Source: an uncultured Bacteroidales bacterium | GTDB lineage: Bacteria > Bacteroidota > Bacteroidia > Bacteroidales > WCHB1-69 | Assembly: GCA_946413585.1 (NCBI GenBank) | Contig: CAMKLG010000023.1 | Span: forward strand, 1 to 43,479 | Direction of reading: 5' to 3' | Length of the DNA stretch: 43,479 bases | Part shown: positions 1 to 43,479 of the stretch, piece after piece | Numbering within the stretch: position 1 is the stretch's first letter | Layout: every line of letters begins with the position of its first letter | Notes under the pieces: model-generated | What the model was told of the DNA's origin: nothing | The model's database searches: none | The model's input: only the letters and a program-made list of their open reading frames with translations | Translations under genes and position numbers: made by a program

Positions 1-647
1 CCCCGACCTTCACGCTGACCAACGCGGCGGGCTGCGACTCTGTGGTCACTTTGCATCTCACCGTCAACCACGGCACCCACAACACCGAGACCGAAACCGC
101 CTGCGAAAGCTATACCTGGCACGAAACAACCTACACGACTTCCGGAACTTACACATACGCTTACACCAACGCTGCCGGTTGTCCCAGTGTCGATACGCTG
201 CATCTCACTGTGTACCCCTCATACAATATTATTATATATGACACCGCAATGCGAGAACATGAGTACACTTTCGGAGACTTCACGACAACTCCGACCGACA
301 GCGGAACCTATTCCTATGACTTCCAACACACTACGGTTAACGGCTGCGATAGTATAGTGCACCTCATTCTTTACGTTCAATACAACGATGGTATTGCGCC
401 ATACGAGTTGATGGAGGTAGAGGTCTTCCCGAATCCAGCCCACTCAGTACTCAACATAAAGGGTGAAGACATACGACAGATTTTAATCTATAATACTGAT
501 GGTCAGTTAGTTTACGCCTTGAATAATTTATCCTTGGACATAAAGACGATTGATGTTTCTCGTTTCGCCGCAGGGCAATATCTGGTGAAAGTTCTCTTTG
601 GAAATAAACAAATCGTCACCAAGAAAGTCATTGTAAACCGTAAATAA
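1..647 (+). CDS. Partial T9SS-exported repeat protein (C-terminal part)
   Basis: The frame is open from base 3, so this is the 3' end (214 residues) of a larger gene cut by the window edge. Three copies of a degenerate unit are visible, each with a GC(D/P)S core: GCDSVVTLHLTV, GCPSVDTLHLTV and GCDSIVHLILYV. Such units are frequent in very long Bacteroidota surface proteins. The last ~75 residues form a type A sorting domain: it opens with VEVFPNPA, carries a central YNTDGQLVY and the usual F-AAGQYLVKV segment, and ends in a basic TKKVIVNRK. In this family that domain directs a secreted protein to the type IX machinery and is removed at the surface. The mature function cannot be told from the visible part. 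A DUF4139 gene follows after 24 bases. Confidence 0.85.
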   Translation, partial: PTFTLTNAAGCDSVVTLHLTVNHGTHNTETETACESYTWHETTYTTSGTYTYAYTNAAGCPSVDTLHLTVYPSYNIIIYDTAMREHEYTFGDFTTTPTDSGTYSYDFQHTTVNGCDSIVHLILYVQYNDGIAPYELMEVEVFPNPAHSVLNIKGEDIRQILIYNTDGQLVYALNNLSLDIKTIDVSRFAAGQYLVKVLFGNKQIVTKKVIVNRK

Positions 648-671
648 TTTCCACCGTAAATAATTAATATT

Positions 672-2321
672 ATGGCAACAAAGAAAATTCTCGTATTGGC
701 AATCCTATGTTTCGGTTGGCTGTTCACCCTGCAGGCACAAAAACAGATTTCCGCCAAGTTGGATTCCGTCACCGTGTTCCTACGCGGCGCCACCTTGTAC
801 CATTCTGCAAATGCCACTCTGAAGAGCGGTTCCCAAGAAATCATCATTGATGGGCTGAGTCCCGACATAGCTCTCAACAGTCTGAAGGTTCAGGCGAATG
901 GAGTGCTTATTTCCGCGATGGAGTTCGAAAAAGACTACATCACCCCGAAAGAAGGGACTGCTAAAATCAAAAAGCTGGCCGACTCCCTCGATTTCTATCA
1001 AAAGCAGCTTCAAGAAGCTCGCGACGAGCTCACCGTCCATCAACATCTGCTCAAGATGCTCACCGACGGCACGCTCAACAACATGGAAAAGAAAGACGGT
1101 ACGGTAACCGTTGCAGAAATCAACGCCAACATGGAGCTTTACACATCCAAGGCCAAAACGCTTCAAAACAGTATCAATCAAGACAATAAGAAGATTGAAA
1201 AGCTAGTGGAAACGGTGAATCGGCTGAAAATGCAAATCAATCAGGACAAGCAGGACAGCAACGTGGAAACCGGCGTGGTCTATCTCTCCATCAGCGTGCC
1301 GAACAACGTCACCACGGTATTCAACATCAGCTATTATACAGAAGATGCTGGATGGCAACCCCACTACGACATCAACATTCCTGGATTGGACAAGCCTATC
1401 ACCATGCAAGCGAAAGCCGAGGTGCAACAGGAAACCGGACTTGACTGGAACAATGTGCGGCTCACCCTCTCGAACGCCCGACCCAATCGCACCAATACCG
1501 TGCCGGTATTCAGAACTTGGTTTCTGCGTTTCGCACGAAATTACTCAGCAGACATGTCTGATGCACGCAGCAATAGAGCCTCCAATTACGTATCGAACTC
1601 AAATGTAAGCGCAGCCTTGTCTAGTCTCGAAGGTGTTTCGGCGACAGACGGAACGAACAAAAAGGTCGTTTCTACCCGAATGGAAGATTACATCAGCATT
1701 GACGAGCAAGATGTCCATGTGAACTACAAAATTGCAGTGCCCTACAACATTCCAGGCAACGGCAACGAACAACTCGTTGATTTGATGAACTACAACCTTG
1801 AAGCCGAGTACAATTACTATTGTGCACCAAAGCTCTCCACGGAGACATACTTGATTGCGACACTCGGTGGTTTGGAAAAATACAATCTGCTTTCGGGATA
1901 CGCCACCGTCACCTTCAACAACACCTTTGTCGGGGAAACTTACCTGAACCCGAATTCTACGCAAGACCGAGTGACGCTCACCCTTGCCACCGATCCGCGC
2001 GTAACCGTTAAACGCGAACTGCAACGCGATTACAGCAGCACGAAGCACGTCGGCAGCACCACCACTGAGACCCGCTCGTACCTGACTACCGTCCGCAACA
2101 ACCAAAACCGCAACGCGAAGCTGACCTTGAAGGAACAGTATCCGATTTCCAACGACAAGGACATCGAGGTGAAGTTGGTGGAAGTGAAGCCCTCCGCCAC
2201 CTACAACAAGGAGGATATCGGCGTGCTCACCTGGGAACTGGATCTGAGTGCCGGCGAAACTCGCACCTTCGTGGTCACCTACAGCGTGAAGTATCCGAAG
2301 GATCGGACAATCGCTTGGTAG
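672..2321 (+). CDS. DUF4139 (MuiA-like) exported protein
   Basis: 549 residues. A signal peptide (hydrophobic residues 6-21, ending LQA-Q) is followed by a DUF4140-type domain starting at AKLDSVTVFLRGATLYHSA. A helical, probably coiled-coil stretch (about 95-195) is rich in K, E, Q and N. A long C-terminal DUF4139 domain carries family-typical stretches such as SISVPNNV near residue 205, YYTEDAGWQPHYDI and the final LTWELDLSAGETR. The family is known as mucoidy inhibitor A-like; its biochemical role is not established. The protein is probably periplasmic or surface-exposed, since no further membrane segment is seen. It ends before a short hairpin and a word-repeat spacer, so it is probably transcriptionally separate from the ribosomal operon downstream. 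Confidence 0.85.
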   Translation: MATKKILVLAILCFGWLFTLQAQKQISAKLDSVTVFLRGATLYHSANATLKSGSQEIIIDGLSPDIALNSLKVQANGVLISAMEFEKDYITPKEGTAKIKKLADSLDFYQKQLQEARDELTVHQHLLKMLTDGTLNNMEKKDGTVTVAEINANMELYTSKAKTLQNSINQDNKKIEKLVETVNRLKMQINQDKQDSNVETGVVYLSISVPNNVTTVFNISYYTEDAGWQPHYDINIPGLDKPITMQAKAEVQQETGLDWNNVRLTLSNARPNRTNTVPVFRTWFLRFARNYSADMSDARSNRASNYVSNSNVSAALSSLEGVSATDGTNKKVVSTRMEDYISIDEQDVHVNYKIAVPYNIPGNGNEQLVDLMNYNLEAEYNYYCAPKLSTETYLIATLGGLEKYNLLSGYATVTFNNTFVGETYLNPNSTQDRVTLTLATDPRVTVKRELQRDYSSTKHVGSTTTETRSYLTTVRNNQNRNAKLTLKEQYPISNDKDIEVKLVEVKPSATYNKEDIGVLTWELDLSAGETRTFVVTYSVKYPKDRTIAW

Positions 2322-2434
2322 TTAGCAGTTAGAAATTAGTAGTTAGTAGTTAAGGGGAATCGTACGGTTTCCCCTTAATTGTTATAGGCAATAGGGAATA
2401 GGCAATAGTATCGATAATCCTCTTACTATTGCCT
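2322..2434. repeat. Intergenic short-word repeats with an 11-bp hairpin
   Basis: The spacer starts with variants of TTAGTAGTTAG and continues with repeats of ATAGGCAATA. AGGCAATAGTA (2400-2410) and TACTATTGCCT (2424-2434) form a perfect 11-bp inverted repeat with a 13-base loop. The sequence style matches spacers at 25.6, 26.3, 32.6, 37.8, 42.3 and 43.2 kb. It lies exactly at the left break of the shortened ribosomal operon. Confidence 0.7.
2351..2377 (+). terminator. Hairpin after the DUF4139 gene
   Basis: TAAGGGGAA (2351-2359) and TTCCCCTTA (2369-2377) form a perfect 9-bp stem with a 9-base loop, followed by AATTGTT. It lies 30 bases after the stop codon. The T tract is weak, so factor-independent termination is plausible but not certain. 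Confidence 0.55.
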
Positions 2435-2490
2435 GTTGCCTCTTATTAACAATCCCCATTTCATTTTGTTGAAAAAAAATTCCGTAAGGT

Positions 2491-2521
2491 ATTGATTGTA
2501 TGCAAAAAAAGTCTATTTTTG
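2491..2521 (+). promoter_or_regulatory. Promoter of the rplV-rpsE operon
   Basis: The -7 box TATTTTTG (2514-2521) fits the Bacteroidota consensus TAnnTTTG. An ATTG at 2491-2494 resembles the -33 TTTG, with 19 bp between. The leader before rplV is about 90 bases and opens with a small hairpin (GGTAC 2537-2541, GTACC 2551-2555). Confidence 0.7.
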
Positions 2522-2616
2522 CCGCCAATTTGATAAGGTACGTAAAAGAGGTACCAAATATCAACTTAAGGAATTGAATATCAGATATATAAAGTAACAA
2601 AAAGATAAAAATAACA

Positions 2617-3054
2617 ATGAGTGTAAAACAGAAAAACGCGGCAAATGCGCGTAAAGAAGCAATGAAAACGGTGTACGTGGCCCGATTAGTGGATAATCCG
2701 ACCTCACCGCGCAAGACCAGAATTATGGCCAACGTCATTCGTGGCAAGAACGTAGATTACGCCATGAATGTGTTGAAGTACTCCCACAAAGAGTCATCCG
2801 AGAAATTATTGAAACTGCTCAAGTCAGCTGTGGCTAACTGGCAGGTGAAGAACGACGGCAAGCGTCTTGAGGATGCCGACCTGTATGTAAAGACCATCAT
2901 GGTTGACGGCGGCAGAATGCTCAAGCGTATCCGCACTGCCCCCCAAGGCCGTGCTGCCCGCATCCGCAAGCGTTCCAACCATGTGACCTTGATTCTCGGC
3001 GACCGCAACGAGGAGAATGTACGAGTTGAAAATATTGAAGAATCACAAAAATAA
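2617..3054 (+). CDS. rplV: Ribosomal protein uL22
   Basis: 145 residues, full length for uL22. This protein binds 23S rRNA and its beta-hairpin extends into the peptide exit tunnel. Family marks visible are TSPRKTRIMANVIRGK near residue 29 and the loop and C-terminal signature APQGRAARIRKRSNHVTLIL. It is the first gene of the operon here: a Bacteroidota promoter lies upstream and no rpsS, which normally precedes rplV. rpsC follows after 11 bases. Confidence 0.97.
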   Translation: MSVKQKNAANARKEAMKTVYVARLVDNPTSPRKTRIMANVIRGKNVDYAMNVLKYSHKESSEKLLKLLKSAVANWQVKNDGKRLEDADLYVKTIMVDGGRMLKRIRTAPQGRAARIRKRSNHVTLILGDRNEENVRVENIEESQK

Positions 3055-3065
3055 TAAAGTAAAGT

Positions 3066-3821
3066 ATGGGTCAAAAAGTTAATCCTATCGGCTTGCGCCT
3101 CGGTATTGTAAGAGGCTGGGACTCTAATTGGTACGGCGGCAAAAATTTCGCCGGTAAAATCGTCGAAGATGACAAAATTAGAAAGTATTTAAATGCTAAG
3201 TTCTCAAAAGCCGGCATTTCGAAAATCTACATTGAGAGAACCTTAAAACTCGTCACGGTGACCATCAGCGCTGGTCGTCCCGGTGTCATCATCGGAAAAG
3301 GCGGCGCAGAAGTCGACAGCGTGAAAGAGGAACTGAAAGTGATCACCGGCAAGGAGATCCAAATCAACATCATGGAAGTCAAACGCCCCGACCTCGACGC
3401 ACAGCTGGTGGCTCAGAACATCGCTCGTCAGATCGAAGGCCGCGTGACTTATAAAAAGGCAGTGAAGACCGCCATCGCATCCACCATGCGCGCTCAGGCT
3501 GAGGGTATCAAGGTGACAGTGGCAGGTCGTCTCGGCGGCGCCGAAATCGCACGCGCTGAGCACTTCAAAGATGGCCGTATCCCGTTGCACACCCTTCGTG
3601 CCGACATCGACTACGCTCCCGTGGAGGCTCACACCACCTACGGCTGCATCGGCATCAAAGTGTGGATCTGCCGCGGCATCGTCTATGGTAAACGTGACCT
3701 CTTCGCTAACGAGGCTGCCAAGGAACAACGCCCGTCCAACAACGGCAAGAAGATGTTCCGCGGACCGCGCAGAGACCGCGACAACCGCAACCGCAACAAC
3801 AACAGAAATCACAATAATTAA
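3066..3821 (+). CDS. rpsC: Ribosomal protein uS3
   Basis: 251 residues. The N-terminal [14 protein letters not shown], the KH-domain GxxG loop in [13 protein letters not shown] near residue 76, and the C-terminal domain with [17 protein letters not shown] identify small-subunit protein S3, which lines the mRNA entry channel. The last ~35 residues are a low-complexity basic tail of R, N and D ([16 protein letters not shown]), longer than in enteric S3 and probably disordered. The start follows rplV closely and matches the family N-terminus exactly. Confidence 0.97.
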
Positions 3822-3875
3822 ACCGACGCCAAGATGCCGGTAAATCAATAAATAATCCTTAAAACATTAAAAGCA

Positions 3876-4301
3876 ATGTTACAACCGAAAAAACTCAAAT
3901 ACAGAAGGCCGCAGAAGGGCAGAATGAAGAAGATCACCAAGCGTGGCTCTGAAATCTCATTCGGCTCCTTCGCACTGAAAACGCTGGACCAGTACTGGAT
4001 CACCGCCCGCCAAATTGAGGCTGCCCGTCAGGCTATCACCCGTGAGATGAAGCGTCAGGGTCAGCTCTGGATCCGTATCTTCCCCGACCGCCCCGTGACC
4101 GCCAAGGGTTTGGGTGTCCGTATGGGTAAAGGTAAGGGTACCCCCGAATACTACGCCGCACGCGTAAGCCCGGGCCGCATTCTTTTCGAAGCCGACGGCA
4201 TCCCGTTGGAAGTCGCCCGCGAGGCTATGAGACTCGGCGCACAAAAACTGCCCGTGCATACGAAATTTATTGTCAGAAGAGATTATTCAGCAGAAATTTA
4301 A
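3876..4301 (+). CDS. rplP: Ribosomal protein uL16
   Basis: 141 residues, normal length. The N-terminal [17 protein letters not shown] and the segment [15 protein letters not shown] are diagnostic for L16, which organises the A-site region of the 50S subunit. The 54-base gap after rpsC holds no evident signal. The stop is followed by TAGGAGGAG, a strong ribosome binding site for the next gene. Confidence 0.97.
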
Positions 4302-4302
4302 T

Positions 4303-4308
4303 AGGAGG
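4303..4308 (+). promoter_or_regulatory. Strong Shine-Dalgarno of rpmC
   Basis: AGGAGG lies 8 bases before the rpmC ATG. Bacteroidota genes usually lack such sites because the anti-SD of their 16S rRNA is occluded on the ribosome, so a perfect site here is notable. Confidence 0.7.
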
Positions 4309-4316
4309 AGAATAGT

Positions 4317-4517
4317 ATGAAACAACAAGAAATCAACGAACTGACCACCCCCGAAATCCGGGAAAAACTGGCCACCGAGAAAGACAAACTCGTCACGATG
4401 CGCCTCAACCACGCCATCTCCCCGCTGGAAAACCCCCAACTGATCAAGGCTCAACGCAGAGACATCGCCCGCCTCTTGACGGAACTGCGCAAACGCGAAA
4501 TGAACGAGAATAAATAA
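4317..4517 (+). CDS. rpmC: Ribosomal protein uL29
   Basis: 66 residues, two long helices as expected for L29 near the exit tunnel. The start [18 protein letters not shown] and the motif [15 protein letters not shown] fit the family. It sits in the canonical order rplP, rpmC, rpsQ. The start is fixed by the AGGAGG eight bases upstream. Confidence 0.95.
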
Positions 4518-4537
4518 CCCCTATCACTGATAATAAT

Positions 4538-4792
4538 ATGGAAAGAAATAACAGAAAAGTGAGAGAAGGCATTGTCGTGAGCGACAAGATGGACAAATCT
4601 ATCGTCATCAAGGTCGAACGCAAGATGAAACACCCCATCTATGGCAAGTTCCTGAAACGTTCCACCAAATTCATGGCACACGACGAGAAAAACGAGTGCC
4701 GTATCGGTGACAGAGTGAGAATTATGGAAACCAGACCTTTGTCCAAGAACAAATGCTGGCGTTTAATTGAAATCGTAGAAAAGGCTAAATAG
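4538..4792 (+). CDS. rpsQ: Ribosomal protein uS17
   Basis: 84 residues. The OB-fold signature is clear: [20 protein letters not shown] near the start, then [19 protein letters not shown] and the final [19 protein letters not shown]. It binds 16S rRNA early in 30S assembly. It is separated from rplN by only 5 bases, which suggests translational coupling. Confidence 0.97.
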
Positions 4793-4797
4793 TAATT

Positions 4798-5166
4798 ATG
4801 ATACAGCAAGAATCAAGATTAGCAGTTGCGGATAACAGCGGCGCGAAAGAAGTGCTCTGCATCCGCGTATTGGGCGGCACCAAGAAACGCTATGCACGCG
4901 TGGGCGACAAGATCGTCGTGGCCATCAAGAGTGCCATCCCCTCCGGCCAAGTCAAAGCCGGCACCGTGTCCAAAGCCGTGGTCGTGCGCACCAAACGCCA
5001 CGTCCGCAGAAATGACGGCTCCTATATCAAGTTCGACGACAACGCCGTGGTCCTGCTGACCGCTGCCGACGAACTTCGCGGAACCCGTATCTTCGGACCC
5101 GTTGCCCGTGAGTTGCGTGAAAAACAATTCATGAAAATCGTGTCTTTGGCACCCGAGGTGTTATAA
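4798..5166 (+). CDS. rplN: Ribosomal protein uL14
   Basis: 122 residues, the standard length. [20 protein letters not shown] at the N-terminus and [20 protein letters not shown] near the C-terminus are the family signatures. L14 sits at the subunit interface and binds 23S rRNA. A 69-base gap follows before the true start of rplX, longer than other gaps in this part of the operon. Confidence 0.97.
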
Positions 5167-5235
5167 TCAAGTCAATAATTCATTTATTATACAATTGACA
5201 AAGACCAATTGACGAACATTAAAACAAAAAAAGGA

Positions 5236-5550
5236 ATGAAACTGAAAATTAAAAAAGGCGACACTGTAAAAGTGATTACCGGTGAGTACAAAGGAACTCA
5301 AGGTAAGGTGCTGGAAGTCCTCCCCAAGGAAAACAAAGCCCTGGTGGAAGGCTGCAACATGGTGTCCAAAAGCACCAAGCCCAGCGCGGCTGCACCTAAC
5401 GGCGGCATCATTAAGAAAGAAGCCCCGATCCACATCTCCAACCTTATGGTGGTTGACGCTAAAGGAAACGCTACCCGCGTAGGTAGAAAGTTGAACGATA
5501 AAGGTAAATTAGTCAGATATTCTAAAAAGTCAGGAGAGGAGATCAAGTAA
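5236..5550 (+). CDS. rplX: Ribosomal protein uL24
   Basis: 104 residues with the KOW motif [20 protein letters not shown] at the N-terminus and NPIHISN-type segment [12 protein letters not shown] in the middle. L24 initiates 50S assembly. The frame is open further upstream to a TTG at 5209, but the ATG used here gives the family-typical [11 protein letters not shown] start. The stop codon overlaps the rplE start by one base (TAATG), so the two are probably translationally coupled. Confidence 0.95.
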
Positions 5551-6104
5551 TGTACACACCGAGATATAAAGAAAAATACCAGAACGAGGTCCTGCCCGCG
5601 CTCAAAGAACAATTCGGATTCAAATCCGTGATGCGCGTGCCCAGAATCACCAAGATCTGCCTCAACCAAGGCCTCGGCAAATTCGGCATCGCCGACAAGA
5701 AACTCATCGATGCAGGTGTTCAGGAAATGACCCTCATCGCCGGTCAAAAGGCTGTGCCCACTAAATCTAAGAAGGATATCTCCAACTTCAAGTTGAGAAA
5801 AGGTATGCCCATCGGCGTGCGCGTGACCCTTCACGGTGACCGCATGTACGAATTCCTCGACCGCCTCATCACCGTCTCTATCCCCCGTATCCGCGACTTC
5901 CGCGGTATCAGCGACAAGGGCTTCGACGGTCGCGGTAACTATACGCTCGGTATTCCCGAACAAATCATCTTCCCCGAAATCGATATCGACAAAGTTTTGA
6001 AAATCAACGGTATGGATATCACCTTCGTGACCACAGCTCACAACGACAAGGAATGTCTCGCCCTGTTGAAAGAATTCGGCTTACCCTTTAAAAACCAAAA
6101 GTAA
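5550..6104 (+). CDS. rplE: Ribosomal protein uL5
   Basis: 184 residues. L5 binds 5S rRNA in the central protuberance. Visible signatures are [15 protein letters not shown], the segment [25 protein letters not shown] (in part), [17 protein letters not shown] and the [13 protein letters not shown] strand. It overlaps rplX by one base; AGGAGAGGAG, inside the end of rplX, lies about ten bases ahead of the start and could serve as a binding site. Confidence 0.97.
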
Positions 6105-6110
6105 GTAATC

Positions 6111-6410
6111 ATGGCAAAAGAATCTTTAAAAGCAAGAGAAATCAAAAGAGCGAAAATGGTCGCTAAATATGCCGCCAAACGCGCAGAACTGAAGAAAATC
6201 ATGAAAGGCGATGATTACGAAGCCAAAAGAGCTGCCGATATCGCACTTCAGAAATTACCCCCGAACTCTAACCCGATCCGCATGCACAACCGCTGCAAGC
6301 TGAGCGGACGTCCGAAAGGCTATATGCGCCAGTTCGGCCTCTCCCGTATCGACTTCAGAGAGTTGGCACTCGCCGGCAAGATCCCCGGAGTAAAAAAAGC
6401 AAGTTGGTAA
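6111..6410 (+). CDS. rpsN: Ribosomal protein uS14, zinc-free form
   Basis: 99 residues. The C-terminal half [20 protein letters not shown] is the S14 signature. Only one cysteine is present, so the two CxxC pairs of the zinc-binding form are missing; this is the long C-minus type. It lies six bases after rplE in the canonical order. Confidence 0.97.
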
Positions 6411-6433
6411 ACCTAAATGAAGAAGATTAAATT

Positions 6434-6832
6434 ATGAATACCGATCCCATATCAGATTATTTGACTCGTTTGAGAAACGCTATCCGCGCTCATCATGAAG
6501 TGGTCGAAATCCCCGCTTCCAACGAGAAAAAAGCTATAACCAAAATCCTTTTCGACAAAGGTTATATCTTGAACTATAAATTTGTGGATGACACTATGCC
6601 CAAAACGATCAAAATCGCTTTGAAATATCATCCTGCAACCAAACAATCCGCCATCAGCGAGATCCAACGCGTCAGCCGCCCAGGTCTTCGTAAATACGTG
6701 GGCGCCAAAGAAATGCCCTCCGTGTTGAACGGCCTCGGCATCGCTATCGTCTCCACTTCCCACGGCATGATGACCGACAAGGAAGCAAAAGCTCAAAACG
6801 TTGGCGGCGAAGTTATTTGTTACATCAGTTAA
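6434..6832 (+). CDS. rpsH: Ribosomal protein uS8
   Basis: 132 residues. MNTDPISDYLTRLRNAIRA at the start and the C-terminal GLGIAIVSTSHGMMTDKEA and GGEVICYIS are typical S8 marks. S8 binds helix 21 of 16S rRNA and in enterics also represses its own operon; no such target can be proved here. The stop is followed directly by a strong Shine-Dalgarno for rplF. Confidence 0.97.
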   Translation: MNTDPISDYLTRLRNAIRAHHEVVEIPASNEKKAITKILFDKGYILNYKFVDDTMPKTIKIALKYHPATKQSAISEIQRVSRPGLRKYVGAKEMPSVLNGLGIAIVSTSHGMMTDKEAKAQNVGGEVICYIS

Positions 6833-6833
6833 T

Positions 6834-6839
6834 AGGAGG
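6834..6839 (+). promoter_or_regulatory. Strong Shine-Dalgarno of rplF
   Basis: AGGAGG, followed by AGG, lies 8 bases before the rplF ATG. The context TAATAGGAGGAG, beginning with the upstream stop codon, is the same as at rpmC, which makes the pair look like a conserved device within this operon. Confidence 0.7.
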
Positions 6840-6847
6840 AGGAAGTT

Positions 6848-7408
6848 ATGTCAAGAATAGGAAAATTACAAATCGCCATCCCCGCAGGGGTTGAAGTGAA
6901 AAGAGACGAGAAGTCCAACATCGTGACTGTGAAGGGCCCGAAAGGCGAACTGCAACAGTATGTCGATGAACGCATCACTTTCGAAATTGAAGACGGACAC
7001 CTCCATGTGAAACGCCCGAGCGACTCCAAACGCGACCGCTCCATGCACGGCCTCTACAGAGCCCTGCTCAACAACATGATCACCGGCGTCTCCCAAGGCT
7101 TCTCCAAGAAGCTGGAAGTCATCGGTGTCGGTTACAAGGCCGAAGCCAAAGGCGACCATCAACTCGACATGGGTCTGGGTTACTCCCACAACATCCTGTT
7201 CGACTTCCCGAAGGAAATCACCGTGCAGACCATCAATGAGAAAGGTAAAAACCCGATCATCATCCTGAACTGCATCGACAAACAGCTGTTGGGCCAAGTG
7301 GCAACCAAGATCCGCTCCTACCGTAAACCCGAACCCTACAAAGGCAAAGGTATCCGCTTCGAAGGAGAGTATGTTAGAAAGAAAGCCGGCAAATCGGCTG
7401 AAAAATAA
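6848..7408 (+). CDS. rplF: Ribosomal protein uL6
   Basis: 186 residues with two L6 repeats. The N-terminal MSRIGKLQIAIPAGVEV and the C-terminal signature PEPYKGKGIRFEGEYVRKKA are diagnostic. The protein binds 23S rRNA near the sarcin-ricin loop. The start is set by the AGGAGG upstream. rplR follows after 18 bases. Confidence 0.97.
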   Translation: MSRIGKLQIAIPAGVEVKRDEKSNIVTVKGPKGELQQYVDERITFEIEDGHLHVKRPSDSKRDRSMHGLYRALLNNMITGVSQGFSKKLEVIGVGYKAEAKGDHQLDMGLGYSHNILFDFPKEITVQTINEKGKNPIIILNCIDKQLLGQVATKIRSYRKPEPYKGKGIRFEGEYVRKKAGKSAEK

Positions 7409-7426
7409 TCGTCAAAATTTGATATT

Positions 7427-7786
7427 ATGGCTTACAATAAAAAAGAATATAGAAGAAAAAGGATTAAAAACCGCATTCGCAAGATCGTTAGCGGTACTCC
7501 GGTTCGTCCCAGAATGTCCGTCTTCAGAAGCAATCGCGATATCTATGTGCAAGTTATTGACGATGAAGCCGGTGTTACCTTGGTGTCTGCATCTTCCAAG
7601 TTGCCCGACATCGCTTCCCAAAAGATGACCAAATGCGAGAAATCTAAACTCGTGGGCAAGGAAATCGCTACCCGCGCTCTCGCTGCCGGCATCACGGAAG
7701 TTGTCTTCGACCGTAACGGTTACTTATATCATGGTAGAGTAAAATCTTTGGCTGACGCAGCTAGAGAAGGTGGTCTTAAATTTTAA
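7427..7786 (+). CDS. rplR: Ribosomal protein uL18
   Basis: 119 residues, basic N-terminus ([19 protein letters not shown]) and the family segments [20 protein letters not shown] and [21 protein letters not shown]18 carries 5S rRNA into the large subunit together with L5. It sits in the canonical place between rplF and rpsE. Confidence 0.97.
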
Positions 7787-7797
7787 TAATCAAAACT

Positions 7798-8316
7798 ATG
7801 GCTAACGAAAATATCAAGAAAGTAAAAGCAGCCGACCTCGAACTCAAAGAGCGCGTGGTCGCTACCAACAGAGTGACGAAGGTCACCAAGGGTGGTCGAA
7901 TCTTCAGCTTCGCTGTCATCGTAGTCGTTGGTAATGAAAACGGTATCGTAGGCTATGGTCTTGGTAAAGCCCGCGAAGTCTCGACCGCGATTTCCAAAGG
8001 CGTGGAAGACGCGAAAAAGAACCTCATCCAAGTGCCGATTCTGAAAGGTACAATCCCTCACGCAGGTGAAGGTAAGTACAGCGGCGCCGATGTCTTCATG
8101 AAACCTGCAGCTCCTGGTACCGGTGTGATCGCCGGCGGTGCTATGCGTGCCGTATTCGAGAGCGTGGGCGTGAAGAACGTGCTCGCAAAGTCAAAAGGCT
8201 CCTCCAACCCCCACAGCGTGGTGAAAGCTACCATCAGCGCACTCTCCAAAATGCGCGACGCTTACACCGTGGCTCAAGTGCGCGGAGTAACCCTCGACAA
8301 AGTGTTCAACGGATAA
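7798..8316 (+). CDS. rpsE: Ribosomal protein uS5
   Basis: 172 residues. The double-stranded RNA-binding-like N-terminal domain has [20 protein letters not shown] and [20 protein letters not shown]; the C-terminal domain has [21 protein letters not shown]5 contributes to decoding accuracy. In nearly all bacteria rpmD and rplO follow; here the gene is followed instead by a strong terminator and an unrelated helicase, so the operon ends early. Confidence 0.97.
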
Positions 8317-8336
8317 TCGAACATTTTAATATTAAA

Positions 8337-8366
8337 AAAAAAGGCTTCCTTTTGGAAGCCTTTTTT
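8337..8366 (+). terminator. Strong terminator of the ribosomal operon
   Basis: A 13-bp perfect stem: AAAAAAGGCTTCC (8337-8349) pairs with GGAAGCCTTTTTT (8354-8366) around a TTTT loop, ending in a T run. It lies 20 bases after the rpsE stop and is a textbook intrinsic terminator. Confidence 0.95.
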
Positions 8367-8377
8367 ATTAAAAAGTG

Positions 8378-8385
8378 TATCTTTG
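8378..8385 (+). promoter_or_regulatory. -7 promoter box of the helicase gene
   Basis: TATCTTTG matches TAnnTTTG, just after the operon terminator and 26 bases before the helicase ATG. No convincing -33 box is seen at the right distance. Confidence 0.6.
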
Positions 8386-8411
8386 CACGTTGAACTTTAA
8401 AACAATTTATT

Positions 8412-10904
8412 ATGACCAATGAAAATTTAAAAGACGGAAAAACCTTTGTCAATCAGAAACTTCAGTTTGTAGAAGACTTGGTACTGCACACCGATGCACA
8501 CATCTTCCTTACCGGTAAAGCCGGCACAGGAAAAACCACATTCCTGAAAAGTTTACCGACAAAAACACACAAGCGCATGGTCGTCGTGGCCCCTACGGGG
8601 GTAGCCGCCATCAACGCCGGCGGACAAACCATCCATTCGTTCTTCCAACTTCCCTTCGGCCCGCAAGTTCCAGAGGGAGCACAAAAACATTCATCATACG
8701 GCAGCAAAGAGTTAGCAGCTCAATATCAAAAAATCAGAGGCACGAAATTAAAGATCATGCGCACTCTCGACCTGCTGATCATCGATGAAATCAGCATGGT
8801 GAGGGCAGATGTTCTGGACGCGGTGGATGCGGTACTGCGACGCGCAAGACGCTCATCACGACCATTCGGAGGGGTACAAGTCCTGATGATTGGCGATGTA
8901 CACCAACTCGCGCCGGTGGCCAAACCAGAAGAATGGGAAGTACTCGCCCCCTATTACAAAACCGTCTATTTCTTCGGCAGTTACGTACTACAACGTAGCG
9001 ATTACCTATGCGTTGAACTGGAACATATCTATCGCCAACACGACACCGACTTCATCACCCTGCTCAACAAGGTGCGCGACAACCTAATGGACGCTGACTG
9101 CATACGACTGCTAAACAGCCGCTATATCCCTGATTTCAAGCCTTCCGATGGCTATATCACATTGACAACCCACAACTCACAAGCAGATAACATCAATGAA
9201 TCCAGACTGCGTTCACTGAAAAGCAAAAGTCGATACTTCAAAGCAGAAATCAAGGGTACTTTCCCACAACAACTCTACCCTACTAAGGAAGAACTGGAAT
9301 TGAAAATCGGGGCACAGGTGATGTTTGTGAAAAACGACCCGAATCCCGAAAAGGCGTACTACAACGGGAAAATCGGACAACTAACAGCTTATAATGAAGA
9401 TACTGGTGAATTGGAAGTCACATGCGGGAACGAACGCATACACGTATCACCTGTCGTGTGGCAAAACATGGATTACACCCTCAACGAGGAGAACCAACAG
9501 ATTGAGGAGCAGGAAATTGGAAGTTTCACGCAGATTCCGCTCCGACTCGCCTGGGCAGTAACCATCCATAAGAGTCAAGGCCTCACCTTCGACAAGCTAA
9601 TTGTGGATGCGCAACAAGCCTTCGCGCACGGGCAAGTATATGTAGCTCTCAGCCGCTGCACCTCCCTCGAAGGCCTCGTCCTGAAAACCAAAATCAGCTC
9701 CAACGCACTCGTCAACGACGGCATCGTGGATTACTTTATGGAAAAGATGCCCGAAAAGGAACCATCGCAGGAAAAAGTAGATATACTGCGTAAAGATTAC
9801 GAACTCACCACAATACTGGAACTGATTGATTTTCAAGAAATCTATCGTACAACAGGTCGATTGGCAAAAGTGGTGACCGACAATCTGTCCTTATTTGAAG
9901 GAGCCATGTTACAAGAATTGGTACGACTTCACGACAGTTTTAAAAGCGAGATGCTAAACGTGTCACAAAAGTTTGCAATACAAGTTCAAAGACTGCATCA
10001 AGAGGGACTTTGCGAAGCCAATCCTGCCTTACAGGAACGCCTACAAAAAGGGGGAGCCTATTTCAAAGAACATCTGCAAACCATCACCGACAATATACAA
10101 AAACTGCCTTTCAAAACTGATAATAAAACTGTAAATGAGCAGATTACGGATATTCTAAAACAGCTGAGAGACGAAAGCGTTGTCAAAATCGGCTGTTTAG
10201 AAGGCTATGAGAAGAAGTTTAGTGTAGAAGAATATCATAAAATCAAGGCTATCAAGCTATTAGAAGCGGAAAAAGCGACCAAATCCAAATACACCATCAA
10301 GGAAGGCGTGATGGAAAAGAGCACACTCTATGCTGCCTTGAACGCTTGGCGGGCTGACAAAGCGGAAGAAGAAGATGCAGAACTATACAATATCATTCCG
10401 AGCAAAACGTTGAAAGAGATTTCAAAGGTAAGGCCTGTCAGTTTGGCCGAACTCAAACAAATCGAAGGCATAGGACCCAAACGCGTCAAAGCCTTCGGAC
10501 GGGACATCGTCAACATCGTCAGAGTCTATTCCGGGATGGAACTTCTTGACAATGAGATGGCTGAAATTGAGCTGTCGGAAGACAAACCGGCCAAGCCGAA
10601 GCCGCCGAAGGGAGAGACGTACCTGATTACTAAAAGAATGATTGACAAGGGGATGACGGTAGAGGAGATAGCAACAGAGCGTGGGTTGGCCCAATCGACT
10701 ATTTACGGTCATATTGCGCGTTTTGTGGAGCAAGGGGAATACGCCGCCACCGACTTCATTGAAAAAGAAAAATACGACATCATCGAAGAATATTTTCGCG
10801 ACACAGAAGACACGTCGTTGAACGCCGCGCGTGAAGTTTTAGGCGACGATTTCGAATTCTGGGAGTTGCGGATGGTGTTGGCGGGAATGCAGGCGGAGAA
10901 GTGA
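8412..10904 (+). CDS. PIF1-type helicase with HRDC and HTH domains
   Basis: 830 residues. The N-terminal half is a superfamily 1B PIF1/RecD-like motor: Walker A GKAGTGKTTF near residue 36, Walker B IIDEISMV, motif III MIGDVHQLAPV, motif V TIHKSQGLTFDK and motif VI VALSRCTSLEG. After a helical linker (about 445-650) there is an HRDC-type domain (SLAELKQIEGIGPKRVKAFG, about 675-700), then a helix-turn-helix of the YpbB/RQC-C type (MTVEEIATERGLAQSTIYGH). The family unwinds DNA 5' to 3', including G-quadruplexes and R-loops; the added domains suggest structure-specific binding as in RecQ helicases. It has its own -7 box and a hairpin downstream, so it is probably monocistronic. Confidence 0.9.
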   Translation: MTNENLKDGKTFVNQKLQFVEDLVLHTDAHIFLTGKAGTGKTTFLKSLPTKTHKRMVVVAPTGVAAINAGGQTIHSFFQLPFGPQVPEGAQKHSSYGSKELAAQYQKIRGTKLKIMRTLDLLIIDEISMVRADVLDAVDAVLRRARRSSRPFGGVQVLMIGDVHQLAPVAKPEEWEVLAPYYKTVYFFGSYVLQRSDYLCVELEHIYRQHDTDFITLLNKVRDNLMDADCIRLLNSRYIPDFKPSDGYITLTTHNSQADNINESRLRSLKSKSRYFKAEIKGTFPQQLYPTKEELELKIGAQVMFVKNDPNPEKAYYNGKIGQLTAYNEDTGELEVTCGNERIHVSPVVWQNMDYTLNEENQQIEEQEIGSFTQIPLRLAWAVTIHKSQGLTFDKLIVDAQQAFAHGQVYVALSRCTSLEGLVLKTKISSNALVNDGIVDYFMEKMPEKEPSQEKVDILRKDYELTTILELIDFQEIYRTTGRLAKVVTDNLSLFEGAMLQELVRLHDSFKSEMLNVSQKFAIQVQRLHQEGLCEANPALQERLQKGGAYFKEHLQTITDNIQKLPFKTDNKTVNEQITDILKQLRDESVVKIGCLEGYEKKFSVEEYHKIKAIKLLEAEKATKSKYTIKEGVMEKSTLYAALNAWRADKAEEEDAELYNIIPSKTLKEISKVRPVSLAELKQIEGIGPKRVKAFGRDIVNIVRVYSGMELLDNEMAEIELSEDKPAKPKPPKGETYLITKRMIDKGMTVEEIATERGLAQSTIYGHIARFVEQGEYAATDFIEKEKYDIIEEYFRDTEDTSLNAAREVLGDDFEFWELRMVLAGMQAEK

Positions 10905-10917
10905 AATTCTGCATTAC

Positions 10918-10950
10918 AACAGGGCGAGACCGGTGCGGTCGCGCCCTGTT
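10918..10950 (+). terminator. Hairpin after the helicase gene
   Basis: AACAGGGCG (10918-10926) pairs with CGCCCTGTT (10942-10950); inside, GACCG and CGGTC add 5 bp around a GTG loop, with one mismatch between. The stem is strong but the T tract is short (TTTGG), so it could terminate or protect the 3' end. Confidence 0.6.
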
Positions 10951-11018
10951 TGGTAGAAAAAAAAGATCTGCCTCCTTGAAACCTACAATTTTCATTTTAA
11001 ACCAACTCCCATTTTTTG

Positions 11019-11026
11019 TATCTTTG
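11019..11026 (+). promoter_or_regulatory. -7 promoter box of the first DUF4230 gene
   Basis: TATCTTTG fits TAnnTTTG and is 22 bases before the ATG. Its position rules out the upstream in-frame TTG (11016) as a start. Confidence 0.65.
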
Positions 11027-11048
11027 CAGTTGTAATAATTTTCATGTT

Positions 11049-11651
11049 ATGAACCGAAAATATTGGATCATGCTGGCCGTAAGCATTCTGGCACTGATTG
11101 CCGTGATCTTATGGCCTGCTAAGAAACTGGAGAACGTACCTACGACTCCTGACAAAAATGAAATTTTAGGAATACTTCACGCACAGTCGCAGATAGCCAC
11201 CACGGAAGTGACCGTCCGCAAGATGGGTGTCTATGACTCTGAAACCCAAATCGCCTCGCTGAACCCAACAAAATGGAAACTTGGAAAACGCTTGGCCGTG
11301 ATTCCTGTCGATGTGACCATCCGCTACGGCATCGACCTCGCCGAGCTGAAAGAAAGCGACATCACTTTCATCGGCGAGGACTCCGTGCAAATTCGACTAC
11401 CTAAACCGAAAATCATCGACAAATCCTTCAATCCCATCACCAACCCGGACGAAATTGTGACCCTTTCCACTGGTTTGCGCGACAAAGTGGGCGAAACCAC
11501 CATCCAGCAAATCAAGAATATGGCCTTCGAAGACGTTCTCCACCAGGAAAAAGGTCTCCAACAACAACTCTCCGAAGAACTCACCCACAACACCGAAACC
11601 GTCTTCACCTCCCTCCTCACCGCCATCGGACTACACCCCATATTCATTTAG
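11049..11651 (+). CDS. DUF4230 membrane-anchored protein, copy 1
   Basis: 200 residues from the ATG downstream of the promoter box. Residues 5-22 form one hydrophobic N-terminal anchor (YWIMLAVSILALIAVILW). The rest is a DUF4230 domain, probably outside the membrane: it begins with a QSQIATTEVTVRKMG segment and has IPVDVTIRYGIDLAEL followed by a strand-rich part with VQIRLPKPKIID. The family's function is unknown. A second DUF4230 gene follows in the same direction, separated only by a structured repeat element that begins one base after this stop codon. Confidence 0.85.
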   Translation: MNRKYWIMLAVSILALIAVILWPAKKLENVPTTPDKNEILGILHAQSQIATTEVTVRKMGVYDSETQIASLNPTKWKLGKRLAVIPVDVTIRYGIDLAELKESDITFIGEDSVQIRLPKPKIIDKSFNPITNPDEIVTLSTGLRDKVGETTIQQIKNMAFEDVLHQEKGLQQQLSEELTHNTETVFTSLLTAIGLHPIFI

Positions 11652-11790
11652 ATATATTCCTTGAGCAGCCTCGGAGAGGCAAAACGCACGAAGTGCAAAT
11701 AACCCCATACAAGCGAAGCGCAGTGTGGGGTGTAAGCGAAGAAGATACGACAAGATGCTAATAACCCCACACAAGCGAAGCGCAGTGTGG
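11652..11790. repeat. Structured intergenic multi-hairpin element, copy 1
   Basis: Four hairpins in a row fill the gap between the two DUF4230 genes. H1 is GCCTC-GGA-GAGGC (11668-11680). H2 is GCAC-GAA-GTGC (11686-11696). H3 is CCCCATAC / GTGTGGGG (11703-11710, 11723-11730) around AAGCGAAGCGCA. H4 is CCACAC / GTGTGG (11767-11772, 11785-11790) around the same core. A homologous copy lies at 41557-41669, also between a stop and a start codon. Not a family that can be named from the sequence. Confidence 0.8.
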
Positions 11791-11811
11791 AAACAAACAA
11801 AACAAAAAAAA

Positions 11812-12405
11812 ATGAACCCGAAGTACATCAAATACGCCATCGTGATCATCCTGCTCGTCGCAGGTGTGGCGCTCTTCAGTAAAATCACGCATAAAACGGA
11901 CTCCGAAGTGATTACCCTAAAGGATACGCCTGCCGTCATCGAGGCGACACGGCCCATCGGAATTCTATACTTATACACCACTGTCACAGAAGATTATGTC
12001 AAGGACGCTTTCTGGGGCAGCGGCGTGGGCAGTTCGGTGTTAGGTAAAAACAACGGCCTCTTCAAGAAAAAACATGACTGCGTGCAAATCCTCAAGCAAC
12101 AGGTGAATCTGACCATGGACCTCGACAAAGTGCAGTACTCTCCCATCGAAGGTACTGATACCGTCCAGGTTTGCCTGCCCGATGTTGATTTCTCGCAATC
12201 CACGCTCTCTTCATGGTTCAAGTCGGATAGCGAAGCGGAAGAAAGTGCCGTGCAATTCGATGCCAAACCTATGATCCAGCGTGTGGAACGCAAAATCGAA
12301 CTGCGCTACAACACGCCCGAAAACCGTTGCAAGGCTGAAGAAAAAGCCAAGGAAACCATTGCCGAATTCCTGAAACAATGCGGGAAAACGGCGGTATTTG
12401 TGTAA
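11812..12405 (+). CDS. DUF4230 membrane-anchored protein, copy 2
   Basis: 197 residues. The frame is open upstream through the repeat element, but the ATG used gives a clean N-terminal anchor (YIKYAIVIILLVAGVALFS) and matches the first copy. The domain includes TEDYVKDAFWGSG, QQVNLTMDLDKVQYS, and a C-terminal helix RCKAEEKAKETIAEFLKQCG that resembles the end of DUF4230 proteins. It is diverged from copy 1, so the duplication is old. It ends 26 bases before a hairpin shared with the convergent terC gene. The function is unknown. Confidence 0.8.
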   Translation: MNPKYIKYAIVIILLVAGVALFSKITHKTDSEVITLKDTPAVIEATRPIGILYLYTTVTEDYVKDAFWGSGVGSSVLGKNNGLFKKKHDCVQILKQQVNLTMDLDKVQYSPIEGTDTVQVCLPDVDFSQSTLSSWFKSDSEAEESAVQFDAKPMIQRVERKIELRYNTPENRCKAEEKAKETIAEFLKQCGKTAVFV

Positions 12406-12431
12406 TAATCCGCAAATCGCAATACATTTTC

Positions 12432-12460
12432 GTAGAGCCGCCATGATATGACGGCTCTAC
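12432..12460. terminator. Bidirectional hairpin between convergent genes
   Basis: GTAGAGCCG (12432-12440) and CGGCTCTAC (12452-12460) form a perfect 9-bp stem with an 11-base loop, between the plus-strand DUF4230 gene and the minus-strand terC. There are short T or A runs on both sides, so it could serve both genes. Confidence 0.6.
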
Positions 12461-12480
12461 AGATACCACGCAACCTTATT

Positions 12481-13524
12481 TTAACATTCCTCCTTTTTCG
12501 GGGGGAACAGCACAGACAACAAAATGCTGAGGGTCAGGATGGAGATAATCACCACCAGGGAGGCCACAATGCCGACTTCGACACCCACCAACGGCAGGAA
12601 CATCTTCACACCAATGAAGGTCAGCAATACCGACAAACCGATACGCAAATAGGCGAATTTGTCCATAATGCTCTCCAACATGAAGAACATGGAACGCAAG
12701 CCCAAAATGGCGAAAATATTGGAGAAAAAGACGATATGCGGGTCATGGGTGACCGAGAAAATAGCCGGAATCGAGTCGAAAGCGAAAATGATGTCCGAAA
12801 ACTCGATGATCATCAGCACCACAAACAACGGCGTGCAAAGCCAACGACCATCCACCTTCGTGAAGAAATCATGGCCGTGGAACTGCGGCGTGCTCAGCTT
12901 CCGCTTGGTCAGGAACTTGACCACAGGGTGGTGCTCCACATCAATGCTCTCCGTCTTGTTCCGGTCTATGAACATCTTGATACCGGAATATATCAAGAAG
13001 CCACCGAAAACGAACAGAAGCCAATGGAAACGCTGTATCAGTGCCCCCGCCGCGAAAATGAAGATGAATCGCAGTACTATCGCCCCCAAAATGCCGTAAA
13101 ACAGCACACGGTGGTAATACTCCTTGGCTACACCGAACGACAGGAAAATCATGATCATCACGAAAACATTGTCGATGGAGAGCGACAACTCGATCAAATA
13201 ACCGGTGAGGTACTCCAACGAAAGCTGCTTCTTGTATTGCTTGATGTTTTCATCCCACGAAAGCGCGTCGTCATACGTCACACCATGTTCGTATAGTTTG
13301 TTCTGCTCTACGAAATGCTCCTTGTCGTGAACATTCACGATTTTATCGCCTTGGAAACGGATCAACATGAAGAAAAGCAGTGAAAGGACCACCCATACCG
13401 TCGTCCATCCTGCTGATTCCTTGAAGGTTACCACATGGTCTTTCTTATGCAAAATGCCCAAGTCCAAGAACAGGAGGAAGGCTATGACTACTATGAAGAT
13501 TACCATGAACAAATTTTCTGTCAT
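12481..13524 (-). CDS. TerC/Alx family integral membrane protein
   Basis: 347 residues, about nine membrane segments. The two conserved acidic motifs are present: ELSLSIDNVFVMIMIF (about 111-126) and EFSDIIFAFDSIPAIFS (about 242-258). The middle loop (about 185-225) is polar and histidine-containing. TerC proteins are linked to tellurite resistance and, for the Alx and MeeF/MeeY relatives, to manganese export or metalation of exported enzymes. It is the last gene of a minus-strand operon with nnr and a thioredoxin-like gene. The 80-base gap upstream is too short and lacks the marks of a yybP-ykoY manganese riboswitch. Confidence 0.9.
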   Translation of the reverse strand: MTENLFMVIFIVVIAFLLFLDLGILHKKDHVVTFKESAGWTTVWVVLSLLFFMLIRFQGDKIVNVHDKEHFVEQNKLYEHGVTYDDALSWDENIKQYKKQLSLEYLTGYLIELSLSIDNVFVMIMIFLSFGVAKEYYHRVLFYGILGAIVLRFIFIFAAGALIQRFHWLLFVFGGFLIYSGIKMFIDRNKTESIDVEHHPVVKFLTKRKLSTPQFHGHDFFTKVDGRWLCTPLFVVLMIIEFSDIIFAFDSIPAIFSVTHDPHIVFFSNIFAILGLRSMFFMLESIMDKFAYLRIGLSVLLTFIGVKMFLPLVGVEVGIVASLVVIISILTLSILLSVLFPPKKEEC

Positions 13525-13604
13525 ATCTTTTGGGTTTTGGTTTAACGTTTACTTGTTTAGGCGTTTATTGGTTTATATCGTTCCTTTGTTTGTCAATTTC
13601 ATCG

Positions 13605-15005
13605 TCAATAGATTCTCAAGTACTCGATGTAAGGCTCTATCTCATTGTACAACAAGTCTTTCTTGATAACCTTTTTGTCTTTATCGAGGAGGAACATGTA
13701 AGGAATGGTGCGTGTGTCAAAGAGGTTATTGTCATCGATGGATTGGTCAAAGTTCCAGCCTTGCACGTATTTCGGGTTGGCCTCACGGGAGGTGATGTAG
13801 TTGTTCCAAACCTTCGGGTCGTCCTCGAAATAGACCATCACCACTTTCAGTTTTCCAGACTCAATCGCCTTGTTCAATTTGGCATAGTCTTTCATGAGGT
13901 TGCGCACTTTATGGCAGGTCGGGCAGGTAGGATGTTGAAGGTAAAGTATGGTGTATTCGCTTTGAATGTCGTACATGGTTGTGGTATCGCCATTGGCAAG
14001 TACCAACGAAAAGTTCGGAATTGTGTCCCCTGCGTGGTTCTTGTCAATAAAGCCCAACTCTCTCGTATAGCGTCTTTTACGGTCTTGATCCAACTTAGGA
14101 TACTGCATGGCATCCTTAAGTATTGCAATGTAGGTATGCTCCACCTTATAGGGAGAGATGTTACGACCAAGGACATACTCCAATTCATCAAAAAGATACT
14201 CGTAAGAAGTCTGGTTGACTTTCGCTTTGTTGAGGGCAGCCACCAGAAGTGTATCAAATTCAGGATTGTCCAATTGGTAAATCAGATTGCATATTTCCTT
14301 CATCTTTTGAGCTACCACAACGGAGTTGAAGATACGCGGATCGTTCCAAGCGAAGTTATCGAAGAAATGTTCAATGTAGTAACGGTGGAACAATTTACGA
14401 TCGTTGAGCACCTCTTGCGGCGGGTCGGGCAGGTAAGTTAACGTGGCCACGATAGAGCCAAGAAACGTGTTCGAATTGGCAGCGGCGACTCTTTTCTGAT
14501 AATCACGCATCTCATCGTTGATGTGGCGGGCAGAGGCGGAAAGCGAATCAACCAGCACCTTGAGCATGTATTGCGGAAGACCACTCTTCTGTGCATTCTG
14601 GAATACGCCATTCAAGGAATCCAAACGTTTGTTGTATTGAGCAATACCCTTCAGATAGTTGTAATAACCCGTATTATCCTTTGAATTCACAAACGTAACA
14701 TCCTCATTGTCAATGGTCAATGTAAAATTCTGTTTCTTTTCGTTCGGAATCAGAATGACCCCAAGGAATGTACTGTCACCTAAGATCTCATACATACCAG
14801 GTTTCATCGACTCCTTGTCATGTAAGGTCACCGATGGACCGAAGGGAGCACGCAACACCTTCTTGGTTTGCAACTTGGCCTCACTCTTCACGAACACAGA
14901 ATCGAACTTCTGATCCAGCTTCATCGTGATGTTGATGTTCACCTGTGCCACCGCAGCCATCGTAAACATCAACACGAACATCGTTGTAATCGTTTGTTTT
15001 ATCAT
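13605..15005 (-). CDS. Exported thioredoxin-like protein (DUF5106/TlpA type)
   Basis: 466 residues from the chosen ATG, which gives a clean signal peptide (MIKQTITTMFVLMFTMAAVAQ, in part). Upstream in-frame ATGs at 15017 and 15053 are possible, but they put charged residues ahead of the signal. The N-terminal part resembles the DUF4369-like beta domain of Bacteroidota thiol-disulfide proteins; the middle (about 120-310) is helical. The C-terminal thioredoxin fold starts at AGDTIPNFSLVLANGDTT and has the active-site CxxC in HPTCPTCHK and the cis-proline TIPYMFLLD. It probably acts in the periplasm as a thiol oxidoreductase; the substrate is unknown. Confidence 0.8.
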   Translation of the reverse strand: MIKQTITTMFVLMFTMAAVAQVNINITMKLDQKFDSVFVKSEAKLQTKKVLRAPFGPSVTLHDKESMKPGMYEILGDSTFLGVILIPNEKKQNFTLTIDNEDVTFVNSKDNTGYYNYLKGIAQYNKRLDSLNGVFQNAQKSGLPQYMLKVLVDSLSASARHINDEMRDYQKRVAAANSNTFLGSIVATLTYLPDPPQEVLNDRKLFHRYYIEHFFDNFAWNDPRIFNSVVVAQKMKEICNLIYQLDNPEFDTLLVAALNKAKVNQTSYEYLFDELEYVLGRNISPYKVEHTYIAILKDAMQYPKLDQDRKRRYTRELGFIDKNHAGDTIPNFSLVLANGDTTTMYDIQSEYTILYLQHPTCPTCHKVRNLMKDYAKLNKAIESGKLKVVMVYFEDDPKVWNNYITSREANPKYVQGWNFDQSIDDNNLFDTRTIPYMFLLDKDKKVIKKDLLYNEIEPYIEYLRIY

Positions 15006-15032
15006 ATTCATCGTCATATATTCATCAATATT

Positions 15033-15072
15033 TTCATCGTTCTTCATCGCCATTCAACGTTCTTCATCGCCA
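15033..15072. repeat. 20-bp tandem duplication at the nnr end
   Basis: Two adjacent 20-base copies (15033-15052 and 15053-15072) differ at one position. The nnr stop codon lies at the junction, so the second copy adds upstream ATG codons to the following reading frame. Confidence 0.85.
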
Positions 15073-16603
15073 ATATTCCATCGGACAAATATTCCGGCAA
15101 ATCGGAGGCAATGAGGGTACGCGGATCGTTGTCGTGCGCGTAGGCATCGCCGGCGGCACCGTGCAGGAAAACGCCCAGCATAGCGGCGTGTTCGGGCGGG
15201 TAACCTTGCGCCAACAGCGAGAGTATCAATCCGGTAAGCACATCGCCGCTACCTGCCGTGGCCATACCCGCATTACCGGTGGTGTTGAAAAACTGCCGTC
15301 CGTCAGGGAGTGTGACTACCGTATGATGGCCTTTCAAGACGAGGATAACCGTATAGCGTTGGGCGAACTGTTTCGCACGCTCCAGACGGTCGAAGTCGTC
15401 GGAGGGCTTACCGGCAAGCCGCTCAAATTCAGCAAAATGCGGAGTCAAGATGCTATACGGTGGCAGGAACGCGAGCCACGTTCTGTTTTCCGCCAACATG
15501 TTCAACGCATCAGCATCGATGACGAGCGGGAACTTCACCGTATCGAGGATGTCTTTCATCACCGCGACCGTCGGTTTCTGTGTCCCCAAGCCGGGGCCCA
15601 AAGCTACTGCATTGAGATTCTCCGGCAAAGAGTTCCAATCTATTCTACTGACATACTGTTCATTATCATCAAGATGATGGATAGCTTCCGGAAGGGTGAT
15701 GGCCAACGTTTGGCATACAGACTTCACGGAATGGACGGTTAGCTTTCCCATGCCGCCGCGCATGGCAGACTTAGCTGCCAACACCGCCGCACCCGGCATC
15801 CGTTCGCAACCGGCCACCAACAGTCCATGCCCAAATGTTCCCTTGTGCGCATAACGCGGACGCGGACGGAACAGACGAAGCATTCCGTCTTTTTCCAACG
15901 TCATCCTCTTTATATTCTCAAGATTATCAGACAATTCCATACCAATATCCACCACTTCAATCTCTCCAACATAACCATTATTCTCTGGCAGGAGGAAGGC
16001 GGTTTTTTGGAATTGGACACTCAGGACCTTATCCGCAATGACCACCGCGTTGTTGTCTGGCGTATGTTGGTCAGAGAAGAGTCCCGAAGGAACGTCCACC
16101 GAAACCACGTAGGCAGGCGATTCATTGATATGTCGGATCACATCGGCAAAGAATCCTGTAACAGGTTTGTTGAGTCCGATACCGAAAAGGGCATCCACGA
16201 CAATGTCCTCTTCTCTTTCTAGAAGCTGATTATCAGCGGAATAGTGTATGGTATGTGCGTTTTCGTACTGCTCGGAAACTGTCTGCCAGCGTTGCAGTTG
16301 ATATTCCATTTCACTGCTATATCTGGCATTTTCCGGTGCACAAATCACGAGATGGAGTTGATTGGTGAGATGGTGCTCCTCCAGAAGTTGAATAGCCATT
16401 ACCACTCCATCGCCGCCGTTATTGCCTGTGCCAACATAGAAATAGACATCCTGTATATCATACAACAACACATTATAGTATAAGGTTTCGGCGCAAGCAG
16501 CACCGGCCTGCTCCATCAACTGCAAAGAAGAGATACCTTGTTTCTGCATGGTAAATCTCTCGCATTCACGTATTTCCGAGACTGTTAGAACAGCATTTTC
16601 CAT
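15044..16603 (-). CDS. nnr: Bifunctional NAD(P)H-hydrate epimerase/dehydratase
   Basis: 519 residues, the normal length for the fused enzyme. The N-terminal YjeF/NnrE domain (1 to about 215) epimerises damaged NAD(P)H hydrates and has the loop GTGNNGGDG near residue 57 and DALFGIGL. The C-terminal ribokinase-like NnrD domain (about 230-515) dehydrates the S form with ADP: HKGTFGHGLLVAG, GPGLGTQKP, VLKGHHTVV and the catalytic AGSGDVLTGL are all present. A -7 box lies just upstream. It leads the nnr, thioredoxin-like, terC operon. Confidence 0.95.
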   Translation of the reverse strand: MENAVLTVSEIRECERFTMQKQGISSLQLMEQAGAACAETLYYNVLLYDIQDVYFYVGTGNNGGDGVVMAIQLLEEHHLTNQLHLVICAPENARYSSEMEYQLQRWQTVSEQYENAHTIHYSADNQLLEREEDIVVDALFGIGLNKPVTGFFADVIRHINESPAYVVSVDVPSGLFSDQHTPDNNAVVIADKVLSVQFQKTAFLLPENNGYVGEIEVVDIGMELSDNLENIKRMTLEKDGMLRLFRPRPRYAHKGTFGHGLLVAGCERMPGAAVLAAKSAMRGGMGKLTVHSVKSVCQTLAITLPEAIHHLDDNEQYVSRIDWNSLPENLNAVALGPGLGTQKPTVAVMKDILDTVKFPLVIDADALNMLAENRTWLAFLPPYSILTPHFAEFERLAGKPSDDFDRLERAKQFAQRYTVILVLKGHHTVVTLPDGRQFFNTTGNAGMATAGSGDVLTGLILSLLAQGYPPEHAAMLGVFLHGAAGDAYAHDNDPRTLIASDLPEYLSDGILAMKNVEWR

Positions 16604-16630
16604 CTTTACAAGTTTCCGATTTTAAGTGCG

Positions 16631-16638
16631 CAAAAATA
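16631..16638 (-). promoter_or_regulatory. -7 promoter box of nnr
   Basis: On the minus strand the bases read TATTTTTG, matching TAnnTTTG, 27 bases before the nnr start. No clear -33 box was found. Confidence 0.6.
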
Positions 16639-16766
16639 TAAAAAAAGCTGTGATTACCTAATGATTATAAAACCTTTTCTTTCTATAAAAAACATTTTCC
16701 TATTCTAGCGCAACAAAATTTTTTAAAAAAAAAATTTGGGGAAAAGCAACACATCTAAAAAAAATG

Positions 16767-16774
16767 TATTTTTG
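16767..16774 (+). promoter_or_regulatory. -7 promoter box of the adhesin-like gene
   Basis: TATTTTTG fits TAnnTTTG, giving a leader of about 85 bases. The surrounding 16640-16860 is very AT-rich with poly-A and poly-T runs. Confidence 0.65.
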
Positions 16775-16862
16775 CAGATTAAATTGATAATGTTTGTAAA
16801 GGAATTTAAAGAATAAAAACAACAATTCAATTAACCTTATTATTCATCAAAACCAAAAAAAA

Positions 16863-19800
16863 ATGAAAAAGATTTTTACTTTATTTGTCGCGTTTTTGGC
16901 GTTGACATTCTGTGCGAAAGCGCAGGTAACAATCATTTTGGAAGCCCACGATGTGTGGCAAGATGGTTCTGGCTACCAACTTCTGTTGGATGCTGACCAC
17001 AACACTTTCGGCACCGTCATTCCTGCGACCGGTCCTTTGAGTGACGGTGGAGACGTGGCTGCTTCCGTCTATGCGGAATTCGAGTACACAGTTCCTGTCG
17101 GAGCTGACGGTAGCCTCACCACCCAGAACATTATTTATGACGGCACTGCCACCATTACCATTCCCGCAGGTACCTACGACTTCTGCATCACCAATCCTAC
17201 CCCTAATGACAGAATGTGGATCGCAGGCGGCGGCATTGACCCCACACGTGCGGACGACTATGTCTTTGAGAACGGCAACATTTACCATTTCCAGATGATC
17301 AGAAATGGAGATCAGGACGCTTGCCAACTTACCATCTCCGTTAACCCCACCAGCCCTACCATTGCTCCTTCCCCCACAGCTGTGAACTTCGGCAATGTGC
17401 TTCTGGGCAGCTCTGCGACCAGCAATGTCACAGTGAACAACTACCTTCTCACCGCCCCTGTAACAGCTACCACAACAGCTCCGTTTGAGATTTCCACTGA
17501 CGGTACCACGTTCGCTACCACAGCTACTATCCCGACGACTGGCGGCACCCTTACTATTCGCTACACCCCGACAACAGTAGGCGTTTCCAATGGTACTGTA
17601 ACTCTCTCCTCCACAGGTGCCACGGATGCCACCATCACACTGACGGGTGCTGGTCTTGACTGCAGCAACATCACGATTCCCTTCACCGAAGGTTTTGAGA
17701 GCACTATTGATTGCTGGAGCATGGTCAGCGCGGATCCCGCCAATGACGACCGTTTCGGTATTTATGCGGATGCGAGCGCTTACGAAGGCGATTATGATTT
17801 CCGTTTCAGCAGTTACAGCACTGCCACTGACTACAATCAATACCTCATTTCTCCCGAACTGACCTTAACCGGCAATGACGCTTACGTGTTATCTTTCTTC
17901 TATAAAGGTTACAATAGTTCGGAGAATTTCAGAGTTCTGTATTCTACAACGAATAACAGCCTCAGCAGCTTCACCCAACTGGCTGACTTCACTAATGTGG
18001 CCACCACTTGGACACAAGTTTCCCTTGAACTCCCTGCTGGCACTAAATATTTTGCTATCGATTATTATGGCAACTATCAATTCTACCTCTATGTTGACAA
18101 CATCAGTGTCGGAAATGCTACACCTTCCATAGCCCTCAACTTAGATGCCATCGATTTTGGCACTGAACCTATGGGAACCATCTCTGACGTTGAGGAAGTG
18201 GAACTCACCGCAATCAGCATCACCACTCCTATCACATTAAGTGTGGCTGCTCCTTTCGAAGTTTCCATCGACAGCATCAACTTCGCAGCAACTGCAACCA
18301 TTCCTGCTAGCAACACAGCTGTTGCCAACCGTACTTTCTACGTCAGATTCGCTCCCACCGCTGTTGGCACTTTCACTCAAAACCTCACCGTCTCCGACGG
18401 CACGCTCAGCGAAACAGTCGCTCTGACTGGTAGCGCTGTTGATTGTTCCGGCGGTATTGCTTCTCTGCCCTACTCTTTCGACTTCAACGATGCAATCGCT
18501 CCTCCACTTTGCTGGACCGTTGGTTATGATCCTACCTATTTCTTCGCTGCTGGTACGGGTGTTGAAGGCGATTATGCAATCGGCATTGGAGCTGTTGACA
18601 TGCTCATCACCCCTGAAATCCACACCACAAACGCTATGTTGGTGTCATTCCAATACATCAACTACTTCGGCACCAGCGCCACTGAGCCTACCTATTTCCA
18701 CGTAGGTTACTCCACCACCGACAACAACCCCAACAGCTTCACATGGCAAAGCGACAACCTCTGCGCTGTTGACGAATTCGCCGATTTCACCACCGTTGTC
18801 CCTGCTGGCACAAAATATTTGGCCATCGGCGTTTCTGAGCTTGGCACTGGTTTGTATTATGGTATGTTTGAAGAAGACGATGTTTTCTATATTGACAACC
18901 TTTCATTGACCGAACTCGCACAACCCACAATGATTGTTGCTCCTGAGAGCATGTCTTTCGGCTCTATCATGTATGGAACACCTTCTAACGAGCTTCCCGC
19001 TTCTGTTGTAGGCGCTTTGCTGGCCAACGACATTACTGTCAATGCTCCTGCTAACTTCGAAGTTTCCACCAATGGCATCTCTTTCGCTTCTACCGCTACC
19101 CTTCCTGCTGATGGCGGTCTTTTCTATGTGCGTTACAACCCGAGCACTCCTGGCAACCACAGCGGCAACATCACTCTGACCAGCGGTACAACCAGCGAAA
19201 CCATCCATGTCTCCGGTAACGCCGTGGATTGCTCTGCCCCTGTTGCCATCCCGTTCATCGAAGAATTCGAAGCAGAACTCAGTAGCTGCTGGACCATTCT
19301 TGACGAAGACGGAGACGGTCTTTCCTGGATGAGCGTTGGTATGAATCCTTACGAAGGCGAAGGTTGTATTTCCTCAGCTTCATACGACAACGACCTCGGT
19401 GCTCTCACTCCTGACAACTGGTTGATTTCTCCTGCATTAGCTATTCCTAGCCAAGGTGCAACACTGTCATTCTACGTCAATGCTCAAGATGCATCTTGGG
19501 CTAACGAGCACTACGGTGTATATGTTTCCACCTCTGGCATTGCTCCGAACAACTTCACACTCCTCTATGAGGAAGATCTTGACGAAAATGGCGGTCCTCG
19601 TGAACAAGGCGAGTGGAAAGAGAAACTTGTCAACTTGCCTTACGGTGGTCAAAACATCCACATCGCTATCCGTCACTTCGACTGCACCGACATGTTCTGG
19701 ATGAACCTTGATAACTTCAGCGTGACTCCTGGTACGGGTATCGAAAATCATGGTTTGAACACCAAGATTTACCCGAACCCTGTCAAGGACGTTCTCTACA

Positions 19801-19985
19801 TCAATGCAACCGCCAACATCAACCGTGTTGAAGTTTACAACATGATGGGTCAAATGGTGGGTTCATACAATGCTAACGATGTCAACACCCAAATCAACAC
19901 CAACAGCTTCGCTAACGGTGTATATACGGTGAAGATTGAGACCGAAAATGGCACAACGACCAAAAAATTCACGGTCGCTCGCTAA
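16863..19985 (+). CDS. Secreted gingipain/HagA-adhesin-like protein with T9SS domain
   Basis: 1040 residues. Signal peptide 1-20 (ends CAKA-Q). Residues about 21-160 form a DUF2436-type domain as in the adhesin parts of gingipains and HagA (ILEAHDVWQDGSGYQLLLDA, then PAGTYDFCI and ADDYVFENGNIYHF). Three Hydin/SPD-2-like beta domains (about 165-270, 420-527, 686-790; FEISTDG, FEVSIDS, FEVSTNG) alternate with three cleaved-adhesin or choice-of-anchor domains (about 272-418, 530-685, 791-955; for example DNWLISPALAIPSQGATLSF). The last 75 residues are a type A sorting domain (IYPNPVKDVLYI to TTKKFTVAR). No protease catalytic domain is present. The likely role is a surface-attached adhesin or glycan/protein-binding protein. 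It has its own promoter box and terminator. Confidence 0.88.
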   Translation: MKKIFTLFVAFLALTFCAKAQVTIILEAHDVWQDGSGYQLLLDADHNTFGTVIPATGPLSDGGDVAASVYAEFEYTVPVGADGSLTTQNIIYDGTATITIPAGTYDFCITNPTPNDRMWIAGGGIDPTRADDYVFENGNIYHFQMIRNGDQDACQLTISVNPTSPTIAPSPTAVNFGNVLLGSSATSNVTVNNYLLTAPVTATTTAPFEISTDGTTFATTATIPTTGGTLTIRYTPTTVGVSNGTVTLSSTGATDATITLTGAGLDCSNITIPFTEGFESTIDCWSMVSADPANDDRFGIYADASAYEGDYDFRFSSYSTATDYNQYLISPELTLTGNDAYVLSFFYKGYNSSENFRVLYSTTNNSLSSFTQLADFTNVATTWTQVSLELPAGTKYFAIDYYGNYQFYLYVDNISVGNATPSIALNLDAIDFGTEPMGTISDVEEVELTAISITTPITLSVAAPFEVSIDSINFAATATIPASNTAVANRTFYVRFAPTAVGTFTQNLTVSDGTLSETVALTGSAVDCSGGIASLPYSFDFNDAIAPPLCWTVGYDPTYFFAAGTGVEGDYAIGIGAVDMLITPEIHTTNAMLVSFQYINYFGTSATEPTYFHVGYSTTDNNPNSFTWQSDNLCAVDEFADFTTVVPAGTKYLAIGVSELGTGLYYGMFEEDDVFYIDNLSLTELAQPTMIVAPESMSFGSIMYGTPSNELPASVVGALLANDITVNAPANFEVSTNGISFASTATLPADGGLFYVRYNPSTPGNHSGNITLTSGTTSETIHVSGNAVDCSAPVAIPFIEEFEAELSSCWTILDEDGDGLSWMSVGMNPYEGEGCISSASYDNDLGALTPDNWLISPALAIPSQGATLSFYVNAQDASWANEHYGVYVSTSGIAPNNFTLLYEEDLDENGGPREQGEWKEKLVNLPYGGQNIHIAIRHFDCTDMFWMNLDNFSVTPGTGIENHGLNTKIYPNPVKDVLYINATANINRVEVYNMMGQMVGSYNANDVNTQINTNSFANGVYTVKIETENGTTTKKFTVAR

Positions 19986-20010
19986 ATCCTTCGGTTTAAT
20001 ACCTTTTACA

Positions 20011-20039
20011 AAAATCCCGGGCCTTCGGTCCGGGATTTT
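20011..20039 (+). terminator. Strong terminator of the adhesin-like gene
   Basis: AAAATCCCGG (20011-20020) pairs with CCGGGATTTT (20030-20039), extended inside by GCC/GGT around a TTC loop, then a T run TTTTTTG. A good intrinsic terminator 26 bases after the stop. Confidence 0.92.
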
Positions 20040-20060
20040 TTTGTTTTGTTTTTCATCGAA

Positions 20061-20126
20061 CATCATTGATCGATCATCATTGATCGATCATCATTGATCG
20101 ATCATCATTGATCGATCATCATTGAT
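20061..20126. repeat. 14-bp tandem repeat with palindromic core
   Basis: Four full copies and one partial copy of CATCATTGATCGAT in direct tandem. Each junction creates the palindrome TGATCGATCA. There are no spacers, so it is not a CRISPR. It lies between the adhesin terminator and the left end of the transposase element. Confidence 0.9.
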
Positions 20127-20171
20127 CATCATTCATTGAACACCCCAGGGCTCGCTACGCTCACCCTGGGC

Positions 20172-20202
20172 TGACATAGGTCGGGCTTTCAGCCCTTTTT
20201 GG
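20172..20202 (+). repeat. Left 31-bp inverted repeat of the transposase element
   Basis: Perfect reverse complement of 20886-20916. It contains GGGCT-TTC-AGCCC (20183-20195), which can fold alone in single-stranded DNA, as Y1 transposases require. Confidence 0.92.
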
Positions 20203-20414
20203 TAGGTGTTTTGGTTTTTTTTGCGAAATCGAGTGGATTTGGTGTGGGGCGGTATTTTTCAATTATTCGGTATTGTTCCATTGTTTTTATTGTTTTTTGC
20301 ATTATTCGAATTGTTTTCTGCATCATCATAGGTTTTTTTAGCATATTAAAAATCAACTATTTAGCAACATTTTGTAATGATTATTATGGTATATTCGCGG
20401 CAAAATAAAACGTT

Positions 20415-20927
20415 ATGTCACAATCATTATCAAAAAACCTCGTACACGCCATTTGGCATATCAAATACAACAGTCCGGAAATTCTCAAAGAGGACAGAAT
20501 TGAACTATACCAATATCTGAATACGCTATTCAACAAAAAAGGGTGTACCACTCTTCAAATCAACGGAGTGGGCAACCACGTACATGTATTATTTGCTCTA
20601 TCTAAAACCATCTCTTTGGCGAAAGTGATGGAATCCGTCAAGGCCATCAGCAGCAAATGGCTGAAAGCCAAAGGGAATCATTATGCCGGATTCGCATGGC
20701 AACCTGGATACGGTGCTTTCTCCGTAAGCGAATCCGTCTGTCCCAAAACCAAACGTTACATTGCACGACAAGAGGAACACCACCAACAGGTCACCGCTCA
20801 TGATGAATACATCCAACTCCTCACAAAGAACAATGTTCCTTTCGACGAACGATACCTCTTCGATTCCCCCAACACACAACCTCTTCCAAAAAGGGCTGAA
20901 AGCCCGACCTATGTCAACCTAGGGTGA
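20415..20927 (+). CDS. Y1 (IS200/RAYT-like) transposase
   Basis: 170 residues, the usual size for a Y1 HUH transposase. The HUH metal site is in NGVGNHVHVLFAL (about 50-62), and the likely catalytic tyrosine is in KRYIARQEEHHQ (about 113-124), followed by the family-typical KNNVPFDERYLFD. The enzyme would cut and join single-stranded DNA at hairpins. The last ~14 codons (PKRAESPTYVNLG) are encoded by the right inverted repeat and palindrome, so the gene runs into the element end. No tnpB-like partner is present. The coding sequence looks intact; whether it is active is unknown. Confidence 0.88.
   Translation: MSQSLSKNLVHAIWHIKYNSPEILKEDRIELYQYLNTLFNKKGCTTLQINGVGNHVHVLFALSKTISLAKVMESVKAISSKWLKAKGNHYAGFAWQPGYGAFSVSESVCPKTKRYIARQEEHHQQVTAHDEYIQLLTKNNVPFDERYLFDSPNTQPLPKRAESPTYVNLG
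20886..20916 (-). repeat. Right 31-bp inverted repeat of the transposase element
   Basis: Perfect reverse complement of 20172-20202, lying inside the last codons of the transposase gene. It has the GGGCT-GAA-AGCCC hairpin on the plus strand. Confidence 0.92.
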
Positions 20928-20976
20928 ACGCAGTGAGCCCTAGGACACAGAAGGAACGCAATGTGCCCTAGGACAC
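20926..20976. repeat. Direct repeat at the right end of the transposase element
   Basis: GAACGCAGTGAGCCCTAGG (20926 on) recurs 28 bases later as GAACGCAATGTGCCCTAGG (20954 on), both followed by ACAC. This duplicates the right palindrome arm. Confidence 0.8.
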
Positions 20977-21031
20977 AAACCAGGTTAAAAAAAAATGAAA
21001 AAAACATTCACAGCGTATCAGTAAAAAAATA

Positions 21032-21039
21032 TATCTTTG
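21032..21039 (+). promoter_or_regulatory. -7 promoter box of the glycogen cluster
   Basis: TATCTTTG fits TAnnTTTG. The leader to the debranching-enzyme ATG would be about 85 bases. Confidence 0.65.
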
Positions 21040-21131
21040 CAAAATTAATGTAACAGCCCGTAATCGCAGCGTAAAGGACAATGTATATTAACTTGATTAC
21101 GAGCATATTGAAATGTAATAGAAAAGAAAAG

Positions 21132-23075
21132 ATGAGTTATATCGCGTTTGACAAAGACAAATTGGTGAACATCGGCTTCGCAGAGGATCGGGAAATTTTG
21201 CGTTGCAGCAGAACCGGAGCTTTTGCCACCACCACCTTGTGCGGCCTTAACACCCGCAAATACCACGGTCTCTTCATCGTGCCGCAGGACAATTTCAATG
21301 GCGAACGCCACCTTCTGGTCTCCGGCATCAATGAGAACATCGTGGTCAACGACATGGATTTCCATTTGAGCATCCATCAATATAAGAACCGAGTAATTGA
21401 CCCGAAAGGCAACAAATACCTCCAAAGATTCTCCGCCGACGGTGTGCCCGTCTATGACTACCGCGTCGGGAAATTCAACTTCCAAAAGTCCTTCCTCTTC
21501 CAACAAGATGCCGAACGGCTAATCATCAAATACACTTTTTTGGACGACATCGACGAAGTATCATTCCAAATAGAACCGTTGCTGGCTTTCCGCAACATCC
21601 ACCAGCTCACGCACGCCAACGACAACGTCCGCACAGGCTATCAAACCGTTGACAACGGCGTAGGCTTCTGCATGTACGACGGCTATACGCCCGTCTATTT
21701 CCAATTCTCGGAACCTGTGTACTACCAGCACCACCCCGACTGGTACTACAACCTCGAATATGAGGAGGAGCTCAAGCGTGGCTACGACGGTCACGAAGAT
21801 TTGTGGTGTCCCGGCACGATTACCGTAAAGGTTCAGAACAAAGAGCTGTATCTGAGCATCGGCACGGTGCCGGCGAACCCCGCTGAACTCGCCGCATTCT
21901 ATGCTCACGAGGAAAAACAGCACACCTTCCGTTCCTCTTTCGCCAACTCCCTGAAAAACGCCGCCGAGCAGTTCATCGTGAAACGCAACGGCCGCACCGA
22001 CATCATCGCCGGCTACCCTTGGTTCGGACGCTGGGGACGCGACACCTTCATCGCGCTGCCAGGTCTCACCCTTCCGTTCAACAATCTGGATCTTTTCGAG
22101 GAAATCACCGACAGTATGATCGCCGACATGAAGGAAGGTCTCTTCCCGAACATCGGCACTGGCGAAACAGCTTCGTATAACTCTGTTGATGCTCCCCTCT
22201 GGTGCATCCGCAGTCTGCAAATTTACTACGAATACATCAACAAGCCCAAGAAACTGTGGGGAAAATACGGCGAAGTCATCAAAAACATCCTGTGCGCCTA
22301 TCGTGACGGCACCATGAATAACATCAGGATGCTTGAAAACGGACTGATTTGGGCTGGCGGCGACGGACTCGCTCTCACCTGGATGGATGCCATTGTGAAC
22401 GGTCAGCCCGTCACCCCGCGCACTGGCTGCCAAGTGGAAATCAACGCCCTGTGGTACAATGCCATCAAGTTCGGACTTGAACTCGCACGCGTAAGCCACG
22501 ACAAGGAGTTTCTCATCGAATGGGAGCCCATTGCCACCACCTTCCCGGCAGTGTTCAAAGAGACATTCTGGTCAAAGGAAATAGGCTATTTGGCCGACTA
22601 CGTGAATGGGGATTACAAAAATTTCCAGGTGCGTCCTAACATGCTGATAGCCGCATCATTACCTTACGCACCATTCAGTGAAAAAATCCGTCAATTGGTA
22701 CTCAAACGCATCGATGAGGAGTTGCGCATAGAGAAAGGTATCCGTACCTTGTCGCCAAAAGACCCAGAATACAAAGGTCATTACAAGGGTACGCAAGCGG
22801 AACGCGATGCTGCCTATCACCAAGGCACTGCATGGCCGTGGCTGCTGTTCCCCTTCACAGACTGCATGTTGAAAGTACATCCCGACAGCGCTCCCGACGT
22901 GCTCACGGACATTCTGTACCGTTTCGACAGTTGCATGAGTTCCTACGGAATCTCCACTATCGCGGAAATCACCGATGGAGACCCGCCTTACAAACCCAAC
23001 GGCTGCATCTCGCAGGCATGGAGCGTGGCAGCGTTGCTCTACATGAAATGGAAAATTGAACAAGTCAAGAAATAG
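21132..23075 (+). CDS. Glycogen debranching enzyme (amylo-1,6-glucosidase type)
   Basis: 647 residues. The frame is open to a further ATG at 21081, but the ATG used gives the family start MSYIAFDKDKLVNIGFAEDR. The N-terminal beta domain (to about 280) has FATTTLCGLNTRKYHGLFIV. The C-terminal (alpha/alpha)6 domain has WFGRWGRDTFIALPGLTL, FPNIGTGETASYNSVDAPLW, WAGGDGLALTWMDA and YHQGTAWPWLL, as in GDE_C proteins. It removes alpha-1,6 branches from glycogen in the cytoplasm. The gene is followed after 20 bases by a glycosyltransferase and then a GH57 enzyme, a cluster common in Bacteroidales that handles storage glucan. Confidence 0.92.
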   Translation: MSYIAFDKDKLVNIGFAEDREILRCSRTGAFATTTLCGLNTRKYHGLFIVPQDNFNGERHLLVSGINENIVVNDMDFHLSIHQYKNRVIDPKGNKYLQRFSADGVPVYDYRVGKFNFQKSFLFQQDAERLIIKYTFLDDIDEVSFQIEPLLAFRNIHQLTHANDNVRTGYQTVDNGVGFCMYDGYTPVYFQFSEPVYYQHHPDWYYNLEYEEELKRGYDGHEDLWCPGTITVKVQNKELYLSIGTVPANPAELAAFYAHEEKQHTFRSSFANSLKNAAEQFIVKRNGRTDIIAGYPWFGRWGRDTFIALPGLTLPFNNLDLFEEITDSMIADMKEGLFPNIGTGETASYNSVDAPLWCIRSLQIYYEYINKPKKLWGKYGEVIKNILCAYRDGTMNNIRMLENGLIWAGGDGLALTWMDAIVNGQPVTPRTGCQVEINALWYNAIKFGLELARVSHDKEFLIEWEPIATTFPAVFKETFWSKEIGYLADYVNGDYKNFQVRPNMLIAASLPYAPFSEKIRQLVLKRIDEELRIEKGIRTLSPKDPEYKGHYKGTQAERDAAYHQGTAWPWLLFPFTDCMLKVHPDSAPDVLTDILYRFDSCMSSYGISTIAEITDGDPPYKPNGCISQAWSVAALLYMKWKIEQVKK

Positions 23076-23095
23076 GTGATAATCAGATAATTATT

Positions 23096-24385
23096 ATGGC
23101 GATAAAAGTATTAATGTTCGGATGGGAATTTCCCCCACACATCTCAGGAGGATTGGGGACCGCCTGCTATGGCCTTACCAAAGGTCTGTCATTGAACGGC
23201 GTAAAGGTCACCTTCGTGATGCCCAAAGCCTCCGGCGATGAAGACACTTCGTATGTCAAAATCGTCAACGGGAGTGATGTGGAAGTTGACCCACGGACTT
23301 CCGAATGTTTCCTGAAATCCGGACAGACCTCGTACATCCAAGTGAACAGCAAGCTCATCCCTTACGTGGGTTTAGACGACTACTATAACGTTGTCAATCA
23401 GATCGAAAGTGGTATATTCGAAACCACCAACGGGGAGAAACGAAAATACATTTTCTCTGGCAAGTACGGTGCTAATCTGATGCAAGAGGTCAACCAATAT
23501 GCCAATATTGCAGCCGAAATCGCCAAGAATGAGGATTTCGACCTGATTCACGCGCACGACTGGCTGACCTACCGCGCTGGCATCGCCGCCAAACGAGTCT
23601 CCGGCAAGCCGTTGGTGGTGCACATGCACGCCACGGAATTCGACCGCTCTGGCGAAACCAACTACAACGAAATCGTGTATGGCATGGAAAAAGAGGGCAT
23701 GATGGCCGCCGACGCTGTGTGCGCGGTCAGCGACCTCACCCGAAACATCGTCATCAACAAATATGGCATTCCCGCTGAAAAGGTTTTCACACTTCACAAC
23801 GCCGTGGAACCCAACGAAAAGAAGGTGGAACGCCGCAAGTTTGTCTCTGAAAAGATTGTGACGTTCTTAGGCCGTGTCACTTACCAAAAAGGACCCGACT
23901 ACTTTGTGGAGACCGCCAAACGGGTGTTGGAGAAAGATCCGAACGTGCGTTTCGTGTTGGCCGGCGACGGCGACATGATGCCGCACATCATCGAGCGTGT
24001 GGCTGAGTTAGGCATCTCCGACCGCTTCCACTTCACCGGATTTTTACGTGGCGACGACATCAACAAGATGTTCGGCATGAGCGATGTGTATGTAATGCCT
24101 TCCATATCAGAACCTTTTGGTATTTCGCCGCTGGAAGCTATGCGGGCGAAAGTACCCGTGGTCATCTCCAAGCAATCGGGTGTTTCCGAAGTGCTCACCC
24201 ACGCCATCAAGGTCGATTTTTGGGACATAGACGCCACCGCCGATGCCATCTACGGTCTGCTCCACTACCCTGCCCTCTCGAAACTCTTCGCAGAAGAGGG
24301 TGCTGCCGAGGTTGACCGCCTCAAATGGGAGCATGTGGCCAAAAAATTAGTCAAAATTTACGAAAAAACGCTCCATTATGAATAA
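23096..24385 (+). CDS. Glycosyltransferase, glycogen synthase-like (GT4/GT5)
   Basis: 429 residues, GT-B fold. The N-terminal donor loop GWEFPPHISGGLGTACYGLT is like that of glycogen synthases; HAHDWLTYRAGIAAKR follows; the C-terminal half has FLGRVTYQKGPDYF and the nucleotide-sugar motif SEPFGISPLEAMRAKVPVV with the E-x7-E pair. Lying between a debranching enzyme and a GH57 enzyme, it probably extends an alpha-1,4-glucan from ADP- or UDP-glucose, but donor use cannot be read from the sequence. Its end overlaps the GH57 start by 8 bases. Confidence 0.88.
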   Translation: MAIKVLMFGWEFPPHISGGLGTACYGLTKGLSLNGVKVTFVMPKASGDEDTSYVKIVNGSDVEVDPRTSECFLKSGQTSYIQVNSKLIPYVGLDDYYNVVNQIESGIFETTNGEKRKYIFSGKYGANLMQEVNQYANIAAEIAKNEDFDLIHAHDWLTYRAGIAAKRVSGKPLVVHMHATEFDRSGETNYNEIVYGMEKEGMMAADAVCAVSDLTRNIVINKYGIPAEKVFTLHNAVEPNEKKVERRKFVSEKIVTFLGRVTYQKGPDYFVETAKRVLEKDPNVRFVLAGDGDMMPHIIERVAELGISDRFHFTGFLRGDDINKMFGMSDVYVMPSISEPFGISPLEAMRAKVPVVISKQSGVSEVLTHAIKVDFWDIDATADAIYGLLHYPALSKLFAEEGAAEVDRLKWEHVAKKLVKIYEKTLHYE

Positions 24386-25565
24386 TATATGTTTCCACTT
24401 TCAGATCAGTCAACCGTACCGCCTGCGTACGTACCGCTTTTTTGATATCAATCAAAATCACAACTATTTTGATGATTATCAGAACCAATACCTGACAAAG
24501 CGTTTGGCAGAGCGCTGCTATCTGCCCACCAACAAGATGCTGTTGGATCTCATCAAGCGCGTCGGCAACAAATTCCGTTGCAGTTTCAGTATCTCGGGCA
24601 GCTCCATCATGCTGTTCAAAAACTACTGTCCTGAAGTCATCGACAGCTTCAAGGAACTCATTGCTACGGGATGCGTGGAGATTACAGGCAGCACTCTCAC
24701 TCACAGTATTGCGTCTCTGTATAATGAAAGCGCATTCATGGAGCAAGTTCATTTGCAGGAAAAACTGCTGATGGAGACTTTCGACGTGAAACCCATCTCT
24801 TTCTGCAACACTGAGATTATCTACTCCGATGAAATGGGCGAATGGCTCGGCAATGCCGGCTACCGCGTGATCCTTACAGAAGGTGCACGCCACATCCTCG
24901 GTTGGAAAAGTCCCACGTACCTCTACTGCAACCCCTATCAGACAGATGTAAAACTGCTGCTGCGTTCCTATCAGCTGTGCGATGACATCACCTTGCGCTT
25001 CACCGACCAAGGTTGGGATCAATATCCGCTGACCGCCGACAAATACATCCGCTTTCTGGAAAACATCAACACAGAAAGCGAATCGCCGCTCATCAATCTA
25101 TACTGGGATTACGAGACCATCGGCGAGCATTATACTGCGGAAACAGGCATCTTCGACTTCTTCAAATCCTTGGTCACCGAACTGGAATATCACGAGAACT
25201 ACAAGTTCATCACACCTAAGGATGTGTTAGACATGGATTTGAGTCCGGCAACGATGCACGCCCCATGGCCCATTTCTTGCTCTGGCGAAGAAAAGGACAC
25301 CCACGAATGGCTTGGCAATGAACTGCAACAAGAGGCTTTCAACCAATTATTCAAGTTGGAAGAGCTCTATCAGAATTCCAATAATGCCAATGCTAAATTG
25401 AGCTGGTTGCGCCTCCAGGCCGCCGACCACTTCAACTTCATGAGTTCCAAATGGTTCGGCCACCGCTTCGTGAAACGTAACTTCGAAGTTTACTCCTCAC
25501 CCTATCAGGCGTTCATCAACTATATGAACGTGCTGAATGATGTGAAATTGCAGTTGGAACAATAA
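24378..25565 (+). CDS. GH57 family alpha-glucan-active enzyme
   Basis: 395 residues. The family fold starts at ICFHFQISQPYRLRTYRFFD. The presumed nucleophile glutamate is in FCNTEIIYSDE (about 140-150), and the acid/base aspartate region is LYWDYETIGEHYTAETG (about 246-262). Further family marks are LTEGARHILGWKSP and WLGNELQQEAFNQL. GH57 members act as alpha-amylases, 4-alpha-glucanotransferases or branching enzymes. An oddity is the first conserved region, which reads ISQP where relatives have a His before QP. The gene overlaps the glycosyltransferase gene, so the two are translationally coupled. A large hairpin follows. Confidence 0.88.
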   Translation: MNNICFHFQISQPYRLRTYRFFDINQNHNYFDDYQNQYLTKRLAERCYLPTNKMLLDLIKRVGNKFRCSFSISGSSIMLFKNYCPEVIDSFKELIATGCVEITGSTLTHSIASLYNESAFMEQVHLQEKLLMETFDVKPISFCNTEIIYSDEMGEWLGNAGYRVILTEGARHILGWKSPTYLYCNPYQTDVKLLLRSYQLCDDITLRFTDQGWDQYPLTADKYIRFLENINTESESPLINLYWDYETIGEHYTAETGIFDFFKSLVTELEYHENYKFITPKDVLDMDLSPATMHAPWPISCSGEEKDTHEWLGNELQQEAFNQLFKLEELYQNSNNANAKLSWLRLQAADHFNFMSSKWFGHRFVKRNFEVYSSPYQAFINYMNVLNDVKLQLEQ

Positions 25566-25578
25566 ACAAAAGCTAACA

Positions 25579-25629
25579 GCAAATAGCTAATAGCTAATGG
25601 CCTTTGGCTTTTAGCTATTAGCTATTTGC
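25579..25629 (+). terminator. 19-bp perfect hairpin after the GH57 gene
   Basis: Bases 25579-25597 (GCAAATAGCTAATAGCTAA) are the exact reverse complement of 25611-25629, with a 13-base loop TGGCCTTTGGCTT. The arms are built from repeats of AATAGCT. It would fold strongly in RNA and could end the glycogen operon, although no T run follows. The right arm lies 14 bases before the maf ATG. Confidence 0.6.
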
Positions 25630-25643
25630 ATATAGGACCCATC

Positions 25644-26237
25644 ATGTTACTCGACAAATTACAAACCCATAAGGTCTATCTCGCCTCACAATCTCCCCGC
25701 CGACATGAACTATTAGCAGGGATGGGGGTGGATTTTGAAGTCATCAAGACTGACGTGGAGGAAACCTACGACCCGTCGTGGAATCCTGAACAGATTGTGA
25801 TGCATCTCTCAAAGCTCAAACTGTCTCCCATTGACATGAGCCTTTACGACCCATCCTCCATTTTCATCACCTGCGATACTATTGTGGTGATAAATGGCGA
25901 AATCACTGGTAAACCGAAGGACGAAGAAGATGCCAAACGGATGTTACACGCACTGTCGGGCAACACACACACCGTTTATAGCGGCCTCACAGTGGCCACC
26001 CCCAAGCTACAACTTACCGATTACCGCGCCACGGATGTCGTTTTCGAAACATTGTCCGATGAAATGATACAATATTATATAGATCAATACCGTCCCTACG
26101 ACAAAGCAGGTTCTTACGGCGTACAGGAATGGATTGGTCGTGTAGGCATCCGCGAAGTCCGCGGCTCTTTCTACAACGTCATGGGACTCCCCACGCGATT
26201 GCTATGGGTGCTTTTGGAGGAGATATGTGATTTATAA
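25644..26237 (+). CDS. maf: Maf-like nucleoside triphosphate pyrophosphatase
   Basis: 197 residues. Signatures are LASQSPRRHELLAGMGVDFE near the N-terminus, the catalytic aspartate region ITCDTIVVINGEI, GKPKDEEDAKRML and the C-terminal YDKAGSYGVQEW. Maf proteins hydrolyse dTTP/UTP or modified nucleotides, which is thought to limit their incorporation into nucleic acid. The ATG was preferred over an in-frame TTG at 25626, which lies inside the upstream hairpin. It sits alone after the glycogen cluster and converges with tamL. Confidence 0.93.
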   Translation: MLLDKLQTHKVYLASQSPRRHELLAGMGVDFEVIKTDVEETYDPSWNPEQIVMHLSKLKLSPIDMSLYDPSSIFITCDTIVVINGEITGKPKDEEDAKRMLHALSGNTHTVYSGLTVATPKLQLTDYRATDVVFETLSDEMIQYYIDQYRPYDKAGSYGVQEWIGRVGIREVRGSFYNVMGLPTRLLWVLLEEICDL

Positions 26238-26354
26238 GACTTTGACTTAGAACTTAGACATAAACTTTGGCTGTTGGCTATTAGCAGTTAGCTGTTGGCT
26301 ATAACTACTAACTACTAACTGCTAACTGCTAACTCCCTCAATAACCCATAACCA
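26238..26354. repeat. Word-repeat spacer with a 12-bp hairpin between maf and tamL
   Basis: The spacer is built from GGCTATTAGCAGTTAGC and ACTACTAACTGCTAACT words. TTAGCAGTTAGC (26281-26292) is the exact reverse complement of 26321-26332. It ends with CAATAACCCATAACC (26339-26353), a 15-mer also found at 30834 and 42295. Between convergent genes it may act as a terminator for both. Confidence 0.75.
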
Positions 26355-28754
26355 TTAAAAAGCGTACCCTATCGCCAATTTGAGTCCATCGAATACCCGG
26401 AATCGGTGCGGTTGGTTGAACCAATCCATATTAATGACAGGGCCACCATGGAGGTCATCGCGCGTAGGATCAAATATAGGTACAGCATAATCCACGCGAA
26501 TCACAAAGAAATTCAGGTCTAAGCGCAAACCAACGCCCACATCCACAGCGATTTCCTTAAAGAAGCGGTCGAAGGCGAAATCCGCGCCAGGCATATCCTC
26601 GTTCTTTCGTGCGAGCCAAATATTACCGGCATCCACGAACAATCCATATTTTAATGAACGATACAAGGTGCCTCGATACTCAACGTTGAATTCTATCTTG
26701 ATTTCACCAGTATAGAGCGTATCCATGTCATGCTTATAACTACCCGGTCCCAATCCACGATAGCTCCAGCCACGCATACTGTTGCTTGTTCCTACATAGA
26801 ATCCTTTATCGTATGGAATGTATGAACCTTTATCCAAGGGAATCATCACGCCCATATCCGCCCGCATAGCCAAAGCATTGTTATTATTGATGGAATAGGT
26901 GTAATTCCAAAGTATTTCCATCTTTTCAAAAGTAGTGTAATTATAACCGATACTATCCAGTTTGTTCTTGCTCAGCACCCATCGTTCATTCGGGGAGATA
27001 ATCGCATTTAACCCTTTCAGCAGCAAACCCGACGACTCCAAATTCACCGTTAAGTGCATATTATGTTTTCGGGTTTCCATCAGTTTGGGCGACAAGAAGT
27101 TAAAAGAGAACTTTGTCGAAAGTAAGAAGAATTTACCAAATTTATTTTGATAGGACTCCGGGTAATCATCATAATTGAGCAACCTCGAATAACGCTTGTC
27201 GCTATTGTTAATCGTGCTGACATCTATCGGACTTAAACTATAAGAGAAAAAGTTAGAAGGCATCCATTTATACGTAAGGCTGGCGTTATACATCAACCGG
27301 CGATAGATGCCCGAATAGTTGACTCCGGCCGAAATAGAAGTGACTCTGCTGATCGAATTCTCATCAAGATGGCGATCGAAAAGGAACAATCGGTTCGGGA
27401 TATCCAGCGTGGCTGAGAAACCGAACTCAGGATAGGAATACGCTTTGTTATTCTTAAACAAATTGTTCAGCGAATAATAGAAATAACCACCTGACAAGTT
27501 AATCGTCAGGTGCTCAGCCCCTTTGAAAAGGTTCCGGTTCATATAGGTAAGCGAGATATCCGATTTGTCATTACGAAGTTCCACTTGACCACCCACGCTA
27601 TGCTGTTTCTTGCGAACCAATCGGTAAACCGCATCCAAGTAACCAACCTTATTGACCGTGTCCAGAAGCGCACTATTCTCTTGAAAAGTGATGCTTATAT
27701 AGTCGAAATTGTCGAGGCTTTGCAATGCGCGACTACTCTGTGCACGGGACGACTGAGAATAGGCATTGCCTGTACGGGTAAAAATCGAGTTAGACAACAC
27801 CTTCTTGGAGAAATATTTATGAGTAGGCGCGCCCTTATAAAGTGTACCTATGAAATAATAATTCGCGGTATCGGAATGAGATTTCCATTTGTAATAAGCG
27901 GTATCATATTCGAAATCAACTCCCGCCATTTGTTGCAAGTCAGCATTCACGTAGATGTTGTTAAAGTAATACTTATAGAGATAACGAGACGTATTTTCAT
28001 TCTGAGGAATATTCATCACAATCGTCAGTTGCACCGATCGAGGGTCATTGCCGAGGCTATCCACAGGATCGTACGTCACATCACAACGGATGATAGACTT
28101 TTCCACGTAATAATAGCCCTCATTGCGTATCAAATTGATGATTCGGGTCAGTTCATCGGTAATAATTTCCTCATTATATTGCATTCCAGGAGAGAGCAAC
28201 GACTCCCTTTGGTTAATCACCACAATACGTTTATATTCGTAAATGGGGATGTCAAAATTCACCTGACTGACCGTGTATGGTTCTTTTGCGGTCACGAAGT
28301 AATCGACTTTGGCTTTTTTTGCCTTTTTCCCTAAGAATTTCACTTGATAATCCACAGTTGCATCAAAATAGCCCAACTGCTTCATCACAATTTTCAGTTG
28401 ATCGGTAGAATTGGCGATGGCAGCGCTATCCAACAATGCAGGTTCCTCGCCCAACTTCTCGCGCAAGAATTTTTTGAACTTACTGTCTTTCAACTCTCCG
28501 TTCTTATCGTATGTTGGCCGTCCCCAATCATAGAACACGGTTTTAATACGGAAAAGATCCAGGAATTTAGTATTGGTCACGGGCCTTACATACGATTTGA
28601 GATTGACGAAATCTGGACTTTTGGCATCCTGCACTTTCACCTCATTCTTCACAATCATCGTTTGCCCCTCAGGAAGATGCTGGACAGAGCTGCAGGAAAA
28701 CAAGCAAACACTGCTGATAAACAGAAAGATGAAAAGCCAGACTTTACGCTTCAT
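26355..28754 (-). CDS. tamL: TamL-like lipidated Omp85 (BamA/TamA) outer membrane protein
   Basis: 799 residues from the ATG that gives a lipoprotein signal (MKRKVWLFIFLFISSVCLFS, then the lipobox Cys at residue 21). An upstream in-frame start at 28799 would bury the signal. POTRA-like domains follow (about 35-330; KEPYTVSQVNFDIP and EGYYYVEKSIIRCDV). The C-terminal half is a beta-barrel with GTSNSMRGWSYRGLGPGSY, equivalent to the conserved RGF/Y loop of Omp85 proteins, and the chain ends in phenylalanine. In Bacteroidota such lipidated TamA relatives are called TamL and work in envelope assembly, usually beside tamB, which is not here. It overlaps mreD by 11 bases. Confidence 0.82.
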   Translation of the reverse strand: MKRKVWLFIFLFISSVCLFSCSSVQHLPEGQTMIVKNEVKVQDAKSPDFVNLKSYVRPVTNTKFLDLFRIKTVFYDWGRPTYDKNGELKDSKFKKFLREKLGEEPALLDSAAIANSTDQLKIVMKQLGYFDATVDYQVKFLGKKAKKAKVDYFVTAKEPYTVSQVNFDIPIYEYKRIVVINQRESLLSPGMQYNEEIITDELTRIINLIRNEGYYYVEKSIIRCDVTYDPVDSLGNDPRSVQLTIVMNIPQNENTSRYLYKYYFNNIYVNADLQQMAGVDFEYDTAYYKWKSHSDTANYYFIGTLYKGAPTHKYFSKKVLSNSIFTRTGNAYSQSSRAQSSRALQSLDNFDYISITFQENSALLDTVNKVGYLDAVYRLVRKKQHSVGGQVELRNDKSDISLTYMNRNLFKGAEHLTINLSGGYFYYSLNNLFKNNKAYSYPEFGFSATLDIPNRLFLFDRHLDENSISRVTSISAGVNYSGIYRRLMYNASLTYKWMPSNFFSYSLSPIDVSTINNSDKRYSRLLNYDDYPESYQNKFGKFFLLSTKFSFNFLSPKLMETRKHNMHLTVNLESSGLLLKGLNAIISPNERWVLSKNKLDSIGYNYTTFEKMEILWNYTYSINNNNALAMRADMGVMIPLDKGSYIPYDKGFYVGTSNSMRGWSYRGLGPGSYKHDMDTLYTGEIKIEFNVEYRGTLYRSLKYGLFVDAGNIWLARKNEDMPGADFAFDRFFKEIAVDVGVGLRLDLNFFVIRVDYAVPIFDPTRDDLHGGPVINMDWFNQPHRFRVFDGLKLAIGYAF

Positions 28755-29268
28755 TCTTCGTATGGGAATGGAAAATGTATTCAATGCAGAGGATGACAAA
28801 CACGGTAAAGACGATGTTGCCGAGGATGACCAGCAAGGTATGGCCGAAATTCTTGAAAGTCATGGTTTCGAGCATCACAGTGGTGATCACGTAGATAGCG
28901 GTGAGGATAAGAGTGTAGAAAAAGACCCAGCGGAAGTCCTTCGCTCCGGGTTCTGGGCGGTCAATATTCTCAAATTTGACATTGTTACTGCCATTCAGCC
29001 AATGGGCGACGTAAGGGCGCACGAACATCATCAGGGTGCAGGCGAAGGAGGAGTAGCCAAAGGTGTGCGCGAAAGCATCCACCACGAAACCTGAGAGGAA
29101 ACCGATGAGATACTGCAGGGAGAGCGGCAGTTCCATAGGCAGCAGGAAGAGAGCCAGCAAGAAGAGCGATGGCTTCATATATCCAAACAGGCAGATATGC
29201 TGGCAGATGGCCACCTGCGCGGTGAGCAATAACAAGAATCGTAATATGTTGGCTATAACATTATTCAT
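28744..29268 (-). CDS. mreD: Rod shape-determining protein MreD
   Basis: 174 residues with about five or six membrane segments (LLLLTAQVAICQHICLFGYM, LLALFLLPMELPLSLQYLIG, FFYTLILTAIYVITTVML and a C-terminal one). Length and position after mreC fit MreD of the elongasome. Its start overlaps the mreC end by 8 bases, indicating coupled translation. The usual followers mrdA (PBP2) and rodA are missing; tamL follows instead. Confidence 0.88.
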   Translation of the reverse strand: MNNVIANILRFLLLLTAQVAICQHICLFGYMKPSLFLLALFLLPMELPLSLQYLIGFLSGFVVDAFAHTFGYSSFACTLMMFVRPYVAHWLNGSNNVKFENIDRPEPGAKDFRWVFFYTLILTAIYVITTVMLETMTFKNFGHTLLVILGNIVFTVFVILCIEYIFHSHTKNEA

Positions 29269-30109
29269 CTTTGAAATTTGCTTTCAGGGAATCGATTTCA
29301 GATTTGAAGAGATTTTCTACGAGGTAAACCGTGTAAAGGTCGGTATATTTTGTAGCCAATTTGATTTTGATGGTCAAGAAGCTGGCATTGTTGCCCACCT
29401 GCACCTCTTTCACGGTGCCGATGAACAGTCCTTTGGGGAAAATGTTGGAAAATCCGTTGGTGAAGACGGAGTCACCGATGTTGATTTCAGAGTGTTGCGG
29501 GATAGCTTCGAGGTAAGCCACGCGGGGGTCGTTGCCCTCCCAAATGACAGTACCGTTTTGGTTGGCAGGGGTCACCACCGCACTGATACGTGACTCAGGG
29601 TGGAGAATCGGGCGCACCGTGGCGAAATTCGGGGAGACATCGGTGACCACCCCCGCCACGCCCTGCGGCGACAGTACCGCCATGTCACGGGAAATACCGT
29701 CGTCAGAGCCCTTATCCACAATCATATAGTTGAACGCACGATCCGTGGTACGGAAAATCACGTGCGCATAGGTGTAATCGTACAAACGCACGCGTTTCGT
29801 ATTCGTCGAGTCCGGCGTGCTCATCTCAGTCAGTGTTGTGTCCTCCTTGACGAGGAACATGTTCTCACGCTCGCGCAGCAGTTCGATGTTCTGCTGCACC
29901 AGAGCCTCATTCTCCGGTCCCAAATGGAAACGGTGTATCATACTCCTACCGCTCTTCTGAATCGGCCCCACGATGCTTTGAACTGCTCTTGACAGCCGGT
30001 AGTCGTTGAATGCCAACGACTTACCCATCATCACGACACTCAGAATCAGAAGAACGGCGAGTACGATGATATGAAATGCCCTTTTGAAAAATTCAATGAG
30101 ATTATTCAT
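29261..30109 (-). CDS. mreC: Cell shape-determining protein MreC
   Basis: 282 residues. One N-terminal membrane anchor (AFHIIVLAVLLILSVVMM), a short coiled-coil (about 60-85, LVQQNIELLRERENM) and the periplasmic beta domain with VIFRTTDRAFNYMIVDKGSDDGI, GVVTDVSPNFATV and INIGDSVFTNGFSNIFPKG. MreC links the actin-like MreB filament to periplasmic cell-wall synthases. mreB, which usually precedes it, is absent; iorB ends 15 bases upstream, so mreCD seem to be transcribed with the iorAB genes. Confidence 0.93.
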   Translation of the reverse strand: MNNLIEFFKRAFHIIVLAVLLILSVVMMGKSLAFNDYRLSRAVQSIVGPIQKSGRSMIHRFHLGPENEALVQQNIELLRERENMFLVKEDTTLTEMSTPDSTNTKRVRLYDYTYAHVIFRTTDRAFNYMIVDKGSDDGISRDMAVLSPQGVAGVVTDVSPNFATVRPILHPESRISAVVTPANQNGTVIWEGNDPRVAYLEAIPQHSEINIGDSVFTNGFSNIFPKGLFIGTVKEVQVGNNASFLTIKIKLATKYTDLYTVYLVENLFKSEIDSLKANFKDE

Positions 30110-30124
30110 CAGGCAGGGAGTAAA

Positions 30125-30703
30125 CTATTTCTTTTCAGCGAGTTCGCGACCAGCCTTCATGCAAGCGAGGTTCACATTCACGATATCCTCACCTTTACGG
30201 GCGAAGTTCTCGCGCACTGCGTTCTCGATTTCTTCGTAAGGCAATTGCAGATACGGGGAAGCGGCACCCAGAATCACCATATTGGAGCTACGGGCGGAAC
30301 CGAGATCCTTCGCGATCTGGTCAGCGTTGATAGCCACGCAATTCTTCACTTTCGCCAATTCAGCCTTCAAAGCGTCGAAATCGGGATAGTTCGGGATGTT
30401 CACGAAAGGTTGGTCGTTGGTGATCAACCAGCCGTCTTTCTTCAACCACGGCAGATAACGCAGAGACTCCATCGGTTCCACGGAAATAATCATGTCGGCC
30501 TTGCCCAGCGGGATCAGGTCGGAAGCGATGGGTTGGTCGGAGAGACGGAAATGGGACTGCACATCGCCGCCGCGCTGGCTCATGCCGTGCACCTCAGCTT
30601 GCTTCATGTACATTCCTCTTTTGATGGCGGCTGCACCTACAATCGTGGCGATGGAAAGGATACCCTGGCCGCCTACACCTGCTAATATAATGTCTATTTT
30701 CAT
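30125..30703 (-). CDS. iorB: Indolepyruvate ferredoxin oxidoreductase, beta subunit
   Basis: 192 residues. The gamma-type domain of 2-oxoacid oxidoreductases is evident from DIILAGVGGQGILSIATIVG at the start, MSQRGGDVQSHFRLSD and ADMIISVEPMESLRYLPWL. The ATG chosen starts just before that glycine-rich motif; an upstream in-frame start at 30790 adds 29 unlike residues and was rejected. Together with IorA it oxidatively decarboxylates aryl pyruvates from aromatic amino acids to aryl-acetyl-CoA with reduction of ferredoxin. It follows iorA after a 146-base gap with a small GC hairpin (30770-30783). Confidence 0.92.
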   Translation of the reverse strand: MKIDIILAGVGGQGILSIATIVGAAAIKRGMYMKQAEVHGMSQRGGDVQSHFRLSDQPIASDLIPLGKADMIISVEPMESLRYLPWLKKDGWLITNDQPFVNIPNYPDFDALKAELAKVKNCVAINADQIAKDLGSARSSNMVILGAASPYLQLPYEEIENAVRENFARKGEDIVNVNLACMKAGRELAEKK

Positions 30704-30789
30704 ATTTTCTTGTTTGATTTTGTTGTTAATATTTACGTGGCTTTGGGTTTTTGGCTCTACCAAGCTTTTGCCCCTGTCGGGGCTGCTCA

Positions 30790-30849
30790 AGGAATTAGAT
30801 TGTCAATTCATATTGACTATTAACTTCAATAACCAATAACCCATAACCA
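30790..30849. repeat. Word-repeat spacer within the iorA-iorB gap
   Basis: It contains TTCAATAACCAATAACCCATAACC next to the iorA stop; the last 15 bases (30834-30848) equal those at 26339-26353 and 42295-42309. It is inside an apparent operon, so it is not a simple terminator. Confidence 0.6.
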
Positions 30850-32457
30850 TTATTTCTTCGCGGCTTGTTGTTTTTTCATTCTGCGGCTGAGGGTCTGGAT
30901 ACATTCGCGGGTCGGGATGATCACGGAAACGCCTTGGTATTCAAGTTCTTTTTCGATGATAGCCACGTTTTCTTCCAAATGACCTTTCAGCGGGTTGATA
31001 CGGTGGATGTGGTCTTCCTTCACGCCGAGGCCCTTGCAGATTTCGCCGAGGACGCCGAGCGCGTGGGAATCCTGACCGCCCGTCATACCGGTAGTGCTGT
31101 TGTCGAGAATCAACACCGTGATGGGGGTATTCTCGTAGATGGCATCCAACAGGGAGGTCATGCCGCTGTGGGTGAAGGTGGAGTCGCCGATGACAGCCAC
31201 GCACGGGCTGAGGCCAGCGTCAGCAGCGCCCTTGGCCATCGTGATGGAAGCGCCCATATCGACCGTGGTGTAGATGGCGTTGTAAGGAGGAAGTGCACCG
31301 AGGGTGTAGCAACCGATGTCGGAGAAGACTTTGCCCTTGCCGTGTTTCTCCATTGCCTTGTTGAGGGCAGTGTAGGAGTCGATGTGCGGGCAACCCACGC
31401 ACAATGCGGGTGGACGCGGAACGACCAGTTCGGGGACGGGTGCGCCGTAGGTGTCGGGCAGACCGAGGGCCTTAGCCACGAGATTCGGATTGAGTTCGCC
31501 ATCGCGTGGCAGTTCGCCGCTGAGACGACCCATGATGTTGCCCGTGCGGTTCAGCACGCCACGGACTTGCTCTTCGATGAAGGGATAACCCTCTTCCGCA
31601 ACGAGCACCTTGCCGCATTCATCAACCATCTTGGCGATAAGCTTGGTGGGCAGCGGATATTGGGAAATCTTCAGCACAGGGTAAGGGCATTTGCCACCCT
31701 CGAAGTTCTCCATCAGATAGTTGTAAGCGATACCGGAAGCGATGATGCCCATGCTCTTGTCGGTGCCGTCGATGTATTTGTTGAACGGAGAATTGAGAGA
31801 ATCGTTCTCGAATTCAGGTTGCTTGTCCAACAGCTTGCGATAGTGACGGCGGGCGTTGGCGGGCAGCAGGATGAATTGTTTCGGGTCTTTCTCAATGTTA
31901 AGCGGGTTTTGCGGACGCTCAGCCTTGCGCTCCACGCCAGAACGGGAGTGTGAAAGACGGGTGGTGAGGCGAATCAGCACGGGGGTGCGGAATTTCTCGG
32001 ACATCTCGAACGCATAGTAGGTGATGTCGTAAGCCTCTTGTTGGTTGGAGGGCTCGAAACACGGGATGAGGGCGAACTTCGCATAGTAGCGGGAGTCTTG
32101 CTCATCTTGTGAAGAGTGCATGGAGGGGTCATCGGCGACCACCACCACGAGACCGCCGTTAGCGCCGGTGATGGAGGAGTTCATGAACGGGTCGGCAGCC
32201 ACGTTGAGGCCGACGTGCTTCATGCAGACCATCGCGCGTTTTCCCGCGTAGGACATGCCGATAGCAGACTCCATAGCGGTTTTCTCGTTGCCAGCCCAAA
32301 TGCTGTGCACCTCGCCAGCCTTGCCCTGCTTTGAGTTCTGGATGAATTCGGTAATTTCAGTGGAAGGAGTGCCTGGATAGGCATACACTCCGGACAATCC
32401 GGCATCCAAAGCGGCCTGAGCCACCGCTTCGTCGCCTAAAAACAATGCTTTTGACAT
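30850..32457 (-). CDS. iorA: Indolepyruvate ferredoxin oxidoreductase, alpha subunit
   Basis: 535 residues. The N-terminal pyrimidine domain has GVYAYPGTPSTEITEFI and EKTAMESAIGMSYAGKRAM. The C-terminal thiamine diphosphate domain has CVGCPHIDSYTALNKAM, FSDIGCYTLGALPPYNAI and the cofactor motif GDSTFTHSGMTSLLDA through NSTTGMTGGQDS. Well-studied IorA proteins end in a domain with two 4Fe-4S clusters; this one stops after RECIQTLSRRMKKQQ, without the cysteine clusters. Shorter forms may be normal in Bacteroidota. It heads the operon with a very good promoter. Confidence 0.93.
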   Translation of the reverse strand: MSKALFLGDEAVAQAALDAGLSGVYAYPGTPSTEITEFIQNSKQGKAGEVHSIWAGNEKTAMESAIGMSYAGKRAMVCMKHVGLNVAADPFMNSSITGANGGLVVVVADDPSMHSSQDEQDSRYYAKFALIPCFEPSNQQEAYDITYYAFEMSEKFRTPVLIRLTTRLSHSRSGVERKAERPQNPLNIEKDPKQFILLPANARRHYRKLLDKQPEFENDSLNSPFNKYIDGTDKSMGIIASGIAYNYLMENFEGGKCPYPVLKISQYPLPTKLIAKMVDECGKVLVAEEGYPFIEEQVRGVLNRTGNIMGRLSGELPRDGELNPNLVAKALGLPDTYGAPVPELVVPRPPALCVGCPHIDSYTALNKAMEKHGKGKVFSDIGCYTLGALPPYNAIYTTVDMGASITMAKGAADAGLSPCVAVIGDSTFTHSGMTSLLDAIYENTPITVLILDNSTTGMTGGQDSHALGVLGEICKGLGVKEDHIHRINPLKGHLEENVAIIEKELEYQGVSVIIPTRECIQTLSRRMKKQQAAKK

Positions 32458-32516
32458 AATCTATAGTACTTTATTGTTTGTATATTAATGATTTAAGTTC
32501 TTCTATATTTAAGGGG

Positions 32517-32547
32517 CAAAAGTACAAAAAATTACGTTACACTCAAA
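32517..32547 (-). promoter_or_regulatory. Consensus Bacteroidota promoter of iorA
   Basis: On the minus strand TTTG (32547-32544) is followed after exactly 19 bp by TACTTTTG (32524-32517), a full match to TTTG-N19-TAnnTTTG. The leader to the iorA ATG is about 55 bases. Confidence 0.85.
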
Positions 32548-32550
32548 CTT

Positions 32551-32640
32551 TAAAAAAGGTTACTCGGTTATAAGGTTACCCAGTTAGGCATAACCTCATC
32601 CATAACCGTCTAACCGCCTAACCGTGTAACCAATAAAAAA
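32551..32640. repeat. Inverted word repeats between divergent promoters
   Basis: GGTTACTCGGTTA (32558-32570) and TAACCGTGTAACC (32619-32631) pair over 12 of 13 positions; between them lie more GGTTA, AGTTAGG, TAACC and CTAACCGCC words. It separates the iorA promoter from that of the FecCD permease gene. Confidence 0.75.
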
Positions 32641-32642
32641 TG

Positions 32643-32650
32643 TACTTTTG
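32643..32650 (+). promoter_or_regulatory. -7 promoter box of the FecCD permease gene
   Basis: TACTTTTG fits TAnnTTTG only 8 bases before the ATG, so the transcript would be leaderless or nearly so. No good -33 box at 19-21 bp. Confidence 0.6.
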
Positions 32651-32658
32651 CCGCCAAA

Positions 32659-33669
32659 ATGAACAAGGAAAAACGACATTGGGTTTGGCCGTTGGCGATG
32701 GGGGCCGGATTGCTGATTTCCATGCTGGTGGCGGCAGGTATCGGGGTAATTCCTGTACCCATAAAAGTGATTGTGCAGAGCATTGGGCAGAAGTTCGGAT
32801 TTTTCACAGACATCCAAATCCCTGATTACTATACGGTCACTTTATGGCAGCTGCGTATTCCGCGCATTGTGATGAGTGTATTGGCGGGTGCGGCGTTGGC
32901 CATCTGCGGCGGCGTTTTCCAGAGCATTTTCCGCAATCCTGTCTGCGACCCCTACATTCTGGGCATTTCGTCGGGCGCATCGCTGGGCGCTGCCGTGGCT
33001 TTCATCTTTGGCTGGGACGCAATGCTTTTCGGCATCACACTGCCCGCACTCGTCACCGCCCTGCTCACCCTGCTCATGATTCTCGGCATCGCCCGTCTAA
33101 AAGGGAAACACAACACGAACACGCTGTTACTCATAGGGATAGCCCTCAACTTTTTCATCTCTGCCATGATCACACTGATGATCGTGATGAACCAGAAAGA
33201 GATGCACAAGATTTATTTCTGGACGATGGGCAGTCTGACGCACGTCTCTTGGTTCGAGATTGCATGGTTGGTGCCCGTGATGATAGCCTGTATAGGCATT
33301 CTATTCTACCACTCTAAACATCTGAACATCATGCAAGTAGGAGAAGAAACGGCTCAGACGTTAGGCATAAACACCCGGCGTACCACCTACATTGTGCTCA
33401 TCACTTCCTCGGTGCTGATTTCTGTGGTGGTGGCCTTCTGCGGCTCCATCGGTTTCATCGGGCTGATTATGCCGCACGTGGCCCGTTTGCTCGTGGGCAG
33501 CAACAATCGCCGGCTGTTCACCTACTCCCTCTTTTTCGGGGCTTTCTTCCTGCTTATCGCCGACACGCTGGCTCGCACTATCGCCGCGCCGGCAGAACTT
33601 CCCGTGGGCAGCATCACTGCATTGGCCGGAGCCCCATACTTCATTTATTTGGTAATGCGGAAACGGTAA
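32659..33669 (+). CDS. FecCD/BtuC-family ABC transporter permease
   Basis: 336 residues, about nine to ten membrane segments. Family marks are LRIPRIVMSVLAGAALAICGGVFQ (in part), FRNPVCDPYILGISSGASLGAA, the coupling region QVGEETAQTLGIN and GSIGFIGLIMPHVARLLVGS. Such permeases import iron-siderophore, haem or cobalamin with a binding protein and an ATPase. Neither partner is adjacent: iorA is divergent upstream and a glycosyltransferase with its own promoter is downstream. The substrate is therefore open. A very short leader is inferred from the -7 box. Confidence 0.9.
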   Translation: MNKEKRHWVWPLAMGAGLLISMLVAAGIGVIPVPIKVIVQSIGQKFGFFTDIQIPDYYTVTLWQLRIPRIVMSVLAGAALAICGGVFQSIFRNPVCDPYILGISSGASLGAAVAFIFGWDAMLFGITLPALVTALLTLLMILGIARLKGKHNTNTLLLIGIALNFFISAMITLMIVMNQKEMHKIYFWTMGSLTHVSWFEIAWLVPVMIACIGILFYHSKHLNIMQVGEETAQTLGINTRRTTYIVLITSSVLISVVVAFCGSIGFIGLIMPHVARLLVGSNNRRLFTYSLFFGAFFLLIADTLARTIAAPAELPVGSITALAGAPYFIYLVMRKR

Positions 33670-33832
33670 TATCAACCATCCTCCTAAAGACATTTCCAGC
33701 AACTTCTCCACCCTTTGTTCCTCTATTAAAAGGCACCTTGATGGTGTCATTTCTTCCTTTTTATTGCCAAAACAACGGTTTTCATTTTTAGTCATATTTG
33801 ATTATCAACGATTTACATTTACTAAAAAATGT

Positions 33833-33840
33833 TAATTTTG
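33833..33840 (+). promoter_or_regulatory. -7 promoter box of the first GT4 gene
   Basis: TAATTTTG matches TAnnTTTG, 26 bases before the ATG. The 33670-33832 spacer otherwise shows only a weak 6-bp hairpin (GGCACC/GGTGTC near 33732). Confidence 0.6.
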
Positions 33841-33866
33841 CAGCCGAATTTAAATAGAAATAGCTT

Positions 33867-34997
33867 ATGAAGATTTTATTCGTCATTGATGCCTATTTTA
33901 CGCACAACAATGGTACCAGCATATCGGCACAACGATTTGCAGATGAGCTTCGCAAACGCGGACACGAAGTACGAGTACTCACCGCATGCGATGAACAGAA
34001 AGAGAACATTTACAGTTTACCAGAATTGACAATTCCCTTCTTTCAGGGACTGATAAGGAAGCACGGATTCCAATTTGCCAAATGGACAAGAAAAACAATC
34101 CGCGAAGCGGTAGAATGGGCGGATATCATTCACTGTTTTCTACCTTTCGTGATGGAAGCGAAAGCCAAGAAAGTGGCCGACCAGTTGGGGAAACCTGCGA
34201 CCGCAGCATTCCACGTGCAACCTCAAAATATAACATCCAGTCTTGGGACAGGCAAAGTGGATTGGGTCAACAACATGCTTTTCAGGTTATTTAGGAATAC
34301 CACATACAACCATTATGGCCACATACACACGCCGTCACAATTTATGGCAGATGAAATCTCATCACGCGGATATACTGCTAAAATACATCCCATTTCAAAT
34401 GGTATTCAGTCGGATTTCAAATGGACCAAACGGCCGAAGGAGCCCAAATTTGCCGACAAAATCCTCATCATGATGGTTGGCCGATTGGCCGGGGAGAAAC
34501 GGCAGGATCTCCTCATCAACGCCCTGCAGTACTCGAAATATGGCGATAAAATTCAGTTGATTTTTGCCGGAAGAGGGCCCAAATACAACCAATATTACAA
34601 GTTGGGACAGAAGCTGAAGAATCCGCCCATATTTACCTATCTTCCGAAAGAGGATCTGATTAACCAGCTGGCTCAGTGCGACTTATACGTCCATGCTTCG
34701 GATATGGAATCGGAGGCCATATCTTGTATTGAGGCTTTCGCCACGGGACTGGTGCCTGTCATCTCGGACAGCAGTCTATCCGCCACCAAGCAATTTGCCC
34801 TGGACGAGCGAAGTCTTTTTAAGGCTGGTGACCCTCAGGATCTCGCACGCGCCATCGATTACTGGCTTGACAACCCTGAAGAGAAGAAAAGAATGGAGAA
34901 AATCTATTCAGAGTCGGCCGCAAAGTACAATATCAACAATTCCATCACCCAATTTGAGGAAATGTTGCAAGAGGCGATAGAGGACAACAAAAGATAA
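33867..34997 (+). CDS. GT4 family glycosyltransferase, tandem copy 1
   Basis: 376 residues, GT-B fold. The N-terminus MKILFVIDAYFTHNNGTSIS with QRFADELRKRGHEVRVLTA is the acceptor domain; the C-terminal domain has MMVGRLAGEKRQDLLINAL, LIFAGRGP and the nucleotide-sugar site HASDMESEAISCIEAFATGLVP, where E-x-x-x-x-x-x-x-E-like spacing is seen as in GT4 enzymes. No signal or membrane segment; relatives include glycolipid glucosyltransferases, so a peripheral membrane enzyme making glycolipid or envelope glycan is possible. It is clearly a paralogue of the next gene. Confidence 0.87.
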   Translation: MKILFVIDAYFTHNNGTSISAQRFADELRKRGHEVRVLTACDEQKENIYSLPELTIPFFQGLIRKHGFQFAKWTRKTIREAVEWADIIHCFLPFVMEAKAKKVADQLGKPATAAFHVQPQNITSSLGTGKVDWVNNMLFRLFRNTTYNHYGHIHTPSQFMADEISSRGYTAKIHPISNGIQSDFKWTKRPKEPKFADKILIMMVGRLAGEKRQDLLINALQYSKYGDKIQLIFAGRGPKYNQYYKLGQKLKNPPIFTYLPKEDLINQLAQCDLYVHASDMESEAISCIEAFATGLVPVISDSSLSATKQFALDERSLFKAGDPQDLARAIDYWLDNPEEKKRMEKIYSESAAKYNINNSITQFEEMLQEAIEDNKR

Positions 34998-35062
34998 CGA
35001 TTAACAACTTGCATCTTCATAACGAGACAATTGCAATTGTCTGAGCGTATTGGAAATTTGTG

Positions 35063-35070
35063 TATTTTTG
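35063..35070 (+). promoter_or_regulatory. -7 promoter box of the second GT4 gene
   Basis: TATTTTTG fits TAnnTTTG, giving a leader of about 125 bases, so the second copy is probably expressed apart from the first. Confidence 0.6.
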
Positions 35071-35200
35071 CAGATTGTTTTTTTCAGCCGAAAGAACTTC
35101 ACTATATTATATAACCTTTTGACCACCAGCACTATAGGATATTAGATAAAGTTGCCCAAAATCCATTTCGCGCTAGAATTCATTCGAAAAATTGTTTTTT

Positions 35201-36373
35201 ATGAAGATATTGTTTGTCATTGACACCTATTTTACCAACAACAACGGAACCAGCATTTCCGCGCAGCGTTTCGCCGCCGAATTGCGCAAGCGTGGCCATG
35301 AGGTACGCATCCTGACGGCGAATGACTCCGGCGAAAACGACGAGAACCTCTTTTCGTTGCGTTTCTTCCACATGCCGATATTCCAGCCGTTGATGAACAA
35401 GCACAACTTCAACTTCGCCAAATTCTGGGGCAAAGAGACTCACGAGACTATTAAAGCCGCTGTAGATTGGGCTGACATTGTGCACTGTTACCTTCCTTTC
35501 CCCATCGAAGGCGTAGTAGAACGTTACTGCGAAAAGGTGGGGAAAACTTGTACTGCCGCTGCACATCTACAAGCAGAAAGTTTGACTGCCAACATCCACT
35601 TGCACAGATGCAAATGGGCGAACAACCTGTTTTACAAGATCTTCGCCAAGATTCTATGCAACCGCGTGAAGCATGTGCACTGTCCTTCCCAGTTCATGGC
35701 GGACGAAGTGAAGTCACATGGTTTCACAGCCAAGATGCACCCCATCAGCAACGGCATCCAGCCGGTATTCATCGAAGCCGGCAAACGTCATATCGAAGGG
35801 CACAGGACAGAGACTTTCGACGAATACAAGGGTAAGATATTGATCATGATGGTTGGTCGTCTCACTCGTGAGAAGCAACAGGCTTTGATCATCAAGGCGG
35901 TTCCCTACTCCAAATATGCCGACCGCATCCAGTTGATCTTCGCCGGCCGCGGACCCATGCAAGAAAGTTACGAGAAACTGGGGCGCAATCTCCCGCTCAA
36001 GCCGCAATTCGTCTATCTGAAACGGGATGAACTGATCAAGCTGTTATCACAAGCCGACCTTTACGTGCACGCTGCCGACATGGAATCGGAGGCCATTTCT
36101 TGTATTGAAGCCTTCGCCACGGGACTGGTGCCAGTCATCGCCAACAGTCCACTGTCCGCCACCAAGCAGTTCGCCCTCGACGAACGCAGTCTTTTCAAGG
36201 CAGGCGATGCCAAGGATCTTGCCCGCGCCATCGACTATTGGCTCGACAACACCGAGGAACGGCTCAGAATGGAAAAAGTATATCAAGAATCTGCCAACAA
36301 ATACAACATCGACAACTCCATCACTCTCTTTGAAGAGATGCTACAAGAAGCACTAAAAGACGACGGAAAATAA
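35201..36373 (+). CDS. GT4 family glycosyltransferase, tandem copy 2
   Basis: 390 residues from the ATG matching copy 1 (MKILFVIDTYFTNNNGTSIS); an in-frame TTG nine bases earlier is less likely. The same domains are present: MMVGRLTREKQQALIIKAVP, LIFAGRGPMQ, HAADMESEAISCIEAFATG and the C-terminal LDNTEERLRMEKVYQESANK. The C-terminal nucleotide-binding half is much closer to copy 1 than the acceptor-binding N-terminal half, as expected if donors are alike and acceptors differ. There is an extra ~10-residue insertion before the C-terminal domain (RHIEGHRTETFDEYKG region). Acceptor and donor are not known. Confidence 0.87.
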   Translation: MKILFVIDTYFTNNNGTSISAQRFAAELRKRGHEVRILTANDSGENDENLFSLRFFHMPIFQPLMNKHNFNFAKFWGKETHETIKAAVDWADIVHCYLPFPIEGVVERYCEKVGKTCTAAAHLQAESLTANIHLHRCKWANNLFYKIFAKILCNRVKHVHCPSQFMADEVKSHGFTAKMHPISNGIQPVFIEAGKRHIEGHRTETFDEYKGKILIMMVGRLTREKQQALIIKAVPYSKYADRIQLIFAGRGPMQESYEKLGRNLPLKPQFVYLKRDELIKLLSQADLYVHAADMESEAISCIEAFATGLVPVIANSPLSATKQFALDERSLFKAGDAKDLARAIDYWLDNTEERLRMEKVYQESANKYNIDNSITLFEEMLQEALKDDGK

Positions 36374-36581
36374 CGTTTCCGCTTTTTATTAGGCAACTCG
36401 TTTTTTTTGTATTTTCGCCGCGTAATTAATTCGGACGAAATAATTTGTGTTGTCATCTACAATCATCTTATTATCAATATCATACAACAACACTTGATAA
36501 ATGGGGATGAAGTGATTTTGCGCAAAAAATCGCCAAAAAATGACAATAAAATGAAACGTCCTATTGCAATAAATATCGGGG

Positions 36582-37727
36582 ATGAATATAAAAAAGCTAA
36601 ATAAGGTTACATATAATATATTGGTACTTTTCGCATTGAGCTTTCTGACTTTTCCTCTGTTTGGTCAGGAAGTTCGGTTTGGCAACTCATGGGTGAATGC
36701 TGATGGTTCCACCACATTCCGTTATGAGGACAGTACTGCAAAAAAAGTGAAAATCATCTGCGACTGTCGCCTGCATAGGGAAACCCCCATAATAAAAAAA
36801 GAGAACTATCACAAAGCCAATATGTCCAAAGACAGCACTGGGGTTTGGACATACACCACTCCACGCTTGGCTCCTGAAGTCTATACTTATATGTTTGAGA
36901 TCGAAGGGAAATCCGTTAATGACCCCAAAAATCCAGACTCCGTCCGTGTACGCTGCAACAGGATGAGTACTTTCATAGTGAACGGAACATCGCAAACTCA
37001 ATTATACACCAGCAATCCGATGCGAGGACGGGTAGATACCTTGATATTTAACAATCCGCTAGGCAAAAAGAGCAGAGGAATTTTAGTGTATCTTCCGCCA
37101 CAATACGATGATAATCAGCAAGATTACCCTGTTTTATACCTTTTGCATGGTCTTAATGGCAACGAATATTCCTGGACGGAGCGTGGTCGTGCCATAGATA
37201 TTCTCGACAACCTCATCGCGCAAAAGAAAGCAAAACCAATGATCATGGTCCTACCCGACGCTAACCCCGAAATGCTTATCGGACAGAAACAAGACATGGG
37301 ATTATTCAAGAACATCATGCTTTATCCTTCTTGGAATGACCTAGACTTCGAAAAATGCTACCCGATTCTGGATTCTTTTTTGAGTCAAAAGTACCGTTTT
37401 TCATCGACTCCGGGAGACCGTGCAGTAGCAGGGCTCTCCGCAGGTGGCAAACAATCCGCCAATTTGGTCAACATGTACGACAGCACGTTTTCTGCCGTGG
37501 GATTGTTCTCCCCTGTGGTAGGCAACAAACAGCTGCCCAACAGCAGATTTGCCAAATATTGGATCGGCGGTGGTCAAGGTGATCTTTTCCACCATAGAAT
37601 CAACAAGTTCCGAAAGAAAATGCAACGAAATCACATCCCTTATACGATGTTCAATTCCATTGGCGGGCACACCTGGCGTAACTGGCGCGTCTATTTCACC
37701 GAATTCTCGCAAACGCTGTTCCGGTAG
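36582..37727 (+). CDS. Secreted CE1-like esterase (alpha/beta hydrolase)
   Basis: 381 residues. Signal peptide about 1-28 (NILVLFALSFLTFPLFGQ). An N-terminal immunoglobulin-like domain (about 30-130; FRYEDSTAKKVKIICDC) precedes the esterase D-type domain: GILVYLPPQYDDNQQDYPVL, YLLHGLNGNEYSWTERG, nucleophile serine in AGLSAGGKQSANL and catalytic histidine in SIGGHTWRNWRVYF. Such two-domain proteins in Bacteroidota act as feruloyl or acetyl-xylan esterases, but here the substrate is not shown. The leader region upstream is AT-rich with a weak TATTTTCG box (36410-36417). Confidence 0.88.
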   Translation: MNIKKLNKVTYNILVLFALSFLTFPLFGQEVRFGNSWVNADGSTTFRYEDSTAKKVKIICDCRLHRETPIIKKENYHKANMSKDSTGVWTYTTPRLAPEVYTYMFEIEGKSVNDPKNPDSVRVRCNRMSTFIVNGTSQTQLYTSNPMRGRVDTLIFNNPLGKKSRGILVYLPPQYDDNQQDYPVLYLLHGLNGNEYSWTERGRAIDILDNLIAQKKAKPMIMVLPDANPEMLIGQKQDMGLFKNIMLYPSWNDLDFEKCYPILDSFLSQKYRFSSTPGDRAVAGLSAGGKQSANLVNMYDSTFSAVGLFSPVVGNKQLPNSRFAKYWIGGGQGDLFHHRINKFRKKMQRNHIPYTMFNSIGGHTWRNWRVYFTEFSQTLFR

Positions 37728-37889
37728 GGATTTGAGAGTTGAGAGTTGAGGGAATAGGGAGTAGTAAGGGGGTTAAGGGTTAAGGGTTAAGGGTTAAGGT
37801 TTAGGTTTTAAGTTTTAGGTCTAAGTTTAAGTCTAAGTTTAAGTTTTAGATCAAGAGCATCAGCAAACAGCTAAAAATCAACAGTATAT
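37728..37889. repeat. Word-repeat spacer with GGTTAAG heptamers
   Basis: The spacer begins TTGAGAGTTGAGAG, then carries four exact tandem copies of GGTTAAG (37771-37798) and continues with TTTAGGTTTTAAG and TCTAAGTTTAAG words down to about 37850. It resembles, in reverse complement, the ACCATAAACTATAAACC spacer at 43.26-43.33 kb. Confidence 0.8.
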
Positions 37890-38906
37890 ATGAAAAACGC
37901 CATCACGTTCATCACCATATTCGCGATTTGTGCTTTAGCGACAGCGCAAACGCAAATGCCGAACAACAAATTCGAGGAGTGGACCACCACCGACAAAGGC
38001 AACGCCATTCCCAAACACTGGCATTCGTACGGCGACGGCGACTGCCAGCTGAAAGGTATTTACTCTTGGGGCTGCGGTCCGATGAAGAAGAACCACAGCA
38101 ACCGCGTGACCGGTCATACCGGATACGGTTGCGAGATTTATTCCACTTCCCTGGCTGGCAACCTCGTCAACGGAGTGCTCACTACCGGGCAAATGCAATT
38201 TGCCTCGCCGGAAGACAACAGTCCAGACAACTACACTTACACAGACAAAGATAACAAACTGGGGCACAAAGCGGCCATGGCGTTCACTGGTCGTCCAGAC
38301 TCTGTCTATTTTTGGTGCAAATTTGAGATGAAGAGCCCCTCCAACGTGGCCATAGCGAAATTCCATTTGCACGGGAACGTAGCTTACCGAGATGTTTCCA
38401 GTCACAGTTCCTCGACCGCGCAAAAAGGCAAAATCGGCAACGCTTTTTGCTCTTTCAAAGACCCGAACGACCATAAATGGCATCAGTACAAGTTCAAATT
38501 CACCTATTACGATGAACAGAACAAAGTGGTGAAGACGAGTTCCCGCACACCCTCGTACATTCTGGCCTGTTTCTCCACAAACAAAATCACCAAAGGCGGT
38601 AATAATGGCGACAAGCTCATCATTGACGACATTGTGATGATTTATAACAAACGCCTCTCCCACATTAACGTGAACGGCGAGCAACTGCCTGGTTTCAACC
38701 CCGACAAAGCCGACTATACGTTCTACTGCGACAACCATTCGGAGTTGCCAGTATTCACGGCTGAGGCACAGTCACCGAATGCGACGGTGCGCATTGAGCA
38801 ACCCACTGCTGACAACAACTACTGTGCCCGTATCATTGTCACCCATGACGACGGAGAGAAAGAGTACCGCATCAACGTATGCAAACGATTGGTCGCAGGT
38901 CGCTAA
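37890..38906 (+). CDS. Secreted PCMD-domain protein
   Basis: 338 residues. Signal peptide 1-19 (ends ATAQ). The domain starts MPNNKFEEWTTTDKGNAIPKH with IPKHWHSYGDGDC, then VYFWCKFEMKSP and IDDIVMIYNKRLSHINVNG, typical of the PCMD (putative carbohydrate metabolism) beta-sandwich found in Bacteroidota exported proteins. The C-terminal part (about 250-335) is a small beta domain beginning near INVNGEQLPGFNPDKADYTF. No T9SS sorting domain and no lipobox is present, so it is probably periplasmic. Next to an esterase gene, a glycan-binding or glycan-processing role is a guess. A strong terminator follows. Confidence 0.78.
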   Translation: MKNAITFITIFAICALATAQTQMPNNKFEEWTTTDKGNAIPKHWHSYGDGDCQLKGIYSWGCGPMKKNHSNRVTGHTGYGCEIYSTSLAGNLVNGVLTTGQMQFASPEDNSPDNYTYTDKDNKLGHKAAMAFTGRPDSVYFWCKFEMKSPSNVAIAKFHLHGNVAYRDVSSHSSSTAQKGKIGNAFCSFKDPNDHKWHQYKFKFTYYDEQNKVVKTSSRTPSYILACFSTNKITKGGNNGDKLIIDDIVMIYNKRLSHINVNGEQLPGFNPDKADYTFYCDNHSELPVFTAEAQSPNATVRIEQPTADNNYCARIIVTHDDGEKEYRINVCKRLVAGR

Positions 38907-38947
38907 CGCCCGAAAACAGGAAGAAAATTCAGAAAAAATAATCCCCG

Positions 38948-38983
38948 AACGGCTGTTCATTACATGATGAACGCCGTTTTTTT
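38948..38983 (+). terminator. Strong terminator after the PCMD gene
   Basis: AACGGC/GCCGTT (38948-38953, 38973-38978) and GTTCAT/ATGAAC (38955-38960, 38967-38972) form a 12-bp stem with one bulged T, followed by a run of seven T. Confidence 0.92.
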
Positions 38984-39000
38984 ATATGGCATAATTTTTG

Positions 39001-39008
39001 TATATTTG
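39001..39008 (+). promoter_or_regulatory. -7 promoter box of clpC
   Basis: TATATTTG fits TAnnTTTG, 24 bases before the clpC ATG. Upstream at the -33 region is only the terminator's T run. No heat-shock-type operator was seen. Confidence 0.65.
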
Positions 39009-39032
39009 CAAAAAATTTAAACGAGACTTTTT

Positions 39033-41555
39033 ATGGATATCAAATATTCGGAAGAGATGAACTATATTTTGGCGGAATCCAACGAACTGGCCAAAGTATA
39101 TCACTCACAACAGATTGGATTAGAGCATCTTATGGTGTGTCTCCTCCGCTATCCTGGGGAGAGTGTCACCAAAAAGATTTTCAACATATTTCAGATTGAT
39201 TTGAATGGGATGCGCACACGCTTGGAACAAATGCTGGAGATGCCTGACAGTCAGGCTGACAACCCCGAAGCCAAGATTCCCATCAGCGTGCAAGCGCAGG
39301 GAAGATTACACCTATCTTACTTGTTCTCAAAACAATACAGAAGTGATGTGGTAGAATCTTACCATTTGGTATTGGCTATTCTGAAGCCAGCACAACTTGA
39401 CAGTCAGAACACCATAAAGGTGATGCTGGCGCAGGCGGGGCTCAACTTCCAAACCTTTGAAGACGAGCTGCGCCATGAGCTCCATCTTGCCGAACCGACT
39501 GCCGCTACACATCAGATGATGGGTGACGACGACGACGATGAAAACGACCGCCGCACAGGAATGAAAAAGGGAAAAGAGAACGGGAAATCTGCCACCCCGA
39601 TGCTCGACAGCTTCGGTAAAGATTTGACCAAGATGGCTGCCGAAGGCAAGATTGACCCTGTGGTGGGCCGACAGAAAGAATTGGAACGCATCGCCCAAAT
39701 TTTGTGTCGCCGCAAGAAGAACAACCCCGTGCTGATTGGTGAACCTGGTGTAGGTAAATCCGCTTTGGCTGAAGGACTTGCGTTGCAAATTTCCTCTGGT
39801 CATGTATCACGCACACTCATGCACAAGCGCATCGTCAGTCTTGACATGGCCGGTCTTGTGGCGGGCACCAAATACCGCGGACAATTCGAAGAGCGCGTGA
39901 AGACCATCCTCGAAGAGCTGGAGAAGAACACCGATGTCATTCTCTTCATTGACGAGTTGCACACGATGGTGGGTGCCGGCAACGCTCCCGGCAGCATGGA
40001 TGCTTCCAACCTCTTCAAACCCGCACTAGCCCGCGGCGAACTGCAATGTATCGGGGCTACCACGTTGGACGAGTACCGCGAGCACATTGAAAAGGATGGT
40101 GCACTGGAACGCCGTTTCCAGAAAATCATCCTCGAACCTGCCACGCCCGAAGAGACCCTCGACATCCTCAACAACATCAAGGACAAATACGAAGAGCACC
40201 ACGCCGTGAGATACAACGACGATGCCATCAAGGCTTGCGTATCCATGTCAAACCGTTATATATCAGACCGTTGTCTTCCAGACAAGGCCATTGACGTGAT
40301 GGACGAAGCGGGTGCGCGTTTGCATATTCAAAACATCCACGTTCCGGAAGAATTGCTGGCAGCGGAGGCCGCCATCGAAGAACAGGAGAAGCTGAAAGTG
40401 GAAGCTATTCGCAACCAGCAATACAACGAGGCCGCCAAGTATCGCGACCAAATCAAGATGTTGGAGGAAGAGCGGCAGATGATTCAGAAAACATGGGAAA
40501 ACAACGTGAACGAAAACCGTCCTGATGTCACGGAAGACACTGTGGCAGAGGTAATCGCTATGATGACAGGCGTACCCGTGCAACGCATTGCCAAGAACGA
40601 AGGTGAGCGTCTGATGCGCATGGCCAACGAGTTGCAAGGGGTGGTCATTGGACAGGACGAGCCTGTGGTGAAGATTGCCAAGGCTATCCGCCGAAACCGC
40701 GCCGGCTTGAAGGATCCCAACAAGCCGATCGGAACCTTTATCTTCCTTGGACCCACAGGTGTTGGCAAAACCTATTTGGCAAAAGTATTGGCCGAGTATC
40801 TCTTTGATTCCCAAGATGCTATCATCCGCATCGACATGAGCGAATATATGGAGAAGCACACGGTGTCGCGCCTCATCGGTGCGCCTCCGGGATATGTAGG
40901 TTACGAAGAAGGCGGTCAACTCACCGAAAAGGTTCGCCGCAAGCCCTACTCTATTGTGCTGTTGGACGAGATCGAGAAGGCTCATCACGACGTGTATAAC
41001 GTTCTACTTCAGGTATTTGACGAAGGTCAACTCACAGACGGCATGGGTCGTAAGGTCGATTTCAAGAACACCATCATCATCATGACCTCTAACGTGGGTA
41101 CCCGCGAGCTGAAGGACTTCGGCACGGGCATGGGGTTCAGCACCGATGCCACCAAGTCGGCAGAACAGAAGGTGGCGCAGGGAATTCTCGAAAAGGCACT
41201 CAAAGCGACCTTCGCGCCCGAATTCCTCAACCGCGTGGATGATGTCATCTACTTCAACAGTCTTGACAAAGAGGACATTGGCAAAATTATCGACATCGAA
41301 TTGAAGAAAGTGTTGCAGCGCGTCAAGGATTTGGACGTAGAGATTCGCATCACCGAAAAAGCGAAGAACTTCCTTGTGGAGAACGGTTGGGATGCCAACT
41401 ACGGCGCACGCCCGCTGAAACGCACCATCCAGAAGTACGTCGAAGATGTCCTGGCCGAGGAAATCCTCAACATGACGCTCGTCTCCGGCGACTCCGTCGA
41501 ACTCGACTACGACGACCTCAAAGAGGAGATGTTAGTAACTCATGTCAACCCATAG
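39033..41555 (+). CDS. clpC: Clp protease ATP-binding subunit ClpC
   Basis: 840 residues. N-terminal Clp repeats ([33 protein letters not shown]), first AAA+ domain with [16 protein letters not shown] near residue 235 and [15 protein letters not shown], a middle region with the UVR-type helix [20 protein letters not shown] (about 460-480), and second AAA+ domain with [19 protein letters not shown] near 565 and [15 protein letters not shown]. The short middle domain and UVR motif set it apart from ClpB. It unfolds proteins for ClpP; clpP is not in the window. A linker (about 160-185) is rich in D, E and K. The multi-hairpin element begins two bases after the stop. Confidence 0.94.
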
Positions 41556-41556
41556 T

Positions 41557-41669
41557 ATATATTCCTTGAGCAGCCTCGGAGAGGCAAGACGCGCGAAGCG
41601 CAATTAACCCCACACAAGCGAAGCGCAGTTTGGGGGAGAAAGAAACCACACAAGCGAAGCGCAGTTTGG
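41557..41669. repeat. Structured intergenic multi-hairpin element, copy 2
   Basis: Homologous to 11652-11790. H1 GCCTC-GGA-GAGGC (41573-41585) is identical; H2 is GCGC-GAA-GCGC (41591-41601), with a compensatory change relative to copy 1; H3 is CCCCACAC / GTTTGGGG (41608-41615, 41628-41635); H4 is CCACAC / GTTTGG (41646-41651, 41664-41669). It fills the gap between clpC and kdsC. Confidence 0.8.
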
Positions 41670-41687
41670 GGACAAAACAGATAAACA

Positions 41688-42209
41688 ATGAAGAACTACA
41701 AAGAAAAACTACACAAAATCCGCGCCTTCATCTTCGACTTCGACGGCGTACTGTCGAACGGGATGGTCTATGTGATGGCCGATGGCGAGCAAGTGCGCGC
41801 CACAAACGTCAAAGACGGCTATGCGCTGCATTACGCCCTCAAGAAAGGCTACAAAATTGCAGTCATCTCCGGTGGTTACGCCGAGTCTATGCGCATGAGA
41901 TTCAAAGAGTTCCATGGCATGGAGATGTACCTTAAAGTGAGTAACAAGATTGAGGTCTTCAACCAATATCTGGAGAAGCACGATCTGAAACCCGAGGAGG
42001 TGCTTGTCATGGGCGACGATATTCCCGACTATCCGATGATGAAGCTCGCCGGCGTAAAATGCTGTCCGGCAAACGCTTCCATCGAAATCCAAGAATTAGC
42101 CGACTACATCTCCATCCGCAACGGCGGCGACGGCGCGGTTCGCGACGTTATCGAACAAACAATGCGGTTGCAGGGTACCTGGTTCAACGAAGACGCTCAT
42201 ATCTGGTAG
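41688..42209 (+). CDS. kdsC: KDO-8-phosphate phosphatase (HAD family)
   Basis: 173 residues, the length of tetrameric KdsC-type HAD phosphatases without a cap domain. Catalytic motif I is FDFDGVLSNG (about 16-25), followed by VKDGYALHYALKKGYKIAVI with motif II SGG, and motif IV GDDIPDYPMM. It removes phosphate from 3-deoxy-manno-octulosonate 8-phosphate in lipid A core synthesis. The start is the ATG 18 bases after the hairpin element. Confidence 0.9.
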   Translation: MKNYKEKLHKIRAFIFDFDGVLSNGMVYVMADGEQVRATNVKDGYALHYALKKGYKIAVISGGYAESMRMRFKEFHGMEMYLKVSNKIEVFNQYLEKHDLKPEEVLVMGDDIPDYPMMKLAGVKCCPANASIEIQELADYISIRNGGDGAVRDVIEQTMRLQGTWFNEDAHIW

Positions 42210-42321
42210 TTTTTGGTTGTAGGTCGTGCACTGCCGAGAATAAGATGCTTTGACTTTGAACTTTGCTCCATCAACTGCTAACTATCAACAGCTTCAATAA
42301 CCCATAACCCATAACCTTTAG
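42210..42321. repeat. Word-repeat spacer before the TerB/DnaJ gene
   Basis: It contains TGACTTTGAACTTTG, CAACTGCTAACTATCAACAG and CAATAACCCATAACCCATAACC, ending right at the next ATG. The 15-mer at 42295-42309 equals those at 26339 and 30834. Confidence 0.7.
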
Positions 42322-43197
42322 ATGATATACACCCTAATCTTCAGCGTAATCGGTCTCGCCATTGGCGGGTTGGGCGGCGCATTCGGTGGATTCCTCATCG
42401 GATCTATTTTCGACAGCATCCGCAACAGCCGCAAGGCGCGGAAAGCGCAGGAAACTTTTAACCAAGGACGTCAGCAGTATTACAACGACCCGGCGCAGTT
42501 CGAAGATCAGATGCTTACGCTTATCGCCTTTGTGGCCAAGGCTGACAACAACCGACTATTGCAGTCGGAGTTTGACTATTGCAAACAATATTTCCAGAAG
42601 ACATTCCCGCACAGCGACATTTCCCAGTTGATGATCAAATTTCGAGACATTTTGAACAACAGCACAGATACGGAATGCAAAGAGGCGTGTGTGAAAATCA
42701 GCCATTTCGCGACCATCCACGAAAAGATAGCCATCCTGCAATGTCTGTTCGGTTTCGCCACTGCAGATGGGAATGCCCACCAACAGGAGATTAGCGCTAT
42801 CCGGCAGATTGCAAGCTGGTGCGGTGTGGACTCGCTGACCTACGAGGCCATCAAAATGATGTACGTAAGCTTCAGCAGCAACGATCCGTTTGGCAGTGGC
42901 GGTGGTTATAGCGGAGGAGGATATAGTGGCGGATACTCAGGCGGTTATTACGATCAATCCAGCAGCCGACAGAGTGTCAACTCCGGTCCAAGTTTGGATG
43001 ATTGTTACAAGATTCTCGAAGTTTCACCCGATGCCAGCGACGAAGAGGTGAAGAAGGCCTACCGCACAGCGGCGCTGAAATACCACCCCGACCGAGTAAG
43101 CCATCTCGGTGAGGACATGCGCAAAAAAGCGGAGGAGACATTCGCGAAAGTGAACCAAGCGTATGATAAAATCAAGGCGGCAAGAGGGATGAAATAG
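42322..43197 (+). CDS. DjlA-like TerB/DnaJ-domain membrane protein
   Basis: 291 residues. An N-terminal glycine-rich membrane segment (IYTLIFSVIGLAIGGLGGAF with more glycine after) precedes a TerB-like helical domain (about 50-185, QMLTLIAFVAKADNN and CLFGFATADGNAHQQEISAI). A low-complexity G/S/Y linker (about 190-215) leads to a C-terminal J-domain with SLDDCYKILEVSPDASDEEV and the HPD motif in KYHPDRVSHLGEDM. The layout matches DjlA co-chaperones, which recruit DnaK at the membrane. It has its own word-repeat spacer on each side; the partners are unknown. Confidence 0.87.
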   Translation: MIYTLIFSVIGLAIGGLGGAFGGFLIGSIFDSIRNSRKARKAQETFNQGRQQYYNDPAQFEDQMLTLIAFVAKADNNRLLQSEFDYCKQYFQKTFPHSDISQLMIKFRDILNNSTDTECKEACVKISHFATIHEKIAILQCLFGFATADGNAHQQEISAIRQIASWCGVDSLTYEAIKMMYVSFSSNDPFGSGGGYSGGGYSGGYSGGYYDQSSSRQSVNSGPSLDDCYKILEVSPDASDEEVKKAYRTAALKYHPDRVSHLGEDMRKKAEETFAKVNQAYDKIKAARGMK

Positions 43198-43340
43198 CGG
43201 TTGGCTGTTAGCTATTGGCTGTTCGACTTAGACATAGACTTAGACTTTTGACGTATGACTATTCCCTACTCCCTTAAACCATAAACTATAAACCTTAAAC
43301 CATAAACTATAAACTATAAACTCTAAACAAAATATCCTCC
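43198..43340. repeat. Word-repeat spacer before kamA
   Basis: It starts with GGTTGGCTGTTAGCTATTGGCTG, then GACTTAGACATAGACTTAGAC, and ends in about seven units of ACCATAAACTATAA type. Both the AGCTATTGGC words (25.6, 26.3 kb) and the AAACC words (37.8 kb, reverse complement) recur here. Confidence 0.75.
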
Positions 43341-43356
43341 GAAACAAATATTTTTG

Positions 43357-43364
43357 TACTTTTG
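43357..43364 (+). promoter_or_regulatory. -7 promoter box of kamA
   Basis: TACTTTTG fits TAnnTTTG, 36 bases before the ATG. No -33 box could be assigned. Confidence 0.6.
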
Positions 43365-43400
43365 CACCTCTAAATTTTTAAGATTCAATTATTAATAAAT

Positions 43401-43479
43401 ATGGCAAGTAGAAGAAAAGAATTATTCCCCAACGTTACCGACGCTGAATGGAACGATTGGAGATGGCAAGTCCGCAACA
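43401..43479 (+). CDS. kamA: Partial lysine 2,3-aminomutase (N-terminus)
   Basis: Only 26 codons are inside the window, but MASRRKELFPNVTDAEWNDW followed by RWQVRN is the very conserved N-terminus of KamA. The full enzyme is a radical-SAM, PLP-dependent protein turning L-lysine into beta-lysine, the first step of lysine fermentation. The frame runs off the right edge. Confidence 0.82.
   Translation, partial: MASRRKELFPNVTDAEWNDWRWQVRN

Follow-up and report, generated by a model that had tools for sequence, protein, structure and literature searches.

The described systems closest to the element reported here are the REP/REPIN repeats with their RAYT (TnpA-REP) enzymes, the IS200/IS605 insertion sequences, the TnpA-Y1 enzymes of subclass 1.2, and the Rfam family Acido-Lenti-1. 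Y1 enzymes work on single-stranded DNA, and the known IS200-type examples discussed by Quentin et al. (2018; PMC6006769) target the lagging-strand template of replication. That classification assigns subclass 1.2 the signature Y---Q--HH, and its Table 1 lists the subclass as REP "no" and as generally without typical terminal IS200 structures. In the open-access literature, we found neither a REP for subclass 1.2 nor an earlier account of the present element.

The window—the whole stretch of DNA analyzed, 43,479 nucleotides of contig CAMKLG010000023.1—comes from an uncultured Bacteroidales bacterium (GCA_946413585.1; 2.98 Mb in 125 contigs, hereafter the own genome). It holds two copies of a multi-hairpin intergenic element that we call class 1, a third head-bearing unit that we call class 2, and a Y1 transposase gene:

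11652–11790, + strand: copy 1, a class 1 element with AT-rich ATATA, head TTCCTTGAGCAG, hp1, hp2, hp3, a spacer, and a second hp3.
11657–11668, + strand: head TTCCTTRAGCAG, whose last G opens hp1; found in dispersed units and missing from most units around transposase genes.
11668–11680, + strand: hairpin 1 (hp1), GCCTC-GGA-GAGGC, with compensatory changes at two of five pairs.
11686–11696, + strand: hairpin 2 (hp2), GCAC-GAA-GTGC, with an A-U/G-C exchange at one pair (39 versus 28 of 70).
11703–11730, + strand: hairpin 3 (hp3, REP-like), CCCCATAC-AA-GCG-AAG-CGC-A-GTGTGGGG, with TAA just before it.
11765–11790, + strand: second, truncated hp3 of copy 1.
20415–20927, + strand: Y1 (IS200-like, PF01797) transposase gene of the Y---Q--HH type (YIARQEEHH), the second of the own genome.
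30740–30794, − strand: class 2 unit, head + GCCCCGACAGGGGC + AAAAGCTTGGTAG and no hp3; model R1 match of 23.6 bits.
41557–41669, + strand: copy 2, a class 1 element between the clpC-like and HAD hydrolase genes, with an extra hp3 at 41646–41669.

The preliminary description of this DNA had noted the two class 1 copies, and its observations stood. The two gaps align over their whole length, and the boundaries given for them were right to 1–2 bases: copy 1 starts immediately 3′ of the TAG at 11649–11651 and ends about 20 bases before the next ATG, and copy 2 starts one base past the TAG at 41553–41555 and ends about 18 bases before the next ATG. The two copies carry four local hairpins each, arranged alike (hp1, hp2, hp3, and a second, shorter hp3), with consensus GCCTC-GGA-GAGGC for hp1, GCRC-GAA-GYGC for hp2, and CCCCAYAC...GTKTGGGG for hp3. 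The flanking genes are unrelated: DUF4230/DUF4230 at copy 1 and, by domains, an AAA+ protein of ClpC type with a HAD-type hydrolase after it, compatible with KdsC, at copy 2. The names clpC and kdsC are labels that we presume for the latter pair from domain matches.

Against dinucleotide shuffles, fold stability reaches z = −4.7 for copy 1 and z = −2.8 for copy 2. The lowest-energy fold of the whole of copy 1 pairs its two hp3 units with each other, so that its four separate hairpins are a local rather than a global optimum. Covariance model R1 matches copy 1 at 11657–11731 (103.8 bits) and again at 11733–11793 (25.4 bits), and copy 2 at 41562–41636 (100.8 bits); the scores of 103.8 and 100.8 bits arise by construction, because both window copies sit in the alignment of the model.

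Class 1 elements follow the plan head TTCCTTRAGCAG, hp1, hp2, NNNTAA, hp3, and then zero or more extra hp3. Being dispersed, extragenic, palindromic, and present in many copies, they resemble REP/REPIN repeats, with which they also share compensatory changes in stems, low numbers in divergent gaps, and a Y1 transposase gene with repeat units to either side, although not at every locus here. They differ in having three different hairpins and a head, whereas a REP has one hairpin with a GTAG foot. The GTAG/GTGG foot of REPs is replaced in class 1 by NTAA before hp3, whereas class 2 and some gene-adjacent units have GGTAG. RAYT enzymes carry Y---NP, whereas the Y1 proteins here carry Y---Q--HH. 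Convergent gaps, described as a common place for REPs (PMC3733652), hold few class 1 elements, and class 1 is strongly sense, whereas REPs in BIMEs alternate in orientation according to the description in PMC2817692. We do not file class 1 as a GTAG REP, because it lacks the GTAG foot and the enzymes lack the RAYT motif. With IS200/IS605 the system shares the Y1 catalytic core; unlike those elements, it combines a low-copy gene and multi-hairpin flanks bearing direct and inverted units with a dispersed unit that is a short intergenic repeat containing neither tnpA nor any other gene. The match to TnpA-Y1 subclass 1.2 extends to signature, similar size, and a Bacteroidota host, although inverted repeats flank the genes here, in contrast to the absence of REP and terminal structures entered for that subclass (PMC6006769). 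The element is REP-like in kind and fits as a candidate repeat family of subclass 1.2.

Copy number is high within one genus. With copy 1 as query, the own genome gives at least 59 matches at E ≤ 10 and at least 41 rows at E < 1e-15, including two overlapping rows of a single array, hence about 40 strong copies rather than two (40 of 85 first-look candidates scored in both counts). A search of 60 genomes found matches in 33, namely the own genome and 32 of 35 congeners, and in none of the 24 genomes of other families. Of 40 genomes of the genus, the own genome among them, 33 contain the head pattern TTCCTTRAGCAGYCYCG, a count that lumps class 1 and class 2 units; numbers run from 0 to 81 per genome, and the reversed control is absent from all 40. 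Named records bearing the head pattern are Bacteroidales/Bacteroidetes, many titled as rumen or ruminant-gut isolates (80 of at least 104 stretches listed). Across the order, model R1 matches 12 of 295 genomes, own included; matches are strong in the genus only (3 of 4 congeners drawn) and weak in the nine others, some of which follow a like plan: a small hairpin, a linker with TAAC at its end, and a long hairpin with GCG-CGC inside.

The fold is conserved. In an alignment of 70 distinct copies (68 from a random 70 of the 181 better-scoring hits and two added by hand, one of them a window copy), 96.2% of pair cells in the three-hairpin core are standard pairs. Double-sided changes occur at 6 of 20 pairs, a level reached by 4 of 500 shuffles, and the covariation score is reached by none of 500 shuffles and lies above all slid versions. 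Pair types are not in excess, their number being reached by 223 of 500 shuffles, and inner hp3 pairs are partly misaligned, 22 of 70 copies being unpaired at one pair. In a wobble test for strand, G-U cells outnumber A-C cells 24 to 12, but stand at 10 versus 11 without pair 54-77. Chance similarity of two copies, or copies in coding sequence without conserved folding, had been named as what would speak against the element; copies are instead many, their fold is conserved, and overlaps of more than 30 bp with a called gene are limited to 3 of 217 class 1 hits.

An AT-rich tract precedes the head (78% A+T at −17 to −1, versus 60% in co-directional gaps). The 5′ end of the element is uncertain, because a few copies, compared by eye, stay similar further upstream. 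A promoter in this tract was considered, and the motif TAnnTTTG was not seen there by eye. Directly 5′ of the head, several copies (e.g., L085, L098, L116, and L166) carry a repeat AATTCCCCTTCT..AGAAGGGGTGCCCGAAGGGCGGGGTAGT, which has 13 hits, nine of them sense between co-directional genes.

Orthologous junctions differ between species in whether they carry the element. At the clpC–HAD junction, both genes are present in 25 of 30 fetched loci: 5 carry class 1, 2 carry remnants, 2 carry Acido-Lenti-like units, and 16 are empty, with empty gaps of 7 to 88 nt; two of the five class 1 loci share a site. The five loci without the second gene include one (L283) that bears an element. At the DUF4230 junction, 9 of 25 loci carry an element, 1 is doubtful, and 15 are empty. 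Three of the nine share a site; the copies are sense, and some are variants, one lacking hp2. Empty gaps there run from −4 (overlapping genes) to 207 nt, 14 of 15 being below 90. Among the fetched loci, other gene pairs provide 75 further comparisons of an occupied with an unoccupied locus; among 17 of these, many spacers align poorly. The differing positions across species indicate that gaps were filled by repeated gains rather than by descent of one fixed element. The preliminary description had offered "a mobile non-coding repeat" as one reading, and the junctions, the 135 gene-pair clusters described below, and the Y1 transposase link support it: The element is mobile on the genus time-scale. 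We infer the movement itself from these comparisons, and no excision, circle, or transposition event was seen.

The accompanying claim of the preliminary description, that each copy fills its gap exactly, holds for the boundaries. Exactness is partly a by-product, because without the insert the same gaps are tiny or overlapping (7–44 nt or overlapping genes in several congeners) and the insert makes up most of the gap. The DUF4230 genes at 11049–12405 of the window, split here by the element, overlap or nearly abut in several congeners.

Placement and orientation are strongly biased. In a placement set of 298 sequences (2.19 Mb; genes called by a hexamer-based script), the 217 class 1 hits, 215 with the head, fall as follows: between co-directional genes, 182 lie sense and 6 antisense; 9 are in divergent and 4 in convergent gaps; 13 lack one neighbor; and 3 are in genes. 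Counting each gene pair once (135 clusters) leaves 120 sense, 3 antisense, 8 divergent, and 4 convergent (sense versus antisense, binomial P = 6e-32). Clusters with several copies are wholly sense in 40 of 42 cases, the exceptions being one four-copy antisense and one two-copy divergent cluster. An 843-kb contiguous sample (the window, six own-genome contigs, and two of genome G021) contains 32 hits, Y1-adjacent units included: 23 sense, 2 antisense, 3 divergent, 2 convergent, and 2 at edges. Its gaps of at least 30 bases amount to 94 kb between co-directional, 42 kb between divergent, and 24 kb between convergent genes; element density in this sample is biased because the contigs were chosen from earlier match lists, and orientation and gap make-up should be little affected. 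No solo tail hairpin lay more than 150 bp from any element in the sample at the tolerance used. Within a junction the position is not fixed: The distance from the stop runs from 6 to 201 nt at the DUF4230 junction. Of the "strict insertion site" once suggested, strictness therefore remains for orientation and near-confinement to co-directional gaps and not for position.

The two strands of the element differ in what they would do to a transcript. A terminator-like stem with a T-tract is present on the antisense strand of 141 of 217 class 1 copies and on the sense strand of none, which dismisses an intrinsic terminator in the sense direction. Because the antisense strand carries stem and T-tract, antisense copies in operons would tend to be lost, and selection against them probably explains part of the orientation bias. 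Polarity selection alone does not explain the scarcity in convergent (4/135) and divergent (8/135) gaps: Such a filter should leave these gaps open, yet few copies are there, which points to insertion favoring transcribed spacers or to a retained benefit.

Three further repeat families lean sense like class 1, in small numbers: per gene pair, sense versus antisense is 12 to 1 for class 2, 16 to 2 for the Acido-Lenti-like family, and 9 to 1 for the GGGGTAGT family. Terminator-like antisense strands occur in 19 of 32 Acido-Lenti-like units (sense, 0); under the same criterion they occur in 0 of 18 class 2 and 1 of 13 GGGGTAGT units, though both families are sense-biased. Class 2 has head and hp1 in common with class 1 and then continues with AAGAGCTYGGTAG; one of its 18 hits overlaps a class 1 hit. 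The class 2 unit of the window has a GGTAG foot and no long hairpin, and lies sense between two minus-strand genes.

Homologous hairpin units adjoin Y1 transposase genes. The own genome has two such genes, one on contig 18 and the window gene at 20415–20927. Hairpins near-identical to hp3 adjoin the former (G000:C18), which sits among hp3-like units with GGTAG or GGTAA feet; its final codons pass through a repeat-like hairpin, CCATCTCTTCGAGATGG (L060, 1948–1964). The window gene has no class 1 units at its flanks; an inverted pair of Acido-Lenti-1 units lies there instead. Among 30 Y1 loci picked by similarity to the own-genome gene, which is included, the element profile matches at E ≤ 1e-5 within 11, and the other 19 have no class 1-like unit at that threshold. 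The matches are mostly multi-hairpin units without a head, and in several cases such units lie to either side of the gene and face both ways; units beside Y1 genes being mostly headless, the spreading unit is not identical to the gene-adjacent one. Flanking repeats were also compared with cross-locus pairs, a conservative control because it includes related loci. Sufficient flank was available at 67 loci. There, inverted repeats lie above the 95th percentile of the control at 25 of the 42 loci in the genus and at 18 of the 25 in other families, and direct repeats do so at 27 and 15, respectively. In other families, G132 has 20 repeat matches in four clusters, one at a Y1 gene, and G232 has 6 matches, 2 at Y1 genes and 4 elsewhere.

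The enzymes form a uniform type. Among 76 distinct Y1 proteins, whose loci were selected through PF01797 or resemblance to protein P0001 (Y1 matches without a locus excluded), Y---Q--HH occurs in all 76 and Y---NP in none; [DN]HxH, the HuH motif, matches in 75 and was not found in L189. P0001 passes the NCBIfam model transpos_IS200 (65 versus a cut-off of 55), which the window Y1 protein misses (50.2 versus 55), and the two own-genome Y1 proteins score 32.9 and 21.9 bits on REP_Tyr_transpos against a cut-off of 80. The median number of heads is 25 in genomes whose Y1 proteins include one at least 50% identical to P0001, and 2.5 in the others (20 versus 20 genomes; Mann–Whitney P = 0.0026, kinship ignored). 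No such relative was found in G013 (64 heads) or G002 (50 heads), and G032 has a relative and no heads.

We consider it probable (roughly 0.7) that class 1 is a miniature, non-coding, REP-like repeat of Bacteroidales that is moved in trans by a subclass 1.2 Y1 transposase and survives almost solely in sense orientation. The stand-alone Y---Q--HH enzyme would recognize the repeat hairpins as single-stranded DNA and mobilize the non-coding units in trans, and these would spread into gaps between genes. Sense copies present hairpins followed by A-rich sequence, which is not terminator-like. Antisense copies present hairpins followed, in most, by T-rich tracts; they would probably cut an operon short and so tend to vanish. 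Transposition by the Y1 enzyme and a contribution of polarity selection to the bias are the two parts of this scheme that we infer.

Transcription might instead set the direction of insertion, the enzyme attacking the exposed single-stranded non-template strand so that copies land sense in transcribed spacers; we regard this as possible but doubtful. The 120-to-3 sense bias with few copies in convergent or divergent gaps would follow from it, as would repeated gains at one junction that differ in stop distance and are all sense, and the wholly sense state of 40 of 42 multi-copy clusters. It would also accommodate a bias common to families of unlike sequence, two of them without a terminator-like antisense strand, and the action of Y1 enzymes on single-stranded DNA described in PMC6006769. 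However, the IS200-type targets given in that source lie on the replication lagging-strand template, not in transcription, and selection would yield the very same orientation pattern within co-directional gaps. A broader proposal, that Bacteroidota subclass 1.2 enzymes have their own REP-like system, in which repeats enter operons in the direction of transcription rather than only being kept in it, is tentative and on balance rather improbable. If true, it would describe a transposition process oriented by transcription. Class 1 is in any case a candidate substrate for the Y1 subclass left without one in the classification of PMC6006769, and the strength of the bias makes it testable whether transcription steers insertion or selection clears terminator-like insertions. 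Repeats have, moreover, remodeled the operon spacers of these rumen bacteria again and again.

An RNA-level job was the other reading offered in the preliminary description. Retention for such a job between cistrons (processing, protection of mRNA 3′ ends, or insulation of translation), whatever the origin of the element, is unlikely. Sense orientation, location inside probable operons, and the conserved fold are what such a role would lead one to expect, but the element is spread over 135 gene-pair clusters and often missing at the same junction in congeners, the bias is common to other repeat families, and the strand-specific folding signal disappears without pair 54-77. A dedicated cis-regulatory RNA family, riboswitch- or leader-like, is highly improbable even for a sense, structured element upstream of a start codon, since an Rfam scan of the whole window gave no match to the class 1 element for this or any other known RNA family, there is no fixed distance to either gene, and it is missing from 16 of 25 orthologous loci at one window junction and from 15 of 25 at the other. 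Relative to both, the trans-mobilized repeat remains our preferred reading.

For RF01687 (Acido-Lenti-1), the Rfam scan of the whole window matched only the unit at 20144–20196 and not the class 1 element. This match (Rfam strand +) and one at 20892–20944 (Rfam strand −), just at the gathering score, form the inverted pair around the window Y1 gene, and a similar inverted pair flanks the Y1 gene of a relative in L268. When 20 of 89 Y1 loci were scanned, Acido-Lenti-1 reached the gathering score in these two. By eye, Acido-Lenti-1 resembles class 1 in plan (TTCC, small hairpin, linker, and long hairpin with inner stem), and it also shares the sense bias and the inverted pairing at a Y1 gene. 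Its sequence is its own, however, model R1 reaching Acido-Lenti-1 units at E 0.11 and 0.16 only. The strand modelled by Rfam is the terminator-like one (GGGCTTTCAGCCCTTTTT), opposite to the strand that is mostly sense in these operons. RF01687 may be a transposase-linked DNA repeat rather than an sRNA. Tandem copies of ATCATTGATCGATC lie at about 20057–20140 of the window, just upstream of the first Acido-Lenti-1 unit.
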